A stretch of 64,000 nt of DNA from Fulvivirga ligni (GTDB taxonomy: Bacteria; Bacteroidota; Bacteroidia; Cytophagales; Cyclobacteriaceae). Position 1 is the first letter of the stretch. Each line of letters begins with the position of its first letter. Below the pieces are notes generated by a model. That model had not been told where the DNA came from and ran no database searches. It was given only the letters and a program-made list of their open reading frames with translations. Where the stretch lies: NCBI RefSeq assembly GCF_021389935.1, contig NZ_CP089979.1, positions 787,001 to 851,000 of the forward strand, written 5' to 3'. Below, piece by piece: positions 1 to 64,000 of the stretch. The position numbers and the translations under genes are program-made.

Positions 1-1416
1 AAAAAATTTGCGGATAATCTATTGTTCGGAGTCATTTTATCAGCTGATGACAAAGAGGTGCAAAATGGAGCGACCATGGCCCAGCCTTATGGCGCCATTA
101 CCAGACGTAGTAAATCTTTTGTACCCACTTTAAAATATAGCAAAGAAGATTTATTGCTGAAAGGCCTGGATGTGAGCCTCAGCAACTCTTTCAATATTAC
201 CGAAACTAAAAATATCGATACGCTTCGCAATGCCTACTACAACTGGCTCGGAGAAAAAATTTCCAGTGGACAAGCTGCGGAAAATGGCAATGCCAATAAC
301 ACCACCTTAGATAATAAAGAATTTACCAGCCAGCTTAATGTTGGTTATGTCATTCACCCAAAACATGCCTTAGCACTCAACTATAGTTACCAGTACTATC
401 ACCGAAAAACATTTGATTCAGAAGATCCGGATAATGTTGCCAATCGCTTTCCTGGCATACTTCATAAAAACATCATCGGCTTGGCTTATAAATATGAACC
501 CAACCAAAAATGGAACACTACCCTATTTGGAAAGGCATATTTGCTCAACCTGGAAACCAGCCCGGATATTACTGAACAAGATGGCAGTAATATCTACAAA
601 TCCAATTCGAGTAACATTGGCTATGGCTTGGCCTCATCATACTTTTTACTTCCTCAACTTCAGTTAAAGGCCTCTTTTGAAAAAACTTACAGACTTCCCT
701 GGGCTAATGAGGTTTTCGGAAACGGCATGTTCGTTAATGCTAATGCTGATCTAAAACCTGAACAAAGTGATAATATTAACCTTGGAGCCAGTTTAGGTTT
801 CCGTGTGGGTAAAGAGCACAGCTTTAAGGTGGAAACCAATTTTGTATATCGCAACGCGAAGGATCTAATTTACGCAGTAGTTACGGTATCAAGCCCTGAA
901 ACAAATTATAGTAATTTATCTTCTGTGCGCACTGTGGGTGTGGAAGGTTCCTTTGATTACAACTGGAAAAACTTTCTAAATATAGGCGCCAGTATTACCT
1001 ACCAAAACATAACCGACCAGGCTGATATGGTTTATAATGACTACTCTGGCTGGCAGCAAAACTTTAACAAAGGCTATAGACTACCCAACACACCATACCT
1101 CTTCGGAAATGCGCGTGCAGGAGTAAATTTCAATGACTTATTAACGGATGGAAGTACTTTAAGAGTAAACTACTTCTTCAATTTCAATCAGGAATATTTT
1201 TTAAGCTGGGCAAAATATGGCTCTAAGGATAGCAAAAAAGTGATTCCAAGCCAGGCTTCTCATAATGTAGAACTGACCTACAGCTTAAAAGATGGGAAAT
1301 ATAACCTGGGACTAGAGGCCAGAAACCTGACTGATGCTAAACTCTATGACAAATATTATTTACAAAAGCCAGGAAGAGCATTCTATCTGAAGCTTAGGTA
1401 TGTATTAGGAAGATAA
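1..1416 (+). CDS. TonB-dependent outer-membrane receptor, C-terminal part (XusA-like)
   Basis: The reading frame is already open at base 1, so this is the 3' part of a longer gene. The first in-window start-like codon (TTG at 22) is not a real start. About 470 residues of alternating aromatic and polar beta-barrel sequence are visible, with the typical late-barrel block 'LKPEQSDNINLGASLGF' and a C-terminal strand ending KLRYVLGR. These are characteristic of TonB-dependent receptors, which import bulky ligands such as ferric siderophores across the outer membrane using TonB energy. The plug and any TonB box lie outside the window. The gene is followed after 37 bases by a DUF4374 lipoprotein and then a PepSY membrane protein. 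That order is known from xenosiderophore (Xus) loci, so an iron-siderophore ligand is inferred. Confidence 0.88.
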   Translation, partial: KKFADNLLFGVILSADDKEVQNGATMAQPYGAITRRSKSFVPTLKYSKEDLLLKGLDVSLSNSFNITETKNIDTLRNAYYNWLGEKISSGQAAENGNANNTTLDNKEFTSQLNVGYVIHPKHALALNYSYQYYHRKTFDSEDPDNVANRFPGILHKNIIGLAYKYEPNQKWNTTLFGKAYLLNLETSPDITEQDGSNIYKSNSSNIGYGLASSYFLLPQLQLKASFEKTYRLPWANEVFGNGMFVNANADLKPEQSDNINLGASLGFRVGKEHSFKVETNFVYRNAKDLIYAVVTVSSPETNYSNLSSVRTVGVEGSFDYNWKNFLNIGASITYQNITDQADMVYNDYSGWQQNFNKGYRLPNTPYLFGNARAGVNFNDLLTDGSTLRVNYFFNFNQEYFLSWAKYGSKDSKKVIPSQASHNVELTYSLKDGKYNLGLEARNLTDAKLYDKYYLQKPGRAFYLKLRYVLGR

Positions 1417-1453
1417 TTTTAACACTATATAACAATTCAAATTTAACTGAAAT

Positions 1454-2662
1454 ATGATTTCTATGAGAAGAATGAGGCTGTGGACACTGAGCCTTTTGGC
1501 AGCAAGCTCAGCCATGATGATGACAGCATGTGGGGATGATGACAGCATTGAGCCTGCAGGTGATTATGTTTTATCATTAGCAATTCAAGGTACTGAAGGT
1601 GGTTTTACTTACTACTCTGTTCCTTTTGAAGATGTAATGAGCGGAAAACTATCCGCCACTGGCAGAGGTATAGAGCAGCCAGGCTATTATGATTTCACAC
1701 AAATAGATGAAACTATCTACAGCATTGGCGGTCTTAATGATGTGAACGTGGTAGGTATAGGCAGAGATGCTAACAGACAGCTTACTCAAGTTGGCGATGT
1801 ATCTTTTGCCAGCAGCCTTTCAGATATTATTAAAGCAGATAATAACACATTAGTATCAGTAAGTGTATCATCTTCAGCGGATTCCATCACTTTCTACAAG
1901 TTTAACGCTAACACAGTAGAGGTTACTGAAACTAAAAAAATTGCCGTTTCTAACTTAACTGATGTTGCTGGTCCTTCTTATTCTGGAATGGTAATCAGTG
2001 GTGGACATTTGTTCTTAAGCTACTACATCAGTGACCCTTCAGACTATTCTACTAACTATACAGATCAAGCTGAAGTAGCAGTATTCACTTACCCTGGTTT
2101 AGAATTCGAGAAAGTAATTACCGATGACAGAGTTGGTCCAATTGGTGGGTTCAATGTAAAGTCTGGTTTAATTAAAGATGAAAATGGTAACATCTACGCT
2201 ATTTCTCACTCTAATCCAGCTAACGGTTACAGCCAAAGTACTCAACCTGCTGGTATCCTAAAGATCAACAGTGGTGAGCCTGAATTTGATGAGGAGTACT
2301 TCTTTGATATTGAAGAGGCTACTGATGGTTATAACACAGCACACGTAAAATACCTGGCTAACGGAAAAGCATTTGCAGAAATCAACACAGCAGATAGAAC
2401 TGAGCAACTAGTATGGTCTGATAACCCACTTCAGTCAGCTATTATCGACTTTGAAAACCAAACTGTAAACTTCATTACAGGTGTACCTGAGCACAAGGGC
2501 GACGGAAGAAGACTTTCAGCGCTTTATGCAGATGGATTTGTATATCTGTCTATCCCTGAAGATGGTGTAATCACTGTTTATAGAATGGATCCTGAAACTT
2601 ACGCATCTACAAAAGGAGCCACTGTAGAGGCCAACTTTGTAGCTGGTTTCTTCAAGCAATAA
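1454..2662 (+). CDS. DUF4374 surface lipoprotein (XusB-like siderophore-binding propeller)
   Basis: This 402-residue protein has a lipoprotein signal peptide (start MISMRRMRLW; an in-frame ATG at 1463 is also possible) ending in a lipobox TAC. The residues after the Cys are GDDDS, an acidic stretch like the Bacteroidota lipoprotein export signal for the cell surface. The rest consists of beta-propeller-like repeats with no enzyme motif and matches the DUF4374 family in style and length. In Bacteroides, XusB of this family binds ferric siderophores at the surface and hands them to the receptor XusA. It lies 37 bases after the receptor and upstream of a PepSY protein. Siderophore binding is inferred from family and context, not from visible residues. 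Confidence 0.8.
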   Translation: MISMRRMRLWTLSLLAASSAMMMTACGDDDSIEPAGDYVLSLAIQGTEGGFTYYSVPFEDVMSGKLSATGRGIEQPGYYDFTQIDETIYSIGGLNDVNVVGIGRDANRQLTQVGDVSFASSLSDIIKADNNTLVSVSVSSSADSITFYKFNANTVEVTETKKIAVSNLTDVAGPSYSGMVISGGHLFLSYYISDPSDYSTNYTDQAEVAVFTYPGLEFEKVITDDRVGPIGGFNVKSGLIKDENGNIYAISHSNPANGYSQSTQPAGILKINSGEPEFDEEYFFDIEEATDGYNTAHVKYLANGKAFAEINTADRTEQLVWSDNPLQSAIIDFENQTVNFITGVPEHKGDGRRLSALYADGFVYLSIPEDGVITVYRMDPETYASTKGATVEANFVAGFFKQ

Positions 2663-2668
2663 TCTCAT

Positions 2669-2709
2669 AAGAGCATGTCACAAAACCATTGGCTTTGTGA
2701 CATGCTCTT
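2669..2709 (+). terminator. Perfect 16-bp stem hairpin between the DUF4374 and PepSY genes
   Basis: Bases 2669-2684 are perfectly complementary to 2694-2709, with a 9-base loop. The 3' arm ends in CTCTTT and is followed by an AT-rich stretch, so this can act as an intrinsic terminator. It begins six bases after the lipoprotein stop codon and ends 15 bases before the PepSY start. It probably lowers expression of the third gene or protects the 3' end of the receptor/lipoprotein mRNA. Confidence 0.8.
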
Positions 2710-2724
2710 TAATATTTATATACC

Positions 2725-3987
2725 ATGAAAAACAAAAAGAAAAAAAGTGCACTGAGACGATTTAATGACTGGGCTCACCTATGGCTCGGCCTTATCTCTA
2801 GTATAGTGGTGCTTATTGTGAGCCTTACCGGATGTATTTATGTTTTTCAGCAGGATATAAAAGATGCTATGGAGCCCTGGAGATTTGTGGAAGCGCAAGA
2901 TCGGGAGTTTGTTCCTCCAAGTATTTTACTAGACACCGCCCAGAAGTATATGCCTGGTAAAAAAGGTACTGGCCTTACTTACAGCAATGAGGAAGGCGCA
3001 GCAGCCGTAGGTTTTAGCTCTTTTGAAAATGGCAAACGTAGTTTTTCTGTGGTGTTTATGAACCCTTACACTGGGGAGTTTTTAAAAAAACAGCAGACTA
3101 TCGGTAATGGTGAGTTTGATTTTTTCCGATTTATCATAGATGGCCATAGAGCTTTGTGGCTTCCATACAGTATTGGCCGGCCAATTGTAGGAGTATCCAC
3201 CATCATCTTTGTGATTCTTCTTATTACCGGACTAATTATGTGGTGGCCTAAAAATTTTAAGAAGTCAGAAATGCGTAAGAGCTTCAAGATAAAATGGAAT
3301 GGAAGCTTTAAGCGCGTTAATTATGACTTGCACAATGTCTTAGGTTTTTACAGTCTTCTTCTTGCCCTCATCATTGGGCTCACTGGCTTGGTATGGAGTT
3401 TTGAGTGGTTTAGTAACTCTGTCTATTTTGTTACCTCCGGTGGCGAATCACAACCCGAACATAGCCACCCGCATTCTGATGTGGCCAATGCCGGGCTTAT
3501 CAACAGCAGCGAAGTATCACCTTTAGACCAAGCCTGGTATAAAACCATAGCCTTAGAACCTAATGCGCAGGGTATGTATATGACACCTCACTTAGAGGAT
3601 GAAGACGATGCCATTGAAATAATAGCTTATCAAGATCTTGGCTCCTGGTATAATCACAATACTTACTTTTATGATCGCTACACGCTCGAGCCCATGCGCC
3701 ATCACGGTGACCGCTTCAGTGAAGCCTCTTTTGCAGATCAGCTTTCCATGATGAACTATGACATTCATATAGGAACAGTGATAGGACTATCGGGTAAAAT
3801 CTTAGCTTTTCTAGTCAGCCTTATTTGTGCCAGCCTACCAGTGACAGGCTTCTTAGTTTGGTTGAATAAGAAGAAGAAGAAAGCAAAAAAGAAACAATCC
3901 CACTCTAAACCAACGGGTTTTAAAGGACGACCGATTCAATACAAAGTAAAGCCGATTACCACCAAGGAAGCTTCTTTCAGCGAATAG
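2725..3987 (+). CDS. PepSY-associated membrane protein (XusC-like, putative ferric reductase)
   Basis: This 420-residue inner-membrane protein starts with a basic tail, MKNKKKKSALRRF, followed by NDWAHLWLGLISS and a first helix. Further helices lie near residues 140-170, 200-225 and 355-380, giving the four-helix PepSY_TM layout with periplasmic PepSY segments between. Conserved helix histidines (WAHLWLG, DLHNVLG, DIHIGTV) fit heme or metal ligation. Such proteins are proposed to reduce ferric-siderophore iron at the inner membrane. A His-rich loop (EHSHPHSD) near residue 245 may bind metal. The C terminus is lysine-rich and cytoplasmic. It is the third gene of the Xus-like locus, separated from the lipoprotein by a strong hairpin. 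Confidence 0.82.
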   Translation: MKNKKKKSALRRFNDWAHLWLGLISSIVVLIVSLTGCIYVFQQDIKDAMEPWRFVEAQDREFVPPSILLDTAQKYMPGKKGTGLTYSNEEGAAAVGFSSFENGKRSFSVVFMNPYTGEFLKKQQTIGNGEFDFFRFIIDGHRALWLPYSIGRPIVGVSTIIFVILLITGLIMWWPKNFKKSEMRKSFKIKWNGSFKRVNYDLHNVLGFYSLLLALIIGLTGLVWSFEWFSNSVYFVTSGGESQPEHSHPHSDVANAGLINSSEVSPLDQAWYKTIALEPNAQGMYMTPHLEDEDDAIEIIAYQDLGSWYNHNTYFYDRYTLEPMRHHGDRFSEASFADQLSMMNYDIHIGTVIGLSGKILAFLVSLICASLPVTGFLVWLNKKKKKAKKKQSHSKPTGFKGRPIQYKVKPITTKEASFSE

Positions 3988-4066
3988 ATTTTCGCCACAA
4001 TCCTGCTTGTCGGTTTTTTTGTGAATTCTTACGGATTTTTGCTGCCCTAAAATGATTAGGTAATCC

Positions 4067-4074
4067 TATTTTTG
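4067..4074 (+). promoter_or_regulatory. Candidate -7 promoter element before the ceramidase-like gene
   Basis: TATTTTTG matches the Bacteroidota primary-sigma -7 consensus TAnnTTTG. It sits 33 bases before the start codon. A TTG at 4039-4041 could be the -33 element, but the 25-base spacing is longer than usual. Confidence 0.4.
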
Positions 4075-4106
4075 CGGTTGGGCTGAATTTTTTGTTCTGA
4101 GGAGTT

Positions 4107-5462
4107 ATGAGAATAGGCAAAAAGTTATCATTTAGAATCTTTATTTTTCTCTGCGTTATCGCAGCGATTATTTCCAATCTCATTCAGCGTATTGATCGCA
4201 CAGCCTTGGATAAGTTGCCTGCCTATCATCAAATGTTATCGGAGCTGGATACCTTGGACCTATCCGTGAATGATGAAAATGGAACCTTGCAAGCAGGCTG
4301 GGGCAAAGCGAATATTACCCCTGAATCTGCCACTAGCCTCGCCGGTTATGGGCGAAGAGGAACCTACCAGGAGGTGCATGACTCACTTTATTCAAGAGCC
4401 ATAGTTTTAAAAAACAGTGAGGCGAAGATAGCCCTTATTTCTCTGGATCTCATGCTCTTTCCACCAACAGTGAAGAAAAAGCTCTTCCCAGAAATGGCCA
4501 AGCTAGGATTTAAACCTAACAACATTGTCCTTTCGGCCACTCATACCCATAATGGATATGGCTCATGGAACCCTTCTTTTGGAGGCCAGATTATTCTGGG
4601 AGGCTACAATGAAGAGTTGGTGGATGAACTTGTGAGCCAGATACTGCAGTCCGTACAAAACGCTGAGATTAATTTAGAGCCAGCTACCCTTGGCTATTTC
4701 CAGGTTGAGGCTGGCAAATATCTGGAAAATCGTCTCGACAAAGAGAATGGCATAGTAGACCCTTGGATTCGAAACCTAGCTATCAAAAAGCAAAATGGTG
4801 AAATTGGGCTTTATACCACATATGCGGCTCATGCCACCTCCATCAGACAACAAATACATGCCCTAAGCCGCGATTATCCAGGAGCTTTGGTAGACCGATT
4901 GGAGAATAATGACAGCATTGACTTCGCCATGTTTGCCGCTGGTAACGTTGGCAGTCACAGACTCGCTGGCATTAAAGAAGAAGACTTTCCCAGAATAGAT
5001 ACTACCGCCGCAATACTTAAACAATTAATAATAAAAGGCTTAGAAACAGTTAAATATTCAAGCCAATCCGAGCTATTAGGTAAAAGAGTGACTTTGCCTT
5101 TACCGCCAGCTCAAATGCGTATTTCCGAAGACTACGGGGTAAGTACCTGGGTCTTTGAAATGGCCATGGGCGATCTTAAAGGCGATATTTCTATCGCCAT
5201 CATTGGTGATAATATGATTGTGGGTATGCCTTGCGACTTCTCCGGTGAGATATTCCAAAACGCTCATCTCGCAGATTTAGCACAAGCCAAGGGTAAGCAT
5301 CTGATCACCACGAGTTTTAATGGTGAATACATTGGCTACATTACCGAAGATCACTATTACGATGAAGTGGAAAAAGAAGAAGTTCGTGCCATGAATTGGG
5401 TAGGACCACACATGGGAAGATACTTTTCTGAAGCTACGGCTAAAATTATAGAGAGGCTTTAA
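4107..5462 (+). CDS. Neutral/alkaline ceramidase-like hydrolase, membrane-anchored
   Basis: This 451-residue protein has an N-terminal hydrophobic anchor (about residues 8-25: FRIFIFLCVIAAII). After it comes the block typical of the neutral/alkaline ceramidase N-terminal domain (PF04734): GWGKANITPES...LAGYGRRG, IALISLDLMLFP and LSATHTHNGYGSW. The THTH motif supplies zinc ligands in known ceramidases. A later His is in TYAAHATSIR. It is shorter than canonical ceramidases (about 650-750 residues) and lacks their C-terminal immunoglobulin-like domain. The true substrate may therefore be ceramide, sphingolipid or another amide or ester. Bacteroidota commonly make sphingolipids, which makes a lipid substrate plausible. 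GAGG at 4099-4102 before the ATG is an unusually good ribosome site for this genome. Confidence 0.8.
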   Translation: MRIGKKLSFRIFIFLCVIAAIISNLIQRIDRTALDKLPAYHQMLSELDTLDLSVNDENGTLQAGWGKANITPESATSLAGYGRRGTYQEVHDSLYSRAIVLKNSEAKIALISLDLMLFPPTVKKKLFPEMAKLGFKPNNIVLSATHTHNGYGSWNPSFGGQIILGGYNEELVDELVSQILQSVQNAEINLEPATLGYFQVEAGKYLENRLDKENGIVDPWIRNLAIKKQNGEIGLYTTYAAHATSIRQQIHALSRDYPGALVDRLENNDSIDFAMFAAGNVGSHRLAGIKEEDFPRIDTTAAILKQLIIKGLETVKYSSQSELLGKRVTLPLPPAQMRISEDYGVSTWVFEMAMGDLKGDISIAIIGDNMIVGMPCDFSGEIFQNAHLADLAQAKGKHLITTSFNGEYIGYITEDHYYDEVEKEEVRAMNWVGPHMGRYFSEATAKIIERL

Positions 5463-5654
5463 GAGCACAAATAACTCTATACTCTCCATACCAAAATATA
5501 ATATTGGCAAATGGAACTAAAAGCTACAAATAACAATTATGGGAATGTTTATTTAGGAGATGAAAAATTTATTTAGACCTTCTATATATTATATAATAAA
5601 AAATGGATAAAATTTAATCGGGTTTAATGTGTTCTTTTGTACTCTATTAATGAT

Positions 5655-5662
5655 TAAATTTG
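5655..5662 (+). promoter_or_regulatory. Candidate -7 promoter element before the histidine kinase
   Basis: TAAATTTG matches TAnnTTTG and lies 33 bases before the ATG at 5696. An upstream TTTG near 5636-5639 is only about 15 bases away, shorter than ideal. The remaining 5463-5654 stretch is AT-rich without a gene. Confidence 0.4.
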
Positions 5663-5695
5663 CCGTTTAAATAGATTTCATTGCACAGAATTCAA

Positions 5696-6850
5696 ATGAA
5701 GAAAGCCGCTAATTGCCTAAAGGATAATGTTTCGTCCATTATGGGAGTTTGGGAAGACCAAGTAACAAATAAAGTAGTGGCATCTCGGAAAGCTAATAAT
5801 ATTGCTCTTCACGACCACTTGCCCAACCTAATTAATGATATTGCTGACATTCTAGAACGTTACAGTGAATTTGAACAGCTGGATATTTCTAATGACACCA
5901 GGTACAATGAAATATTAACCAATAGCATTAAACATGGGCGACACAGATCGGCCACTACGTCCTATACAGAGGGTCAGATCATACATGAGTACATAATTTT
6001 CCATCGTACCCTTAGCCAGTTTTTATTAAAAAATAATCTATTAACATTAGAGATTACAGAATTACTAAAATATGTCATTGAAACCTGTATCCTTAAGTCT
6101 GTAGAATCTTTCACCCAGGCTATTCAGCAAATGCAGGAAAAGCTAATAGGAACCTTAGCGCATGACATGCGAAATCCACTTACTGTAGCTCTTCTCTCTG
6201 CTGAAATGATTGAAAATGATATGGACAGAGCTACTTTTGAAAAACTGAAAAGTTCATCTGTCAGAAGCATAAAGAAGACTCTGAAATTAGCTGAAGGTCT
6301 CTTAGACAGCATCAGTGTCAAATCTGGAGAGGGCATAATGCTAAATTTTGATCATGAAGATATTTTACACGATGTAGAATGGATATTTAAAGAAGCGCAA
6401 GATATTTATTCATGTGAAATAATACTCAATGCCCCTAAAAACAAAATCATTGGAGTTTTTGATGGTATAGCCATTCGGAGAATGCTCGAAAACCTTATAA
6501 CCAATGCCATAAAATATGGAGCCGCTGAAGCCCCTATCACTATCACGGTTAATGATGAAACAGACTCTGTTCTTATAAGTGTGCATAATTACGGGGAAGC
6601 AATACCTAAAGATAAGCAGAAAGCCATTTTTAATTTTTTAAAGAGTGATGGCTCCGTTAGCGATGGAAAAAGAGCGAGTTGGGGAATGGGCCTCACATTG
6701 GTACAAATGGTAGCACATGCCCATGGTGGTGAAGTAATGCTTGAGAGCAATGAAAATGGCACCATTTTTACCACTAAACTCTATAAGAATTTTAATGAAG
6801 TAGGTAAAAAAAGAGCCAACATTACGAGTAATCTTTTAATGAACGGGTAA
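5696..6850 (+). CDS. Soluble sensor histidine kinase
   Basis: The ATG at 5696 (MKKAANCLKDN, 384 residues) is preferred to the TTG 15 bases upstream. The N-terminal ~145 residues are helical, with a pattern resembling RsbRD-type N-terminal sensor domains (several WEDQV and TEGQIIHEYIIFHR blocks). The HisKA H-box is LIGTLAHDMRNPLTVALL (phospho-acceptor His at about residue 156). A HATPase_c domain follows with N-box LENLITNAIKYGA, a degenerate G1 (HNYGEAIP) and G2 ASWGMGLTLV. No membrane helix is seen, so it senses a cytoplasmic signal. No response regulator is adjacent, making it an orphan kinase. The stress-type sensory domain is an inference. Confidence 0.9.
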   Translation: MKKAANCLKDNVSSIMGVWEDQVTNKVVASRKANNIALHDHLPNLINDIADILERYSEFEQLDISNDTRYNEILTNSIKHGRHRSATTSYTEGQIIHEYIIFHRTLSQFLLKNNLLTLEITELLKYVIETCILKSVESFTQAIQQMQEKLIGTLAHDMRNPLTVALLSAEMIENDMDRATFEKLKSSSVRSIKKTLKLAEGLLDSISVKSGEGIMLNFDHEDILHDVEWIFKEAQDIYSCEIILNAPKNKIIGVFDGIAIRRMLENLITNAIKYGAAEAPITITVNDETDSVLISVHNYGEAIPKDKQKAIFNFLKSDGSVSDGKRASWGMGLTLVQMVAHAHGGEVMLESNENGTIFTTKLYKNFNEVGKKRANITSNLLMNG

Positions 6851-6875
6851 AGCTATAAACTTCACACGTAAATTC

Positions 6876-8450
6876 TTAATTACCATTTATTAACCTGATA
6901 AGCTTACCATCCTCATCATCAGTAAGCAGATACAGTTGACCTCCGGGCGACATTATGGCCTTTCGGAGTCTTACTCTGTCATCTATAAATAGCTCTTCCG
7001 CTGCTACTACCGAATCATTTTCTATGATCATCCGCCACAGGCTGCCTTTACTTAAGCCCGGTACAATGAGATTACCCTGCCATTGAGGAAAGGCTCTTCC
7101 TGTATAAAAAGTAAGGCCTGTAGGTGCTACTGTCTGACTCCAGAAATGAACCGGGTCAGTAAATTGGGTACCAGGAATGATGGCCGGGTTATAATCTTGA
7201 GACCGGTAAGTGCCCGTGGTAACATGCGGCCAGCCGTAATTAGCTCCAGGCTGAAGGATATTCAGTTCGTCTCCCTGATTAGTACCGTGCTCACTGAACC
7301 AAATTTTATGGGTAGCCGGGTCTATGGCTAAGCCCTGAGAGGCTCGTATGCCCGTTGCAAATAATCCTTTCACGGCTTTACTGCCAAAATCGGGATTATC
7401 TTCAGGTATCGATCCATCAGGATTGATCCTGTATATTTTACCTCTCTTATCAGTAACATCCTGTGAAAGTGGTGGAACGGGGTTGAGGTGTTCAAACAGG
7501 TTTCTCTCTCCCACTGTGATATAAAGCTTTCCATCTTGCCCGAAAATCATACCTCCGCCATAGTGGAAAAGGCCGTGAGAATATGGCTCCGCTACAAAAA
7601 TGGTCTTCATTTCCTCCAAAGTATTATTAGCCAATTTGGCCCTGATTACTTTGGTGGTGCTTCTCTGCTCTTTATCTTCAGCGGCATAAGAGAGGTAAAG
7701 GAAATGATTATTATCAAAATCAGGATCTAGCAGTACTTGAAAAAGTCCTGCATTGTATTGATGCATTTGCCCATGAGCAAAAGGAGGAAATACGCCCCAC
7801 GCATGTTTAGAAGTATCAATTTTTACCTTACCTGCTATATCTTTAGGAAGGCCATTTATCATTATCCTTTCTTTAGAAGTAAGATCTATTTTTACCAGCC
7901 CGCCTTCTTTTTCGGCTATAATTACCTCATTTTCTGAAAGGAAGGCCATGCTCCATGGCTTTTTCAACCCATCTATTACGGTTTGCTTTATTGGCTTGGC
8001 CACCATCTGTTGTGGCGTTTTAGGAATGGGAGCCGCCGAAGTACACTTAGCAACAATCTTCCATTCGCCCAGAATTTTTTTCAATAATAGCAAATCATGG
8101 TACCTATTGCCGAAATAAGGAATATCTACCTGAAGCTTGGCATAAGCTACATCCCCCACAATGTCTAAGGATACAATGCTGTTGATTCTGTTATTTTTCG
8201 TTCCGGGGGGCCTGCGATTATACAAAGCGGCATATTCTTCTGATGTCATCATAAAAACCGAATCCGTGCCATTGTATAAAAACATGCGGGTGCCCGGATA
8301 AAATGCCGAGGTTATGGTATCTGGATAATTATAAACTGTTCCTTTGATAAAGTCACTGATAGTTTCACGCACCAGCTGGTCTTCGGTTTGGCCCAAAGCC
8401 ATAAAACCAAGGCCGCATAAAAAGCTCAATAAGATAAATCGTTTGATCAT
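6876..8450 (-). CDS. NTF2-like domain fused to PQQ-type glucose/sorbosone dehydrogenase-like propeller
   Basis: The start is taken at the ATG at 8450 (MIKRFILLSFLCGLGFMALGQ, a clean signal peptide) rather than at the upstream ATG at 8471. Residues ~25-130 form an NTF2/lumazine-binding-like domain (ETISDFIKGTVYNYPDTITSAFY...LLLKKILGEWKIVAKC). The remaining ~375 residues are a six-bladed propeller of the GSDH family: KKPWSMAFL, the HYGGGMIFG histidine block, TGIRASQGLAID, and WFSEHGTNQGDELNILQPGANYGWP. These proteins oxidise sugars or aldoses with PQQ and calcium in the periplasm. It probably works outside the inner membrane. Neighbours are transcribed separately. Many homologues lack demonstrated activity, so the substrate is unknown. 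Confidence 0.86.
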   Translation of the reverse strand: MIKRFILLSFLCGLGFMALGQTEDQLVRETISDFIKGTVYNYPDTITSAFYPGTRMFLYNGTDSVFMMTSEEYAALYNRRPPGTKNNRINSIVSLDIVGDVAYAKLQVDIPYFGNRYHDLLLLKKILGEWKIVAKCTSAAPIPKTPQQMVAKPIKQTVIDGLKKPWSMAFLSENEVIIAEKEGGLVKIDLTSKERIMINGLPKDIAGKVKIDTSKHAWGVFPPFAHGQMHQYNAGLFQVLLDPDFDNNHFLYLSYAAEDKEQRSTTKVIRAKLANNTLEEMKTIFVAEPYSHGLFHYGGGMIFGQDGKLYITVGERNLFEHLNPVPPLSQDVTDKRGKIYRINPDGSIPEDNPDFGSKAVKGLFATGIRASQGLAIDPATHKIWFSEHGTNQGDELNILQPGANYGWPHVTTGTYRSQDYNPAIIPGTQFTDPVHFWSQTVAPTGLTFYTGRAFPQWQGNLIVPGLSKGSLWRMIIENDSVVAAEELFIDDRVRLRKAIMSPGGQLYLLTDDEDGKLIRLINGN

Positions 8451-8543
8451 GGATGTGAATTTTAAGTACATCCAAGGTTACGGCCTCAAATTAAAAAAAG
8501 CTGATTTTAGGCTTCTGAAGGGGTATAGAATGATAAATCTGGA

Positions 8544-9569
8544 CTACTTTAGGTCGGCAAGACGGGAGTTTTTGTATTCTGCCGGAGTAGCCTGAACTAT
8601 TTTTTTGAAGGCTTCGAAGAAGGATGACTTAGAATTAAAGCCCGACTCGTACCCTACTCCTTCCAGAGATAATTCAGGCCTGGTAAGAATTAACTTCTTG
8701 GCCTCCTCCACACGATACTGTTTAACATAATGTGAAAACCCATGTGGATAAGTCTCATTCAAAAGTTGTGATAAAATGTGTTTAGACAAGCCTGCATGCT
8801 CCGCCAAGTCATCCAGCTTAAGCTTTTTATTGGTGTAAAGCTTTTGCTCTCTCATTATTTGTTCCACCTCAGCAAATAGATGGTCTCCATTCGCAAGAGC
8901 TGGTGAAGTACTTTGTGGCAAAAGCTTTTTCTGAGGTATTAACATCCTGATGGCCAGGTAATAGAAAGAAAAAGTAAAAATCAGAGCTCCCCAAATGTAT
9001 GTATGCCCGATAATCAGTGCATTAAAATAGGTAAGCGTGATAAATAACATGGCTATGGATATATACAAAACATATTTTTGATCGCCCGTCCAGTGAGTAA
9101 CACGATGATCCGCTTTCATCTTTAAAAACTTAATCACATAGATCAGTCCCAAACCTGCGAATAAACCCCAGCAGATATAAATTCCATAAATTATATATCC
9201 ATTCCACATATCAGGATAGCTGCCATAAGGGAATGATAATCCCACACTGATCACCAAAAGTGCCACGATTGAAAGCAAAAAAATGTCAATCTTCCTGAAA
9301 ACTGTCTGCGGGTTGTAAAGAGCTTTCATGTATAAGAAAAAGAAAGGCCCTATGAAGGCACAGGCGGAAAGTCCTATTTGAAGAATAGTGAGGTTAACTT
9401 CCTCATTGAAATAGAAATAAATTGATTTGCCTATTCTTAGAGATAATGTGAAGAGCACACCGGCGAAGTAGACATCAGCAACACTCTTTCGCTTGTTCAC
9501 CAAAAGAAATATGCTGACAATAAAGCCATTAATAACTCCCAGACTTGCTATGAGAAAAAGTATAGACAT
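8544..9569 (-). CDS. Membrane-embedded AraC-family transcriptional regulator
   Basis: This 341-residue protein has seven predicted helices over residues 1-215 (starting MSILFLIASLGVINGFIVSIFLLV). A short linker leads to a C-terminal AraC DNA-binding domain with two helix-turn-helix units: LDDLAEHAGLSKHILSQLLNE and LEGVGYESGFNSKSSFFEAFKKIVQATPAEYK. Such proteins in Bacteroidota are thought to sense a signal in or across the inner membrane and regulate nearby genes directly. It is divergent from the lipoprotein gene at 9640. A 14-bp palindrome lies in the shared intergenic region, so autoregulation or control of that neighbour is plausible. Confidence 0.88.
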   Translation of the reverse strand: MSILFLIASLGVINGFIVSIFLLVNKRKSVADVYFAGVLFTLSLRIGKSIYFYFNEEVNLTILQIGLSACAFIGPFFFLYMKALYNPQTVFRKIDIFLLSIVALLVISVGLSFPYGSYPDMWNGYIIYGIYICWGLFAGLGLIYVIKFLKMKADHRVTHWTGDQKYVLYISIAMLFITLTYFNALIIGHTYIWGALIFTFSFYYLAIRMLIPQKKLLPQSTSPALANGDHLFAEVEQIMREQKLYTNKKLKLDDLAEHAGLSKHILSQLLNETYPHGFSHYVKQYRVEEAKKLILTRPELSLEGVGYESGFNSKSSFFEAFKKIVQATPAEYKNSRLADLK

Positions 9570-9607
9570 CCGATTTACCCTTAGATAATTAGTTTTTCTA
9601 AATAAAG

Positions 9608-9621
9608 CATTTTAAAATGCA
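9608..9621. promoter_or_regulatory. 14-bp palindrome in divergent intergenic region
   Basis: GCATTTTAAAATGC is a perfect palindrome located between the divergent AraC-type regulator and the small lipoprotein gene. It is AT-rich, so chance occurrence is possible. Its position makes it a candidate operator. Confidence 0.35.
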
Positions 9622-9639
9622 TTATAATGAACTTTTACC

Positions 9640-10107
9640 ATGAAAATAACCATTCCTCTTTTTGCAGTAGCAGCTGTACTTATGTGCTGCACCGGAAATT
9701 CCGAAGATAAGAAAACTATTAAAACCTCTGAAAACTCTATCAAAGGTACCTGGAAATTGCTGACCGGAGTGACTATAGAAGGCCAGGATTCTACTTCTAC
9801 TGATTATACAACCGATCAGGAATTTATTAAAATGATTAATGATACACATTTTTCATTTGTGCGGCATGATGTAAATCAGGGAAAGGATAGCACCACGGCA
9901 GCTTATGTCAGCGGAGCTGGTACTTATAAGTTAGAAGGAAGCACCTATAAGGAACATTTACAGTACTGTAACTTTCGTGAATGGGAAGGTCATGACTTTA
10001 CTTTTGATGTACAAATAAAGAATGATACACTGGTACAATCTGGTGTAGAAAAGTCAGAAGAGTTAGGCGTGGACAGACGGATTATTGAGACCTACGTGAG
10101 GCTTTAA
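9640..10107 (+). CDS. Lipocalin-like small lipoprotein
   Basis: This 155-residue protein has a lipoprotein signal peptide, MKITIPLFAVAAVLMCC, with acylated Cys followed by TGNSEDKK. The mature part opens with IKGTWKLLTG, the entry motif of lipocalin-like small barrels (DUF4488/lipocalin_5-like families). It continues with beta strands (HFSFVRHD, YVSGAGTYKLEGSTYKEHLQYC). Two Cys/Asn positions near YCNFREWEG could be structural. The function is unknown; it may bind a small hydrophobic ligand at the envelope. It is divergent from the AraC-type regulator and convergent with the DUF3592 gene 10 bases downstream. Confidence 0.72.
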   Translation: MKITIPLFAVAAVLMCCTGNSEDKKTIKTSENSIKGTWKLLTGVTIEGQDSTSTDYTTDQEFIKMINDTHFSFVRHDVNQGKDSTTAAYVSGAGTYKLEGSTYKEHLQYCNFREWEGHDFTFDVQIKNDTLVQSGVEKSEELGVDRRIIETYVRL

Positions 10108-10116
10108 GGCACAGTT

Positions 10117-10533
10117 TTACCGATTAAAGTTATTAAGATCAATTATTTCCGCATAGCTCAATACACCAACAATCAAAAGTATGATCCCGAATAAAAAGAA
10201 TACTTTGGGAAGAAGATGAAGCTGGAATGACCCATGAATTTCTACTGTTTGTGGGTCTTCCGGATCATAGACGACATCTAGTTTTGTGCCTTCCTGTTTA
10301 GCGGGCAAGTAGCCAATATCCAACTCTTTGGTAATCCACTCTTTATCTGCGGTAAGAAATCTTACCACCGGATAATACATTCCTCCATCTGAGGATCGGC
10401 GATATTCATTTTTGAAGATTACAGCATTAGTCTTCCTCCCATTGGCCAACAGGTGTGAGCTCTTTTCCCAGAGCTTGGCCCCTGCCACTATAAAGCCCAT
10501 GGAAATGATGATCATAATTAAATCCTGATTCAT
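10117..10533 (-). CDS. DUF3592 domain membrane protein
   Basis: This 138-residue protein has a helix at each end (residues ~5-20 and ~113-130) and a soluble beta domain between. That domain carries GRKTNAVIFKNEYR, YYPVVRF and EGTKLDVVYDPEDPQTVEI, the hallmark 'vvYdPenP' block of DUF3592. The role is unknown; such proteins are small envelope components. It follows, on the minus strand, no obvious partner. A terminator for the upstream-coordinate receptor gene lies just behind its start. Confidence 0.8.
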   Translation of the reverse strand: MNQDLIMIIISMGFIVAGAKLWEKSSHLLANGRKTNAVIFKNEYRRSSDGGMYYPVVRFLTADKEWITKELDIGYLPAKQEGTKLDVVYDPEDPQTVEIHGSFQLHLLPKVFFLFGIILLIVGVLSYAEIIDLNNFNR

Positions 10534-10560
10534 AGCTATTGGTTTTAGTATGCTACTATA

Positions 10561-10596
10561 TAAAAGAAAAAGGCTGTCTTTTACAAGACAGCCTTT
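10561..10596 (-). terminator. Intrinsic terminator of the 10621-12576 receptor gene
   Basis: Arms 10569-10580 (AAAGGCTGTCTT) and 10585-10596 are perfectly complementary with a 4-base loop. On the minus strand the stem is followed by TTTTCTTTTA. It begins 25 bases after the receptor's stop codon. Confidence 0.9.
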
Positions 10597-10620
10597 CGGT
10601 GGACTATTAATTGCTTTTAA

Positions 10621-12576
10621 TTAGTTGAAGCCGACTTTAACGCCAAAGTATACTGATCTGCCAATTACTGAAGGTATCGTATTATGGTATGCATCCGCAC
10701 CCAAAATTGGAGTCCAAACATCATCTCCAAAAACATTATCTACTTGGCAGAATACTGTTATTTCACCAGCATCTTTACCACTAATTAATCTCTTAAGATT
10801 AGCAGAACCATAGAGGTTCAGTATATTATGTGCTTCGGCCTGGGGATTATTTGTTGACTCAAAAACATCTCCAAGATCACCCTGATAAATATCAAATATA
10901 CTGAGTGTCAATCCGTTTTGAGCGGCATAGCTTATTCCTATTTTTCCACCCATGTTAGCTACTGCAGTAGTATTCTCAACACCTTCCTGGTTCACATTTT
11001 CCTGGTACAGTAAAGACCCCACAACATAAAGTTCTTTGCTAGCAAAATACTTTCCTTCTAATTCCACTCCATGAAAATCTATTTCTCCATTATTCTGATA
11101 AGTTAATGGGAATGAAGTATAATCAAAATTGATAATGTTGAACTGCTCACTATAGAAATAGTTAAGACCCAACATGAATTTCTCACCCTGATAGTTAAGA
11201 CCTAAGTCAAAAGCATGGATTGTTTCAGGAGCCAAGTCACTATTACCTTGAATAACAGGATGATCTATATATCTTTCATTGATACTTGCTGCTCTAAATG
11301 CACTACTGTATAAGGCCTTTACATTAAGTTTTGGAATTGGATACCAAATAGCACCAAATCTAGGAACAATGTTAAAGTCAGTATCTTCTATTTTGTTAGC
11401 CTGGAAACCGCCTATAAGTTTAAGGTTATCCAAAGCCCAATAATCTAACTGAGAGTATAGTGCTACACCATTAATCTTAGCATCAGAACTGTTTCTCTCT
11501 AATGCATCATCATATTCAGACCCTTTTCGTAGATTATAGAGCGCTCCAACAATAAGCCTGCTTCTAGAGCCGACTTTAATGTGATTAGTCATCTCAGCCA
11601 CAAGGTCATTAGACTTTCTGTTAATATGAATTCCTTCTCCGTGCGACTCTAACGTAGCATAGTTGTAAGTGACGTTAAAATCCATGTCCCACCCGTCTTT
11701 AGCAGCAGTGGAATACCCCAGGTTAGTAAAATTCTTTCTATAATGATTTAGACCATCATCTTGCGGATCTGTACCAATAAAAAAGGAAGTATTATAGGCA
11801 TTGTAAGAATTGGTTAGGCTTAAGCCTTTATATTTAAGGTCAACAAACCCTGAACCCGCCACATCTTCTCTAGTAATGTTCTCAGTGATAATATTGTCGT
11901 TATCATCTGCATAACTATACATTATTTGCTTATCACCTTTATCCATGTATCTTCCGGATAAGGTTACTTTCAAATCATTTTTACCAAGGGTAGCAAATCC
12001 ATTTACCCCATTAGCGCCATCTGATCCACCTAGCAAAGTAGCAGCAACTTTAGTATTATCACCATCCATGGTAACAATGTTTATTACCGTACTAAAGGCA
12101 TCAGAACCATATAGCACAGAGCCCGGACCACGAATAACCTCTATCCTTTCAATTATATTGATTGGGAAAGCTGCGTACATCTCGCTGCTAATTCCACCTT
12201 CAACTATTTCTCTGGTAGGTCTTCCATTAATTAGAAGTAGATTATGACCAGATGTTACTTTAATTTGATCACCACGGCTGGCAATACCATATCTCTCAGT
12301 GAAACCAGCGTGAGAAGCTGTAATGCTAGGCATTCTTTCCAGCACATCTCTAAGCGTAATTCCACCAAAGCGTCTTATTTCATCTTTTGTAATCACTGAT
12401 ATTACACCAGCAGCATCGGTTATCTTTTCTGCTTGTTTAGAAGCAACAGATATTTCCATATTGAGTAATTCAGCTAAGCCGATATCAGGAGGGGCACTAT
12501 CTCCCTGCGCAAATAGCGAAGAAGCTACAGCCATGCCAGATGCGGCTAAAATCAGTTTAGTATTCATTCCCTTCAT
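10621..12576 (-). CDS. TonB-dependent outer-membrane receptor (colicin I/vitamin B12 receptor type)
   Basis: This is a complete receptor of 651 residues. The signal peptide ends FAQ; the start is the ATG at 12576 or, equally likely, the in-frame ATG at 12567 (MNTKLILAASG). A TonB-box-like stretch (EISVAS) precedes the plug domain (ITDAAGVISVITKDEIRRFGGITLRDVLERMP; INIIERIEVIRGPGSVLYGSDAFSTVINIVT). The barrel ends SVYFGVKVGFN, with the terminal aromatic-rich strand. There is no N-terminal carboxypeptidase-regulatory domain and no SusD partner, so this is a siderophore, cofactor or metal receptor rather than a glycan (Sus) system. It is a single-gene unit ended by a strong terminator. Confidence 0.93.
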   Translation of the reverse strand: MKGMNTKLILAASGMAVASSLFAQGDSAPPDIGLAELLNMEISVASKQAEKITDAAGVISVITKDEIRRFGGITLRDVLERMPSITASHAGFTERYGIASRGDQIKVTSGHNLLLINGRPTREIVEGGISSEMYAAFPINIIERIEVIRGPGSVLYGSDAFSTVINIVTMDGDNTKVAATLLGGSDGANGVNGFATLGKNDLKVTLSGRYMDKGDKQIMYSYADDNDNIITENITREDVAGSGFVDLKYKGLSLTNSYNAYNTSFFIGTDPQDDGLNHYRKNFTNLGYSTAAKDGWDMDFNVTYNYATLESHGEGIHINRKSNDLVAEMTNHIKVGSRSRLIVGALYNLRKGSEYDDALERNSSDAKINGVALYSQLDYWALDNLKLIGGFQANKIEDTDFNIVPRFGAIWYPIPKLNVKALYSSAFRAASINERYIDHPVIQGNSDLAPETIHAFDLGLNYQGEKFMLGLNYFYSEQFNIINFDYTSFPLTYQNNGEIDFHGVELEGKYFASKELYVVGSLLYQENVNQEGVENTTAVANMGGKIGISYAAQNGLTLSIFDIYQGDLGDVFESTNNPQAEAHNILNLYGSANLKRLISGKDAGEITVFCQVDNVFGDDVWTPILGADAYHNTIPSVIGRSVYFGVKVGFN

Positions 12577-12751
12577 AATTTTTCATTTAGTATGAAATGG
12601 CCTGCGCCAAAGGGTATGCCATCTACAGAAAGTGACATTTAAACTAAAATAGGCACATTCCGATGTGGGGAGCTAATCTATAAATTGGAATATATTCCCA
12701 ATTATGGAAAGTATATTTTATATATGATGTGCTTTTAATACAAAAAACCTA

Positions 12752-13468
12752 TCATTTTGACAAAATAGCTTTAATTCTGGCTCTTGCTTGATGAAAAATT
12801 ATTGCATATTCTAAACGAAAAGGTACGCCTTCCAAGCCAACCAAATCTATAATTATATCCGCTTTGCTCGCTGTAATAAGAATGAGCTCAGCCTTGTTAT
12901 GTTGCCTACTCTCACGGAGCACAGCCCCCAAAATGGAGTGCCATGGAACTATAGCCTTTTTATAGAGTATGCCCTTTGCATTTATATTTAAGGAATTGCT
13001 TTTGTCTTTATACTCGTAAACGATGACGGTCAGGGCAATAATCATGAAGAGGTCAATTATAACTATTAATGGCTCAAGTGGAGCGATAAAAAACATTGGC
13101 AGGGTGAAAAGAAGTATTAGAATGGGCACTAATAGGTAGAATAAAAATATAATTTTTGATTTACCTATCTGAACGCTATTCGCAGAGGGCTTCACAGGTA
13201 AACTTTCCTCAACTGGCTTAAACGGAATAACTGTACAACTATAATTCGAATCTATTACTGTTTTTGTCCGACCATGTTTAGAGAAGCCATAACCGCTTAG
13301 TTTCTCATCATAAATTTTCTCAAGCGCCGGTCGATCAATACTTAACTTATCGCAATCCTCCTTAAAGTCAGGATAGTCATTAACCAGCCCACAAATAACC
13401 CCTCGGTAAGGATCAAATTTACTGTGACTACACGAAGTACAATATCTGGAGTATGAGGCTTTGTTCAT
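12752..13468 (-). CDS. Hypothetical zinc-ribbon-like membrane protein
   Basis: This 238-residue protein is not recognised. The N-terminal ~60 residues carry CTSCSH...GVICGLVNDYPDFKEDCDKL, a four-cysteine pattern that could bind zinc or iron. A stretch rich in polar residues follows. Two adjacent helices (residues ~108-150: IIFLFYLLVPILILLFTLPMFFIAPLEPLIVIIDLFMIIALTVIVY) are followed by a small beta domain of about 80 residues. This layout resembles small sensor or membrane-tethered regulatory proteins with unknown roles. It is divergent from the Lgt-like gene 95 bases away, with no visible operon partner. Confidence 0.6.
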   Translation of the reverse strand: MNKASYSRYCTSCSHSKFDPYRGVICGLVNDYPDFKEDCDKLSIDRPALEKIYDEKLSGYGFSKHGRTKTVIDSNYSCTVIPFKPVEESLPVKPSANSVQIGKSKIIFLFYLLVPILILLFTLPMFFIAPLEPLIVIIDLFMIIALTVIVYEYKDKSNSLNINAKGILYKKAIVPWHSILGAVLRESRQHNKAELILITASKADIIIDLVGLEGVPFRLEYAIIFHQARARIKAILSK

Positions 13469-13563
13469 AAAAATTCACTTAGTCTCAAATAACTAAAACT
13501 ATTCTTGTTTTTAAAATCTCTCATAACGAATGCTATATTTACAAGGCACTAAACCGTAGATAA

Positions 13564-14325
13564 TTGCAAATTCCTTTTAAGCCTGTTGTTTCTGGCATTC
13601 CAATTAATGTGCATCTCATTCTAGAATATCTGGCCTTTTTTCTGGCTTTCAGATACTATTTGTTTTTAAGGAAGCGCTCATCAGATACCATTCCTACCGG
13701 CAATCGACTAAGTATAATTCTTGGTGCTACCATTGGAGCTCTTGTTGGTTCTCGCTTAATGGGTTTTTTAGAAAATCCTTTTATAGACTTCTCATGGCAG
13801 AATATTATTATCATCTGGAATTTAAAAACCATCATGGGTGGTTTATTTGGAGGCCTCTTGGGCGTGGAGTCAGCTAAAAAACTGATTGGTGAAAAGCAGC
13901 GGTCAGGTGATCTATTCACCCTACCCATTATTTTGGGCATTTTCATTGGCCGAATTGGTTGTTTTCTGTCTGGTACGGATGAGTTTACCTATGGCACTCA
14001 AACATCATTCTTCACCGGGATGGACCTTGGGGATGGAATAATGAGGCACCCAATAGCATTATATGAGCTTATATTTCTACTGGTGCTTTTTATTATTCTT
14101 AGGTCGGCTCTAAAAAAACAAAAGCGGGAAAATGGTATGATCTTCCAATGGTTTATGATCAGCTACTTCGCATTTCGTTTTTTAATAGAATTCATTAAAC
14201 CGAATGTATTTTTTATCCTTGGATTAAGTAGTATTCAATGGTTATGTATAATTTGCCTGATATACTATATAAAAACAATCGCCAAACCTCTGAAATATGC
14301 CTACAAGAAAATACACCTATTATGA
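13564..14325 (+). CDS. Lgt-like (prolipoprotein diacylglyceryl transferase family) membrane protein with altered active site
   Basis: This 253-residue polytopic protein starts at TTG (13564) right after an in-frame stop; no upstream ATG exists. Lgt features visible: GSRLMGFL, MGGLFGGLLG (91-100), GRIGCFLSGTDE (129-140), RHPIALYE (171-178), FRFLIEFIKP (204-213) and a final GLSSIQWLCI helix. Compared with the E. coli enzyme, the catalytic HGG is MGG here (Met91). The signature Asn after RIG is Cys133 and the next Asn is Ser136. The equivalents of Arg143, Arg239 and Glu243 are kept (Arg130, Arg205, Glu209). It may still bind phosphatidylglycerol yet do different chemistry. Its last 29 bases overlap a radical SAM gene, so the two are coupled. 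It is probably not the housekeeping lgt. Confidence 0.78.
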   Translation: MQIPFKPVVSGIPINVHLILEYLAFFLAFRYYLFLRKRSSDTIPTGNRLSIILGATIGALVGSRLMGFLENPFIDFSWQNIIIIWNLKTIMGGLFGGLLGVESAKKLIGEKQRSGDLFTLPIILGIFIGRIGCFLSGTDEFTYGTQTSFFTGMDLGDGIMRHPIALYELIFLLVLFIILRSALKKQKRENGMIFQWFMISYFAFRFLIEFIKPNVFFILGLSSIQWLCIICLIYYIKTIAKPLKYAYKKIHLL

Positions 14326-15691
14326 TTTTACACTAAGCCTATGTCCGGAATGCCTCAAGCGGGTAGATGCTAAAATCGTATTTGATGAAGGCAAGGTATT
14401 TATGCTTAAAAGGTGTCCGGAGCACGGTAATTCAAAAGTGTTGATAGCTGATGATATAGAATACTATAAAAACATCCGTAACTATAATAAACCGTCGGAG
14501 ACGCCTTATCAGTTTAATACCAAGACTCATTACGGCTGCCCGTATGATTGTGGCTTATGCCCGGACCATGAGCAGCATTCTTGTCTAACAGTGGTAGAAG
14601 TAACTGACCGTTGTAATCTAAGTTGCCCAACTTGCTATGCCGGCTCTTCTCCTTCTTATGGCAGACATAGAACTTTGGACGAAGTGAAAGCCATGCTTGA
14701 TGCGGTAGTTAGAAATGAAAAAGAACCCGATGTGATTCAGATCAGTGGCGGTGAGCCAACCATCCATCCTCAATTTTTTGAAATATTAGACTACGCCAAA
14801 ACATTGCCCATCAGACACCTGATGCTTAATACCAATGGAGTGGCCATTGCCAAAGATTTTGAATTCGCCAAAAGGCTGGCCACTTACACTCCCGATTTTG
14901 AAGTATACCTTCAGTTCGACTCCTTTAAAGACGATGTATTACAAACGCTTAGAGGAGCAGACCTTTGGAAAGTGCGTGAGCAAGCCTTGGCACATTTGAA
15001 TGAATTGAATCTGTCTACCACCCTGGTAGTGACTTTGCAAAAGGGTCTTAATGACGATGAAATTGGCAAAACCATAGATTATGCACTGAAGCAAAAATGC
15101 GTTCGTGGAGTCACTTTCCAACCTACCCAAATTGCTGGCCGATTGGAAAATTTCAATACTGACACTGACAGGATTACCCTCACTGAGGTGAGAAGGAAAA
15201 TATTAGAACAGTCACCAGTTTTTAATGAAGACGACCTGATACCTGTACCTTGCAATCCGGATGCTTTAGCCATGGGTTATGCACTAAAATTGGGTGGTGA
15301 GGTATTTCCTTTGACCCGATATATTAATCCTGCCGACTTGCTGGATAATAGTAAAAATACCATTGTATATGAACAGGACGAGCATTTACAGGGAAAAATG
15401 ATAGAGCTGTTTAGTACTGGTAATTCTGTAGATGCCGCTACCGAAAAATTACACTCTATTCTCTGCTGCCTGCCGCAGATTGAGGCACCATCTTTAGGCT
15501 ATGATAATCTCTTCAGAATTATTATTATGCAGTTTATTGACGCTCACAATTTTGATGTACGATCAATTAAGAAATCATGTGTACACATTGTGAATAAAGA
15601 CAATCAAATTATTCCTTTCGAAACCATGAACCTATTCTATAGAGATGATAAAAAGGAATACCTCAAAAAACTTCAAAACCAGGAAATATGA
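14297..15691 (+). CDS. Cysteine-rich radical SAM enzyme (tetraether lipid synthase/MJ0619-like group)
   Basis: This 464-residue protein has the radical SAM cluster motif CNLSCPTC (Cys106, 110, 113). The SAM site ISGGEPTIHP and LNTNGV follow. Ahead of the core are two more cysteine groups: CPECL...CPEHG (Cys16, 19, 40, His43) and YGCPYDCGLCPDHEQHSC (Cys81, 85, 88, 96). C-terminal blocks are CC (near 390), MQFIDAHNFDVRSIKKSCVHIV and IIPFETMNLFYRD. This arrangement recalls the MJ0619/Tes group, whose archaeal member joins lipid tails to form tetraethers and whose bacterial members are mostly untested. The neighbouring Lgt-like lipid enzyme supports a lipid or lipoprotein substrate. The start overlaps that gene by 29 bases, and the stop overlaps the next gene's start (ATGA). 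Confidence 0.82.
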   Translation: MPTRKYTYYDFTLSLCPECLKRVDAKIVFDEGKVFMLKRCPEHGNSKVLIADDIEYYKNIRNYNKPSETPYQFNTKTHYGCPYDCGLCPDHEQHSCLTVVEVTDRCNLSCPTCYAGSSPSYGRHRTLDEVKAMLDAVVRNEKEPDVIQISGGEPTIHPQFFEILDYAKTLPIRHLMLNTNGVAIAKDFEFAKRLATYTPDFEVYLQFDSFKDDVLQTLRGADLWKVREQALAHLNELNLSTTLVVTLQKGLNDDEIGKTIDYALKQKCVRGVTFQPTQIAGRLENFNTDTDRITLTEVRRKILEQSPVFNEDDLIPVPCNPDALAMGYALKLGGEVFPLTRYINPADLLDNSKNTIVYEQDEHLQGKMIELFSTGNSVDAATEKLHSILCCLPQIEAPSLGYDNLFRIIIMQFIDAHNFDVRSIKKSCVHIVNKDNQIIPFETMNLFYRDDKKEYLKKLQNQEI

Positions 15692-15888
15692 TACTTGCAG
15701 ATAATATGAATTTAGATGGCCTCGTGATATTCTTCTTATTAATCATTTTCGGACCGCCCTTACTATTGGTTTTAATCGGATTTGCCATTAAAAGCAACAG
15801 TGCCAAAGGAGCCAAAGTGCTATTTATAATGGCAGTCACCTATTTGCTTATTGCCGGTGGTATTTGCGGTACTTTGATGATGGGGTGA
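15688..15888 (+). CDS. Small two-helix membrane protein, third gene of the Lgt-like/radical SAM operon
   Basis: This 66-residue protein has two hydrophobic helices, LVIFFLLIIFGPPLLLVLIGFAI and AKVLFIMAVTYLLIAGGICGTLM, joined by a short basic loop KSNSAKGAK. Its ATG overlaps the stop of the radical SAM gene (ATGA), so translation is coupled. No family is recognised. It could be a membrane anchor or subunit for the enzyme, or a helper for presenting a lipid substrate. The coding call rests on the overlap, the clean transmembrane pattern and a stop soon before the next convergent gene. Confidence 0.7.
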   Translation: MILADNMNLDGLVIFFLLIIFGPPLLLVLIGFAIKSNSAKGAKVLFIMAVTYLLIAGGICGTLMMG

Positions 15889-15926
15889 TTATATATCGCC
15901 CCGTTCAGTTTCATTTATGCACATAT

Positions 15927-16274
15927 TTATTTCTTCCTAAACAACTTGTATGACAAGGCGCCTAGTACTAAACCTACCGGCAGCACTACCCACCCAGGGA
16001 AAATGATCATAAGGATTAATGAAACTACAAATATCAGAGAAAGAGAGATTATTAATCGGTTAGATTCTTCTTCATCCTTAGCATGAACCTTTTGTCTTCT
16101 GTCTTGCACCAAACTTTGAATAATTTCTCTTCCCAATGTCTCAGGAATTCCCTCATCTTCCATAAACGCAATAATATCTGGCGCAGAAAATCCTTTTCTT
16201 CTTAATCTGTCTGCCATTAGTAAACCCTTTTTTCTAAGTTCACTCTCTGTTAATTCATACTCTTGTTTTTCCAT
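15927..16274 (-). CDS. Small membrane protein with helical N-terminal domain
   Basis: This 115-residue protein is not recognised. The N-terminal ~70 residues are charged and helical (LTESELRKKGLLMADRLRRKGFSAPDIIAFMEDEGIPE), with the feel of a small three-helix or UBA-like binding unit. Two adjacent helices (residues 74-110: LIISLSLIFVVSLILMIIFPGWVVLPVGLVLGALSY) and a basic tail FRKK follow. It lies five bases behind the stop of the dipeptidase gene's coordinates and downstream of it on the same strand, so the two are probably cotranscribed. Confidence 0.65.
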   Translation of the reverse strand: MEKQEYELTESELRKKGLLMADRLRRKGFSAPDIIAFMEDEGIPETLGREIIQSLVQDRRQKVHAKDEEESNRLIISLSLIFVVSLILMIIFPGWVVLPVGLVLGALSYKLFRKK

Positions 16275-16279
16275 TTTTG

Positions 16280-16987
16280 TTAATCACACTCCGTTTTAAA
16301 GTTAGATATCTTGTAACTACTACTTCCTTTGTAGTTATAATGCCACCATTCTGTTCTTATAGCATTGAAGCCGAATGCCTCCATCATGGATTTGAAAAGC
16401 TTTCTATTAATTATCACCTGCTCTGGTAAATCCTTATAAGCATGGTGAGCCTCCTCACCAAAATGATCAAAGCCGGTTCCCATATCTAATTCTTTTCCTT
16501 CATGGTCAACCAGCGTAATGTCTACAGCTCCACCTCTATTATGAATGGAGCCGGTAGTATTAGGATTAGCCACGTAACGAGCATCTGGATAGATCTTCCA
16601 CATGGCTTTCTGCACATCTAACGGTCTGTAGCAATCAAAAAATTTGATATGATAACCCATGGTAGCTAACGAGTCGTTTACTTTTATAAGTGCGTCTGCC
16701 ACTTCTTGACGGATCATGCAGTCCGGGCAATCATATACCGTCTTTTTTAGAAAGTTATCTTCTGTGGCATATTTCATATCATAAAAAAAGCCGTTGGCAT
16801 AATCTTTCATCACCACAAATGCTGTATCTGCAATGGGCTCGCGATCAGGAATCTCTTCCATAACTTGCTTTGATTCAGCCATCACCAGGGAATCTTGTTT
16901 TTCCGTTTCTTTATGCTCAGCCTTCTGAGTATCACAAGCAAACAATGCACTAAAGCAGATTACGATGATCAATTTTTTATAAACCAT
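16280..16987 (-). CDS. D-Ala-D-Ala dipeptidase (VanX/DdpX, M15D) lipoprotein
   Basis: This 235-residue protein has a lipoprotein signal peptide, MVYKKLIIVICFSALFAC. M15 zinc-peptidase motifs are clear: IHNRGGAVDITL (the SxHxxGxAxD His and Asp ligands, with a preceding GS) and EWWHYNY (catalytic Glu and His ligand). Also seen are FFDCYRPLDVQKAMW, with the family Arg, and the N-terminal DMKYATEDNFLKKTVYD. Such enzymes cleave D-Ala-D-Ala, recycling peptidoglycan dipeptide or, in VanX, giving glycopeptide tolerance. Periplasmic location fits a recycling role. The stop of the DUF2306 gene overlaps its start by 19 bases, suggesting one operon with the small membrane protein downstream. There are no vanA/vanH partners, so resistance is unlikely. 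Confidence 0.9.
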   Translation of the reverse strand: MVYKKLIIVICFSALFACDTQKAEHKETEKQDSLVMAESKQVMEEIPDREPIADTAFVVMKDYANGFFYDMKYATEDNFLKKTVYDCPDCMIRQEVADALIKVNDSLATMGYHIKFFDCYRPLDVQKAMWKIYPDARYVANPNTTGSIHNRGGAVDITLVDHEGKELDMGTGFDHFGEEAHHAYKDLPEQVIINRKLFKSMMEAFGFNAIRTEWWHYNYKGSSSYKISNFKTECD

Positions 16988-17625
16988 AGGCGAGAGAGAA
17001 CGTGTGATTTTTGAATTTTAGCATAAATATAGCATTCCGCAATAAGTAAATTAGGCACCCAGCCTAACCAAGCGACTAACGTATAAACATCCATAGGATG
17101 TGGTCTCAAAAACATAACTATAAGGAACTTCCAACTTCTTAGTGTAAGTGCGGAAAGTGTTAAAGCAAAACTTCTAACCATAAACGCTTCATGATTTTTA
17201 AACTGCTTTCTTTTTGCATGGATAAATGCTTTGTAAGTAAAGTACCACCATAAGATACTCAGCAGTACAAATGCAGCCTGACTTGTAAAGCCTCCGTTAG
17301 CGTAAATCCCCATAACAAACCCAGAGGGACCTGAGGCTATGAGAATAACAAGCACATACAAAATACCCACATAACGATGAACCTTTGGATATTTTTTTAA
17401 TAAAGGAATTGAAAATTGAGTGAAGCCAGCTACGAGACAAAAGCAACTGGTAATTACATGCGTGTAAAAACACGCCTTCCAGAAAGAATTGTTGATAACC
17501 CATTGCTTTATGCGCAAGAAAGCCGTTTGATCATCAAATGAAAAATATGGCAATGTGAGCCTTACCATCAATACCGATAGGAATGTAAAGACTATGAACA
17601 GTATAACCCGTAAGGCTTTTCTCAT
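16969..17625 (-). CDS. DUF2306 polytopic membrane protein
   Basis: This 218-residue protein has five or more helices. DUF2306 landmarks are visible: FYTHVITSCFCLVAGFTQF, KYPKVHRYVGILYVLVILIASGPSGFVMGIYANGG, FKNHEAFMVRSFALTLSALTLRSWKF. Conserved His residues (THV, VHR, NHEAFM) on the helices could coordinate heme or metal, as in related cytochrome-b561-like membrane proteins, but this is inferred. It is the first gene of the three-gene minus-strand run 17625 to 15927. Its 3' end overlaps the dipeptidase gene by 19 bases. Confidence 0.82.
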   Translation of the reverse strand: MRKALRVILFIVFTFLSVLMVRLTLPYFSFDDQTAFLRIKQWVINNSFWKACFYTHVITSCFCLVAGFTQFSIPLLKKYPKVHRYVGILYVLVILIASGPSGFVMGIYANGGFTSQAAFVLLSILWWYFTYKAFIHAKRKQFKNHEAFMVRSFALTLSALTLRSWKFLIVMFLRPHPMDVYTLVAWLGWVPNLLIAECYIYAKIQKSHVLSRLWFIKN

Positions 17626-17674
17626 TTTATGTTTAGAATAAAATTATTTCTATTTTAAGCAAAATTTTTAAACT

Positions 17675-18517
17675 ATGAAGCATACTTCTATTGTAACATT
17701 TTTTTGCCTTGCCTTTGTCCTCACCTCATGTGATACTAAAAAAGAGCAAGCTACCGAAAATCCGACATCGGAAACTAAAGATAGCGTAGCTATTTCTGAA
17801 GCAGCGCAAGACGAACTTCAGTTAGAAAATGATCCAAGAAAAATAGGTCCCGCCAAACCAACCTCCCAATATCAAATAGAAGAAGACATTTATAAGATAA
17901 ACTCCTCTGAAAATCCATTGTATGGTTATTGGGTGGGTGCTTTTGGTAAAAACAAAATCAATATTGCCCTTGCCCAAGTTGTGGAAGATTCCATTTTTGG
18001 CCATAGTGTATGTGCTGGTAATTTCAGGGCCATAAAGGGTACCATTAAAGAAACTGATCCAGGTATCTATGCCGTAAACATGAAGGAGCCCGGAGATGAT
18101 AAATATGATGGTGAGTTTAATTTCAACATTGATTTATTGAAGAAAGAATTAACCGGCTCCTGGAAGCCCTACCAGAACACTGTAGGTGCAAAAGATTATA
18201 CCTTAACCAAGCGCCAATTTAAATACGACCCAACTCTGGGTGATTTTCCGCAAGCCTCCACGCAAGTTCTTGATGTGCCCGAAGTTGAGAACCTGCTCCC
18301 AGAAGAAATAGAGATGATAAGAAATGAAATCTATGCCCGCCATGGCTATAGCTTCAATAACCTTAAAATCCGAAGAATATTTGATGCAAAAGACTGGTAC
18401 ATCCCTATGTCGGTTGATATCCGTGAAGAGCTAACCGATATTGAAGCCCAGAATATACATCTTCTTTATAATTACGAAGACTATTATGAGGAATATTATG
18501 ATGATTACGGGCGTTAA
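17675..18517 (+). CDS. YARHG-domain lipoprotein
   Basis: This 280-residue protein has the lipoprotein signal MKHTSIVTFFCLAFVLTSC and an acidic, Thr/Glu-rich linker to residue ~75. A beta-rich middle follows (YGYWVGAFGKNKINIALAQVVEDSIFGHSVCAGNFRAIKGTI). The C-terminal YARHG domain has LLPEEIEMIRNEIYARHGYSFNN and the trailing KDWYIPM. The tail ends in a tyrosine/acid-rich stretch, NYEDYYEEYYDDYGR. YARHG domains are extracellular, seen in secreted or surface proteins that likely bind cell-wall or polymer ligands. It is a single gene with an intrinsic terminator just behind its stop. Confidence 0.88.
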   Translation: MKHTSIVTFFCLAFVLTSCDTKKEQATENPTSETKDSVAISEAAQDELQLENDPRKIGPAKPTSQYQIEEDIYKINSSENPLYGYWVGAFGKNKINIALAQVVEDSIFGHSVCAGNFRAIKGTIKETDPGIYAVNMKEPGDDKYDGEFNFNIDLLKKELTGSWKPYQNTVGAKDYTLTKRQFKYDPTLGDFPQASTQVLDVPEVENLLPEEIEMIRNEIYARHGYSFNNLKIRRIFDAKDWYIPMSVDIREELTDIEAQNIHLLYNYEDYYEEYYDDYGR

Positions 18518-18527
18518 GAATTTGGCA

Positions 18528-18553
18528 GAAACCTGATAACTGTATCAGGTTTC
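18528..18553 (+). terminator. Terminator between YARHG gene and the broken NTF2-like gene
   Basis: GAAACCTGATA (18528-18538) pairs with 18543-18553 across a 4-base loop. It is followed by a T-rich stretch on the plus strand. It serves the YARHG gene and overlaps the last codon of the convergent pseudogene. Confidence 0.8.
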
Positions 18554-19047
18554 ACTCTCTTATTTTATTGTGAGCCTGACTAATCATGTGATGAACACAC
18601 AACCATTTGCCACCCTCATCCTTATAAACCCTTAAATGGTTAATTATTCGGGCTTCCATCGGGCTTCCATCAGGCCATTTCTGACCTTCTTATATTAGTT
18701 GATCTGGCAAGCGCAATGTCTTCACTGGGAAATGTAATATCCGGTTCTTGGTAATTATTCCTACCTGACATCACAAAATCAAGATTAAAGATGGTATCTA
18801 ATAACCCGCTCAGCGCTTCCTTCCCCTGTCTTCTATCCCCAAAAGCATTAGTCCAATCAATATCATCCGAATACCCTTCAAGCACGAGCTCTAAATTTTT
18901 TGTTTCCCAACCTTCATCCGAGTCATTTATGAGTTGCTTAATTTGAGCTAAATCTTTCGAATGGTCCTCCATTTTGTTTTGATCATTACAAGCAATAAAA
19001 ATCAAAATGGTCAGAAGGATTAACAAAGCATACTTTTTCATAGGCAC
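18552..19047 (-). pseudogene. SnoaL/DUF4440-like lipoprotein gene broken by a frameshift
   Basis: The frame from the ATG at 19047 (lipoprotein signal MPMKKYALLILLTILIFIAC) encodes a polyketide-cyclase/DUF4440-type fold: ISQ-like QIKQLINDSDEGWETKNLELVLEGYSDDIDWTNAFGDRRQGKEAL. It stops at 18670 after LARSTNIRRSEMA. Shifting by one base near 18686-18696 restores the expected end of the family: EGQKWPDGSPMEARII, then NHLRVYKDEGGKWLCVHHMI, closing with SQAHNKIRE and a stop at 18552. The total of 496 bases is 165 codons plus one, so one extra base explains it. It is either a recent pseudogene or a sequencing error. Confidence 0.8.
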
Positions 19048-19159
19048 GGGTTTTAGTATAATTTAATATTAATTAGCCGCTTAAACCACAGAACATCAAT
19101 GTTTTGTAACCTAAAATTCTTCTTAGCTTGTAGTGAAAATTATTTCCATTGAATTATTA

Positions 19160-19390
19160 AAATAAAAGCCACTCCAAAGCATAATGTAGTGTGTCCAACT
19201 AGTTATGATCTCAGAGTGGCTTACTATAAGCTAACGGGATGTATTTCAAAGGTATGGCTAATATAGCCAGCATGATAGGGCGTTTTTCCGGTATTCTTAT
19301 GGTGATTAGCCCCTTTAGCAATTACGGTTGTATATTATACTGCTTTAACTACTCGTCATAATTACTGTAATCTATATGAGCAGAACTACT
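19160..19390. repeat. 231-bp dispersed direct repeat, copy A (partner 22023-22253)
   Basis: This segment is about 85-90% identical by eye to 22023-22253 over its full length. It begins with the shared AAATAAAAGCCACTCC and ends with the shared GAGCAGA(A/G)CTACT. On the minus strand it holds a relic gene end (19322-19390), about 100 bases of spacer and a nested hairpin. The hairpin pairs GCCACTC with GAGTGGC and an inner CATAA with TTATG, followed by TTTTATTT, a terminator-like end. It fills most of the otherwise gene-free 19048-19455 stretch; the rest shows nothing else. Confidence 0.88.
19322..19390 (-). pseudogene. Relic 3' end of a collagen-like-lipoprotein paralogue
   Basis: The minus strand reads SSSAHIDYSNYDE, a stop, then LKQYNIQP and a stop. 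The intact gene at 22185 ends SSSARIDYSNYDEVVKHFNLQP. The relic therefore keeps the last ~23 codons with an internal TAG in place of Val, while the upstream part is gone. It sits directly downstream of the unrelated lipoprotein gene that ends at 19456. Confidence 0.8.
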
Positions 19391-19455
19391 TGCATAGGGG
19401 CGAGATAACAAGATCTTTACATGATACATTTAGCAACTTTAATCTTTCCGTTATG

Positions 19456-19980
19456 TTACTTATTGAAGAAATTATTATTGCCAATAATTCTCTCATTGAT
19501 TAAAAACACCGATTTATCAATTTGATCATCTCCAGTTTTTACAAGTCTAAGGTATGTACCCCAGCTTACGGATTTCTCTATTAAGATGCCGATAGATGGT
19601 TCTAGATAGGTAAAGCAGACACCATCATCTATACCAATTCCAGATATATATTTATATACCTTAAACTGCCTGCCTTCAAAGGTTATCTCAAGGCTATCCA
19701 TTATCTCTGGCTCAATGCCTCGGATATTATTAACATATCTCGGCAATTTCCATTCTATTTGAAATGTGTCATTTTTATCAAGCTGCGTAGCTTGAATGGT
19801 ATAAAAAGAATCATTTAGAATAATATGCTCTTCTGGTAAATTCCATAAAACCGTATCCAAACCATTACCTCTCTGAATTTCCAAATACAAATATTCACTT
19901 TGCCGCTTTTCATAATTGCATGAAAAAGTAAGGGTAATGAAAACGAATAAAACCCAAGTTATGACAGACCTATGGTTCAT
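19456..19980 (-). CDS. Hypothetical lipoprotein
   Basis: This 174-residue protein has a lipoprotein signal (VLFVFITLTFSC, Cys about residue 21). The mature part is predicted all-beta, with strands such as SEYLYLEIQRG, DSLEITFEGRQFKVYKYISG and CFTYLEPSIGILIEKSVSWGTYLRLVKTG. No family is recognised. It lies alone on the minus strand. The 231-bp repeat begins behind its stop and carries a relic of a different gene end, so this gene may have replaced, by recombination, the 5' part of a former collagen-like paralogue. Confidence 0.65.
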   Translation of the reverse strand: MNHRSVITWVLFVFITLTFSCNYEKRQSEYLYLEIQRGNGLDTVLWNLPEEHIILNDSFYTIQATQLDKNDTFQIEWKLPRYVNNIRGIEPEIMDSLEITFEGRQFKVYKYISGIGIDDGVCFTYLEPSIGILIEKSVSWGTYLRLVKTGDDQIDKSVFLINERIIGNNNFFNK

Positions 19981-20283
19981 TTAGAGTCTAATTAAAAAAC
20001 TAATGTAAGAAATCCATATTGAACCCCTTCATCATTTTTATAGATCATTTACAGAAAATATCTAAAGGCACTTGGTAAAATTTTCTCGGCCATTCTAAAG
20101 CGTAACTGTATGATTATGAACGTAAAACACATGTACAAAAGCGGCGATTCTTTTATATACGATTAATTCTAAATCACAGCAAAGGCAAATTATCTGGTAA
20201 TTGCACCGAAATTTATGTAAATTATTATATTAATCAGTCTATGCAGTCTGGTTAGTATTCTTCAACCATCAACCTTTGCCCAT
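19981..20283. other. 303-bp gap with no recognised element
   Basis: This is an AT-rich stretch between divergent genes. It must hold promoters for both, but no TAnnTTTG match with good spacing, hairpin or repeat was found. Confidence 0.5.
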
Positions 20284-21123
20284 ATGTACTTTACCTCACT
20301 TCATTCCTTGCGGATAAAGCATTATCGGCTCTATAAACTTCGGTGTAAACTGGCCCGGACATATTATTCGCTCTTCCCTCCCAACCAGATATTGGACTAT
20401 AGTAAAATAATAGATGGCAGCATTCCTGTCATTATCAACAATTTTAATAGGTATACTTCACTAAAAACTATGATAGAATGGTTTTGGGGATTAAAAAGGC
20501 GACAAACATCAATTATAATTATTGATAATGCCTCCACTTTGCCAGACCTACTCAGCTACTATGATGAGCTTTCTTCATCTTCAAATGTCCAGATGATCAG
20601 GCTCAAGAAAAATGAAGGTATTAACCAAATCCTGAAGGTGAGCATGGCCTTAGGGCAATTTGATAACTATATAGTATCAGATGCCGATCTTATTCCATAT
20701 GACCACACGCCAGATGATATAATTGATAAGATGGAAGAAATACTAATTACCTATCCAAATATTAATCATGTGGGAGCCTCTTTGGAAATTAATGATTTAC
20801 CAAATCATTATCCGCTAAAACATAAAGTAATAGATTGGGAACAAAAATACTGGAATGAAAAATTAACACCTGAGCTATTTATTGCGCCCGTGGATACAAC
20901 ATTCAGCATGTACAGAAAATCTTCTTTAGTTACAGCGTTAGCACCATCCTTAAGACTCAACCGGCCTTATACCTTCAGACATGTTGATTGGTATTTGAAT
21001 CCTGACAATTTAAGTTCGGAAGAAAACATGATCATCCAATGCTGCTCTGACTGCTCCACCTGGAATACTTTGCTGAGAAGTATTATTCAAAATAAAATGG
21101 TTAGCCCGTCACAGGGCACTTAA
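20284..21123 (+). CDS. Family 2-like glycosyltransferase
   Basis: This 279-residue soluble GT-A-fold protein has SIPVIINNFNRYTSLKTMIEWFWG (nucleotide-binding entry), IIIIDNASTLPDLLSYY, then the metal-binding acidic motif YIVSDADLIPYDHTPDD. Later are IDWEQKYWNEKL and a C-terminal HVDWYLNP. It adds a sugar to an unknown acceptor, possibly a capsule or glycan. There are no membrane helices. It converges and overlaps by 23 bases with a polysaccharide deacetylase gene, so the two may act on related polymers though they are not in one operon. The start ATG follows a 303-bp gap. Confidence 0.83.
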   Translation: MYFTSLHSLRIKHYRLYKLRCKLARTYYSLFPPNQILDYSKIIDGSIPVIINNFNRYTSLKTMIEWFWGLKRRQTSIIIIDNASTLPDLLSYYDELSSSSNVQMIRLKKNEGINQILKVSMALGQFDNYIVSDADLIPYDHTPDDIIDKMEEILITYPNINHVGASLEINDLPNHYPLKHKVIDWEQKYWNEKLTPELFIAPVDTTFSMYRKSSLVTALAPSLRLNRPYTFRHVDWYLNPDNLSSEENMIIQCCSDCSTWNTLLRSIIQNKMVSPSQGT

Positions 21124-21925
21124 AAGTAAAACCTTGTCTGATAAAGTAGTGGATTGTCTCATAGAATATTTCGCTATGGTTTTCATAATCATGCATTAAG
21201 AGAATGTTTGATGATTCCGGGTAACAAATGTCATTAGCTTGAAGACCAAATTCAACACGAGGCAGACCGCTATCAATGCATTGAAAAATATTCTTCTGAA
21301 AACCATCCATGTCCTCGCCTGACCGATATTTATAATCCCCAATATCCAGGGTCCACATCCAATCATGATAGCCCAGAAACTTTTTATAAAATGGATGCTC
21401 TATTTGAATTGCTGGAGCTTGATAACCAAGATCTTTCAGAGCTCTCTGGATTTCAATTGATCTTTGCTCACCTTCAATTTGCCTTTCCCTTAACTTTTTA
21501 AGGCCAAAAAGTTGATGCCACAGACATTTTCTTCTCAAACCGTGATGGTACGCTTTCTCGAAAGGCAGAAAGTGCTTTCCAAACTTATAGTCCCCTTTGT
21601 CTCCATATGGAAATCTGAAAAGCTTGGGATAAGAACTAATATTGCAGCTGTTATATAAAGAATGGATAACTGAGTCGGCACGAATTATCTCATTGATACA
21701 CTGGCTCAATGAAAGTGATGAAAAAGATTTGTGGTAAAAGGCATGGCTACCAATATGGTATTTGTTTTTTATGGCCAAAGCAAGATCAGGCTGATAATGT
21801 TCTATCTGGCTGGCAGTGCAAAAAAATACAGCAGGAATTTTATACTCCATCAGAAAATGAAGCTTATTAACAAAATCCTTCGAAGGACAATCGTCTATAG
21901 TTAAATATACTGATTTGTAGCCCAC
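21101..21925 (-). CDS. Polysaccharide deacetylase (NodB-like)
   Basis: This 274-residue protein has the NodB catalytic motifs: VYLTIDDCPS (Asp-Asp, metal and base) and IGSHAFYHKSFSSLS (the HxxxH metal pair). It continues with FRFPYGDKGDYKFG (the RxPY motif) and LLMHDYENHSE (leucine-His motif). It hydrolyses N-acetyl or O-acetyl groups from polysaccharides. No signal peptide is visible, so it may act on precursors in the cytoplasm, unusual for this family. An insertion between motifs 3 and 4 (residues ~115-215) makes it longer than the NodB core. It converges on the glycosyltransferase gene, overlapping by 23 bases. Confidence 0.86.
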   Translation of the reverse strand: MGYKSVYLTIDDCPSKDFVNKLHFLMEYKIPAVFFCTASQIEHYQPDLALAIKNKYHIGSHAFYHKSFSSLSLSQCINEIIRADSVIHSLYNSCNISSYPKLFRFPYGDKGDYKFGKHFLPFEKAYHHGLRRKCLWHQLFGLKKLRERQIEGEQRSIEIQRALKDLGYQAPAIQIEHPFYKKFLGYHDWMWTLDIGDYKYRSGEDMDGFQKNIFQCIDSGLPRVEFGLQANDICYPESSNILLMHDYENHSEIFYETIHYFIRQGFTFKCPVTG

Positions 21926-22022
21926 TTATTATTCACAATTATTGAATTGACACTGTAATCAATTTAATGAAATAAGATGTGAAGCACTATAACTTTGAAA
22001 AAATGCTGTAACTCGAAGACAT

Positions 22023-22253
22023 AAATAAAAGCCACTCCAAAGCATAATGTAGTGTGTCCAACTAGTTATGATTTAGGGTGGCTTAACTATAAGCTAACGG
22101 AATGTATTTCAAAGGTATAGCTCTTTAAGCTATGATGTTAGAGCGTTTTTCCGGTATTCTTTTGGTAATTAGCCCCTTTAGCAATTACGGTTGTAAATTG
22201 AAGTGCTTTACTACCTCGTCATAATTACTGTAATCTATACGAGCAGAGCTACT
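22023..22253. repeat. 231-bp dispersed direct repeat, copy B (includes 3' end of the collagen-like gene)
   Basis: This is the partner of 19160-19390. Bases 22185-22253 are the last codons of the intact collagen-like lipoprotein gene; 22023-22184 are its 3' untranslated region. The terminator-like hairpin is kept with one mismatch in the outer 7-bp stem (GCCACCC against GAGTGGC), an intact inner CATAA/TTATG stem and a following TTTTATTT on the minus strand. Confidence 0.88.
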
Positions 22254-22799
22254 GCCTTCCGGTATAATAATGTAACGGAACCTGTTCCCTCTGAATCCAG
22301 CGTATTGTAGCTCAGTAAGAGCTCTATTTGTACTCACTAATCTTATATAGATCCCTTGATAATTAGGTGTATTACTTCCAAATGTGAAAGAATATAAGGT
22401 ATTGGTCCATCTACCCGGGCTATCCATTAAGTAAACAGAGCTAGTTCCGTATTGGCTTAGATACACGAGCACAGCACTATTATTCCTTAGATCTGAGTTG
22501 CTAATACCATCTATATCGATTATCATGGATTTGGAAGTTGACTCATCTAGTCTATTCCAATTGGCATCTATCCATGCAGATGCAATCACGTTGGCATTTC
22601 CGTCTTCGCCATCTTCACCATCATCACCTTTATCGCCCTTTTCTCCCTGGTCTCCTTTCTCCCCTTGTATACCTTGCTCACCTTGTGGGCCTTCATCTCC
22701 TTGCGGTCCTGGATCACCATCCTTTCCACATGATATGATAATTAGTGATAATAAAAGCGAAAAAATAGACATTGAAATTTGATAGTTAAATCTTCTCAT
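22185..22799 (-). CDS. Collagen-like repeat lipoprotein
   Basis: This 204-residue protein has a lipoprotein signal MRRFNYQISMSIFSLLLSLIIISC. After the Cys comes GKDGDPGPQGDEGPQGEQGI and further Gly-X-Y triplets to about residue 68, rich in Glu, Asp and Lys (GEKGD, GDDGEDGEDG). A globular C-terminal domain of ~130 residues follows, with beta strands (ASAWIDANWNRLD...MIIDIDG). Collagen-like tails in bacteria form triple helices that project a head domain from the surface, often for adhesion. The head is not recognised but is a common companion in Bacteroidota surface lipoproteins. Its 3' end and trailer are duplicated 2.9 kb away. Confidence 0.88.
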   Translation of the reverse strand: MRRFNYQISMSIFSLLLSLIIISCGKDGDPGPQGDEGPQGEQGIQGEKGDQGEKGDKGDDGEDGEDGNANVIASAWIDANWNRLDESTSKSMIIDIDGISNSDLRNNSAVLVYLSQYGTSSVYLMDSPGRWTNTLYSFTFGSNTPNYQGIYIRLVSTNRALTELQYAGFRGNRFRYIIIPEGSSSARIDYSNYDEVVKHFNLQP

Positions 22800-22826
22800 T
22801 TTAAAAATTGGTTTAGTTCATGAGAG

Positions 22827-22834
22827 CAAAAGTA
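22827..22834 (-). promoter_or_regulatory. Candidate -7 promoter element of the collagen-like gene
   Basis: The minus strand reads TACTTTTG, matching TAnnTTTG, 27 bases before the start codon at 22799. No clear TTG at the -33 spacing was seen. Confidence 0.4.
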
Positions 22835-22904
22835 GCTGATCAAATTTCCTCCTGTAAGGGTTCTTTTCTCCTGATTATCAGGGGATTTATACCCTGCATA
22901 AAAA

Positions 22905-22948
22905 AAGAAAAGGTGAACTCATAACCATGCTTCCTGGCTGAGCTCACC
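22905..22948 (-). terminator. Terminator of the SDR gene
   Basis: On the minus strand AGGTGAGCTCA pairs with TGAGTTCACCT (one wobble) across a 17-base loop and is followed by TTTTCTTTTTTT. It is 26 bases after the SDR stop. Confidence 0.8.
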
Positions 22949-22974
22949 TCTCATAAGAAGATATTATATATGAT

Positions 22975-23865
22975 TTAGATAGTTACCCTACCACCTGTAA
23001 CTTCGATGGTGGCACCACTGATATAACTAGAATCCTCAGAAGCCAGCAGCACATAGGTCGCCGCTAATTCTACCGGCTGACCAGGCCTACCTAAAGGGGT
23101 ATTTTTTCCAAAGTTTTTTACTTTTTCTTCTGGCATAGTAGCTGGAATAAGTGGTGTCCAGATAGGGCCTGGTGCTACGCAGTTTACACGAATGCCTTTC
23201 TCAGCTTCTATCTGAGCAAGGTTAGAAGTAAAATTTTGAATAGCTCCTTTGGTGGTAGCGTAGGCCAGTAGCACATCCGAAGGATGATAAGCATTTACTG
23301 AGGTAGTATTAATGATTGTACTGCCAGGTTTCATATGTGGCTCTGCAGCTTTACACAAATAAAACATACTGTGAATATTGGTTCTGAAAGTATAATCCCA
23401 TTCTTCACTTGGAATATCCTGTAGTGATTTACGGGCTTGCTGAAATGCAGCATTATTTACAAGAATATCAATCCCTCCCATTTCTTCCACCATAAGTGAA
23501 ATCATGTGCTTACAATGTTCTTCATCGCCAATATCGCCCTTGATTAAAAGAGCTTTTTGATCTGCATCAGTAATGTATTTGGCAGTATCTTTAGCATCCC
23601 CATCCTCTTCAAGATAAGAGATAACTACATCAGCACCTTCTCTTGCAAATGCAATGGCTACGGCTCTTCCAATTCCAGAATCACCGCCTGTAATCAAGGC
23701 CTTTTTACCTTTTAACTTTCCGCTTCCTTTATATGAATTTTCGCCATGATCCGGCTTTATATTCATAGCCGATGTAGTACCTGGCTCATCTTGCATATGC
23801 TCATCGTGCGGTGGAGTTTTATACTTAGTCCGAGGGTCCGTTTGGGTTAATATGTCATTACTCAT
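22975..23865 (-). CDS. Short-chain dehydrogenase (YhdG/YdaD general-stress type)
   Basis: This 296-residue protein has an N-terminal ~45-residue polar extension, then GKKALITGGDSGIGRAVAIAFAREGADV (the TGxxxGIG nucleotide-binding motif). It continues with NNAAFQ, INTTSVNAYHPSDVLLAYATTKGAIQNF (Ser, Tyr and Lys catalytic set: YATTK) and CVAPGPIWTPL. The extension and length fit the cluster of stress-induced SDRs such as B. subtilis YhdG/YdaD/YhxC. It acts on an unknown alcohol or carbonyl with NAD(P). It is a single gene with its own terminator. Confidence 0.93.
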   Translation of the reverse strand: MSNDILTQTDPRTKYKTPPHDEHMQDEPGTTSAMNIKPDHGENSYKGSGKLKGKKALITGGDSGIGRAVAIAFAREGADVVISYLEEDGDAKDTAKYITDADQKALLIKGDIGDEEHCKHMISLMVEEMGGIDILVNNAAFQQARKSLQDIPSEEWDYTFRTNIHSMFYLCKAAEPHMKPGSTIINTTSVNAYHPSDVLLAYATTKGAIQNFTSNLAQIEAEKGIRVNCVAPGPIWTPLIPATMPEEKVKNFGKNTPLGRPGQPVELAATYVLLASEDSSYISGATIEVTGGRVTI

Positions 23866-24009
23866 AATTATATCTGTTTAGTTGATATATTAATATGAGT
23901 AAATTTTGTGCCATTAAAGAATATTGCTCTAATACGTTCTATCCACTTTAGACACACCAATATCTGTGGAAAACTTAGACCATCGTGAGCATATTGCCAC
24001 ATCAGAAGG

Positions 24010-24492
24010 TCACTTCACTGAGAAGGTAAAAGCGTCCAGTGCATTTATAAAGGCATATTGGCCTGGTGGTAAACTATCGGACAGCACTATTTCGTATATA
24101 TTTTCACCTGCTGGTTTAAGGTTAAAATCAACAAGATTTTCTTCTTGAATGTTAATTACTCCAAAACCCAGTTTAACAAGAGCCACCTGCCTTCTCTTCT
24201 TTTTCATCTTCAGCTTACACAGCTTCAGATGTTGCATATTTAGCTGGCTAGAATGAATTAACAGTCGTAACTGATTTTGTGGAATTTCCAGCTCAGACTT
24301 ATTGCCGGAAAACTTCATTCCCATCCAAAACCCAAACTTTATATCTGGAGTTTCCTTAGAAAGCAGTGTTAAGCTATTGCTAGCACTGTTCCACCAGTAA
24401 GGCACGTTAGTAAATTCAGGCTTAGGTAAGCTCTGAGAATATGCGAAGAGTGCGTTTGTGCTAAAGAAGATAATTAATAATAGGTATTTCAT
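24010..24492 (-). CDS. Hypothetical secreted protein
   Basis: This 160-residue protein has a signal peptide MKYLLLIIFFSTNALFAYSQ. The mature protein opens with LPKPEFTNVPYWWN and has a basic patch, CKLKMKKKRRQ. No family is recognised. The end LPPGQYAFINALDAFTFSVK has a beta-sandwich flavour seen in short Bacteroidota envelope proteins. It lies downstream of the membrane-anchored LuxR-type regulator with a 106-bp gap and may be cotranscribed with it. Confidence 0.62.
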   Translation of the reverse strand: MKYLLLIIFFSTNALFAYSQSLPKPEFTNVPYWWNSASNSLTLLSKETPDIKFGFWMGMKFSGNKSELEIPQNQLRLLIHSSQLNMQHLKLCKLKMKKKRRQVALVKLGFGVINIQEENLVDFNLKPAGENIYEIVLSDSLPPGQYAFINALDAFTFSVK

Positions 24493-24598
24493 AAGTCCAG
24501 AGATCAGTAGTTGTCTAACATTTAAGTTAGCGCCTAAAATCGTCTACGCTAATAATGCGGACCAAAAGCTTTCCTAAACTGATAAGAATCATAGCGAT

Positions 24599-25597
24599 TT
24601 AATCCATATTAATTAAATCTTTTCTAGACTTCACTTTTAATTTTGTATAGATGCTTGAAATATGACTTTTCACCGTACTTATTCCGATATTAAATTCATC
24701 TGAAATTTCCTGATTAGAAGCACCTTTCTTCAGCAACTCATAAATCTTTCTTTCCTGAACACTTAACCTTTTCAAGGTTCTATTTTTGGTTAAGCCCATC
24801 TTTCCGATCATGATACCAACAGCCACACAAAGCATAGCTGAAACCAACCACCACCAGGAAAATTCATTTGCAGGTGTAGCACTTATTGGTATTTCTGCCC
24901 TGAAAGCATTAAAGTAATCATTGTCTTCATCTTGCCACTTTTCCAAATAGCCATTATAAAAACTTTTGTTCTGATCTATATGGCCATGAAAATTACTTTT
25001 ATAAACTGCATAAAGTGACACTAAAGGTGTTTTTGCCGTATCCGCCATGTATAGCAGCTCTCTTTGCATTTCATTTTCTAGAAATTGCCTCTTAGCTTCA
25101 GTGCTATATGAAGCAATACTATCATTTCTATAAACCAAATCCGTAATCTGCTGGAAAGCAAGATTATCACCACCATCAAATTTTACATATCTAAACGGAG
25201 GACGCTGACTCTCACTTTCCAATTCAATCACTGAATGTTTTGAAGCAAGTAAGAACAAATGATTCTCGTCCTTACCACCAATAACTAAAGAATATGGACT
25301 GTCATTCTTTTTGGAAATATGGAGCCTAAGCAACTGATTTTGTTCTGGAAGAAAGCTGATGTCAATCTTAAAATGTCCGGTGCTATCAATATTACTTTTT
25401 GCGAGGATCATCTGACTGGACATACTATACATATCCTCAAAAGTAGGTATGTATGAAAGGTATACCTTTCTATCCCAAGAATCATCCAGCTTGACTATTC
25501 CATCAATATAGCCCTTCCCATTTTCTTTAGGATCCGCTCCAAATAAATCTCCTAAAATCAGGCGGAAGATTATAGTCAAAATCAAAGCCTTCTGCAT
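24599..25597 (-). CDS. Membrane-anchored regulator: extracytoplasmic domain, one helix, LuxR HTH
   Basis: This 332-residue protein has a signal-peptide-like N terminus (MQKALILTIIFRLILGDLFG), a ~225-residue extracytoplasmic domain rich in beta strands, then one helix (EFSWWWLVSAMLCVAVGIMIGKMGL). A cytoplasmic GerE/LuxR helix-turn-helix follows: LSVQERKIYELLKKGASNQEISDEFNIGISTVKSHISSIYTKLKVKSRKDLIN. It probably senses an outside signal and regulates transcription directly, without a kinase. It begins two bases after the stop of the secreted-protein gene at 25600, so they are one operon. That partner could be its ligand or co-sensor. Two genes of this design side by side with secreted partners are frequent in Cytophagales. 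Confidence 0.88.
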   Translation of the reverse strand: MQKALILTIIFRLILGDLFGADPKENGKGYIDGIVKLDDSWDRKVYLSYIPTFEDMYSMSSQMILAKSNIDSTGHFKIDISFLPEQNQLLRLHISKKNDSPYSLVIGGKDENHLFLLASKHSVIELESESQRPPFRYVKFDGGDNLAFQQITDLVYRNDSIASYSTEAKRQFLENEMQRELLYMADTAKTPLVSLYAVYKSNFHGHIDQNKSFYNGYLEKWQDEDNDYFNAFRAEIPISATPANEFSWWWLVSAMLCVAVGIMIGKMGLTKNRTLKRLSVQERKIYELLKKGASNQEISDEFNIGISTVKSHISSIYTKLKVKSRKDLINMD

Positions 25598-25599
25598 TC

Positions 25600-26073
25600 T
25601 TATTGTCTTTTATTAACATGCATTGAAGATTCAATGGCTATTTCTCCTGACGCCTTGTTTGGAATAATCTTAATTTTCCAATCACCTTCCTGAGGGCTCA
25701 GCAGGGTTTTCACATAATTACCATTTACAATTTCGCTTTTAGATGAGATTTGTGTTGCCACAGAAAAATGTCCTAATATATCACCATCAGGTTGATATAT
25801 TTCAATGGTTACAGACCCTCGCGTAACTCTACTTTTTATTTCAAGTGTAAAATCATTAGTCTCCTTATCTATTGTTATCGCTACCTCCTCAACTTTGGAA
25901 TCATCTTTAAATTCAATGCCTCTACTAGTAGATAGTGTAGCAGGGCTGGAAGGGTAAACAAAATTTTCTGGTTTTTTTCTGGGCTCGCTTTTGTTATTCT
26001 GTGCTGATGCCAGGTTTAAACAAGTGAGCAACAAGGTAGTAAACAATATTCCTTTCAATAATCTCATGATCAT
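25600..26073 (-). CDS. Hypothetical secreted protein, partner of the LuxR-type regulator
   Basis: This 157-residue protein has a signal peptide (MIMRLLKGILFTTLLLTCLNLASA; the ATG at 26067 is an alternative start). The mature part is Lys/Glu-rich, then all-beta: VAITIDKETNDFTLEIKSRVTRGSVTIEIYQPDGDILG and LLSPQEGDWKIKIIPNKASGEI. This pattern is like small periplasmic beta-sandwich binding domains. It is not recognised as a family. It is the first gene of an operon with the membrane-anchored regulator immediately after it. Confidence 0.66.
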   Translation of the reverse strand: MIMRLLKGILFTTLLLTCLNLASAQNNKSEPRKKPENFVYPSSPATLSTSRGIEFKDDSKVEEVAITIDKETNDFTLEIKSRVTRGSVTIEIYQPDGDILGHFSVATQISSKSEIVNGNYVKTLLSPQEGDWKIKIIPNKASGEIAIESSMHVNKRQ

Positions 26074-26096
26074 ATTTTTTTGGTTTTACATAAATG

Positions 26097-26104
26097 CAAA
26101 ACTA
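26097..26104 (-). promoter_or_regulatory. Candidate -7 promoter element of the 25600/24599 operon
   Basis: The minus strand reads TAGTTTTG, matching TAnnTTTG, 23 bases before the ATG at 26073. No convincing -33 TTG is seen. Confidence 0.45.
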
Positions 26105-26272
26105 TAGTACACCTTTACCACCCGAAGAATTATAAAGATGGAAAAAGGTATGACAATGGTACTAAAAATAGATTTTTTTGGTCAGAATACGGAGTTTTTA
26201 GGAAAATCCCGGAGAGTTGTGTAATTAGAATTGCTAGATTCTCTTTTTTTCATGGAATTAAGAATGAATAAC

Positions 26273-27391
26273 TTAAGCCATTAATTCCGCCATCTCTTCA
26301 TATGTTTTGCTGGATTTTTCAGGCTTCTCTATTTCTATTTCAGGATAATCCTCCTCTTCAACATGATTGGTTTTGGCATTCATGAATTGAGACAGGTAGT
26401 AAAGACAGAATGGAATCAGCTCAAAGAAAATTCTATATTCCAGAATTATTCCGAAAAGAAGAATAGATGCAATGAAAGCGTAAGAAATTACCTTCATAAT
26501 CTTGGCCTCTCTACTGAATGAAGGAATTAGGATAAACGCCAATAGCATACCGCCATTTACAAATAATGGCATTGAGAACTGATATAAGAAGATCTTAATA
26601 TTGTAGAATAAATAAAGACCTTGAGGCTTATTATCTACCAGATGGGCGTGCTCCATCGTGAAAAATGGAAGTGGTGTACCAAGCATTATGTCAATAATCA
26701 CCTTAACCGTTACAGACAACACTCCTGAGATCAGGAAATATTTTACACGCATTTTCCAAGGCTGATCGATTAATAGGAAACCCAGGCAAAGTACTAAGGC
26801 TGTTTCTTTAAAACCCATGGCCAATGGTAAAAGCAATAGCATCCAATTATACTTTTTCTTGAAGAGAAGGGCCATAAACAAAACAAACCCCAGCACTATT
26901 GGCATGTCCCAAGGGTAAATCCGCAGTAGTTGCGGAACATAGCCAAAAACCATGGCAGCAAAAGTCCCTATAATATAGAATATGCTTTGCCTTCCAAATA
27001 AGTATATATATGTGAGGCCAATAAGTACGAACCAGAACACAGTCCAAGTACCTACAGTAAGCGCTACATTTTTTTCAGAAGTGAGCGATTTACCTGTAAG
27101 ACTGGCAGTAGCTTCAGATAGCTCAGTAGATAAATAGTTACTAAAAATTCTGGGCTGCCAAGCCACCTTTATAGAGTCCTTATATGACTCCATACCATAT
27201 GTTAGTGTCTGAAAATTCTGCCGGTTAGTATCAAACTGCCTGGAAAGGTGCGCACTCTGATAAGCCATGGCTATACTTAAACCGATCAAAATGATAAAGG
27301 ATATAGCATTACCTTTGATCAGCTTATGCTGAAAGGAAACCAATTTTTCATGAAAATTGATTAATGTAGAAAATAACTTATTACTGGGCAT
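26273..27391 (-). CDS. Polytopic membrane protein, unknown
   Basis: This 372-residue protein has about nine predicted helices, the first at GNAISFIILIGLSIAMAYQS. After it a ~80-residue loop faces outward, followed by six to seven helices (TVFWFVLIGLTYIYLFG; FYIIGTFAAMVFGYVPQLL; MPIVLGFVLFMALLFKKKYNWMLLLLPLAMGF). The tail is Glu-rich and cytoplasmic. It is reminiscent of GT-C or polymer-synthesis membrane proteins, but no catalytic motif is visible. It is alone on its strand between gaps. Adjacent genes include glycosyltransferase- and methyltransferase-type enzymes, consistent with an envelope role. Confidence 0.72.
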   Translation of the reverse strand: MPSNKLFSTLINFHEKLVSFQHKLIKGNAISFIILIGLSIAMAYQSAHLSRQFDTNRQNFQTLTYGMESYKDSIKVAWQPRIFSNYLSTELSEATASLTGKSLTSEKNVALTVGTWTVFWFVLIGLTYIYLFGRQSIFYIIGTFAAMVFGYVPQLLRIYPWDMPIVLGFVLFMALLFKKKYNWMLLLLPLAMGFKETALVLCLGFLLIDQPWKMRVKYFLISGVLSVTVKVIIDIMLGTPLPFFTMEHAHLVDNKPQGLYLFYNIKIFLYQFSMPLFVNGGMLLAFILIPSFSREAKIMKVISYAFIASILLFGIILEYRIFFELIPFCLYYLSQFMNAKTNHVEEEDYPEIEIEKPEKSSKTYEEMAELMA

Positions 27392-27738
27392 CTAACTATA
27401 GAGTTTGGGTTGAAATTCAGCAACTATAATAATTAACAGATAAATTTAAAGATTAATAGAGGCACTGATGAACCAAACGGATTATTAACATATTAATTTT
27501 GTTCTGTAATCTAATGATCACAGTCATGGCACTTCAAAACCTTTTATTAATTCTCAAATTTTAGCACAGTAGTAGTATGAGGATTAATATAAAAGTAGCT
27601 ATCCATAATAGTTGAAAAAAGCTATTTGCTTTAAATTTTAGACAGCTTTATTTAAGCACGCAATTTAAAACTATTTATACTCTTCTCATAGAAAGGATAA
27701 CCGGTAAATATTGGTTAACTAACTAGTAAAGTAAATTT
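27392..27738. other. 347-bp AT-rich gap, no gene seen
   Basis: It separates two minus-strand genes. It should contain the promoter of the 26273 gene. No convincing promoter match, terminator or repeat was found. Confidence 0.5.
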
Positions 27739-28569
27739 TTAATCAATTTTCTGATAAGTCCCACTCTCCAGCTTTAACAATCCAGACTTAAGATGGTTCA
27801 GCAAATTCACTAGTTTGGGCTTGGTAGATTCGCCCATTAAAACATTTAATCCCAGCTTTGGCGGACCCGACGCTTGGAGTTTATTCATCAGATTTTCAAA
27901 GAATTCAATACCGGCACCTGTCTGATCTTTTGAGGCTATCTTTCTGAAATTCAGGTGATCAAGAACTACTTCCATATCTTCTGAAGTAAATAAGAAACTC
28001 TGTTTAGGGCTACTTGCCCATGGCATGGGATAAGCAATGTCACCGGAGTTTTTTCTTAAAATATCATAATACAATAAATGGCCCCCGGGCTTTAATACTC
28101 TATCTATTTCAGAATAAAATTTTCTTTTGTCTGCAATATTCATTTGTACATGTTGTGTCCACACTACATCAAAGCTAGATTCATCAAAAGGAAGCTCAGT
28201 AGCGTCGGCTTGAATGAAAGAGCTTTTATCACTCAACTTTACCAGCTTGGTAAGTGCTGTAGCTGTACGGATATATTCTTGGCAGAGGTCAATGCCAACT
28301 GTATTGCAATTATAATCATCTGCAAGCATACGGCATGGACCACCCAAACCACAACCGACATCAAGTACTTTAAGTCCTTGAAGTTGTATTGATTGGGCCA
28401 GCTCTTTAGAGACGGCTGCTCCTCGCACGTGAAATTCGTCCACCGCGGAAATATGGTCTCTTGAAACATGGTTAATATCTACATCGCTTTCTCGAAGTCT
28501 GGTAAGGATGTCTTCATAAAGTTCATCTTTTGAATAATGCTCTTTTAAACTGGTGGCTAGATCTTCCAT
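27739..28569 (-). CDS. Class I SAM-dependent methyltransferase
   Basis: This 276-residue protein has motif I LKVLDVGCGLGGPCRMLADDY, then TVGIDLCQEYI, FIQADATELPFDESSFDVVWTQHVQMNI, and LKPGGHLLYYDIL, all typical of the ubiE/sterol-type methyltransferases. It transfers a methyl group from SAM to an unknown small molecule. It shows resemblance to glycine/sarcosine or plasmalogen-type enzymes but cannot be assigned. There is no membrane segment. It is a single gene facing the hyaluronan-synthase-like gene's terminator. Confidence 0.9.
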   Translation of the reverse strand: MEDLATSLKEHYSKDELYEDILTRLRESDVDINHVSRDHISAVDEFHVRGAAVSKELAQSIQLQGLKVLDVGCGLGGPCRMLADDYNCNTVGIDLCQEYIRTATALTKLVKLSDKSSFIQADATELPFDESSFDVVWTQHVQMNIADKRKFYSEIDRVLKPGGHLLYYDILRKNSGDIAYPMPWASSPKQSFLFTSEDMEVVLDHLNFRKIASKDQTGAGIEFFENLMNKLQASGPPKLGLNVLMGESTKPKLVNLLNHLKSGLLKLESGTYQKID

Positions 28570-28656
28570 AATTATCAGTTTTAAGGTGAGACTATATCAA
28601 CTTACAAAAAATAATTCAAACACGAATGAGAAAAGTCATAAATAAACCTAAAGCAT

Positions 28657-28687
28657 AAAAAAAACCGGCTATTGAAAGCCGGTTTTT
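28657..28687 (-). terminator. Terminator of the 28721-30181 glycosyltransferase gene
   Basis: AAAACCGGCT (28661-28670) pairs with AGCCGGTTTT across a short loop, with T-runs on both sides. It is bidirectional in form and lies 34 bases after the glycosyltransferase stop. Confidence 0.9.
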
Positions 28688-28720
28688 CCAGTTTATAATA
28701 TGTCATCAACTAGAAATATA

Positions 28721-30181
28721 TTATGAAACTGCACCTTGTAGTTTTTTACCATTTTCAGGTAAAGTCCTTGTTAACCAGCCTCTTCTGCTAGCAGTAGCAA
28801 TGGCATATGGTGTAATCCAGAATAATGAGAATGTGTAGAATATACTATAAGGATATGCCCATAAACATTCTCTGATATTATGTCTTCTCGCAAAGAAGAA
28901 TGCCTGAATACTTGAGAACACCATAATACTTACTAAAGTCGAGGTGATGAATAATAGCGGATGAGTAAATACGAAGAATAACATCAGCATGATCATCGGA
29001 TATGATAAGATCACTTTCAACCACTGGTTTAATAAAAGTATTCTTGTACCCGTTTTGGGTCCTTTACGGAAATTAGTAAAGGCGAATTTACTCATCATAA
29101 TGTTTTCTCTTACATTACTTCTTTCCCATCGGATGAACATCTTATATAAGTTCTTATATCTCTCTGGTGTATTTGTAAGCACGTAAGCGTCTCTTTGGAA
29201 TAGCACTTTATAACCTTGTTTCAAAATCATGTTGGTCATAGCTCTGTCTTCACCAATATCAGACACCTGACCCATGAAGGTTTGATTAATCCACTGAGGC
29301 AAGCATGCTTTCACAGCTTTAGCTCTGTAAGCTGATAGCGCACCCGGAGTACAAAGTACTGAACCCAACACGCTTTGTGCAGAACGCACAAACTCAAAAC
29401 TAAATGTAAAGCTAACGTTCAGCATACGTGGTATTAGTGCTTTTTGATTATTTAACACTCTCACATTACCTGCTACAGCACCACATTCTTTATTAACTAC
29501 AAACGGGCTCACCATATTTCTTAAAGTATCCTCCTTAACTATAGAATCACTATCTACAGTTACGAATACTTCACCTTTACCTAAATTAAAACCTCTGTAA
29601 AGGGCATGTCTCTTACCTTTATTTTCAGGCTGCTGTAAAATGTTTACTCTTGAACCTAAAACTTCTTTTGCTTTCTGCATCCACTCCCAAGTGTCATCTT
29701 TACTACCATCATCTATGGCCAGCATTTGAAGTTTTTCTTCAGGAAAATCACTTTCAGCCAAACTCATTAATGTTTCATATACCAGTTTACCCTCATTGTA
29801 GGCTGGCACTATCACGGTAGTCACTGGCAATAACTCATCAGCAACAGATTTTATTGGCTTATACTTGAGGAAGAGTACCAATATGAACACCAAAAACGAA
29901 ATTTTCAATGTTAATAAAGTAAGGCTCAATACGATTAATGGAACACCCCATGATGTACTCATTCTTTCTAAGTGTACCTCCTCAAAACTAGACTGAAGTG
30001 CAAATATGAGATAGACAGCACCACACATCAGCAAGAAAGTACCAAAAAGCACAAAATAAGCTGTGGGGGTCATTTGCGAAAGTTGGCTCTTGATAGAACC
30101 TGAAAGTTTGCCAGAGCCTTTTGTAGACTCATTTATAGACTGGTTTGGTTGGTTTTTTATGTTCATTTCAGTTAAAGACAT
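28721..30181 (-). CDS. Processive family 2 glycosyltransferase (hyaluronan/NodC-like membrane synthase)
   Basis: This 486-residue protein has two N-terminal helices (~45-70, ~85-110). The GT2 core follows: TTVIVPAYNEGKLVYETL, MLAIDDGSKDDTW, VFVTVDSDSIVKE (DxD), GAVAGNVRVLNNQ, TPGALSAYR, SDIGEDRAMTNMIL (ED catalytic base) and MFIRWERSN, corresponding to the QxxRW acceptor motif in altered form. C-terminal helices (~390-470) form the exit channel. This layout fits synthesis and export of beta-linked glycans such as hyaluronan-, chitin- or PNAG-like polymers. No deacetylase or export partner lies immediately beside it, but a NodB-type deacetylase is 7 kb away. Confidence 0.9.
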   Translation of the reverse strand: MSLTEMNIKNQPNQSINESTKGSGKLSGSIKSQLSQMTPTAYFVLFGTFLLMCGAVYLIFALQSSFEEVHLERMSTSWGVPLIVLSLTLLTLKISFLVFILVLFLKYKPIKSVADELLPVTTVIVPAYNEGKLVYETLMSLAESDFPEEKLQMLAIDDGSKDDTWEWMQKAKEVLGSRVNILQQPENKGKRHALYRGFNLGKGEVFVTVDSDSIVKEDTLRNMVSPFVVNKECGAVAGNVRVLNNQKALIPRMLNVSFTFSFEFVRSAQSVLGSVLCTPGALSAYRAKAVKACLPQWINQTFMGQVSDIGEDRAMTNMILKQGYKVLFQRDAYVLTNTPERYKNLYKMFIRWERSNVRENIMMSKFAFTNFRKGPKTGTRILLLNQWLKVILSYPMIMLMLFFVFTHPLLFITSTLVSIMVFSSIQAFFFARRHNIRECLWAYPYSIFYTFSLFWITPYAIATASRRGWLTRTLPENGKKLQGAVS

Positions 30182-30378
30182 AGTTAAAATTGATAATTGC
30201 GGCGCCTATGGTTTCTTTGATGTAATCACTTAAAAACTACTTACATCGTAAGGTGCAGTTACATTTGCGCCATTGCTGATTGTAATTGTCAAAGACTGAG
30301 CCAGTGAGCATAAAGTTCTCAAAATGACTATTTTAGCCATTTTAAAGTGTTTTATGCTATAATGAAGCCCCAACACAT

Positions 30379-30395
30379 TGTAGGATTTTCCTACA
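30379..30395. promoter_or_regulatory. Inverted repeat TGTAGGA-N3-TCCTACA, with a nearby half-site
   Basis: This is a perfect 7+7 inverted repeat. A second copy of one arm (TTGTAGGAATCC, 30409-30420) lies 14 bases downstream. Its position between divergent glycan genes makes it a candidate operator. Confidence 0.4.
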
Positions 30396-30570
30396 CTTTT
30401 TTCCAAAGTTGTAGGAATCCAGAGTGGCTGATCTCCTGTAAGAGCCGATTTGAAAGTCAATAAACTCAACGATTTAATAATTTTCCCATCAATATCTTAC
30501 CCTGACACGATTACGCTAAATCGGTTTAAAATGCAATAGGTGAGGGAATTGACTAACTTATCTTTTGGCA

Positions 30571-30590
30571 CCATCATGTCTTCATGATGG
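30571..30590 (+). promoter_or_regulatory. Hairpin in the 5' leader of the GH76 gene
   Basis: CCATCATG, a TCTT loop and CATGATGG form a perfect 8-bp stem 35 bases before the start codon. It could be an operator or an mRNA-stabilising leader structure. Confidence 0.45.
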
Positions 30591-30624
30591 TTAACTACAT
30601 AATTTTCAACTTAACCTAAACCTA

Positions 30625-33423
30625 ATGATGAACCAATTACGCTCGAGCGTGATGCTTTTGCTTCTCGCTGTGCTTTCCTATTCTCTAAAAGCACAAACTG
30701 GAAACACTTTTAAACAATGGGGTACAGAAACCTTTTCTCAGATAGACCAGGATTTCCGCTTACCCAATAGTAATCTTTATCGGGAGACTACCAGTACTCA
30801 GAATATAGCTTTCAACTGGCCCATCGGTGTGCAGTTGCATGCCCTGATAGCCGGTAGAAAAATCGCTATGGCTGAGGCCCTGGCTAATGAAATACATGAC
30901 AAATACTGGTGCTTTACCAACAATCGCTGGGGGTACAATGCCTCGGCCAATTCCTGCGGAGATAGATATTATGATGATAATGCCTGGATGGCTAAGGCCT
31001 TGATGGAATTATATCAACTAACCTCAAACACCACTTATCTCAATAGAGCGAAGGAAACCATTGCCTTTAGCATGTCTGGCGAGAACAGATCTGGCGAAAG
31101 CCCGGGAGGTGGTATTAAATGGCATGAAGGTGATACGGAAGGTCAATGTCTGTGCGGCACAGCTCCCACCATGGTCACCAACCTCATGATCTATCAAGCT
31201 ACTGGCGAGCAACAGTATTATACTGACGGCCTTCGACTCTATAACTGGGTGAAAGCCAACCGCTTCGGGCTAGGTGGTGGTTATCGGGGATATGAAAATG
31301 CGGTGATCACACAGGCGGCCATTCGGCTATTTCAAATTAGCGGCAACCAAACTTACTATAATGACGCAAAGCACATGGGACTGGCCATGGAAACAGTTTA
31401 TATCAATTACAATACCCATGCTCTGGCAGAAACCGGTCAATGGGGTGGTCATGACATGTCGGCCGCTTATGTAGAGTTATATAACCTGGATGGCGATCCG
31501 AACTGGCTCAACATTGCCGCGGGCTTTCTTAATTATCTGCATACCAACTGTAAAGATGGTGCTGGTCGCTACCCTGAATGGTGGAACGATCCCGAAGCTT
31601 CAGGAAATCCGGCATTACTTTACCAGGCATCAGCCGCCAGAGGGTTTGCTGAAATGGGCAACACACCGGGTGGAAGCATCAAACAACCTGATCCCGTGGC
31701 GATTTTTAGAGATGTTGACTATGCTGGTTTTTATTCCACCGGCCTTCCGATAGGGAAATATACCACGGCAGATCTGGAATTCAGAGGTATGCCTGATAAT
31801 CAAATAACATCGGTGAAGGTGAGAGACGGCTACAAAATCACCATGTATTTGAATGATAATTTTCAGGGCGACTCACTGGTAAGGACATCGAATAGTAATT
31901 ATGTGGGGGCTACTTTCAATGATAATATTAGCTCTGTAAAAGTAGAAGTAGTTTCTCCCACGGCCGTATTTTATAAAGATTGCAACTTTAACGGACAGGC
32001 TGTGAATCTTACCGCTGGAGATTATTCTCTTACTGATTTGCAAGCCTTTGGTTTGAGGAATAAAGACATATCTTCCATCGCTCTGACCAGTGGTTATGAA
32101 GTAACGCTTTACAAAGGTGCTAACCTGAACGGCGAATCGATTACCATTACTGCCAATAACAGCTGCCTGGTAGGAAACAGCTGGAATGATAGCACCTCCT
32201 CGCTGAGCATTAACTGTAGCTCAACACCCATAACGCCATACCTTTCCATAAACGGAGGTAGCCTTCAGGCTACTGATGAGGCAGCGGTATCCGAAGGGGG
32301 ATCAGTCACTCTATCACCACAGCCCAATGACGGCAGTTGGAGCTGGAACGGACCCAATTTTAGCAGCAGTCAGAGACAAGTGACGCTAAGCAATTTACAG
32401 CAAAGCCAAAGCGGTATTTATACGGCCACCAATACTTCTTCTACTGGCTGTATTAGATCTAAGGATTTCTCGATCACCGTTCAGCCAACTTATGCAGCCA
32501 CCCTTTTTGCTGACTGTAATTACGGTGGTGCTTCCGCCGGACTTGCCGTGGGGGATTATGATATGTTCGCGCTTATCAACCTGGGCATGGCTAATGATGT
32601 GGCCTCCTCACTAAAAGTGGCTCCTGGCTATGAAATAGAAGTTTTCCAGGATTACAACTTCACTGGCGCCAGCTATACCTTCACTGCCGATGATAACTGC
32701 CTGGATAACAATGGCATTGATAACTGGATTTCTTCAGCAAAAGTAAGAGCTGCTACCAACAACTTTTCCACATTGATAGAAGCCGAGGACTACAGCAGCA
32801 TGTCGGGCATCCAAACCGAAAACACCACTGATACCGGCGGGGGACTAAATGTTGGCTACATAGAAGCGGGCGACTGGATGGCGTATACTAATGTTAATAT
32901 TCCCAGCTCGGGTAACTATCTGATAGAATACCGGGTGGCCAGTATGAGCGGTGGCGGCAGGCTTTCTCTGGATCTTGACGCCGGAGCAACTGTGCTGGGT
33001 GAGGTGGGCATTCCATCTACAGGTGGGTGGCAAAACTGGACCACAGTGTCTCAAACCGTGAGCATAAACGCTGGCACCTACAGTTTAGGAGTATACGCTC
33101 AAAATGGCGGTTGGAATATTAACTGGATACAAATAAGTTCGGCCTCAACCGTCACAGGTGCAAGGGAAGCAACTAAAGCCATGGCCAAAAGAGTAGCTGA
33201 TGTTACCATATATCCAAACCCGGCAGAGAGCGAGATAACAATACAAGGTTTTAAAGAAGCCGAGAAGCTGGCAATAACAGTAATCAACAGCAAAGGACAG
33301 CCAGTGAAAACGGCGACCACCACCAACCACACGCTAGATATTTCTGACCTGCGACCAGGCATTTACCTGCTTCAGATCAGCGATAGTAAAACGACTTTAA
33401 TGAAACGATTTGTGAAGGAGTGA
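30625..33423 (+). CDS. Secreted GH76-family glycosidase with crystallin-like repeats, CBM6 and T9SS sorting tail
   Basis: This 932-residue protein has a signal peptide (residues 1-23, ending LKA). Residues ~27-350 match GH76 alpha-1,6-mannanases: the tandem catalytic Asp pair lies in YYDDNAW (Asp117-Asp118). GGGIKWH and WGGHDMSAAYVELY follow. Then come beta/gamma-crystallin-type repeats (~357-445, ~446-535, ~622-710; NFQGDSLV, NFNGQAVNL, NFTGASYTF). An Ig-like segment (~537-622, GSVTLSP...SGIYTATN) lies between the second and third. A CBM6 (~717-842, IEAEDYSSM...GDWMAY) precedes the type IX tail (~858-932, VTIYPNPAESEITI...GIYLLQI). It is exported by T9SS and probably attacks mannan-like polymers, with calcium-binding crystallin modules. 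Base composition is more GC-rich than its neighbours, hinting at acquisition. Confidence 0.9.
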   Translation: MMNQLRSSVMLLLLAVLSYSLKAQTGNTFKQWGTETFSQIDQDFRLPNSNLYRETTSTQNIAFNWPIGVQLHALIAGRKIAMAEALANEIHDKYWCFTNNRWGYNASANSCGDRYYDDNAWMAKALMELYQLTSNTTYLNRAKETIAFSMSGENRSGESPGGGIKWHEGDTEGQCLCGTAPTMVTNLMIYQATGEQQYYTDGLRLYNWVKANRFGLGGGYRGYENAVITQAAIRLFQISGNQTYYNDAKHMGLAMETVYINYNTHALAETGQWGGHDMSAAYVELYNLDGDPNWLNIAAGFLNYLHTNCKDGAGRYPEWWNDPEASGNPALLYQASAARGFAEMGNTPGGSIKQPDPVAIFRDVDYAGFYSTGLPIGKYTTADLEFRGMPDNQITSVKVRDGYKITMYLNDNFQGDSLVRTSNSNYVGATFNDNISSVKVEVVSPTAVFYKDCNFNGQAVNLTAGDYSLTDLQAFGLRNKDISSIALTSGYEVTLYKGANLNGESITITANNSCLVGNSWNDSTSSLSINCSSTPITPYLSINGGSLQATDEAAVSEGGSVTLSPQPNDGSWSWNGPNFSSSQRQVTLSNLQQSQSGIYTATNTSSTGCIRSKDFSITVQPTYAATLFADCNYGGASAGLAVGDYDMFALINLGMANDVASSLKVAPGYEIEVFQDYNFTGASYTFTADDNCLDNNGIDNWISSAKVRAATNNFSTLIEAEDYSSMSGIQTENTTDTGGGLNVGYIEAGDWMAYTNVNIPSSGNYLIEYRVASMSGGGRLSLDLDAGATVLGEVGIPSTGGWQNWTTVSQTVSINAGTYSLGVYAQNGGWNINWIQISSASTVTGAREATKAMAKRVADVTIYPNPAESEITIQGFKEAEKLAITVINSKGQPVKTATTTNHTLDISDLRPGIYLLQISDSKTTLMKRFVKE

Positions 33424-33431
33424 TTAGGATT

Positions 33432-33464
33432 AAAGGTTGCAGGGTGCTGCAGCCTTTTGTTTTT
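33432..33464 (+). terminator. Terminator of the GH76 gene
   Basis: AAAGGTTGCAG pairs with CTGCAGCCTTT (one G-T wobble) across a 4-base loop and is followed by TTGTTTTT. It lies 8 bases behind the stop codon. Confidence 0.85.
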
Positions 33465-33466
33465 GA

Positions 33467-33949
33467 TTAATTATCATCTTTAGCTAAAACATTATCCTTG
33501 ATATAGTCTTTAACTACTTCATTTTGATTAACTGGTTCACCTTCCCACTCCGTGGCACGGAAATCCCAAAGTACAGCGTTATCATGAAACTTTTCAATTT
33601 CAATAAATGGTAAAAACTTAGGAATTTCTGTTATCCAAAAATTACCTTCTCCACCAGCATAAGCGCCGACAGGTCTGAAGTAAGCATTAAAGATTCTTCC
33701 ATCAACCCTTTCGCTATAAAAACTTTCAACGCTAAAATTATTCCAGGCAAATGGGTTAACCAGATTGATAATAACCAAACCATAAACTACTAATGCATTT
33801 AAAACAGAGATTGAACGAATTGAAATTTTCACCCATTTAATCTCTATCCGCTTTTTAAAAGCAATATTTAAAGAAATTGAGGTGAAAAACACCATCAAAA
33901 GATATATCGAGGTAAAAGCTATAAGGATAGTCCGTTTTATTGGTTTCAT
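33467..33949 (-). CDS. Hypothetical membrane protein
   Basis: This 160-residue protein has two helices (IAFTSIYLLMVFFTSISLNI and LNALVVYGLVIINLVN) and a C-terminal ~95-residue outward domain. Landmarks are VESFYSERVDGRIFNAYFRPVGAYAGGEGNFWITEIPKFLPFIEIE. It is not recognised. It is the last gene of a short minus-strand run (33467 to 37134) of small unrelated genes. Confidence 0.6.
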   Translation of the reverse strand: MKPIKRTILIAFTSIYLLMVFFTSISLNIAFKKRIEIKWVKISIRSISVLNALVVYGLVIINLVNPFAWNNFSVESFYSERVDGRIFNAYFRPVGAYAGGEGNFWITEIPKFLPFIEIEKFHDNAVLWDFRATEWEGEPVNQNEVVKDYIKDNVLAKDDN

Positions 33950-33973
33950 CTGAGTTAATTTAATTTAAATAGT

Positions 33974-34642
33974 CTAGAATAACCTCTCTCTGATCCGACT
34001 TTCAGACAGTCTATCAAAATCAACTAAATTATTATTAATAACAAATTGATAGAGGTTCTTAAAAAGGTCTTGGCAGTGGATCAAATATGTTTCGTCTATT
34101 TCTTTTCTATCGTTGCTTTCTAAAAAATCAAGACTGCGCCTAACAAAGGCCATTGCCATCACATATTGTTTTCCCTGAGATAAAGCAATTACATGATTGA
34201 CATAAGTGGTAAATTCATATTGCAAAATATTCCTTTTAAAATATCTCAGAGGAACGGTGCTATTTATCTGTTCAATATGATGGTTCATATTGAGAGTTAG
34301 TGGAGACCAATCAAATATTAAGAAATGATCTAGAGGCTCTCCATCCATATCGGTCCACACCTCATAATAACCAACGGGCAGGTCATAATTTGATCGATCA
34401 ATCTTTGCGGAATAGATATCAATAATTGTTACAAGCTTACAATGATTCCCTTTATCAATACGGAATTCGAATCTACCAAACTCAAAAGTTAAATCTTCTT
34501 TATTATTACCTTCCAAAAAATCAATTCCTAACTCTTTGTCGGCCTCAATACTGGAATCTAGCACCTTAACAACCATAGCTAAAGCCTTCTCTTTGAGTGA
34601 ATACCTGGTCGCCAATTCAATGAGTTCTTCATGGATTTTCAT
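33974..34642 (-). CDS. Hypothetical soluble protein
   Basis: This 222-residue protein has no signal peptide or membrane helix. The N-terminal half is mixed alpha/beta with EFGRFEFRIDKGNHCKLVTIIDIY and YYEVWTDMDGEPLDHFLIFDW. The C-terminal half is helical and ends in a basic tail (RLSESRIRERLF). No family was recognised. The size and cytoplasmic character fit immunity-type or orphan proteins in this region. It lies 24 bases upstream of the membrane protein gene. Confidence 0.55.
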   Translation of the reverse strand: MKIHEELIELATRYSLKEKALAMVVKVLDSSIEADKELGIDFLEGNNKEDLTFEFGRFEFRIDKGNHCKLVTIIDIYSAKIDRSNYDLPVGYYEVWTDMDGEPLDHFLIFDWSPLTLNMNHHIEQINSTVPLRYFKRNILQYEFTTYVNHVIALSQGKQYVMAMAFVRRSLDFLESNDRKEIDETYLIHCQDLFKNLYQFVINNNLVDFDRLSESRIRERLF

Positions 34643-34673
34643 TCTCTTCTAATGCTTTTTATTTTTGAACACC

Positions 34674-34871
34674 TCATTTTAATTCCTCCCCAAATAATTC
34701 CGTACTATCCTTTACCAAACTATCTTTTTGCTGTTTTTCATATTGTTCCCTAAGATCTCTATCAGGCTCAGAAACCAGTTCTAGCCTATCATTTTTGGTG
34801 TCAGACTTTCCCTTTCCTCCATCACATGCTAATAGAATCAATAATGTGAATATGATTGTAGTAACTCGCAT
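34674..34871 (-). CDS. Tiny lipoprotein
   Basis: This 65-residue protein has a lipoprotein signal MRVTTIIFTLLILLAC, then a very charged 49-residue mature part (DGGKGKSDTKNDRLELVSEPDRDLREQYEKQQKDSLVKDS). Only the lipobox supports it; the mature part is low-complexity and helical. The short size makes the coding call moderate. Confidence 0.55.
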   Translation of the reverse strand: MRVTTIIFTLLILLACDGGKGKSDTKNDRLELVSEPDRDLREQYEKQQKDSLVKDSTELFGEELK

Positions 34872-34919
34872 AATAATATTGATTTAAGTGATGTATAACA
34901 TAAAGTATTACTGTCCACT

Positions 34920-35396
34920 TTACTCCTCCAGAATAAGCTTCCCTTCAGAATAAAAACCTTCTGCATCACATTGTATCATACCTTCACATTCACGCCTAAA
35001 AAAGTCCATTAACTCACCATTTATAGCATACCCATCATCATCATCAATATCTGAGGTTGGTAGCTGGTTGCATAAAATGAAACTGGTCTTGCTTAAATGC
35101 TTAAGAACTTTTTTCTTTTTAGAATCAAACCATCCTGGTTTACCAATTGCTTCTTTAAACTCCTCTATTTCTTCTTCAGCCAGTCCATCAGATGCTTCTA
35201 TCTCGTTTACTTCAACTAAAATGGGGAGTTTACCTTCTTTATAAAATAACTCAAAATGGGTCCAATCATCAGACATTAACTCTGGCTCTGACAAATTTGA
35301 ACTGGCATTGAAGCCATTTAATTTCAGGTTTTGTAGTATTTGACTTACTGTTGGTTTCTTTTTAGTAGTGCAAAACACTCTTGTATAATATCCCAT
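34920..35396 (-). CDS. Hypothetical soluble acidic protein
   Basis: This 158-residue protein has no signal peptide. Its start MGYYTRVFCTTKKKPTVSQIL and middle WTHFELFYKEGKLPILVEVNEIE suggest an alpha/beta fold. An acidic loop, DIDDDDG, lies at ~125. It is not recognised. The small, soluble, acidic character is like immunity proteins, but no toxin gene is adjacent. Confidence 0.55.
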   Translation of the reverse strand: MGYYTRVFCTTKKKPTVSQILQNLKLNGFNASSNLSEPELMSDDWTHFELFYKEGKLPILVEVNEIEASDGLAEEEIEEFKEAIGKPGWFDSKKKKVLKHLSKTSFILCNQLPTSDIDDDDGYAINGELMDFFRRECEGMIQCDAEGFYSEGKLILEE

Positions 35397-35491
35397 ACCT
35401 GATTTAATGATTAAAATAACAATTTATTGAATTAAGAATCTTAACACAAAATCAGGCCTGAAATCGCTTATCAATATTATGGACCGGATTA

Positions 35492-36289
35492 TTAGTTAAC
35501 CTCTCTCAAAGTCGGTTCCATCCGCACATTGATCACGTGGATATATTTGTCTTTCTCCTTTAAATCGGCCCAGGCTATTCTGAAAAGGTAGAAAACATGG
35601 TCCTGCTCGAAAAAATGGATGATGCGATTATCAGCAGAAAACAGGTTTTTAGAGCTCTCTCTACTATCAAAAATTACCTGATCACCATTTTTAATCATAT
35701 AAAAAGTGCCTTTGTAATAATCTGATACCAGAAATTGAAAAGGCCCAAGGAAGGAGCCACTTTGTAACCATTCTCCTTTTCTTTCCTTCGTCCATTTAAT
35801 GTAGGCATAGTTTTCAGTGGACGTGATTTCATTTTTGGCTGTTTTAAAGGAATTAAATAAACCGGTTTCACCTAAACTGATTTGACCGAGAATTTCGTCT
35901 TCACTGTTCTTTATGATCAAACCATTTTTCGTTCTCTGTCCATGCAGGTTCTTAAATGCGGAATATGAAGTATTTCCCAATTTCTGAGTCATCACTGTAT
36001 CTCCAGTTTTCACCGTCAGCTCCGGCTGGATTAAAATGCCGTTCTCATCAAAGGCTGTCCAATTAGTTGGACTCACCGTAATTTTAGGCTCTGATAAAGT
36101 TTTGCTCACCACCATTTCTTGCTTAAAAAGGATGATAATTACTCCCACCACTTCCAGAATCAGCGCAATGAATATACGTTTTCGGTAATAATCAGGAATT
36201 TTTATCCAACCCGGTATAGCTGCTATCCCAATAATGGCGGTAGCAAAGAAAATAACAAGAAAACCGTATTTGAGTATTTCGATGAACAT
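35492..36289 (-). CDS. Hypothetical membrane-anchored protein
   Basis: This 265-residue protein has two N-terminal helices (residues ~8-28 and ~38-56) and a ~205-residue beta-rich domain. That domain has repeating strands (GLIIKNSEDEILGQISLGETG; FLVSDYYKGTFYMIKNGDQVIFDS). It resembles LURP/scramblase-like or DUF beta domains but is not assignable. It lies 20 bases downstream of the 36310 gene on the same strand, so the two may be cotranscribed. Confidence 0.6.
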   Translation of the reverse strand: MFIEILKYGFLVIFFATAIIGIAAIPGWIKIPDYYRKRIFIALILEVVGVIIILFKQEMVVSKTLSEPKITVSPTNWTAFDENGILIQPELTVKTGDTVMTQKLGNTSYSAFKNLHGQRTKNGLIIKNSEDEILGQISLGETGLFNSFKTAKNEITSTENYAYIKWTKERKGEWLQSGSFLGPFQFLVSDYYKGTFYMIKNGDQVIFDSRESSKNLFSADNRIIHFFEQDHVFYLFRIAWADLKEKDKYIHVINVRMEPTLREVN

Positions 36290-36309
36290 AGATAATTGCT
36301 GAATACTTT

Positions 36310-37134
36310 TTAATTCAATTTCTCATATTCATAATCGAGCGTAAGATCTTCACCATGCATTAGACCTGACTCATGTATTAAGCTATTCTCATCGTCATAT
36401 TCCATCTTTTTGAATTGCAACAGCTTATCACTTAATGTTCTTACCTCTATACTTACATTGTTCCCATGATCATCATATCCATAGGTGATTTTATAGTGGT
36501 TGTTACTGTAAAAATCCTTTTTCAATTCAGAGATGAGTAGTCCATCTTTATATTCTGATTCTTCAGAAATAATGATCTGATCAGATTCACTTCTTTCCTG
36601 ATAAAGAGTGACGTAGCCTTCATCATTATAGACGGTTTTTCTGTTGCTTAACAGTTTATCATCAGCATCCAGCACTTGAATACCCTCAGTATTAGAGGCT
36701 TTATCAAAAGTCAAAATGTGCTTTTCATCAAGAACTCCATTGTTAAAAAACTCTCTGACTGACTGGATACCATCTTTACTTTCTGCCATTCTTGAAATTT
36801 CTTCGCCATACTGAATGCTTCTTTCTGTCTTTCCCCCATCAAAAATGTCGACCACATGTTCTTCGAACAGTTCGCCTGATATGAAATGCTTATTATTAAT
36901 GGCCGTGCCATCTTCATTATAAATCACTTCTGTTCTAGAGAGCTCAACACCATCCTGTTCTTCGACTTCCTTGATTATTTGACCCTTTTCATCATATTCC
37001 GTTGTAATATATGTTGGAGAATAATCTTCATAGTTGACAACAGATTGAACCAAGCCTTGATCATTTATAGTCTCTTCACGTATCAACTCCCTTTCATCAT
37101 CTCCATTAATCTGATATACCTTTACTTTTATCAT
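36310..37134 (-). CDS. Repeat-rich soluble protein (YD/MORN-like hairpin repeats)
   Basis: This 274-residue protein has no signal peptide. It is built of ~20-25-residue hairpin repeats such as TTEYDEKGQIIKEVEEQDGVELSRTEVIYNEDG, VYNDEGYVTLYQE and YGYDDHGNNVSIEVRTLSDKLLQFKKMEYDDEN. This is similar in spirit to YD/RHS repeats and to the YwqK-type antitoxin/MORN repeats. It could form a beta-helix or propeller scaffold. No enzyme motif is seen. It is the first gene of a minus-strand run; the upstream DNA is the 200-bp repeat array. Confidence 0.66.
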   Translation of the reverse strand: MIKVKVYQINGDDERELIREETINDQGLVQSVVNYEDYSPTYITTEYDEKGQIIKEVEEQDGVELSRTEVIYNEDGTAINNKHFISGELFEEHVVDIFDGGKTERSIQYGEEISRMAESKDGIQSVREFFNNGVLDEKHILTFDKASNTEGIQVLDADDKLLSNRKTVYNDEGYVTLYQERSESDQIIISEESEYKDGLLISELKKDFYSNNHYKITYGYDDHGNNVSIEVRTLSDKLLQFKKMEYDDENSLIHESGLMHGEDLTLDYEYEKLN

Positions 37135-37243
37135 TTATAGTTGAATAGTTAAATTTTAAGCACAAGTATATACATCTATTTTTGAATAAGTAATTGACTG
37201 CTAATAATTAACCTATTAAAAAGACGGAGGGCCTGTGCATATT

Positions 37244-37810
37244 GAATCAGAACCGTTTTCATAAAACCGGTCTAGTCATCGAGAGCCTCAGACTGACCTA
37301 AGGTGGTTGTACGTGAAAATATTATTAAAAACTGTTTCATTAAGCCAAACTAGTTACTCTAGCAAAGTCCCCCTGAGGCACTCGAAGGGTAGACTTTCTG
37401 CAAAGCCTTGAAGGCGCAACAAGTTTACAAGAGCAGAATTATCGAAATGAATCCGTTTACATAAAACCGGTCTTAGTCTTCGAGTGCCTCAGACTGACCT
37501 AGGTTCGTTTTACTTGAGAGCAATAATAAAAACTGTTACTTAAGCCAAACTAGTTACTCTAACAAAGTCACCCTGAGGTACTCGAAGAGTAGACTTTCTT
37601 TAGAACCTTGAGTACGCAAGAACTTTAAAAGAGCAGAATCATCGAAATGAAGCCATTGCCATAAAACCGGTCTTAGTCTTCGAGGGCCTCAGACTGACCT
37701 GGGATGGTTTTACTTGAAAGCATTATTAGAAACCGTTTCATTAAGCCAAACTAGTTGCACTTACAAAGTCACCCTGAGGTACTCGAAGGGTAGGCTTTCT
37801 GCAAAAGACT
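37244..37810. repeat. Tandem array of three ~200-bp imperfect repeats with long inverted arms
   Basis: The anchor ATAAAACCGGTCT recurs at 37261 (one base variant), 37461 and 37661, an exact 200-bp period. The third unit is shorter and runs into the next gene's 3' end. Each unit contains a 21-base left arm (CTTCGAGTGCCTCAGACTGAC in unit 2, 37478-37498) and a right arm (37567-37587). These are inverted and about 85% complementary, so a long hairpin could form. The arms resemble the REP-type sequence common in Bacteroidota intergenic regions. It fills the 683-bp gene-free stretch 37135-37817; no coding sequence is apparent. Confidence 0.9.
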
Positions 37811-37817
37811 GGAGAAC

Positions 37818-38336
37818 TTAAAATTTGAGTTTCCGCCGAATGCTTTTCCATAAGTCGGTTGGAAATTTATACTTTTCATCAATAGTTAGCTTGCTACTAA
37901 ATTGATAGCGTCGAATAAAATCTGCTCCATTTTCATATTCGGGTGGATCTACGTAGCTTATTACACCAATCTCCGAATGAAGCATATGTTTTATTTCCAG
38001 AAAGTATTTATGACAGATTTGCTTAGTTCCATTCAGCGTTAAACTCATTACCAATTTATCATCCGATAATATATTGGCTCCTACCATAATTTTATGCGGA
38101 TTATCATTGTCTTGATTCCAATAAAACGTTTGGCTTAGATTTTTATGATCAATGAAATAACGAATCATCTCATCCTCACTTTTAAATTGATAATTTAAAT
38201 TATCTGGAGGATTACAATAATCGAGGTTTATTTCCTTATGATTCGGAAGAAAGTGACATAATACCCTATCAATGATGTCTTTAGAACATTCATTAGCAAT
38301 TACGCTACAAACAACATCTCTGATATATTCTTCCAC
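37818..38336 (-). CDS. Hypothetical soluble protein
   Basis: This 172-residue protein starts with GTG at 38336 (MEEYIRDVVCSVIANEC). It has an alpha/beta pattern with FYWNQDNDNPHKIMVGANILSDDKLVMSLTLNG. No membrane segment is seen. It is not recognised. It resembles small immunity-type proteins in size and composition. It lies next to the tandem repeat array. Confidence 0.6.
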   Translation of the reverse strand: MEEYIRDVVCSVIANECSKDIIDRVLCHFLPNHKEINLDYCNPPDNLNYQFKSEDEMIRYFIDHKNLSQTFYWNQDNDNPHKIMVGANILSDDKLVMSLTLNGTKQICHKYFLEIKHMLHSEIGVISYVDPPEYENGADFIRRYQFSSKLTIDEKYKFPTDLWKSIRRKLKF

Positions 38337-38446
38337 TTTTAAATATTGGACTCTTATTTTTAAGAGTAAATTTCTTTTGCCATAAATAAAAACAGTCGAT
38401 ATAATCGGCTGTACAAATTCTGAGGTTGATAAAATAGCTCTTTTGA

Positions 38447-38758
38447 CTATACAAAAATCTGAACCAAGAAAACAAGGGCCAGTACGCCAAATATGATTCC
38501 CCAGTACTGAAGCTTAATCCAAAATAAAGAATGATTTGGTTTAAGGTTTATTTCCTGACCTGTAGCCTTGTCAATCACTATTTGACCTTCTTGTTCGTTC
38601 CATTTTTTTCCCATGAACCAACTGAATGCGCCTGCGGCAAGACATGCCACCACAAATGCATAATTGCTCAGATCTTTAGGTAAAATAGAAACGCAAAGAG
38701 CAAAGGAGAGAAATAAAATGAGCACTGAGAGGAAACCTCTGCCAGACCAAACTATCAT
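38447..38758 (-). CDS. Small membrane protein, unknown
   Basis: This 103-residue protein has three helices: GFLSVLILFLSFALCVSIL, YAFVVACLAAGAFSWFMG and LFWIKLQYWGIIFGVLALVFLVQIFV. A short soluble stretch, NEQEGQIVIDKATGQEINLKPNH, follows the second. No family is recognised. A start at 38758 is reasonable because there is no further in-frame start upstream of the hairpin-containing gap. Confidence 0.62.
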   Translation of the reverse strand: MIVWSGRGFLSVLILFLSFALCVSILPKDLSNYAFVVACLAAGAFSWFMGKKWNEQEGQIVIDKATGQEINLKPNHSLFWIKLQYWGIIFGVLALVFLVQIFV

Positions 38759-38853
38759 GTTAAAAAAGTTTTAATTAGTAATATATTTTGTTTTGACAAA
38801 AGACAACTATTATGTCTCGAACCTTCAATAATACTAATTAAAACTCTCTAAAC

Positions 38854-38881
38854 AAAAAAGCCGATCAATGACCGGCCTTTT
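38854..38881 (-). terminator. Terminator of the thioredoxin/ApbE/DUF4266/DUF3570/DsbD operon
   Basis: On the minus strand GCCGGT pairs with ATCGGC (one wobble) across CATTG and is followed by six T residues. It is just after the dsbD stop at 38884. Confidence 0.85.
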
Positions 38882-38883
38882 GA

Positions 38884-41028
38884 TTATTTATACATTTCAT
38901 TATACTTCCGTTTGCCGGTGTCTAGGAAATCTATGAAATTTTGAACATCCTTGTCGTAAGCTACCGGTTCTACTAACACTTTTTCATCTGCTCCGACTAG
39001 CACATAAAATGGTTGGGCGTTATTGTCAAGGTTAGTAATTTGTAAGTCGGCGTTTTGCTTACCAATGGTTTTCTTTACCTTATCATCGTATTTAGAAGTA
39101 TACCATTCTTCTTCTGGAAGTTCTGTTTTATCATCTACATATAAAGCTACTACCACGTAATCTTCCTTCAATCTTTTCAGCACTTCGGGGTCTGACCAAA
39201 CTACTGCTTCCATTTCACGACAGTTAGTACAGCCATGTCCCGTAAAATCTATAAAGAGCGGTTTATTCTGTGCTCTGGCACATGCCAAGGCCTGATCGTA
39301 ATCGAAATATCCACTTATTCCGTGGGGTAAGTGAAGAAAATCAGCATATTTAGGTTCTTCACAATTTTCAATTTCACTCTCTGTTTCCACCACTGTTGTT
39401 ACATTAAAATCATGAGTATGCATAGGTGGCAGATAACCAGCAAGGGCTTTCAAGGGAGCTCCCCACATCCCTGGTATCAGATAAATAACAAATGTGAAAG
39501 TGAGTATTGCTAGTATTAGACGTGGTACGGTAATTATTTCCAGCTTGCTGTCGTGAGGTAATCTGATTTTCCCTAATAGGTAAAATCCCATCATGGCTCC
39601 TACTACGATCCAGATAGCAATGTTAATTTCTCTATCCAAAATACCCCAGTGATAAGCCTGATCAGCGATGTTGAGGAATTTAAATGCCATGGCTAGTTCT
39701 ATAAAACCAAGGATGACCTTAACCGAGTTTAACCAACCCCCTGATTTTGGCAGGTTATTCATCAAACCTGGAAAAATTGCAAAAACCGTAAACGGAATAG
39801 CGAAAGCCAATGAAAAGGCAAACATTCCCAACACCGGCTTAAGCACCTCACCACCTGCAGAGCTTACCAATAAACTTCCTACTATGGGGCCTGTGCAAGA
39901 AAATGAAACCAGCACCAAGGTAAAGGCCATGAAAAACACGCCTACCATGCCGCCCTTATCTGCCTTCTGATCTACAGAATTAACAAAGGAATTAGGTAAG
40001 GTGATATCAAACAGACCGAAAAACGACAATGCAAATACGATGAAGATTGTAAAGAAAATTACATTTGGAAGCCAATCTGTCGCCAGACTATTAGCAGTTT
40101 CCGGCCCCATAATTGGTGCCAGTGCTGATCCTATTAGCGTATAAATTACAATGATTGATAAACCATAAATTAATGCTTTACCCACACCATGTTTTTTGCT
40201 AGTGAAGTAGCTCACCGTCATCGGAATCATAGGAAAAACACATGGAGTTAGTAGGGCAGTAAGACCGGCAACGAAAGCCACTATCATAAACCAAAGTAAG
40301 GACTGATCCTTTTTTGAGTTCATCTTCATGGTCTCATCCATTATGGGACCTGTATTTTTTGCCGGATCATATTTTGGCTGAACTGAGGTATTTTCCTTCG
40401 ATTGCTCATCTACCTCTGATGTGGCCGCTGCGCTATCTTTTGTTTCTGAAACCTTGGCCTTATCTTCCTGTGAAGGTGCCCCAGCTTCTTCGGCTTTAGT
40501 CGGCGCTACTTTTGGTTTTTCATCAACTGGTTTCGGAGTTATGCTTTCTATAGCTTCAGAAACCTTGAATTTAGAAAACTCAAAATCATAATCGAATGGA
40601 ATACATTGGCCACTGATATCCGAACAAACTTGAAATTCATAATTTCCAGTAACCTTTAAATCAGGTGATAATACTTTGATTTTTTGCCTAAACTCACCAT
40701 GCTTTTTGAATATCCTAACATTACATTCGAAGACATCATCAAATTTTTCAATGGGTTTAATCGCCTGGATATCACCAATTAATTCAAAACTCTCATTCCC
40801 ATTAAAATGAAAAGTAGTAACCATAGGACCACAATCAGGATCAAAATCTGATGAGTATAGGTACCACTCTGGATCTATGGTGGCCTCGAAAATTAATTCT
40901 ATTTCCTCTCCTACTTTTACCTCTTGCTTACTGGCAGATGTTTTCCAGGTAGAAGGTGTCTTTACCTGAGCCTGCACATGGAACAATAAAAAAAGCAGTG
41001 CTGCTATAAGAGTGGCGGTGCGCTTCAT
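38884..41028 (-). CDS. dsbD: Thiol:disulfide interchange protein DsbD
   Basis: This 714-residue protein has a signal peptide (MKRTATLIAALLFLLFHVQAQ). An N-terminal DsbD-alpha domain (~22-150) has YLYSSDFDPDCGPMVTTFHF and CSDISGQCIPFDYDF. A Pro/Glu/Lys-rich linker follows. The membrane electron-transfer core runs ~240-530 with LLTPCVFPMIPMTVSYF and FSCTGPIVGSLL, holding the redox Cys pair. A C-terminal thioredoxin domain has FTGHGCTNCREMEA (CxxC). It passes electrons from cytoplasmic thioredoxin to periplasmic thiols. It is the last gene of the operon after the ApbE, DUF4266 and DUF3570 genes, suggesting it supplies reductant to that system. Confidence 0.93.
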   Translation of the reverse strand: MKRTATLIAALLFLLFHVQAQVKTPSTWKTSASKQEVKVGEEIELIFEATIDPEWYLYSSDFDPDCGPMVTTFHFNGNESFELIGDIQAIKPIEKFDDVFECNVRIFKKHGEFRQKIKVLSPDLKVTGNYEFQVCSDISGQCIPFDYDFEFSKFKVSEAIESITPKPVDEKPKVAPTKAEEAGAPSQEDKAKVSETKDSAAATSEVDEQSKENTSVQPKYDPAKNTGPIMDETMKMNSKKDQSLLWFMIVAFVAGLTALLTPCVFPMIPMTVSYFTSKKHGVGKALIYGLSIIVIYTLIGSALAPIMGPETANSLATDWLPNVIFFTIFIVFALSFFGLFDITLPNSFVNSVDQKADKGGMVGVFFMAFTLVLVSFSCTGPIVGSLLVSSAGGEVLKPVLGMFAFSLAFAIPFTVFAIFPGLMNNLPKSGGWLNSVKVILGFIELAMAFKFLNIADQAYHWGILDREINIAIWIVVGAMMGFYLLGKIRLPHDSKLEIITVPRLILAILTFTFVIYLIPGMWGAPLKALAGYLPPMHTHDFNVTTVVETESEIENCEEPKYADFLHLPHGISGYFDYDQALACARAQNKPLFIDFTGHGCTNCREMEAVVWSDPEVLKRLKEDYVVVALYVDDKTELPEEEWYTSKYDDKVKKTIGKQNADLQITNLDNNAQPFYVLVGADEKVLVEPVAYDKDVQNFIDFLDTGKRKYNEMYK

Positions 41029-41046
41029 TTAAATTTCTAGTTTTCT

Positions 41047-42288
41047 TTAAAACACAAAAGTTAACTCAAAACTAACAGAATATGCGTCAAGATCGCCACC
41101 ACCGCCAGGATTATCACCTGTACGGGTATAATCCGCAAAGCGAACGTCTACACTTTTAAAAGTTGTGATGCGTTTTGTTTTGCTTGAAAATGGTCCTTTA
41201 AACCTGGCCAATCCATATAATGGTGAATATTTTAGTCCCAAACCCATGGCTGTACTTGTGAGTGCCGAAAGGTCATAATCAGAAGAATAATATTCCTCTG
41301 TTTCCTCATGCTGGCCAAATGGTGCAAAATATTTAGAAGCCGTTTGCTGGTGATATCTAAAGAAAGGATAAACAGTGAAGAAGCTGGTCACCTTCACCGG
41401 CACTTCCAGGTTTACAGTGTGAGCATCTATGTCAAAATCATCATGATAGTAGCGGTAATAGCCTCGAAGAATAATGAGGTCATTCAGATAATAATTAACG
41501 CGCAAGCCAATTGGAATTTTAGTTCTTGAATCTGGCAGCTTTTCAACCATTACTGTCTTTGAGTTTAAATCATTGATTCCATCATTGAAATAAACTCTAT
41601 GAAAAGGTGTAGACAAAAGCCCGGTCTGATAAACATATTCCAAAGACAAAGAGGCTTGTAATCGTTTAGTCAAAACCTGGGCAAGGTTGGCAGAAAAATT
41701 ATACGATTGTCTCTTATCAGTATCTACTAATTGTGTACCATCTCTCAACTCAGTGGGATAAATCAATTTCCATTTATCAATGTATGCTAACCCACTAATG
41801 TTGATCTCTGTGTTGCTGTTATTAAACTCCTTTGCCCAGCCAAAGCCAAAAGAGGAAGAAGTGTAGTCAAATTCAGTACTAAAACCTGCCTTAATGCTAT
41901 AAGTAGAATTGTTTGGCCTTTTTACGGAATAAGTAGCGTTAATATAGGAACGCGTATCAGCACTTGAAGCTGAAGAAACATTGGCTTTTCCTATCTGATC
42001 AGACGACGCTGATGAATAGTGGTCAAACCCAAAGTAAGCAGACAATGTTTTGGTGGTATCTAACGGAATGATAATCATTACTGCCGGTGCCACGTTCGTC
42101 AATTCTTCCGTACCCTTGCCTCCAGTAACTGCAGCATTATTTCCATCCTGCTCGTAGTAGTTAAACAAAAAGTTGACTTCCGTTTCGTTTAACTTCTTTC
42201 CTTCCTCACTTTGATCATCCTGAGCCAGTACTACTGATGAACATAGTAACAACCCAGCAAATAAACTTATTCTTAATTGCATCCGCAT
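41047..42288 (-). CDS. DUF3570 outer-membrane beta-barrel-like protein
   Basis: This 413-residue protein has a signal peptide (MRMQLRISLFAGLLLCSSVVLAQ) then alternating beta strands over its length: EVNFLFNYYEQDGNN, SAYFGFDHYSSASSDQ, INATYSVKRPNNSTYSIKAGFSTEFDY. It ends DLDAYSVSFELTFVF with the aromatic C-terminal residue typical of outer-membrane barrels. It matches the DUF3570 family, which is repeatedly linked to ApbE. It overlaps the DUF4266 gene by 16 bases, indicating translational coupling. It may be the outer-membrane partner or scaffold of the flavin/redox system. Confidence 0.86.
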   Translation of the reverse strand: MRMQLRISLFAGLLLCSSVVLAQDDQSEEGKKLNETEVNFLFNYYEQDGNNAAVTGGKGTEELTNVAPAVMIIIPLDTTKTLSAYFGFDHYSSASSDQIGKANVSSASSADTRSYINATYSVKRPNNSTYSIKAGFSTEFDYTSSSFGFGWAKEFNNSNTEINISGLAYIDKWKLIYPTELRDGTQLVDTDKRQSYNFSANLAQVLTKRLQASLSLEYVYQTGLLSTPFHRVYFNDGINDLNSKTVMVEKLPDSRTKIPIGLRVNYYLNDLIILRGYYRYYHDDFDIDAHTVNLEVPVKVTSFFTVYPFFRYHQQTASKYFAPFGQHEETEEYYSSDYDLSALTSTAMGLGLKYSPLYGLARFKGPFSSKTKRITTFKSVDVRFADYTRTGDNPGGGGDLDAYSVSFELTFVF

Positions 42289-42500
42289 CCTCCCCCTGTT
42301 TTACCACCATTGGCGCCGGAGGCTCCTTCGCGGTACGCTTCAAAATTGGTTTCAAAAACCTCAACCTTTCTGGCATTCAGCTCCATATTTTCATCATTGA
42401 GGTAAACTTTCTGATATGCAGCTACTGAAACACAACTCTGCGTAACTCCCCCAAGACCTATTATCATCAGGGCCGCTAACCATAATTTAGTTCTTTTCAT
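42273..42500 (-). CDS. DUF4266 lipoprotein with GGGCGCN tail
   Basis: This 75-residue protein has a lipoprotein signal ending CVS (LGGVTQSCVSVAAYQKVYLNDENMELN). The C-terminal half is ALREG-like, ending YREGASGANGGKTGGGCGCN. The conserved cysteine/glycine tail and SGAN segment are typical of DUF4266. It is coupled by overlap to the ApbE gene (14 bases) upstream and the DUF3570 gene (16 bases) downstream. It is a plausible target for covalent FMN from ApbE or for metal binding, but the residue is unproven. Confidence 0.85.
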   Translation of the reverse strand: MKRTKLWLAALMIIGLGGVTQSCVSVAAYQKVYLNDENMELNARKVEVFETNFEAYREGASGANGGKTGGGCGCN

Positions 42501-43533
42501 GTCCTACGTTATAAAGTGTGGTATCCTGCTCGGCTACCGTATTATTTTTATAATAATTTAATTTCAAATTATTGGAATAGCTTAGCTCATCGTGGTCATC
42601 AACTAAAAAACATTCTATTCCTTTTAGCTGGTTGATTAAAGCCAGACCTTTTTCTTTTCCGAGTACAAAAACAGACGTGGCTAGAGCATCTGAAAGCTCA
42701 GCATTTGGGCAAATGATTGTAACACTTTTTAAACCCTGCACCGGATATCCCGTTCGCGGGTCAATGATGTGGCTATATCTTTTGCCATTGATATCAATAA
42801 ACTTTTCATAGTTGCCAGAAGTAACTACTGCCATCTCGCCTACATTTAGCCAGCCAAGCACATGAGTTTTATTTTTTGGATCTGCTATGCCTATGGTCCA
42901 GTCACTGCCATCAGCCTCTTTTCCCCAGGTAAGTAAATCTCCACTGGCATTTACAATTCCACTTTTTATACCCATGGAGCGCATAATCTCTCTACCTCTA
43001 TTAGCGGCATAACCTTTTCCAATGGCTCCGAAACCAATTTTCATTCCGGCCTCCTTTAGAAAAACAGAATGATCATCATAGTTTAAGATTATATTTTGAT
43101 AATTAATTTTTGAGACCGATTGAGCCACTTCTTCAGCTGTTGGCAAATCTTTTACAGAACCATCAAATTTCCAGATCTTATCCACAGATGCATACGAAAT
43201 ATCAAAAGCTCCATTCGTTAAGTCAGATATTTTTTTTGCTCTGGCAATAAGATCAAATAGCTCTTTATCCACAACCACAGGGGCAATGCCAGCATCTCTG
43301 TTGATTTTACTGGTTTGAGAATTTTCATCCCAAGAAGATATCACCTTTTCAATTCTTGTTACTTCTTCAATACAAGCATTTATGCTCTCCCAAGCTAAAG
43401 CCTCATCATCTGAAACTGCCGTGATCTCAAAACGAGAGCCCATGAGCTTCAGTACTTTTTTATGCGCCTGGTTTTGAGCCTGACTTGAAAGACTTGTAAA
43501 CAGTAAAAGAAGAATGATAAAGGACTTATTCAC
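42487..43533 (-). CDS. apbE: FAD:protein FMN transferase (ApbE)
   Basis: This 348-residue protein has a signal peptide (MNKSFIILLLLFTSLSSQA). ApbE blocks are KLMGSRFEITAVSD, NASGDLLTWG, YSHIIDPRTGYPVQGLKSVTIICPNAELSDALATSVFVLG and IECFLVDD. It attaches FMN to Ser/Thr of target proteins outside the cytoplasm using magnesium and FAD. It follows the thioredoxin gene directly, with the start one base behind that gene's stop, and overlaps DUF4266. The clear target in this operon is DUF4266 or an unlinked protein. Confidence 0.94.
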   Translation of the reverse strand: MNKSFIILLLLFTSLSSQAQNQAHKKVLKLMGSRFEITAVSDDEALAWESINACIEEVTRIEKVISSWDENSQTSKINRDAGIAPVVVDKELFDLIARAKKISDLTNGAFDISYASVDKIWKFDGSVKDLPTAEEVAQSVSKINYQNIILNYDDHSVFLKEAGMKIGFGAIGKGYAANRGREIMRSMGIKSGIVNASGDLLTWGKEADGSDWTIGIADPKNKTHVLGWLNVGEMAVVTSGNYEKFIDINGKRYSHIIDPRTGYPVQGLKSVTIICPNAELSDALATSVFVLGKEKGLALINQLKGIECFLVDDHDELSYSNNLKLNYYKNNTVAEQDTTLYNVGHEKN

Positions 43534-44001
43534 TTAATTGTTGATAACTTTTTCTAAATAGTTAATAAAGTTTTCACTGCCACCAGCCTGATAACCTGTT
43601 TTAGCAATTACATTTTCATCTCCATCCACTAGCACCACCAAAGGAAATGCTCCGTCATTGTTATACTTTGCCGCCAGAGCTTCATTAGCTTTTACTTGCT
43701 CTTTCGGAATGGCATTTTTCTTTAGTCTGGGAAAATCTGCCAAAACTAATACTAAGTTTTCTTTCGCGTATTCTTGAAACTTTTGATCCTCAAACACCTC
43801 TCTGGTAAGTTTAATACATGGTTTGCACCAATCCGAGCCAGCAAAACTGATCAATACCGGTTTATTTTCGGCTTTCGCCTCTTTTATGGCTGCCTCAAAA
43901 TCAGTGCGCCAAATGCTTTCACCATCCTGGGCAAATACCGACAAAGAAACTACACTAAGTAAAAATGCCAGCGTTATATATTTCATTTTTTTCATAATCA
44001 A
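43534..44001 (-). CDS. Periplasmic thioredoxin-like protein
   Basis: This 155-residue protein has a signal peptide (KMKYITLAFLLSVVSLSVFAQ; the first codons MIMKKM give alternative starts). The thioredoxin fold has VLISFAGSDWCKPCIKLTREVF (active site WCKPC) and FPLVVLVDGDENVIAKTGY. It reduces or exchanges disulfides in the periplasm. It is the first gene of the redox operon and probably keeps the cysteines of DUF4266, or others, reduced with DsbD. Confidence 0.9.
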   Translation of the reverse strand: MIMKKMKYITLAFLLSVVSLSVFAQDGESIWRTDFEAAIKEAKAENKPVLISFAGSDWCKPCIKLTREVFEDQKFQEYAKENLVLVLADFPRLKKNAIPKEQVKANEALAAKYNNDGAFPLVVLVDGDENVIAKTGYQAGGSENFINYLEKVINN

Positions 44002-44150
44002 ATTCTTTTAGTCACAGCACGTAATAGCGTTAGAGAAGGTTGGGTGCTATTACATTTTTTAACAATAATTCTACAGAGAAAATCAGACCACTTTCTTAAT
44101 TAACGAAAATTGCGGGGCTTACAGATGTCAAAAATAGGAATTGGTTGTAA

Positions 44151-44339
44151 TTACTGCTCAATCGAGGCCGCCTCAAATGTCATCAAATCCTCATTTTCAA
44201 ATTCATAGCTGATTTTGATAGGGTTGCAGCAAACTTCACAGTCTTCAATGTACTGTTGTTTTTTTACAGAGATATCAAGAAACATGGAAATGTTTTCTCC
44301 GCAGTAGGGACAGTTGAAATGATGTTCTAGTTCGAGCAT
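44151..44339 (-). CDS. CPXCG-type cysteine-rich small protein
   Basis: This 62-residue protein has two Cys pairs: FNCPYCGENISM and DCEVCCNPIKI. It is predicted to bind one zinc. The 'CPYCGE...CEVCC.P' layout is the CPXCG family found widely in bacteria, with unknown function. It is a single gene, divergent from hydroxyacid dehydrogenase. Confidence 0.86.
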   Translation of the reverse strand: MLELEHHFNCPYCGENISMFLDISVKKQQYIEDCEVCCNPIKISYEFENEDLMTFEAASIEQ

Positions 44340-44400
44340 GAATAATAAACAGTGACCATCCCGTTAGGTTAAAAATATTATCAATGAGTAACTTTCCACC

Positions 44401-45339
44401 ATGAATATAGTAGTACTCGATAGCTTTACCATAAATGCTTTCCCAGAATATTGGGAGCCTTTCAGAAAATTAGGAAACTTAACTATCCATGAAAAATCTT
44501 CTCAGGCGGAAATTGTGGAGCGAGCCGCAGATGCGGACATTGTGATTTTAAATAAATGCAGAATGACTGCCGAAATCATAGTGCAGCTACCCAAGTTGAA
44601 ACACATCGGACTTACCGGAACTGGTTTTGACCATGTAGATCTGGAAGTAGCCCGACAGCAAAATATTGTGGTGAGCAACGCTCCTGCTTATGGCGCAACT
44701 TCCATCGCCCAGCATGCTTTTGGTCTTTTACTACAACTGACCAACCGCATAGATCCGAAAAGCAAAAATCTGGAATGGGTGAGGGATACCAGGTTCAGCT
44801 ATTACACCAATCCGATGGTAGAACTCAATGGGAAAACCATGGGCATTTTGGGCTGGGGAGCTACCGGCAAAGAAATGGCCAAAATTGCTGCTGGTTTTGG
44901 TATGAATGTGATCATTCATTCAAAGCATGCCACTGAAACCAGTGTGGGTAAGCTCTTGTCGATCGAAGATTTATTTTCTGAAAGTGATGTGATTTCTATT
45001 CATGTGGCACTAAAACCAGCAACTACTGGACTCGTTGATTCATCATTATTGAAACTTATGAAACCAACAGCCTTTCTTATCAACACTAGTCGCGGGGCAG
45101 TAATAAATGAGGCTGATCTGCTGCAGGTTTTAAACGAAAATAAAATTGCCGGAGCAGGTTTGGATGTGCTATGTCAGGAACCACCGGCTGAGAACGAACC
45201 TTTGCTACAAGCCAAAAATTGCATTGTTACCGCGCACATCAGCTGGATGACCAAAGAGGCGCAATTAAGATTACAAGAAATAGTGCTTAACAATGCACGA
45301 AATTTTATGGAGGGAAATCCTGTGAATGTAGTTTCCTGA
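44401..45339 (+). CDS. D-2-hydroxyacid dehydrogenase (glycerate/hydroxypyruvate-type)
   Basis: This 312-residue protein has the substrate-domain block HIGLTGTGFDHVDLEVARQQNIVVSNAPAYG. The NAD-binding domain has MGILGWGATGKEMAKIAAGFGMNVI (GxGxxG) and INTSRGAVINEADLL. The catalytic-His region ends in VTAHISWMTKEA, and CQEPPAENEPLL carries the acidic partner. It reduces 2-keto acids such as hydroxypyruvate or glyoxylate with NAD(P)H. It could belong to serine or glycine metabolism, but no neighbours confirm it. It is followed, tail to tail, by an L,D-transpeptidase-like gene at 45340. Confidence 0.9.
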   Translation: MNIVVLDSFTINAFPEYWEPFRKLGNLTIHEKSSQAEIVERAADADIVILNKCRMTAEIIVQLPKLKHIGLTGTGFDHVDLEVARQQNIVVSNAPAYGATSIAQHAFGLLLQLTNRIDPKSKNLEWVRDTRFSYYTNPMVELNGKTMGILGWGATGKEMAKIAAGFGMNVIIHSKHATETSVGKLLSIEDLFSESDVISIHVALKPATTGLVDSSLLKLMKPTAFLINTSRGAVINEADLLQVLNENKIAGAGLDVLCQEPPAENEPLLQAKNCIVTAHISWMTKEAQLRLQEIVLNNARNFMEGNPVNVVS

Positions 45340-45855
45340 TCAAGGTAAAATCTCAATGGGCGTTCCTATAGGTACATGATCATAAAGTTCTTTCACCTCA
45401 GCGTTGGTTAGGGCCATGCATCCATTGGTCCAATCGCGCCAGCGCTGAAATTTTCCAATATAACCCTGACCATTTTTTAAGCCATGGATTTTAATATCTC
45501 CCCCAGGATTAAGTCCCTGCGCTTTGGCTTTTTTTCTCTGTTCTGCTGTAGGATAAGAAATTCCTAAATTTAAATGATATCCGCTATTCGGATTCTTATC
45601 ATTGATGGTGTAAAATCCTTCTGGCGTTCTGCCATCTCCTTCTTTCTGTTTATCGCCCACGGGATGGTGTCCTAGTGAAATTTTATAGGTTTTTAAAATT
45701 TCCGATCCGGCTAAAACCTGAAGTTCTCGCTTTGATTTATAAACTACTAATCTGGTAATTTTAGAATTGGTTGGTAGCGGTGGCTCAGGCCAATAGTAAT
45801 ATACTATCAATGAAATGACGGCAATAGTTATCAACAATGATGTTTTCTTAATCAT
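45340..45855 (-). CDS. L,D-transpeptidase (YkuD/YafK-like)
   Basis: This 171-residue protein has an N-terminal anchor (LLITIAVISLIVYYYW). The YkuD domain has LVVYKSKRELQVLAGSEIL, KEGDGRTPEGFYTI and DIKIHGLKNG. The catalytic Cys is in DWTNGCMALTNAEV, where subfamily members carry DWT-x-GC in place of the usual SHGC. It forms 3-3 cross-links or attaches peptidoglycan to proteins in the periplasm. Start and anchor suggest a membrane-bound enzyme. It converges on the dehydrogenase gene with no gap. Confidence 0.88.
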   Translation of the reverse strand: MIKKTSLLITIAVISLIVYYYWPEPPLPTNSKITRLVVYKSKRELQVLAGSEILKTYKISLGHHPVGDKQKEGDGRTPEGFYTINDKNPNSGYHLNLGISYPTAEQRKKAKAQGLNPGGDIKIHGLKNGQGYIGKFQRWRDWTNGCMALTNAEVKELYDHVPIGTPIEILP

Positions 45856-45868
45856 GTTTAGATTGACA

Positions 45869-46978
45869 TCATTTTGATGTTTTCATACTCAAATTATAAT
45901 GAACACTTCTGCCCGATCCGATTGAAACGAATATTCGCTTTAGTACCAAGTCTTGTAAGTCCCTGGTGGCAGTGGCTTTGGAAGATTTAGTTATGCTCAT
46001 ATATTTCTTCGCACTCATTCCTCCTTCAAATCCACCCACACCCCTGTCGAGCATTTTTAAGACGACTTTAAGCTGACGATCATTCAGCTGATCTCTATTC
46101 AAATCCAGGAATTTTGCTTTTTCCAATGTAAATCGAATTAACTGATCGGCATTTCGCTGGGCTTCTAAAATGGTATTACAGAAGTAGATAATCCAATCTG
46201 TAATTTCCAGTGAACGTTGAGCATTTTTTAAAGCATCATAATAGGCCTTTTTATTTTGCTCAATAGTCGTAGACAAACTCATCACCAGTGGTCTGTCCAA
46301 ACTTTCCGAGAGACATTTCTCAGCAATAGCCCTACCGATTCGGCCATTTCCATCTTCAAAAGGATGAATTGTTTCGAAGTATAAATGGGCAATAGCAGTT
46401 TTTATAAGTGCAGCTTTGATATTTTTTGATTCAACTTTAAAGCCTTTATACCATTGGATAAATTGGTCCATCTCTCTGGGAACAATGTCCGATGCCGGGG
46501 CTTCAAAATGTATAGTCTCCTTTCCATAGCCTCCGGAAACTATAACCATTGCCTCTTTTCCGGTACGATAAATTCCAGGTTGAATTGTTTTAGATTTCAG
46601 GAACAATAATGAGTGCCAATCTTTGATTAGTTTTTCTGTAAATGCTGATGAGAAATGTTCTCGCACTTCTACCATAAGTTCGGCAATACCACGTACATTA
46701 ATGTCTTTTATTTGACCAGCTCCAGAAATCCCCAAGCGATTTTTAATTGAGGACATCACATCCTGGCGACTATAGTATTCACCTTCGATCTCAGAAGTTT
46801 TTATGGCTTCATCAATCATAAACTGTAAAATAGTTTGCTGTTGAAAATCCGATGGTAAAGAATCTATAAGCCCTCTTACCTCTCCTGTTTTCTCAGCAAA
46901 TTCAAATGCAATATGATCTATTACATCAGCTTCATATTCGAATTTGGGCCAGTTCTTAAATTGCCAATTATAGGTCAT
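45869..46978 (-). CDS. Fic-domain AMP-transferase with auto-inhibitory helix and C-terminal winged helix
   Basis: This 369-residue class II Fic protein has an N-terminal DUF4172-like region with the inhibitory motif TSEIEG (61-66; Glu65 blocks ATP). The core Fic motif is HPFEDGNGRIGR (205-216), with catalytic His205 and metal/phosphate residues Asp209, Asn211, Arg213 and Arg216. A flap region is KTIQPGIYRTG (~130-140). The C-terminal ~70 residues (VVLKMLDRGVGGFEGGMSAKKYMSITKSSKATATRDLQDLVLKRIFVSIG) look like a winged helix. It probably AMPylates an unknown protein and regulates its own gene through two palindromic operators next to the start codon. No Doc-type antitoxin is seen. Confidence 0.93.
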   Translation of the reverse strand: MTYNWQFKNWPKFEYEADVIDHIAFEFAEKTGEVRGLIDSLPSDFQQQTILQFMIDEAIKTSEIEGEYYSRQDVMSSIKNRLGISGAGQIKDINVRGIAELMVEVREHFSSAFTEKLIKDWHSLLFLKSKTIQPGIYRTGKEAMVIVSGGYGKETIHFEAPASDIVPREMDQFIQWYKGFKVESKNIKAALIKTAIAHLYFETIHPFEDGNGRIGRAIAEKCLSESLDRPLVMSLSTTIEQNKKAYYDALKNAQRSLEITDWIIYFCNTILEAQRNADQLIRFTLEKAKFLDLNRDQLNDRQLKVVLKMLDRGVGGFEGGMSAKKYMSITKSSKATATRDLQDLVLKRIFVSIGSGRSVHYNLSMKTSK

Positions 46979-47005
46979 GAGCCGATTATTTAATCTAATT
47001 GGCTC
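46979..47005. promoter_or_regulatory. Operator palindrome 1 at the fic start codon
   Basis: The arms are GAGCCGATTA and TAATTGGCTC with a 7-base spacer (10-7-10). One arm position is a T-G mismatch. It lies immediately before the Fic start codon (46978), at or just after the expected transcription start. Confidence 0.8.
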
Positions 47006-47012
47006 AAATATA
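47005..47012 (-). promoter_or_regulatory. fic promoter -7 element
   Basis: The minus strand reads TATATTTG, a full match to TAnnTTTG, between the two operators. It lies 27 bases before the fic start. A clear -33 TTG was not seen; operator 2 covers that position. Confidence 0.6.
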
Positions 47013-47022
47013 GTAAAATTAT

Positions 47023-47049
47023 GAGCCGATTAGAAGAGTTAATCGGCTC
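47023..47049. promoter_or_regulatory. Operator palindrome 2 upstream of fic
   Basis: The arms are GAGCCGATTA and TAATCGGCTC, perfect, with a 7-base spacer. It has the same 10-7-10 design as operator 1, with starts 44 bp apart (about four helical turns). It covers the -33 region of the fic promoter. Confidence 0.85.
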
Positions 47050-47060
47050 ACGGTTATTTT

Positions 47061-47540
47061 CTAAAGTTCTAGATCATCAAAAGCCAATTCCTGATTTTGC
47101 TTGATCAGAATGTATTCATCTAAGTTTTCTGGCCTGCCATATTTCCAATAACTGCCCCAAACATGCTGAATAAACCATTCTGGCTCATGTCCCCAGCGAT
47201 TTTCCTGATGGCGGCGATCCAAAAAGGTAGGTTTATCGATTTCCAGCAAAATTTTCTTATCGAACAGGCTGCGCAGGTCTGAATTAAAGAACACGAGAAT
47301 GCCTTCTACTATAACAATACCCGTGTCACTGTTTTTTATCGCCTGTATAAGGCCTTTAAAATTCATGGAAGCAGGATGTTCCCAGTCAATTCGATCATGA
47401 ATTTTCGGAATTTCATCCTCAGGGTTCACAAAATCATCCTGATGCAGAATAGTGACCTTTTCCCTTCCATAATAATCTGCTAATTTCTCTGCCAGACTGG
47501 TTTTCCCTGCCCTGCTCAATCCTCCTATTCCGATGACCAT
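47061..47540 (-). CDS. Nucleoside-kinase-like P-loop protein (NRK/uridine kinase type)
   Basis: This 159-residue protein has a P-loop MVIGIGGLSRAGKTSLAEKLA and HQDDFVNPEDEIPKIHDRIDWEHPASMNF, the substrate region of nicotinamide-riboside/uridine kinases. IVIVEGILVFFN (Walker-B-like) and DRRHQENRWGHEPEWFIQHVWGSYWKYG follow. It probably phosphorylates a nucleoside such as nicotinamide riboside, feeding NAD supply. It sits three bases behind the acyl-CoA ligase gene's stop and is cotranscribed with it. The twin-operator region of fic is just downstream. Confidence 0.85.
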   Translation of the reverse strand: MVIGIGGLSRAGKTSLAEKLADYYGREKVTILHQDDFVNPEDEIPKIHDRIDWEHPASMNFKGLIQAIKNSDTGIVIVEGILVFFNSDLRSLFDKKILLEIDKPTFLDRRHQENRWGHEPEWFIQHVWGSYWKYGRPENLDEYILIKQNQELAFDDLEL

Positions 47541-47543
47541 TTT

Positions 47544-49295
47544 TTAACTATAAATGCTGTCTATTTCCGACTGATAGTTCTGTTTTATAATTTTTCTTTT
47601 CATGCTCAGTTTTGGCGTAATTTCACCTTTCTCGATGGTCCATGGTTGCGATAGCAACCAGAATTTTTTTATTTTTTCGTACTGAGCGAAAGAAGCGTTG
47701 AGGTTATCCACTTCTTTTTGAAATTTGTTGATAACCTCCGGGTTATCCACCATTTCTTTATCAGTAGTGTAGTTGATGTTATGAATTTGGCACCAGGACT
47801 TTAGTTTTTCAAAACTGGGCACAATTAGAGCAGCAGGAAATTTCTGTCCTTCGCCAATCACCATGATCTGTTCTATCAGCAGTGACTCGGCAAATTTATT
47901 TTCCAAGGCCTGCGGAGCTATGTATTTACCACCACTGGTTTTGAACATTTCCTTTTTCCTATCGGTAATTTTAAGAAAGTGGTTATCCACCATTTCACCA
48001 ATATCACCGGTATGGAACCAACCCTCCTGATCAATGACTTCATCAGTTAAATCCTGCCTTTTGTAATAACCCATCATGATATTATCACCTTTTGCCAAAA
48101 TCTCTCCATCCTCAGCAATTTTTACCTGCACACCTGTGAGTAACGGCCCTACACAGCCCACTTTCAGATCATCTATTTTACTAAAGCTTATTCCTGGAGA
48201 AGTTTCGGTAAGGCCATAGGCTTCCAGCACATGAATCTGTGCCGCCCAAAATATATTTACCAATCTTGGTTGAAGCGCCGCACCACCGGAAACTATGAAT
48301 TGAACTTCCCCACCCAAGGCCTCTCGCCACTTGCTGAATATAATTTTATTGGCCAGCCCCAGCTGCATATTGAACCAGGCTCCCTGGTTTTCACCAAGAC
48401 GATTATTTTTAGCTAATTCCAGCGCCCAAAAGAAAAGGTTTTTTTTAATGCCTGTGAGCTCATAACCTTTCATTAATATTTTTTCATAAATCTTCTCCAA
48501 TAGCCGAGGAACTGTAGCAAAAAAGTGGGGCTTCACCTCTTTCATATTGTCGGCAATGGTGTCCATACTCTCGGCGTAGTAAATTGACACTCCCATCTGC
48601 ATATAAACATACAGCGCTGTGCGCTCAAAGATATGGCTTAGAGGGAGTAAAGATAAAGTTCGATGCTCGGGCCCACCCACGGCAAAAACTTCGCTTACAG
48701 CGGCTGCATTTGAGAGAATGTTTTTATGAGACAACATTACCCCTTTCGGATTGCCTGTAGTTCCAGAAGTGTAGATGATAGTTGCTAGATCTTCGTATTG
48801 AATCGGCGCCCTTAGTTTTTCAATCTGATCGATATTTTCACCCTGCTCCAATAACTTTTGCCAATGTATGGTTTCATTCTCTTCATCAAAGCAAAAAAGG
48901 GTTAATGAATGATTCACTGATTTCTGAGCTTCTTCAAATTTTCGGTAGATTTCTATATCTCCGGCAAGGACCACTTTAATTTCCGCGTGCTCGATGATAA
49001 AAGCATAATCTTCAGAAGTGGAGTTAGGATACATCGGCACATTAATGGCACCGATTTGTGAAATAGCAAAATCTGCGAAAACCCATTCGGGCCGATTGAA
49101 AGAAGCCAGGCCAATTTTATCTCCTGGCTGAACTCCCAAGGATAAAAGACCGGTGCTCAATTGATTCACAATTTCCATCGTCTCCTTAGTGGAGTAGGAT
49201 TTCCATTGATTATTAATTTTATGGGATAAACATATATCTTGCGGCCTGTCTTCAATTTGAAACAGGAGTACATCAAAAAGTCTTTTCACATCCAT
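47544..49295 (-). CDS. Long-chain fatty acid-CoA ligase
   Basis: This 583-residue AMP-binding protein has IIYTSGTTGNPKGVMLSHKN (the ATP/AMP motif), LLPLSHIFERTALYVY, IHVLEAYGLTETSPGISF, and WFHTGDIGEMVDNHFLKITDRKKEMFKTSGGKYIAPQ. This layout, and the length, fits bacterial long-chain acyl-CoA synthetases of the FAA/FadD15 type. It activates free fatty acids for lipid synthesis or beta-oxidation. The nucleoside kinase gene follows at three bases. There is no signal peptide. Confidence 0.95.
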   Translation of the reverse strand: MDVKRLFDVLLFQIEDRPQDICLSHKINNQWKSYSTKETMEIVNQLSTGLLSLGVQPGDKIGLASFNRPEWVFADFAISQIGAINVPMYPNSTSEDYAFIIEHAEIKVVLAGDIEIYRKFEEAQKSVNHSLTLFCFDEENETIHWQKLLEQGENIDQIEKLRAPIQYEDLATIIYTSGTTGNPKGVMLSHKNILSNAAAVSEVFAVGGPEHRTLSLLPLSHIFERTALYVYMQMGVSIYYAESMDTIADNMKEVKPHFFATVPRLLEKIYEKILMKGYELTGIKKNLFFWALELAKNNRLGENQGAWFNMQLGLANKIIFSKWREALGGEVQFIVSGGAALQPRLVNIFWAAQIHVLEAYGLTETSPGISFSKIDDLKVGCVGPLLTGVQVKIAEDGEILAKGDNIMMGYYKRQDLTDEVIDQEGWFHTGDIGEMVDNHFLKITDRKKEMFKTSGGKYIAPQALENKFAESLLIEQIMVIGEGQKFPAALIVPSFEKLKSWCQIHNINYTTDKEMVDNPEVINKFQKEVDNLNASFAQYEKIKKFWLLSQPWTIEKGEITPKLSMKRKIIKQNYQSEIDSIYS

Positions 49296-49349
49296 TCTAG
49301 TAGTAGCTTATTCTACTAAAAATACATAAAGAAATTCTTTTACCGAAAG

Positions 49350-51179
49350 CTATAGCTTTTCCTTGTTGTCAAAATCGCCACGTAATTGTCTAAATCTTTT
49401 TCTGGCTTCTGATACATAAACGCTTCCAGGGTACTTGGTGAGAAAGTCACGATAAATTTCCATGGCCTTTTCTTTATCATTTAGCTGTTTGTCATAAATA
49501 GAACCCATGGTGAAATAAGCGTCATCGCTTAAAATATCGTAATCATATTCTGAAACAATTTTTTGCAACAGCTGAATAGCCTGCTCAAATTCTCCACGCT
49601 TTTTATAAATATCCGCTTCCAACCAAAGTAATTCATCTGATAAATTATGACTTGGAAACTCTTCTCTTAATTTATCAATCGCTAGTAATGCACTGTCAGA
49701 TTTATTTTGATAAAGCAAAAGTTCTATCTCCGCATATTTTCGCATAGCGGTTTCAGTGCTATCAAGGGCTACGTTATCTTTTATGAGAATACTCAGTGCC
49801 ATAGCATCATTAGCTATTTCTCTGGTGGTGGCTTCTTTCAAAATATCCAGATGCTCCTGGGCTAGTTGAAATTCGCCCTTGTAATATGAAAGCTTTGCGT
49901 TTTTCAATTTAGCCTCATACCCAAGTGGTTCATTTTTATTATCTTTTTCTACCTGAGAATAAAGAAGTGTAGATTCCCAAGGCTCACCGGTAAGAATGTA
50001 AATATCACCAAGATCCAATTTTGACTGGGCCTTTAACTGTTCGTTAGATCGAGGATTTTCTATAACCTGCTTTAGAATAGTGATAGCAGAATCTTTTTCG
50101 TCCAAATAAAAAGCATGAAGTAAAGCTTTATTTCTGAGAGCTTCCAAAGTGTTTCGGGTAATGCCAGTTTCTGTGATGAAGAGATCATAATCGTGAATGA
50201 GATTCCTGATTTCTCTTTTTTCCACAGGATAAGTGGTTTTCACTCTTTTCTCATAAGACTTGATAAGATACATTCGGGCCAGCATATGATTATAAGTTTC
50301 CGGATAGGTTTTTACCACATATGAGAAAATCTTAATGGCATTATCATAATCATTATTTTCAAGCGCAATCAAACCAATATTTATACTTCTGCTTCCATCG
50401 GTTTTCAACCTTCTGTCAATAGCTCTGGCCTGAACGAAGGCTCCATAAAAATTCTTCTGCTGCAGATTTGCCCATATCAAGAGCTCACCGTAGATCTCGC
50501 TCTCCGGATCATCCTGAATTTTTTCATAAAGTAAATTTTCCAGGCTTTGCAGTTCTTCAGGCTTTACAAGCAAATTCTGCAATGTGTTTTTAACATAACT
50601 GAGATTGGCAGGATTCTGAGTAACATAATTCAAATACTCTTCTACCATTTTGTCCTTCTCATTAATTATCCGATAAATGTTGGCCATTTCAAGGGAATAG
50701 AGATATGGATTGTGCATTGCCTTTCGGGCCGTGGTAAAAGTTTCCACAGCAAAATTGGCCAGCTGTTTATTCACAAAATAATTCGCAACAGTCTGCACCA
50801 GGTAGTTATCCTCTTTTATGCGATTAATAATTTCGCGAAAAAATTTGTTTGATTTTTCTTCGTCACCTTCTTGCCTATAGAGAAAGCCGCCGTCGAGCTC
50901 GTAAAAAATATTGTTAGGAAATCTTTTAGTAAGGCCGGACAAATATTTTTTTGCTTCATCAAAACGATTTTGCTCCAGCAGCAAATGAAAGTAGTTATTA
51001 TGAATTAAAGGAATGTTGTCTGTACGACGAGCAAGTTCCTCGTACATTTTCAATGCCTTTTCATATTCACCCTGTGAATAATATTCATTTGCTAACTGGA
51101 TGTCATCAAATTTTTGAGCTTGCGAAAAACAAGGAACAAAAATTAAGACAAGCCAAATCAATTTTTTCAGATCTCTCAT
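49350..51179 (-). CDS. Secreted tetratricopeptide-repeat protein
   Basis: The ATG at 51179 (MRDLKKLIWLVLIFVPCFSQA, signal peptide) is chosen over a GTG at 51191 that would give MCIN and lies in the origin's first DnaA box. The protein has 609 residues and about 14 TPR-like helical pairs (YYSQGEYEKALKMYEELARR, ALENNDYDNAIKIFSYVVKTYP, KKRGEFEQAIQLLQKIVSEY, KEKAMEIYRDFLTKYPGSVYVSEARKRF). It is periplasmic and probably acts as a scaffold for envelope complexes. It has no enzyme motif. It abuts the putative origin of replication. Confidence 0.9.
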   Translation of the reverse strand: MRDLKKLIWLVLIFVPCFSQAQKFDDIQLANEYYSQGEYEKALKMYEELARRTDNIPLIHNNYFHLLLEQNRFDEAKKYLSGLTKRFPNNIFYELDGGFLYRQEGDEEKSNKFFREIINRIKEDNYLVQTVANYFVNKQLANFAVETFTTARKAMHNPYLYSLEMANIYRIINEKDKMVEEYLNYVTQNPANLSYVKNTLQNLLVKPEELQSLENLLYEKIQDDPESEIYGELLIWANLQQKNFYGAFVQARAIDRRLKTDGSRSINIGLIALENNDYDNAIKIFSYVVKTYPETYNHMLARMYLIKSYEKRVKTTYPVEKREIRNLIHDYDLFITETGITRNTLEALRNKALLHAFYLDEKDSAITILKQVIENPRSNEQLKAQSKLDLGDIYILTGEPWESTLLYSQVEKDNKNEPLGYEAKLKNAKLSYYKGEFQLAQEHLDILKEATTREIANDAMALSILIKDNVALDSTETAMRKYAEIELLLYQNKSDSALLAIDKLREEFPSHNLSDELLWLEADIYKKRGEFEQAIQLLQKIVSEYDYDILSDDAYFTMGSIYDKQLNDKEKAMEIYRDFLTKYPGSVYVSEARKRFRQLRGDFDNKEKL

Positions 51180-51565
51180 ATTTATACACACTGTTCACAC
51201 CTCTATATTATATTATATATATATTAATTAAATCTATTATTATCTATTAAGATGTGGATACGTGGATAAGTTTGGAATATTTAATTTGTTAATCCTATTT
51301 GTTTATTAATCAGAGAATTATTCAGAGGTTATCCACACTGTGTATCCGCTTAAATTATTATGTATCAGTCAGTTATAAATTATCCACAGGCAAATTATTG
51401 ATTTGTGGATAATGAAATTTCTTTTTGTTGATTGTGGATTTCTCTTCGGATAAATGTGAGTTGTTCTGCTCCATCCACAGAGTTGGAGCACAAATTTGAA
51501 GATTTCGAGTTTTCCCACATGTTTCCGTTTTCTATCCACACTAGTTATCTACACTTATCCACATT
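51180..51565. other. Putative chromosomal replication origin (oriC)
   Basis: The gene-free 51192-51563 region contains an AT-only stretch (about 51205-51250) suitable for unwinding and a dense DnaA-box cluster. Exact TTATCCACA lies at 51329-51337, 51380-51388 and 51555-51563 on the plus strand and 51404-51412 on the minus strand. TTATACACA is at 51182-51190. One-mismatch boxes are at 51253-51261 and 51261-51269 (minus), 51532-51540 and 51545-51553. Weaker ones lie near 51339, 51433 and 51471. This density cannot be chance in under 400 bases. The mnmG gene and ParB sites follow 2.6-5 kb away. Confidence 0.88.
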
Positions 51566-53288
51566 AAAATGAGATCACTGTTGGTCCTACTTCCCAGTTG
51601 GCACGTAGGGTAACCGTCTCATTTCCTTCTGAAGATTTGTAGAATACAATGGGTTCAGGTTCATCATTCGTCATAATATTACCTAGTTCCCATATGCCGT
51701 TATTATTACTGTCTATAAGTACTCTTAGTTTATAATCACCTGGTTTAATATGGGTGAACTTAAATTCTTTCTCATTGGCACGCTCGGCAATAACTTCATT
51801 TTTGTTATTTACTAACTGAACAAAGAAACTCTCCTTTTCGGTCTGTATGCTTATTAACAATGTGGCCAGCTGGTCTGGTTTGTTAAACGAGAGGTTGCGT
51901 TCATATTGTTTGCTTGAATCACCTTCAATGGAAATGAACGATCCTTTGGAAGCATAGAAGAAGGGTTTCGGATCTGGTTGCTTCGGCTTAGCTTGTGCTG
52001 CAGTGTCGGTGGGCTCGGGTTTCTTTGCCGCTTTATTGTACCTTTCAGACGCTGTTATTTTTCTGTTATCTTCCCGAACAAAGAGACTTGGATCGATGTC
52101 GTACTGTACTTGCAGCTCGGTTCGATTGGTGTTCCACGTGAAGTTCTCATCAGCCATAAATACTATGTTGGCAGAATCTAGAAACAAGTAGATGCTGTCT
52201 TTATTCGAGTATTGTACTGGTTTATTAAAGTTGAAAAGGACATCTAACTTAGGAACAGTTGAGAGCACAGGCTTTATTTCACCTTTTGATTCAAAGGCTG
52301 ATGGCTTCCTGGATGACTGTTCAAATTTTACATAAAGTTGTTCTGCAATAGTTGTTCCCGTAGTATCTGTTGCTTGAAGAATTACTTGTACACTATCTTC
52401 TGGAATGTTGTTGTATACTTTGATTGTGTTAGGATCATCCCTGGTGATGTTACTAAATATAACCTTGGAGCTATCAGTTCTGGAAATACTATAATTGTCA
52501 ATGTATTTGTTGAATTTGATATTGAAAGTGGTACCTGATTGCCTTGAGCTTTGATATTCAAATGGTCTTACATCCATAGTGATCATCGGTATGTCAATGT
52601 CTACCAAGTTAGTATCCAGAGGTAAGATGGAAGAGCGAAAGCCGTATGCTTCTGTCTTGCTATCCAAAATCAAATTCTTGTTCTTATCACTGATGGCGTA
52701 AATCTTATAGTTACCAACTTTTAGGTTTTGAAACTGGTACTTACCCTCTGTGTCTGTTTTAGTGAGATAAATGGGAGGTGAATTAAATACATCTAGCGTA
52801 TCTTCTGAATCATATAGTGAAACTGTTACATCCTCTGCCAGTTTGTTAGTAACAAGATAATTGACACTTCCGGCTATTGACATCGAGTCTAGATAAGGTC
52901 CTGTACTGAAAGCGAGAATTAAGTTTTCTGGAGCATTTCCTTCGGTGATATCTTTTATACCTTCTCTAAAGTTAATTGAATATGTGGTGCTGTCCTTTAG
53001 TGGTTCTTTAAAGGTTATGATTACACGATTCTTCTTGTATTTGAATGTATAGTCTTGTTCTATTCTTGGGGTAATTAGAATCTGCTCTTTAGGATTATTA
53101 GTTTTAACAAACTCATCAAATTCAAGAATGACCTTATCACCTTTAAAGTTGATTTCTCCTTGTGCAGGATCTGAAGAGACCAATTTAGGTGGATCTTCAT
53201 CTTTAGGGCCGCCAGTAGGCGAACTCTGATTAGCACAAGAGTAGATGAACAGAGATATTAGTATAATAAATGAAGAAATTCTCAGCAT
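51564..53288 (-). CDS. Ig-like (Big_5) domain lipoprotein
   Basis: This 574-residue protein has a lipoprotein signal, LLISLFIYSC-like (MLRISSFIILISLFIYSC), then ANQSSPTGGPKDEDPPKLVSSDPAQGEINF, a Big_5 domain entry. The block NPKEQILITPRIEQDYTFKYKKNRVIITFKEPLKDSTTYSINFREGIKD follows. Later beta-sandwich domains carry GKYQFQNLKVGNYKIYAISDKNKNLILD and a second one near the end (KPGDYKLRVLIDSNNNGIWELGN), like carboxypeptidase-regulatory folds. It is likely a periplasmic or surface structural protein. It lies directly beside the origin on the minus strand. Confidence 0.86.
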   Translation of the reverse strand: MLRISSFIILISLFIYSCANQSSPTGGPKDEDPPKLVSSDPAQGEINFKGDKVILEFDEFVKTNNPKEQILITPRIEQDYTFKYKKNRVIITFKEPLKDSTTYSINFREGIKDITEGNAPENLILAFSTGPYLDSMSIAGSVNYLVTNKLAEDVTVSLYDSEDTLDVFNSPPIYLTKTDTEGKYQFQNLKVGNYKIYAISDKNKNLILDSKTEAYGFRSSILPLDTNLVDIDIPMITMDVRPFEYQSSRQSGTTFNIKFNKYIDNYSISRTDSSKVIFSNITRDDPNTIKVYNNIPEDSVQVILQATDTTGTTIAEQLYVKFEQSSRKPSAFESKGEIKPVLSTVPKLDVLFNFNKPVQYSNKDSIYLFLDSANIVFMADENFTWNTNRTELQVQYDIDPSLFVREDNRKITASERYNKAAKKPEPTDTAAQAKPKQPDPKPFFYASKGSFISIEGDSSKQYERNLSFNKPDQLATLLISIQTEKESFFVQLVNNKNEVIAERANEKEFKFTHIKPGDYKLRVLIDSNNNGIWELGNIMTNDEPEPIVFYKSSEGNETVTLRANWEVGPTVISF

Positions 53289-54172
53289 CAGCTTTTAGTA
53301 ATTATATAGATAAGACTAGAGTAATTATTTTTGTTTTTCTTGGCGTAACTATTTGATTTTAAACCATTTATAAGAGATTTGGCATATTTTGTTACTCCTG
53401 AACCTTTATAAGTCTCACTGAGAAGTGAAACGTAAAAAGAATCCAGTTTCATAGGCTTTACGGCATCAATCTTCATACCATATTTGGCCATTAGTGATTG
53501 CATGCTCTGCTGATCAAAATGATACAGATGCCGTGGCACATCATATGCTGCCCATTGTTCTTTATACATCTGAGCATCCATTGATTCGTGGTTCGGCACA
53601 GCTACTATGAAGCAGCCGTTTGATTTTAATAAGCGCTGTATGTGTTTCATAAACCCGTTGAGATTTGGAATGTGCTCAAGGACATGCCACATGCTAATGA
53701 CATTAAAGGTTTCATCAGGCACTTGGTCAATGGATTCGTAGAGATGTTCAACTTTATTAATTGAATATTTTCTGGCAGTTTCATCAGGTTCTACTCCTGT
53801 TGTTTTCCACCCATCTGCTTCACATGTTTCCAGAAAATGTCCTGTGCCACAACCTATGTCTAATATATAACCTTTATTAGGTTGTAATGTGTTCACCAAT
53901 TTCAATTTACCTTTTAATGTATATTGTCTGGCAATTTTATAAATGAAATTAATGGGGTTGTTGGATTGATTACTGTGAGAAATGTAATCTTCTGATTGAT
54001 AGTATTCACCTAGATTCTGCTCGGCTGGTCTTGGATTAGTAAAGAGAAATTTACAGCTGTTACATCGAACGACTGTAAATTTCTCTTTTGAAACAGTATA
54101 ATCTTTACAAGTGAACTGGTCAGTAAAAGTAGTCCCTTCACATATAGGACACTGACTTAATGTTTCTAACAT
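53288..54172 (-). CDS. SAM-dependent methyltransferase with N-terminal zinc ribbon
   Basis: This 294-residue protein has a zinc-binding N terminus (CPICEGTTFTD...RCNSCKFLFTNPRP). The Methyltransf_23/11 core follows: YILDIGCGTGHFLETCEADGW, TGVEPDETARKYS, NVISMWHVLEHIPNLNGF and LKSNGCFIVAVPN. It probably methylates a sugar, lipid or ubiquinone-like intermediate; this zinc-ribbon subgroup is seen with polysaccharide or surface-glycan biosynthesis. Its 3' end meets the Big_5 gene start by one base, and its ATG lies two bases past the mnmG stop, so the three are probably cotranscribed. Confidence 0.9.
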   Translation of the reverse strand: MLETLSQCPICEGTTFTDQFTCKDYTVSKEKFTVVRCNSCKFLFTNPRPAEQNLGEYYQSEDYISHSNQSNNPINFIYKIARQYTLKGKLKLVNTLQPNKGYILDIGCGTGHFLETCEADGWKTTGVEPDETARKYSINKVEHLYESIDQVPDETFNVISMWHVLEHIPNLNGFMKHIQRLLKSNGCFIVAVPNHESMDAQMYKEQWAAYDVPRHLYHFDQQSMQSLMAKYGMKIDAVKPMKLDSFYVSLLSETYKGSGVTKYAKSLINGLKSNSYAKKNKNNYSSLIYIITKS

Positions 54173-54174
54173 GT

Positions 54175-56040
54175 TTATTTACTTAGATATACCATAAGGA
54201 TTGAAATGTCTGCTGGTGACACTCCACTTATCCTGGAAGCTTGTCCTATGGTAGCTGGTTGTATTTGTTTTAGTTTCTCTCTTGCTTCAGAAGACAGTGC
54301 TTTTACCTCATCATAGTTAAAGTTGCTTCTGATCTTCTTGTCTTCAAGTTGTTCCATTTTATTGGCCAACTCTTTTTCCTTCTCTATGTAGCTATCATAT
54401 TTAATTTGTATTTCAGCCTGTTCTAGAACATGGTTGCTGTATTTATTTAAATATGATTTAATCTGGGGATCTAGTTCCTTTAATTGAAAGATATTTAGCT
54501 CAGGTCTCTTAAGTAAACTTATTACAGGTCCTCTTTGCTTCAGAGGTGCAGAGTTAAATGACTCAAGTTCTGCGTTAGCCAGTTCTGGTTCTACCCTCTT
54601 CTGCTTAAGATCATTAATAACCCTGGAGACATCATTCTTCTTATCTAGCATGGTTTCTAAACGGGCATCTGAAGCTAGACCTAAAGCATGACCCTTCTCA
54701 GTTAATCTTAGATCTGCATTATCTTGTCGAAGCAGAATACGGAATTCTGCACGTGAAGTGAACATTCTATAAGGTTCTTTGGTCCCCTTGTTTATGAGGT
54801 CATCTATTAGTACACCAATGTATGCCTCTGATCTTTTTATGATGAATTCTTCTTTCTCACTGGTTTTATTGTGTGCATTGATGCCAGCAATAAGCCCTTG
54901 ACATGCAGCTTCCTCATATCCTGTTGTGCCATTAATTTGGCCAGCAAAATATAGGTTCTCTACCTGCTTGGTTTCTAGTGTAAGATTAAGCTGTGTTGGT
55001 GGAAAGTAATCATATTCTATCGCATAACCTGGTCTAAACATCTTGGCATTTTCAAACCCGGGGATTAGACGCATGGCTTCATACTGTACATCTTCTGGTA
55101 AAGAGGTTGAGAATCCATTAACATATATCTCTACTGTATCCCAGCCTTCTGGCTCCACAAATATCTGATGCCTCTCTCTATCGGCAAAACGATTTATCTT
55201 GTCTTCAATGGATGGACAATACCTTGGGCCAACACCCTGTATTCTGCCATTAAACATTGGTGATTTTTCGAAGCCTGTCTGTAATGTCTCATGTACCTGA
55301 TTATTAGTATATGTGATGTAGCAGCTTCTTTGATGTTCTAATGGCTTGGTGGCATCGATATATGAAAACTTTTCAGGGTTCTCATCACCTTTCTGCTCCT
55401 CCATTTTGGTATAATCAAGGCTTCGTCCATCAACTCTTGGAGGTGTACCGGTTTTCATTCTACCGGATTCAAAGCCTAAGCTTACCAATTGTTCTGTAAT
55501 TCCCTTAGCTGCTCGTTCACCAGTTCTGCCACCACCGAATTGTTTTTCACCAATATGAATGAGTCCGTTTAAGAACGTGCCATTAGTTAGCACTACTGCT
55601 TTAGCCTTTATAGTTAGCCCTAAGCTGGTGGTAACGCCGGTTACTTTATTGTTCTCAACCGTTATGCCTGTAATCATCTCTTGCCAGAAATCAACATTCG
55701 GTGTTCCTTCTAGAGCCATTCTCCATTCCTCTGCAAAGCGCATTCTGTCATTTTGAGTTCGAGGGCTCCACATTGCTGGTCCTTTAGACTTATTCAACAT
55801 CCTGAACTGGATCATACTCTTGTCTGATATGATACCTGACATACCACCAAGAGCATCTATTTCCCGCACTATTTGGCCTTTAGCTACTCCACCCATTGCA
55901 GGGTTACAACTCATTTGAGCTATGGTGTTCATATTCATGGTAGCTAATAATACCTTAGAACCCATTGATGCCGCAGCATGTGCTGCTTCACAACCCGCAT
56001 GCCCTGCTCCTACTACTATTACATCATACTCTGGAAACAT
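54175..56040 (-). CDS. mnmG: tRNA uridine-5-carboxymethylaminomethyl modification enzyme MnmG (GidA)
   Basis: The start is the ATG at 56040 ([27 protein letters not shown]), giving 621 residues, the usual length. The 27-residue extension MFHVEH...CSTWNI would come from reading through two ParB sites and is spurious. FAD motifs [10 protein letters not shown] and [36 protein letters not shown] are clear. [22 protein letters not shown] and [15 protein letters not shown] follow. MnmG with MnmE builds the wobble-uridine modification of tRNAs. It sits about 2.6 kb from the putative origin, as gidA does in many bacteria. Confidence 0.97.
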
Positions 56041-56057
56041 ACTATTTGTATTTATAA

Positions 56058-56073
56058 TGTTCCACGTGGAACA
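56058..56073. promoter_or_regulatory. parS site 1 (ParB binding)
   Basis: TGTTCCACGTGGAACA is a perfect 16-bp palindrome that fits the general parS form NGTTNCACGTGNAACN. It is 18 bases upstream of the true mnmG start. Confidence 0.92.
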
Positions 56074-56104
56074 CTGATCACTAGTCTTTTTAAATGATAA
56101 AGGA

Positions 56105-56120
56105 TGTTCCACGTGGAACA
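56105..56120. promoter_or_regulatory. parS site 2 (ParB binding)
   Basis: TGTTCCACGTGGAACA is an identical palindrome, 47 bp from site 1. Part of it reads as MFHVEH in the mnmG frame, giving a false extended start. Confidence 0.92.
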
Positions 56121-56150
56121 CCCATCCTATAATTCTTTTTACTTATGAAA

Positions 56151-56166
56151 CGTTCCACGTGGAACA
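56151..56166. promoter_or_regulatory. parS site 3 (ParB binding)
   Basis: CGTTCCACGTGGAACA has a core identical to the other sites, 46 bp from site 2. It lies 11 bases before the coordinate end (stop) of ybeY. Confidence 0.9.
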
Positions 56167-56176
56167 GTTGCATTTT

Positions 56177-56590
56177 TTATAATTTAGAAAGATATGTATC
56201 TTCTTTTTCTCTCATTAACTTCTTTTCCTCAGCTTCCTTGTCGCCATAACCACACAGATGAAGTACTCCGTGAATGAGCACTCTATGTAGCTCGTTATCA
56301 AATGATGTGTTCTGATCACTAGCATTTTCCTTTACTCTATCAATACTGATGAAAATGTCGCCTTCTATGGTGTCCTCTTCTGAGTTGTCAAACGTGATAA
56401 TGTCAGTTAGGGTATCATGATCTAAATATTCTACATTCATTTGATGTAGGTATTCGTCAGAGCAGAATATAAAGTTTAATTCTTCCAGAGAATATCCCTC
56501 TGCCTTTATGGAATTCTCAATCCATAGAATGGTATGCTCTGAGTCCGGAAGCTTATAGTTAACTTCTTCTTCAAAAAAATGAATGGCCAT
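56177..56590 (-). CDS. ybeY: Endoribonuclease YbeY
   Basis: This 137-residue protein has NVEYLDHDTLTDIITFDNSEED and GDIFISIDRVKENA. The zinc motif HRVLIHGVLHLCGYGDKEAEEKKLMREKE has two His of the usual HGxLHLxGYDH set; the third His is replaced by the GDK sequence. This is common in Bacteroidota YbeY. It takes part in 16S rRNA maturation and ribosome quality control. It starts one base inside the ATPase-gene stop. The parS trio separates it from mnmG. Confidence 0.95.
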   Translation of the reverse strand: MAIHFFEEEVNYKLPDSEHTILWIENSIKAEGYSLEELNFIFCSDEYLHQMNVEYLDHDTLTDIITFDNSEEDTIEGDIFISIDRVKENASDQNTSFDNELHRVLIHGVLHLCGYGDKEAEEKKLMREKEDTYLSKL

Positions 56591-57000
56591 TAATTAATAT
56601 AGAAATTCAGTTCAACAACTTTACCCTCTTCCTTAAATGTCACTTCATCCGAAAGATGTCTCATGAGGAATATACCTCTACCACCTGGTTTCTCAATGTT
56701 CTCTGGTGACGTAGGATCTGGAAGATTGCTGTAGTCAAAACCAGGGCCCTCGTCCTTAATGGTAAATTTGATAAGACTATCATGCAGAGATAAACTGAGT
56801 GCTACATTCTTCGCTTTATCTTGCTGATTACCGTGCTTAATAGCATTGTTCACAGCTTCTGTCACTGCTATCATAATATTGCCATAGATGTCATCGTCTA
56901 GTTTAAACTTCTCTTTGGCATTATCAATGAAGCTTTCGATCATTCGGATATTCTCTGACAAGGAAGGGATCTGAATTTTAATGGTGTTCATTTGATTCAA
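56590..57000 (-). CDS. RsbW-like ATP-binding protein (anti-sigma/HATPase_c_2)
   Basis: This 136-residue GHKL-fold protein has the N box MIAVTEAVNNAIKHGN, G1 IKDEGPGFDY and G2 GGRGIFLMRHLSDEVTF. It has no His-phosphorylation domain, so it resembles RsbW/SpoIIAB-type kinases that bind and inactivate partners. Its stop overlaps the ybeY start by one base and its start overlaps the DUF4175 gene stop by four bases, so all three form an operon. No anti-anti-sigma partner is nearby. Confidence 0.92.
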   Translation of the reverse strand: MNQMNTIKIQIPSLSENIRMIESFIDNAKEKFKLDDDIYGNIMIAVTEAVNNAIKHGNQQDKAKNVALSLSLHDSLIKFTIKDEGPGFDYSNLPDPTSPENIEKPGGRGIFLMRHLSDEVTFKEEGKVVELNFYIN

Positions 57001-60000
57001 TTATTAGGTTCGTTACCTATTCTTTTAAAATATTCGTTAACTTCTTTTTTGTAATAAGGATAAAGTTTAGGTGGAACTGTTTTTAAAAGTTCTATCTCCT
57101 TTTCTTTCAGCTTAAAGTATTCTCCAAAAGCTTTTGGTAGGGCTTTCTCATAGTCTTTACCGCTTTCTGCTTTTCTTTCTTCGTCCTGCTCTCTTTCTCT
57201 CATTGCATCTTCAGACTCAAGTAATCGGGTAAGGATGTCTTTCTGCCTGTTAATGGTCTCTTGAGTGATATTTTTATTTACCAGGTCTTTCTCGGTCTCT
57301 TCCATCTTCTCTGGTATTCCGTCTCCGGGCTTCTTGCCGCCTTCACCACCAAATTTTTCTTGCATTTCCTGCATCTGGCGTCTTATTTGTTCTTGCTGTG
57401 CTGCTAGTTTGGCTAGCTCTTCAGACATTTGTCTTCCTGTTTTGCCACTCTTCTTCAGTTCGCTTATTTTGTTGTTGAGCTCTTTCTGCAGTTCACTCAG
57501 TGATGGGCTTTTCTGTTTGCCTTTTTGTTTTGACTGTCCTGTACCCATTGCGTCCTGCATAGCATCCATCATTTGTTGAAGGACATCATCAAGCAAGAGG
57601 GCCAGATTATTCATAGAAGTCATGGCAAACTGCTGCTCTGAAACCGCTACGGGCTTCTTTCTTTCTCTAATGGCATCTACACTTCTGTCCATGTGAGCGT
57701 TCATCTCTCCCAGCTCTCTGGTAACAAATGTGGCTATTTGAAATACTCTCTGAGACAGTGCGAGCAAACTGTCCTGTACAATCTGTGCATCATCCTTCAG
57801 TTTGAGCTCTATTTGTCCTAATTCAACAAAACGAGGATCGCTTTGTTTCACCTCTCTAAACTCATTCATCAGGTTCTCCTGATCGAAAGATAGTTTTAGA
57901 AGGTTATGAATAATATCTCTTAAGTCATCCAAATTCTCTTGCATCATAGTCATCTCCATGCTACTCTGCATCTGCTGCATCTTTTGCTGCATCTTTTGCA
58001 TCTGCTGTTTGGCATTCTGCTGAGATTGGCTTGCTTTTTTTCTTTTATTCTTTTCTAATGACTCCTTGGCCTTTTCTTGTTCTTCCTTAATCTGTTGCTC
58101 TTCTTCCTGTGTATCTGGTAGAGATTCTGGGTTCTTCAACTCCTGATTCATTTCTTCCAGTTCTTCTTTCTCTTTCTGGAATTCTTCGAACTCTTTCTGT
58201 AGCTCTTCTTGCTGCTTAGCCAAATCTTCTTCATTAGAATCCTTATCTGAAGTTTGCTCCTCTAGCTCCTCTTGTTTCTTAATTTGCTCTTCAAGGTTAT
58301 TAAGAGCATCATCCATTTTTTGATCAAACTTCATTCGCTTGAAAAGCTCAAGGGTTCGTTCTAGCTCTTGTTCAAGATTATTTTCCTTGTTATCTATCTG
58401 ATCCAGAGTACTTTGTATGTCTTCAACATTCTTTTTATCTTCTAAAAGCTTTTTTAATTCCTCATACAGTTTCTTAGTCTCCTCGTCCAGAAGCTCATCC
58501 ATTAACTTTTGTAGCTGCTCTGTTTTCTCTGCTATTTTTTGATCCTGTTCTGTGAATCGATTTCTCTTATCCTGATTGTCCTTGTTTTGCTTCTTGAGCT
58601 CCTCCAGTGATTTATTTAGCTCGTCTCTTTTCTTAATAATGTCCTTTAGAAGATTTTCCTCTTGCCAATTAAGATCCTTCTTGCCCTTCAACCTGTTTTC
58701 AGCTTCTGAAATCTTCTTCTTAAGATCTTTGGCATCCTTAATTGTTTTATCGATGTCCTGTTCGGTCTTTGCGTTGGTTTTTTCTATCTGATCTTTGATT
58801 TCAGCTTTAGTGGGGAGTTTAAAGGAATAAGTTCCGGTTTTAGATGCTTTTCTTCCATTGACACCATCATTATCCCACACTTGTAGATAATAATTAATGC
58901 TGTTGCCTTCTTTGATGCCTAGAGAATCAAGAAACCATTGGTAATAATAGCGTTGATTATCCTGCTGCTTAGAAATTGGGATTCTAATGGATTTATAATC
59001 AGACTTACTAGAATTTCCGGGCGTACTAATTTGATAAAATAATCGCAATTCACTGAGGCCATAATCATCTGAAATGTTTCCTCCTAAGGCAATATAATTA
59101 TAAAGGGTAGTATCTTGATAAGTGTTAAGATCTATCTCTGGATATTGATCTTTAATAACCTCTATTTTATACAATATTTTCTCCTTGTTAGAGCTATACT
59201 TATTCTTGAGATTCAAGCTATATACTTGTGTGTTGAAAAATTGATTTTCATATTCAAATATCTGATTATCAGTGCTTTTAATGTTTTGAATGCTGTCTTC
59301 ACCATCAAAGCCAATGGTGAGTACTTCTGACTGGATAGTTTTAAATTGCCACTTTACGTTGGTGCCTTCAGGAATCTGTAAGTTACCAGTATTATTAAGT
59401 CTATCATTCTGTTTTCTCAAATACTGAGGATACTCAAGGTAGACATTAAAACTTTTAATATTGGGTCTCTCCACTACCTGAATTTCATAAGTCTTAGAAT
59501 GAAATCCGGCAGCCTGAAAACGGAAAGTTTTGGTGTCTTGAATTTTACTGAAAGTGTATTCAAAATCTCCATTTTTTTGCTCAAGTTTTACTAATCTGTC
59601 ATTTATCTCTAAAAATGCGCTGCTGGGTAGAACTTCACCCTCTAATTTTAGGTTGAGAGTAAAGTTTTCATTTTTAAAGGCTATTAAAGGATTATTTTGA
59701 ACTTTAAAAAGAAATGGAGCTTCTGGTATAAATTCTTGGTTAAACTTTATAATCCGATTAGAGCTTGTGGTGATTAGTGAAGGCCTTATAATTAACGCAG
59801 AAAGAAGAAGCACGAGGGGAAGGGCTAAATACTTCACGTATGAGCGGTTCTTTTTTACGTCTACGGCCTCGGTAAAATTGTAAGTACTAATGGTTTGAGC
59901 TTTTTGAGAAATGCTCGCCTGAACCAGAGCACCTTCAAATCCGTGAAGCTGAATAATGTTAAGAAGCTTGTCACTAATTTCAGGAAAGTGTTTTCCTATT

Positions 60001-60290
60001 TGTCGAGCAGCTTCTTCGTTACTCATAGCCTGCTCATCTCTTATCATTTTGATAAGAGGAATAATTACAAATTTGGTAAGGGCCCATGTACCAATACCCA
60101 GAAATATAAAAAGCAAGAAGGCCCTAATGATAGAGCCAAAGTGAAAGGAATATTCCAGTGTATTAAAAACTAGAAAAATAGCGAGCGTTAATCCTAACGA
60201 AATGAGTAGACCTCTTACAGCAAGAGTAAGATAATATTTTCTCCTGTACAGTTGTATCTTGCTGTATATGTTCTGTTCTACATTATTCAT
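56997..60290 (-). CDS. DUF4175 family giant membrane coiled-coil protein
   Basis: This 1097-residue protein has two N-terminal helices (residues ~22-75), a third at ~150-170, then about 340 residues of beta-rich domain (FVEYPQYLRKQNDRL-like NVYLEYPQYLRKQNDRLNN). A ~600-residue Glu/Lys/Gln-rich coiled coil (residues ~490-1000) follows: EQQIKEEQEKAKESLEKNKRKKASQSQQNAKQQMQKMQQKMQQMQ. DUF4175 proteins of this layout are typical of Bacteroidota and sit near the origin. It may sense or span the envelope. It heads the operon with the RsbW-like ATPase and YbeY. Confidence 0.9.
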   Translation of the reverse strand: MNNVEQNIYSKIQLYRRKYYLTLAVRGLLISLGLTLAIFLVFNTLEYSFHFGSIIRAFLLFIFLGIGTWALTKFVIIPLIKMIRDEQAMSNEEAARQIGKHFPEISDKLLNIIQLHGFEGALVQASISQKAQTISTYNFTEAVDVKKNRSYVKYLALPLVLLLSALIIRPSLITTSSNRIIKFNQEFIPEAPFLFKVQNNPLIAFKNENFTLNLKLEGEVLPSSAFLEINDRLVKLEQKNGDFEYTFSKIQDTKTFRFQAAGFHSKTYEIQVVERPNIKSFNVYLEYPQYLRKQNDRLNNTGNLQIPEGTNVKWQFKTIQSEVLTIGFDGEDSIQNIKSTDNQIFEYENQFFNTQVYSLNLKNKYSSNKEKILYKIEVIKDQYPEIDLNTYQDTTLYNYIALGGNISDDYGLSELRLFYQISTPGNSSKSDYKSIRIPISKQQDNQRYYYQWFLDSLGIKEGNSINYYLQVWDNDGVNGRKASKTGTYSFKLPTKAEIKDQIEKTNAKTEQDIDKTIKDAKDLKKKISEAENRLKGKKDLNWQEENLLKDIIKKRDELNKSLEELKKQNKDNQDKRNRFTEQDQKIAEKTEQLQKLMDELLDEETKKLYEELKKLLEDKKNVEDIQSTLDQIDNKENNLEQELERTLELFKRMKFDQKMDDALNNLEEQIKKQEELEEQTSDKDSNEEDLAKQQEELQKEFEEFQKEKEELEEMNQELKNPESLPDTQEEEQQIKEEQEKAKESLEKNKRKKASQSQQNAKQQMQKMQQKMQQMQSSMEMTMMQENLDDLRDIIHNLLKLSFDQENLMNEFREVKQSDPRFVELGQIELKLKDDAQIVQDSLLALSQRVFQIATFVTRELGEMNAHMDRSVDAIRERKKPVAVSEQQFAMTSMNNLALLLDDVLQQMMDAMQDAMGTGQSKQKGKQKSPSLSELQKELNNKISELKKSGKTGRQMSEELAKLAAQQEQIRRQMQEMQEKFGGEGGKKPGDGIPEKMEETEKDLVNKNITQETINRQKDILTRLLESEDAMREREQDEERKAESGKDYEKALPKAFGEYFKLKEKEIELLKTVPPKLYPYYKKEVNEYFKRIGNEPNN

Positions 60291-60319
60291 ATATGAATCT
60301 CTCCGCTAAAGATTTATAT

Positions 60320-60356
60320 GTCACCAACGCGTGATTATTATACGTATTAAGGTGAC
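60320..60356. promoter_or_regulatory. Inverted repeat in the DUF4175 upstream gap
   Basis: ATGTCACC-like GTCACC (60320-60325) faces GGTGAC (60351-60356), 25 bases apart. It lies about 30-65 bases upstream of the DUF4175 start codon, so it may be an operator or weak promoter element. Nothing else is seen in this 138-bp gap. Confidence 0.3.
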
Positions 60357-60428
60357 TCATAGTTCATTTAGAATTTTACCTAATTTTTAAATATACGTCT
60401 ATATGCATTCCCCACCAAAACGATGTAA

Positions 60429-60788
60429 TTACAATACTATATTAAGCTCTTTTTCAAAGTATTCTATTACATGCATTTTGAGCATTTTCTCCTGCTCCAG
60501 AAGATCAAAATGAGGAAGTTTCTTTTTCATTTTCCAATGTGGCCATCCTTGTTCATCTAAGCCCTCCAGTTCATAAAAACCTGAATAGCTCAGCACTTTA
60601 CATATGGCAATGTGCATAAGATCTTGCTTTTCCTCTTTATCAAATACTTTTTTGCCTTGGCCTAATTCCTGCACACCTATTAAGAATAGAACACTATTGA
60701 GATCTTTAGGCTTTTTACCTATCATATCTTTAAGCTCTAATCTTAACTTTTGCCAGGTTCTTTCTAATTCAAGATCTTTCTTAATCAT
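60429..60788 (-). CDS. Conserved Bacteroidota hypothetical protein
   Basis: This 119-residue soluble helical protein has LELKDMIGKKPKDLNSVLFLIGVQELGQG, DLMHIAICKVLSYSGFYELEGLDEQGWPHWKM and a final EQEKMLKMHVIEYFEKEL. No cofactor motif is seen. A short protein with this feel is common beside AhpD-like genes in Bacteroidota, but no function is known. Its start lies three bases behind the AhpD-like gene's stop, so the two are likely cotranscribed. Confidence 0.75.
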   Translation of the reverse strand: MIKKDLELERTWQKLRLELKDMIGKKPKDLNSVLFLIGVQELGQGKKVFDKEEKQDLMHIAICKVLSYSGFYELEGLDEQGWPHWKMKKKLPHFDLLEQEKMLKMHVIEYFEKELNIVL

Positions 60789-60791
60789 GCC

Positions 60792-61160
60792 TTATTGGCT
60801 TTCTAATTCTTCCCAAAATTCTACGGCCCTTCTCAGGTGAGGAATTACTATGGTTCCTCCTACCAAGTTAGCAATAGCGAATGCTTCGAATATTTGTTCT
60901 TTCGTCACTCCCAGCTCAAAACATTTCTGCACGTGATATTTAATACAGTCATCACACCTCAATACCATAGATGCTACCATGCCCATTAATTCCTTAGTTT
61001 TTACATCTAAAGCACCTTCGCTGTAAGCATTTGTATCCAGGTTAAATATCCTTTTCAGCACTTTGTTATCAGCATTCAAGATCTTTTCATTCATCTTGCT
61101 GCGATAAGCATTAAATTCCTCGACTTTATTCATTAAATTATATATTAAATATTCCTGCAA
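60792..61160 (-). CDS. Carboxymuconolactone decarboxylase/AhpD-like protein
   Basis: This 122-residue protein has the thiol motif MVLRCDDCIKYHVQKCFELGVTKEQIFEAFAIANLVGG. The CDDC pair and trailing His match AhpD-type peroxidase or reductase chemistry. It may reduce peroxides or other disulfide-linked substrates. It is cotranscribed with the hypothetical gene behind it and divergent from comF. Confidence 0.92.
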   Translation of the reverse strand: MQEYLIYNLMNKVEEFNAYRSKMNEKILNADNKVLKRIFNLDTNAYSEGALDVKTKELMGMVASMVLRCDDCIKYHVQKCFELGVTKEQIFEAFAIANLVGGTIVIPHLRRAVEFWEELESQ

Positions 61161-61179
61161 ATATATCCATAAACATAGA

Positions 61180-61860
61180 ATGCTTAATGATTTCCTATCA
61201 TTGATCTTTCCTAATTACTGCCTGGCCTGTAATAGAGGTCTGGCCAAAGGAGAAGAATTGCTCTGTTTGAAATGTGAATATAGTTTGCCGCAAACTAAAT
61301 CACACCTGGAACCAGATAACTTCATTGCTCATAAATTCTATGGTCGTGTTCCGTTGGCCCATGTTTTCGCCAATTATAAGTTTAATAAAAGCGGAAAAGT
61401 TCAACGATTATTGCACCGCCTTAAATATGATAATAAACCTGAGCTTGGTGTTTTATTGGGTAAGAAATATGGTGTTGAATTGGCAAAGGATGGCTTTCAA
61501 GACAAATTCGATATCATAGTGCCGGTTCCGCTTCATGCTAAAAGATTGAGGAGACGTGGGTATAACCAAAGTGAAATGTTTGCCGATGGACTTTCCGAAG
61601 CCTTGGGTGTTCCACGTGAAGCGGATGCCCTGATCAGAAGAAGAAATACTTTTACTCAAACCAAAAAGTCTCGCTTATCCAGATGGAAAAATGTGTCTGA
61701 AATCTTCCAGCTCAATGACAGTATCTCAATTGAGGATAAACATATATTATTAGTAGATGATGTCATTACTACCGGAGCTACCATTGAAGCCTGTGTTCAT
61801 CCTTTGATTGATGGAGGTTCAAAATCAGTATCAGTGGCAGCCATTGCGGCGGCTAAATAG
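61180..61860 (+). CDS. ComF family phosphoribosyltransferase-like protein
   Basis: This 226-residue protein has a zinc-ribbon-like N terminus (CLACNRGLAKGEELLCLKCEYSLP), then LHRLKYDNKPELGVLLGKKYG. The PRT motif is ILLVDDVITTGATIEA. It is linked to DNA uptake (competence) in other bacteria. It is divergent from the AhpD-like gene with a 19-bp gap. A degenerate parS-like site lies within it. Confidence 0.94.
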   Translation: MLNDFLSLIFPNYCLACNRGLAKGEELLCLKCEYSLPQTKSHLEPDNFIAHKFYGRVPLAHVFANYKFNKSGKVQRLLHRLKYDNKPELGVLLGKKYGVELAKDGFQDKFDIIVPVPLHAKRLRRRGYNQSEMFADGLSEALGVPREADALIRRRNTFTQTKKSRLSRWKNVSEIFQLNDSISIEDKHILLVDDVITTGATIEACVHPLIDGGSKSVSVAAIAAAK

Positions 61861-61861
61861 T

Positions 61862-63442
61862 TTAATTCAAAACGTAGAAATAAAGTAGATCTTCCTTCTT
61901 ACCAGGATTATAATGAAAAGTATATTTTTTCACTTTATATAGTTGTAGTGGTTCATCGCTAATGATTATCACATTACTATCTGGTAATTGAGCTTCTTCT
62001 GGTAAAATATTGATATGCCTTCCGATCTCCCACATTCTTTCAGGAGATATTTCCGCTTTTGTATATAAAGGAAAATGCTGTAGTTCCACAATGTCTCTCA
62101 CAACCCTTAGGTCTTGAAAATTTGGATTTTTGCAGCCGATGTTTGGAATTATGGGCCAGCAGGTTAACACGAAAACCATCATGATAGATGCACTGATAGG
62201 ATATATTAAAGTCCTTTTTTTCCTGGCAAGAACGTAGATCTGTGTGATTAATAGAATGCCTAGAACTAAGCTGTAAAATGTTAATTGTGTTGTGCTAATA
62301 TCACCTCTTTCTGATCCGAATTTGTAAAGAAGAATAGGTAGACTTACCAGAGCTAATGTATTGATAATACCTTGAACTAAAACAAAGGTTTTGTCTACGG
62401 TTAATAGTTGTTTGCCATGAATACTTCTTAGCACAAAAAACACATAATTTCCAACCCAAACGGCCAAAGGAAGAAGTGCAGGCAGGAAGTATCTTTCTTT
62501 CTTCTCGGGCACTACTGATAAAAGTATGAAAGTGATGATGAACCAGAATAGAACAAATTTTACCTTTTTTAAATCATAGGCTGCAAATACTTTTTTGTAT
62601 CGGATAAATGAAAAAAGTGTGGTTAATGCCCAAATACCTGTAAAAAGCATAAAGTGAAGATAAAACCATGGCGGTCTATTATGTCTATTAATCCATGCAT
62701 CGCTCTCCTCATTGGCTATGGCCTTAGCTACTTCCGGAATCTTGAAGTAAAGATATAGAGGCCATGCAGATGACATGATAATTGTGATTAAGCCACAGAC
62801 TATCAGGCCCTTGGTTTTATTGCTTCTTATTTTATGTCCTGAAAGAAAATAGGCAGCAACAAAAGGTAGTAAAATGGTATAAAATGATACAGGCCCTTTG
62901 CTTAGGAAAGATGCTCCCAAAAGCAGGCCACTCAGCACAAAATATTTAAAGGACCGTTCGGACTGAAATCCTTTATACAGCATCCATACCCCACCTAGCA
63001 TAAATGTGTTACAAAATATATCCCATGACCCGGTATGGCTCTCTTGCACGATCATATAAAAGGAGCCGAGAATAATTGAAGCATATAAGGCTAGATGTTC
63101 GTTATCAAAAACATCTTTTACCAGTCCATAGAGGAAGAACAGCATAATTATACCTGCTAGAGCTGCAGGTAGCCTCAGTGCTGTCAGGTCATTTTCATCA
63201 CCCGCTATTTTGATTGAAATCGCACTAAGCCAGGTAGGTAAGGGTGGCTTTCGGATTCTGGTCTTTTCGTTCAGCGTAGGGATGAGCCATTCGTTGGAGG
63301 CCACCATCTCTCTGCCAGAAATAAAATTCCTGGCTTCCATAATAGTGGGTGGTGACCAACTATTGAGATGTGAAAAAAACAATATACCACCAAGAATAAA
63401 GAGTAATAGAGGATGATACTTCTTTTTCACCGTTAACATCAC
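61862..63442 (-). CDS. GT39-type membrane glycosyltransferase (ArnT/PMT-like)
   Basis: This 526-residue polytopic protein has ten or more helices. The GT-C entry is HLNSWSPPTIMEARNFISGREMVASNEWLIPTLNEKTRIRKPPLPTWLSA, with acidic EAR and RKPPL motifs typical of ArnT. Later blocks include LGGVWMLYKGF and VVPEKKERYFLPALLPLAVW. It transfers a sugar from an undecaprenyl carrier to lipid A or another acceptor at the outer leaflet. Its start overlaps the next gene's stop by four bases (ATGA), so it is cotranscribed with the LAB_N protein. It is convergent with comF. Confidence 0.92.
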   Translation of the reverse strand: MMLTVKKKYHPLLLFILGGILFFSHLNSWSPPTIMEARNFISGREMVASNEWLIPTLNEKTRIRKPPLPTWLSAISIKIAGDENDLTALRLPAALAGIIMLFFLYGLVKDVFDNEHLALYASIILGSFYMIVQESHTGSWDIFCNTFMLGGVWMLYKGFQSERSFKYFVLSGLLLGASFLSKGPVSFYTILLPFVAAYFLSGHKIRSNKTKGLIVCGLITIIMSSAWPLYLYFKIPEVAKAIANEESDAWINRHNRPPWFYLHFMLFTGIWALTTLFSFIRYKKVFAAYDLKKVKFVLFWFIITFILLSVVPEKKERYFLPALLPLAVWVGNYVFFVLRSIHGKQLLTVDKTFVLVQGIINTLALVSLPILLYKFGSERGDISTTQLTFYSLVLGILLITQIYVLARKKRTLIYPISASIMMVFVLTCWPIIPNIGCKNPNFQDLRVVRDIVELQHFPLYTKAEISPERMWEIGRHINILPEEAQLPDSNVIIISDEPLQLYKVKKYTFHYNPGKKEDLLYFYVLN

Positions 63443-64000
63443 TGAGTTTTTTTCTTTTTGAAGATGAGAAATAAGTTACGAGAATATATAATGGACCCAA
63501 AAAGCTGTCCTATGATTATCACAATATCAGATCGAAAAACACCATAACTAATGATCATTAATGAGCCCACGAGACTAATAACCCAAAATCCTGCTGGTAA
63601 AACAGACTGTTGTTGTCTTTCAGAATAGATCCATTGATAAATAAATCTGAAGGTAAAAATGATTTGTCCTATGGAACCCCACACCATCAATGAATAAGAA
63701 ATGTCATCATTTTCTAACAGTTGATGAAAATGAAATTGCTTATTCAGTATTAAATAGGCCAGTGAAATGATTGGCGCAAAGATAGTAGCCATTCGGAACC
63801 ATATAGGTAAGAACCTCCATGCTCTTTTGAATCTCAGGTTTCTGATATATATGAAATAGGAGATAAGTTGGCCCCCTATTACCACAATATCATTTCGTAG
63901 CACACCATAAACCACTAATAGAAATGATGCTACAAGACTAAGCTGCCAGAATATAGTGGGTGAAAGTACTCTACCCGCTTTTTCTGATTTAAACCATTGT
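63439..64000 (-). CDS. LAB_N domain membrane protein, duplicated, cut by the window edge
   Basis: The frame runs open past base 64000, so the gene is incomplete at its 5' end; a GTG at 63915 is not the real start. Translation of the edge adds QWFKSEKAGRVLSPTIFWQLSLVASFLL before VVYGVLRNDIVVIGGQLISYFIYIRN. A second copy of the same block occurs later: QWIYSERQQQSVLPAGFWVISLVGSLMIISYGVFRSDIVIIIGQLFGSIIYSRN. Both match the LAB_N (lipid-A-disaccharide synthase N-terminal) domain, giving an internal duplication. It probably helps move or present a lipid-linked sugar for the coupled GT39 enzyme. Confidence 0.85.
   Translation of the reverse strand, partial: QWFKSEKAGRVLSPTIFWQLSLVASFLLVVYGVLRNDIVVIGGQLISYFIYIRNLRFKRAWRFLPIWFRMATIFAPIISLAYLILNKQFHFHQLLENDDISYSLMVWGSIGQIIFTFRFIYQWIYSERQQQSVLPAGFWVISLVGSLMIISYGVFRSDIVIIIGQLFGSIIYSRNLFLIFKKKKTQ

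Follow-up and report, generated by a model that had tools for sequence, protein, structure and literature searches.

What might an integral membrane protein resembling the lipoprotein transferase Lgt, a radical SAM enzyme resembling tetraether lipid synthase (Tes) and a microprotein made of two membrane helices accomplish together in a bacterium such as Fulvivirga ligni? The question is raised by three genes read on the + strand of the window, i.e., the stretch of 64,000 nucleotides that was analysed. The Lgt-like gene (13564-14325) encodes, from a TTG start, a protein of 253 amino acids, the second gene (14297-15691) a Tes/TrsS-like radical SAM protein of 464 amino acids, and the third (15688-15888) the two-helix membrane microprotein of 66 amino acids, a candidate lipid acceptor. 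In favour of the TTG start, the 43 aligned homologues have a consensus that opens with MxIPFEP, the proline at position 4 being invariant. An earlier note, made from the sequence alone, had described an overlap of 29 bases between the first two frames and an ATGA overlap between the last two, and the open reading frames of the window confirm both. Overlapping frames of the Lgt-like and radical SAM genes recur in 55 out of 80 loci of relatives (11 bases in 48 of them, 20 in 4 and 29 in 3), and the three genes form a coupled trio. With respect to function, the trio probably yields a modified lipid or a lipid-anchored protein.

The earlier note had made its proposal depend on conservation of the triad, and conserved it is. 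Both enzymes are encoded in 31 of 395 Bacteroidota genomes, the Lgt-like protein only in 1, the radical SAM protein only in 3 and neither in 360 (Fisher p 1.7e-41, uncorrected for relatedness). Among the loci selected as the best 80 of 556 relatives, the Lgt-like gene is present in all 80 (truncated at the edge of the locus in L046), a homologue of the small protein is found by tblastn in 76, and the radical SAM gene is followed in 80/80 by an open reading frame bearing the microprotein signature, vs 10/211 control ORF ends. The linkage is far beyond chance. The survey by genome covered the Bacteroidota, other phyla being seen through plasmid records, from which the range of the trio extends from Flavobacteria-type bacteria to mycobacteria; much diverged, it also occurs on three actinomycete replicons. 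In a set of 72,556 plasmid records, the Lgt-like protein of L145 used as a query (E<=1e-15) retrieved four matches, the same four as the radical SAM protein of M. branderi (E<=1e-40), and the six other plasmid records, whose radical SAM match is more distant, contain no Lgt-like match. Genome G091 carries both enzymes on separate contigs with no credible signature microprotein nearby, and genome G074 has the Lgt-like gene and no radical SAM match.

Of 18 further loci, mostly diverged, 17 carry the signature (15 by script; L165, with a long ORF, and L167 by eye), and L149 contains no credible signature microprotein. The signature filter also passed ORFs judged to be due to chance, e.g., two frames inside the radical SAM gene of L149, and it missed real microproteins whose ends are fused or very short (L138, L165, L167). 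At looser settings it passed a 60-aa ORF near the Tes-like gene of L152, two near that of L147, two near the Lgt gene of G074 and one near that of G091, all equally attributed to chance. When neighbours of at least 110 amino acids were clustered over the 80 loci, only the Lgt and radical SAM families occurred in 80/80 and the next families in 13-51; a fourth conserved operon partner was set aside, no further family being present in all 80 loci. By eye, some recurrent neighbours look like LepA, an FtsX-like permease and RbfA, and their recurrence would reflect a shared chromosomal position. Genes intervene between the Lgt and radical SAM genes in six loci (L035, L040, L046, L050, L059, L098) and were taken for insertions, since they differ among the six, save a pair common to L046 and L050.

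The microprotein reaches no Pfam or NCBIfam family cut-off, and a search of its own genome gives a single significant match, itself. Its C-terminal part consists of a K/R loop, a last helix, a G/S-x-Cys element and a short tail. The invariant C-terminal Cys, overlooked in the earlier note, is a new observation: Cys60 (codon 15865-15867, + strand), within G-G-I-C-G where helix 2 ends, is conserved in 77/77 aligned copies, including that of the window, all with Gly at -2, and is followed by 6 residues only. In a collection of 36 tails, G/S/A occupies position -2 in 31, and no restriction to small residues is seen at -1. This Cys near the C-terminus does not correspond to the N-terminal signal with lipobox Cys of a bacterial lipoprotein. 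In 76 of the 77 copies no segment is more positive than the K/R loop, from which the Cys is predicted to be periplasmic, on the same side as the active site of Lgt. Depending on the locus, one, two or three signature ORFs are present (45, 30 and 5 of the 80 loci, respectively), and among 25 loci listed some extra copies lack the Cys (L041, L057, L094). The microproteins of distant clades may be homologous or convergent: an all-against-all phmmer comparison places 46/46 in one cluster, although such links mean little in a tiny hydrophobic set. The microprotein, with its lipidation-like C-terminal Cys, is likely the acceptor.

The Lgt-like protein matches PF01790 (92.7 bits, cut-off 24.9) and stays far below the cut-off of the lgt equivalog TIGR00544 (47.3 vs 118.9 bits). 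Its AlphaFold model (pLDDT 77.1) finds E. coli Lgt 5azb as the sole fold match at E <= 0.001 (Foldseek E 3.8e-5, TMq 0.65). The changed catalytic residues announced in the earlier note are indeed found. His103, essential in E. coli Lgt (PMC4728403), is represented by Met91 in the multiple alignment or Phe95 in the pairwise HMMER alignment, and by His in none of the 23 rows of this subfamily. Asn146, whose change to Ala inactivates the enzyme (PMC8689077), is replaced by Cys133, a Cys in 23/23. The HGGL site reads [KRNT][TS][IV]xGG[LFI] in 23/23 rows. Arg143 (R130) and Arg239 (R205) are retained in the 23 rows and invariant across 43 sequences, the Glu243 position (E209) is Glu or Asp, and the His196 position is preserved. 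Because both His103 and Asn146 are replaced throughout, thiol alkylation by the known Lgt mechanism is unlikely and, judged from these residues, the protein may possibly be no transferase at all. The PF01790 match and the Lgt fold could also suggest an ordinary extra transferase for N-terminal lipoboxes with accidental neighbours, but two further Lgt paralogues of the same genome (L001, L002) already possess both His and Asn, and the genes of the trio are linked and co-occur even outside the phylum; this explanation was set aside as highly improbable.

The radical SAM protein carries a Zn_ribbon_HMPTM domain, and its best NCBIfam model is the radical SAM (seleno)protein TrsS (NF045646; 327.8 bits over residues 12-453, cut-off 490 not reached), followed by Tes (NF045702; 288.5 bits, curated cut-off 450 not reached); none of the 395 Bacteroidota genomes exceeds the TrsS cut-off. 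The likeness to the tetraether lipid synthase group, already proposed in the earlier note, holds, since among proteins of solved structure Tes 7TOL is the closest in sequence (E 1.5e-69, residues 11-319 and 400-454). That note regarded clustering with peptide-modifying families as decisive against it, and the strongest peptide-maturase model attains <= 58.9 bits. It is in this respect improbable that the enzyme modifies the microprotein in a RiPP-like manner, e.g., by a thioether at the Cys, with the Lgt-like protein anchoring or processing it. The microproteins do look like precursor peptides, being small, fast-evolving, often in tandem and encoded next to a radical SAM gene, with the C-terminal Cys invariant, but the Pfam scan reveals no SPASM domain, and the Cys would lie in a membrane helix at the predicted outer face, far from a cytosolic enzyme. 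A peptide-maturase radical SAM protein was set aside on the family scores.

Three of the metal motifs of Tes are recognized. The radical SAM motif CX3CX2C (C106-C110-C113; 14612-14635, + strand) has Cys in 31/31 aligned homologues. The rubredoxin motif CX2CX20CX2H, as described for Tes (PMC9433317), is present as C16X2C19X20C40X2H43 (Cys in 31/31 rows, His in 30/31). The N-terminal [Fe4S4] cluster motif (C81/C85/C88/H91) is invariant among 32 orthologues and, in the 31-row alignment, missing in L153 and three actinomycete triads. M411 occupies the place of Met439, described as a labile ligand of the C-terminal [Fe4S4] cluster of Tes (PMC9433317), and is Met in 19/31 rows. Along the aligned C-terminal stretch, one of the four Cys of Tes is a Cys here, the invariant C-terminal ones being C319, C390, C391 and C428; the AlphaFold model (pLDDT 51.7) is too poor for placing the cluster ligands. 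Tyr459 of Tes, whose Y459F/L variants are reported to remain active (PMC9433317), corresponds to Ile431, with Tyr in 2/31 rows (L117, L152).

Since Tes is reported to bind lipids whatever their head group (PMC9433317) and Zeng et al. propose lipid coupling by bacterial Tes homologues (PMC8941075), free membrane phospholipids could be the substrate. The radical SAM enzyme would then couple or modify chains as a Tes-type enzyme, the Lgt-like protein would be a catalytically altered phosphatidylglycerol-binding partner presenting or remodelling the lipid, and the microprotein a small subunit acting as a Cys thiol hydrogen donor, in redox or structurally. Loss of His103 and Asn146 with retention of R143 and R239 fits lipid binding without thiol alkylation. 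As duplication of the microprotein and a Cys in a lipobox-like n-h-Cys layout are left unexplained, this alternative is deemed possible, though rather doubtful.

Lipid modification by the trio is likely, and the earlier inference that the three products radically modify a membrane lipid or a lipid-anchored substrate is retained. The preferred reading, held with somewhat less than even confidence, is a membrane-lipid modification module in which the Lgt-like protein loads a lipid on the microprotein Cys and the Tes-like enzyme acts on the lipid chains. The microprotein would insert so that the basic loop lies inside, whereas the C-terminal Cys is exposed at the periplasmic face. The Lgt-like protein would bind phosphatidylglycerol, as Lgt does, and move a diacylglyceryl or related lipid to the Cys by a chemistry independent of His103. 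The radical SAM enzyme, as in its family, would abstract hydrogen from a saturated chain of a lipid either already bound to the Cys or still to be attached there, and make a C-C or C-S bond; both the order of steps and the product are presumed. Co-occurrence, plasmid matches, the microprotein signature, the predicted periplasmic Cys, the Tes-type metal motifs and ICMT-family neighbours argue for this module. Against it stand an Lgt active site on the periplasmic side (PMC4728403) and a radical SAM enzyme expected inside, together with the C-terminal differences from Tes (most cluster Cys, Tyr459 and a Met at M411 in part of the rows), the loss of His103 and Asn146, G091 and G074, the microprotein copies devoid of Cys, the actinomycete triads without N-terminal cluster motif and the poor radical SAM model.

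An ICMT-family methyltransferase is also encoded in two diverged loci, L145 and L151, and eukaryotic members of this family methylate lipidated C-terminal cysteines. A more elaborate pathway of C-terminal lipidation, regarded as unlikely, would have the His-less Lgt diacylglycerylate the microprotein Cys and the Tes-class enzyme weld the acyl chains mutually or to a lipid of the opposing leaflet, into a membrane-spanning or macrocyclic anchor, which an ICMT-family enzyme may finish in some lineages. It would represent a second bacterial pathway of protein lipidation, with a finishing step paralleling eukaryotic CAAX processing. Should the preferred module be true, a lipid or lipoprotein chemistry that has gone unrecognised would exist in Bacteroidota and in some actinomycetes. 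Either way, Tes-like scores of bacterial genes should be taken as evidence for membrane-spanning lipids only once the context of the trio has been checked.

Literature searches returned no functional description of the trio. When Tes homologues of bacteria were described in 2022, no substrate had been proven for them (PMC8941075, PMC9433317), and a 2025 paper describes their activity as still unconfirmed (PMC11868695); with the trio, one bacterial branch of these homologues gains a partner enzyme as well as a candidate acceptor in which a single residue can be tested. Single-cell genomes of Pseudarthrobacter contain a stretch of ~3.5 kb with radical SAM and Lgt genes together, present in three of four strains and missing in one (PMC12010503, 2025); this passing mention gives neither a small protein nor a function, and the pair was likened to the trio by its description. 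Compared with Lgt (PF01790; PDB 5AZB), the Lgt-like protein shares the fold and the Arg143, Arg239, Glu243 and His196 positions but differs by the His103, Asn146 and HGGL sites. Compared with Tes/GDGT-MAS (MJ0619, 7TOL), the radical SAM protein shares the rubredoxin, N-terminal cluster and radical SAM motifs and the Met439 position, differs in its score and C-terminal residues, and is linked to Lgt-like and microprotein genes, a linkage not seen for L117 and L152, the two rows of Tes-like type that were examined. TrsS provides its top NCBIfam model, but the related genes carried by the M. vanbaalenii plasmid and by two plasmids of haloarchaea adjoin a methyltransferase gene instead of Lgt and fall on the opposite side of the tree (support 88/83). 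The MYXO-CTERM/myxosortase system (TraA, M. xanthus), whose Cys is predicted by its authors to be lipidated by an Lgt-like enzyme (PMC11980579), similarly combines a C-terminal helix with an invariant Cys; its description names no radical SAM enzyme, unlike the trio, and its order of Cys, helix and Arg-rich end contrasts with the K/R loop, helix, Cys and short tail of the microprotein.

Three overlapping ORFs on the forward strand make up the trio: the Lgt-like gene (13564-14325), overlapping the next ORF by 29 bases, the gene for a radical SAM protein of the Tes/TrsS type (14297-15691), overlapping its successor by ATGA, and lastly the gene for a small membrane protein with a C-terminal Cys (15688-15888), hereafter the microprotein. 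Because both flanking ORFs (12752-13468 and 15927-16274) occupy the opposite strand, the transcription unit likely consists of just these three ORFs. The nearby reverse-strand gene for a D-Ala-D-Ala dipeptidase family protein (16280-16987, PF01427 match) is probably unrelated to the trio. Searches of open-licence papers, in which absence is not proof, returned no description of the combination. Trio-related terms are mentioned separately in the relevant passages of PMC7641849, TrsS figures as a table entry in passages of one review (PMC13188914), and a passage of PMC12010503 reports, without interpretation at that point, a radical SAM plus Lgt stretch of ~3.5 kb that one member of a set of four Pseudarthrobacter single-cell genomes has lost.

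Linkage of the genes was examined in the best 80 of 556 relatives from genome_contigs, and all 80 loci contain an Lgt-like gene. A microprotein signature was defined as a Cys 2-20 residues from the end, preceded by a hydrophobic 15-mer with K/R upstream of it. An ORF with this signature starts no more than 700 bases after the radical SAM gene in 80/80 loci, compared with 10/211 when the scan is made behind the ends of other ORFs in these loci (Fisher p = 5e-61, which overstates independence as the loci are related); the number of such ORFs is one in 45 loci, two in 30 and three in 5. The largest set among the loci examined consists of four tandem, differing small membrane proteins of 91, 93, 87 and 88 aa behind the radical SAM gene of L155 (1918-3027), each with a final helix followed by G[FA]SxC. 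In the 77 aligned microprotein copies, from the window and 76 of the 80 loci, the Cys closing helix 2 and a Gly two residues before it are present throughout (77/77). The K/R residues average 4.5 in the loop before helix 2 and 0.27 at the N-terminus, with none in the tail, so that the Cys is predicted outside according to the positive-inside rule.

In 395 Bacteroidota genomes, the present one included, the radical SAM gene (NF045646, E<=1e-30) was found in 34, the Lgt-like gene (E<=1e-29) in 32 and both in 31. Among the three genomes with the radical SAM gene only, G123 and G356 encode Tes-like proteins retaining Tyr459 of Tes, and neither an Lgt-like match nor a credible microprotein was found in them; the third, G152, has a weaker Lgt-like gene (1.2e-14) placed in a full triad. 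G074 alone has the Lgt-like gene only. The two genes reside on separate contigs in G091 and G326, the latter with a signature microprotein behind its radical SAM gene. Weak Lgt matches (3e-11 to 7.5e-13) occur in six further genomes, for which the radical SAM search at E<=1e-30 was negative; in five of their loci (L201-L205) the signature filter passed only ORFs judged chance. At 30 loci of the survey, the script detects the microprotein signature in 24, including the window's own; it is visible by eye in L138, and for L115 and L116 it appears once the stretches are extended (L145 and L146), L144 ends at a contig edge, and no credible copy was found in L117 (Tes-like) or behind the radical SAM gene of G091 (L128). 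A close radical SAM orthologue occurs in 7 of 58 genomes searched as relatives and in 5 of 15 within the genus, own genome counted in both, and the module is therefore patchy.

The closest solved relative of the radical SAM protein is Tes (7TOL, E 1.5e-69, residues 11-319 and 400-454 aligned). Alignments locate both the rubredoxin and the N-terminal cluster ligands of Tes, as listed in passages of PMC9433317, and M411 aligns with the labile Met439. Only one of four Tes cysteines is preserved in the C-terminal stretch that aligns, C319, C390, C391 and C428 show no variation across 32 orthologues, and from sequence the C-terminal cluster looks rewired relative to Tes. Tyr459 is replaced by Ile; Tes variants Y459F and Y459L are still active, according to passages of PMC9433317.

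The genome, a single contig of 6.52 Mb, encodes four PF01790 proteins, including that of the trio, which scores 92.7 bits against PF01790 and far under the cut-off of the lgt equivalog model. A single structure, E. coli Lgt 5azb, matches its AlphaFold model (pLDDT 77, built with 43 sequences) at E <= 0.001. An alignment was made of 23 Lgt-like proteins, of which 20 come from loci that also contain a triad-type radical SAM gene, two from G091 and G326, where that gene lies on a different contig, and one from G074, which lacks it. In this alignment no row has His at the position of E. coli His103 (Met91 in the window's protein, or Phe95 by pairwise alignment) and all 23 have Cys at that of Asn146, with Arg143, Arg239 and Glu/Asp243 retained. 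Passages of PMC4728403 report that H103A/N/Q/R/Y and the R239 and E243 variants of E. coli Lgt fail to complement, and those of PMC8689077 that N146A abolishes activity, activation of the Cys thiol being the presumed role of His103. The Lgt-like subfamily has therefore retained the lipid-pocket arginines and lost the known thiol-activating residue. Two paralogues (L001, L002) possess both His and Asn; the third (L003 1465-2271; G000:C1:2484390-2485097) has Tyr and Cys there, FYG replacing the HGG-type motif, the ORFs listed for its 3.7-kb locus include no radical SAM gene, and it is, judged by its residues, another non-canonical Lgt class.

What unites the trio is a lipid pocket as in Lgt, a hydrogen-abstracting lipid enzyme as in Tes and a membrane-protein thiol at the predicted outer face, and the simplest joint reading is transfer of a lipid to the microprotein thiol together with radical chemistry on the lipid chains. 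The missing His103 is the weak link of this reading: the acceptor may be activated otherwise, the invariant Cys133 of the Lgt-like protein being a candidate, or the Lgt-like protein may do no more than bind the lipid. Because of this missing residue, transfer plus radical chemistry is proposed tentatively, at slightly under an even chance, and the rival of chemistry on the lipid only is regarded as less likely.

More distant members vary in gene content. Records of M. branderi, M. avium and Nonomuraea combine an Lgt-like gene, microprotein(s) and a radical SAM gene, the latter with 30.5-31.5% identity to the window's over residues 1-331; the actinomycete microproteins end in GGLCTGLNP, VGVCTGLNP, AGYCTGLNP or AGICTGINP and a few residues. 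Distant-clade microproteins of 57-151 aa share the type of C-terminal end of the window's copy, also where they form the end of a longer ORF (L165, L167). Two flavobacterial loci (L046 4283-5701, L050 4314-5693) share an opposite-strand gene pair that separates the Lgt-like gene from the radical SAM gene. It codes for a 335-aa protein, which starts MKSPFTGKEMTLQIEKS and may resemble a zinc-finger antitoxin-type protein, and for a smaller one of 129 or 116 aa. In two distant Bacteroidota loci (L145 6383-6997; L151 4784-5377 and 5373-5858), the radical SAM gene and the Lgt-like gene are separated by genes for an ICMT/PEMT-family methyltransferase and a DUF4395 membrane protein, the latter by Pfam match in L151 and by eye in L145, which hints at a longer pathway.

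With respect to known systems, the radical SAM protein scores under the cut-offs of both curated models, Tes and TrsS. In a tree of 31 proteins, a branch of moderate support (88/83, long branches being flagged by the program) separates all 26 triad-type rows, including those of G091 (L128) and G326 (L125) with the Lgt-like gene on another contig, from the TrsS-plus-methyltransferase and Tes-like rows. In plasmid records of haloarchaea (two of five examined) and M. vanbaalenii (L162-L164), a methyltransferase gene comes immediately after a related radical SAM gene, with no annotated Lgt in the examined stretches, and these two genes look like a separate TrsS-type pair.
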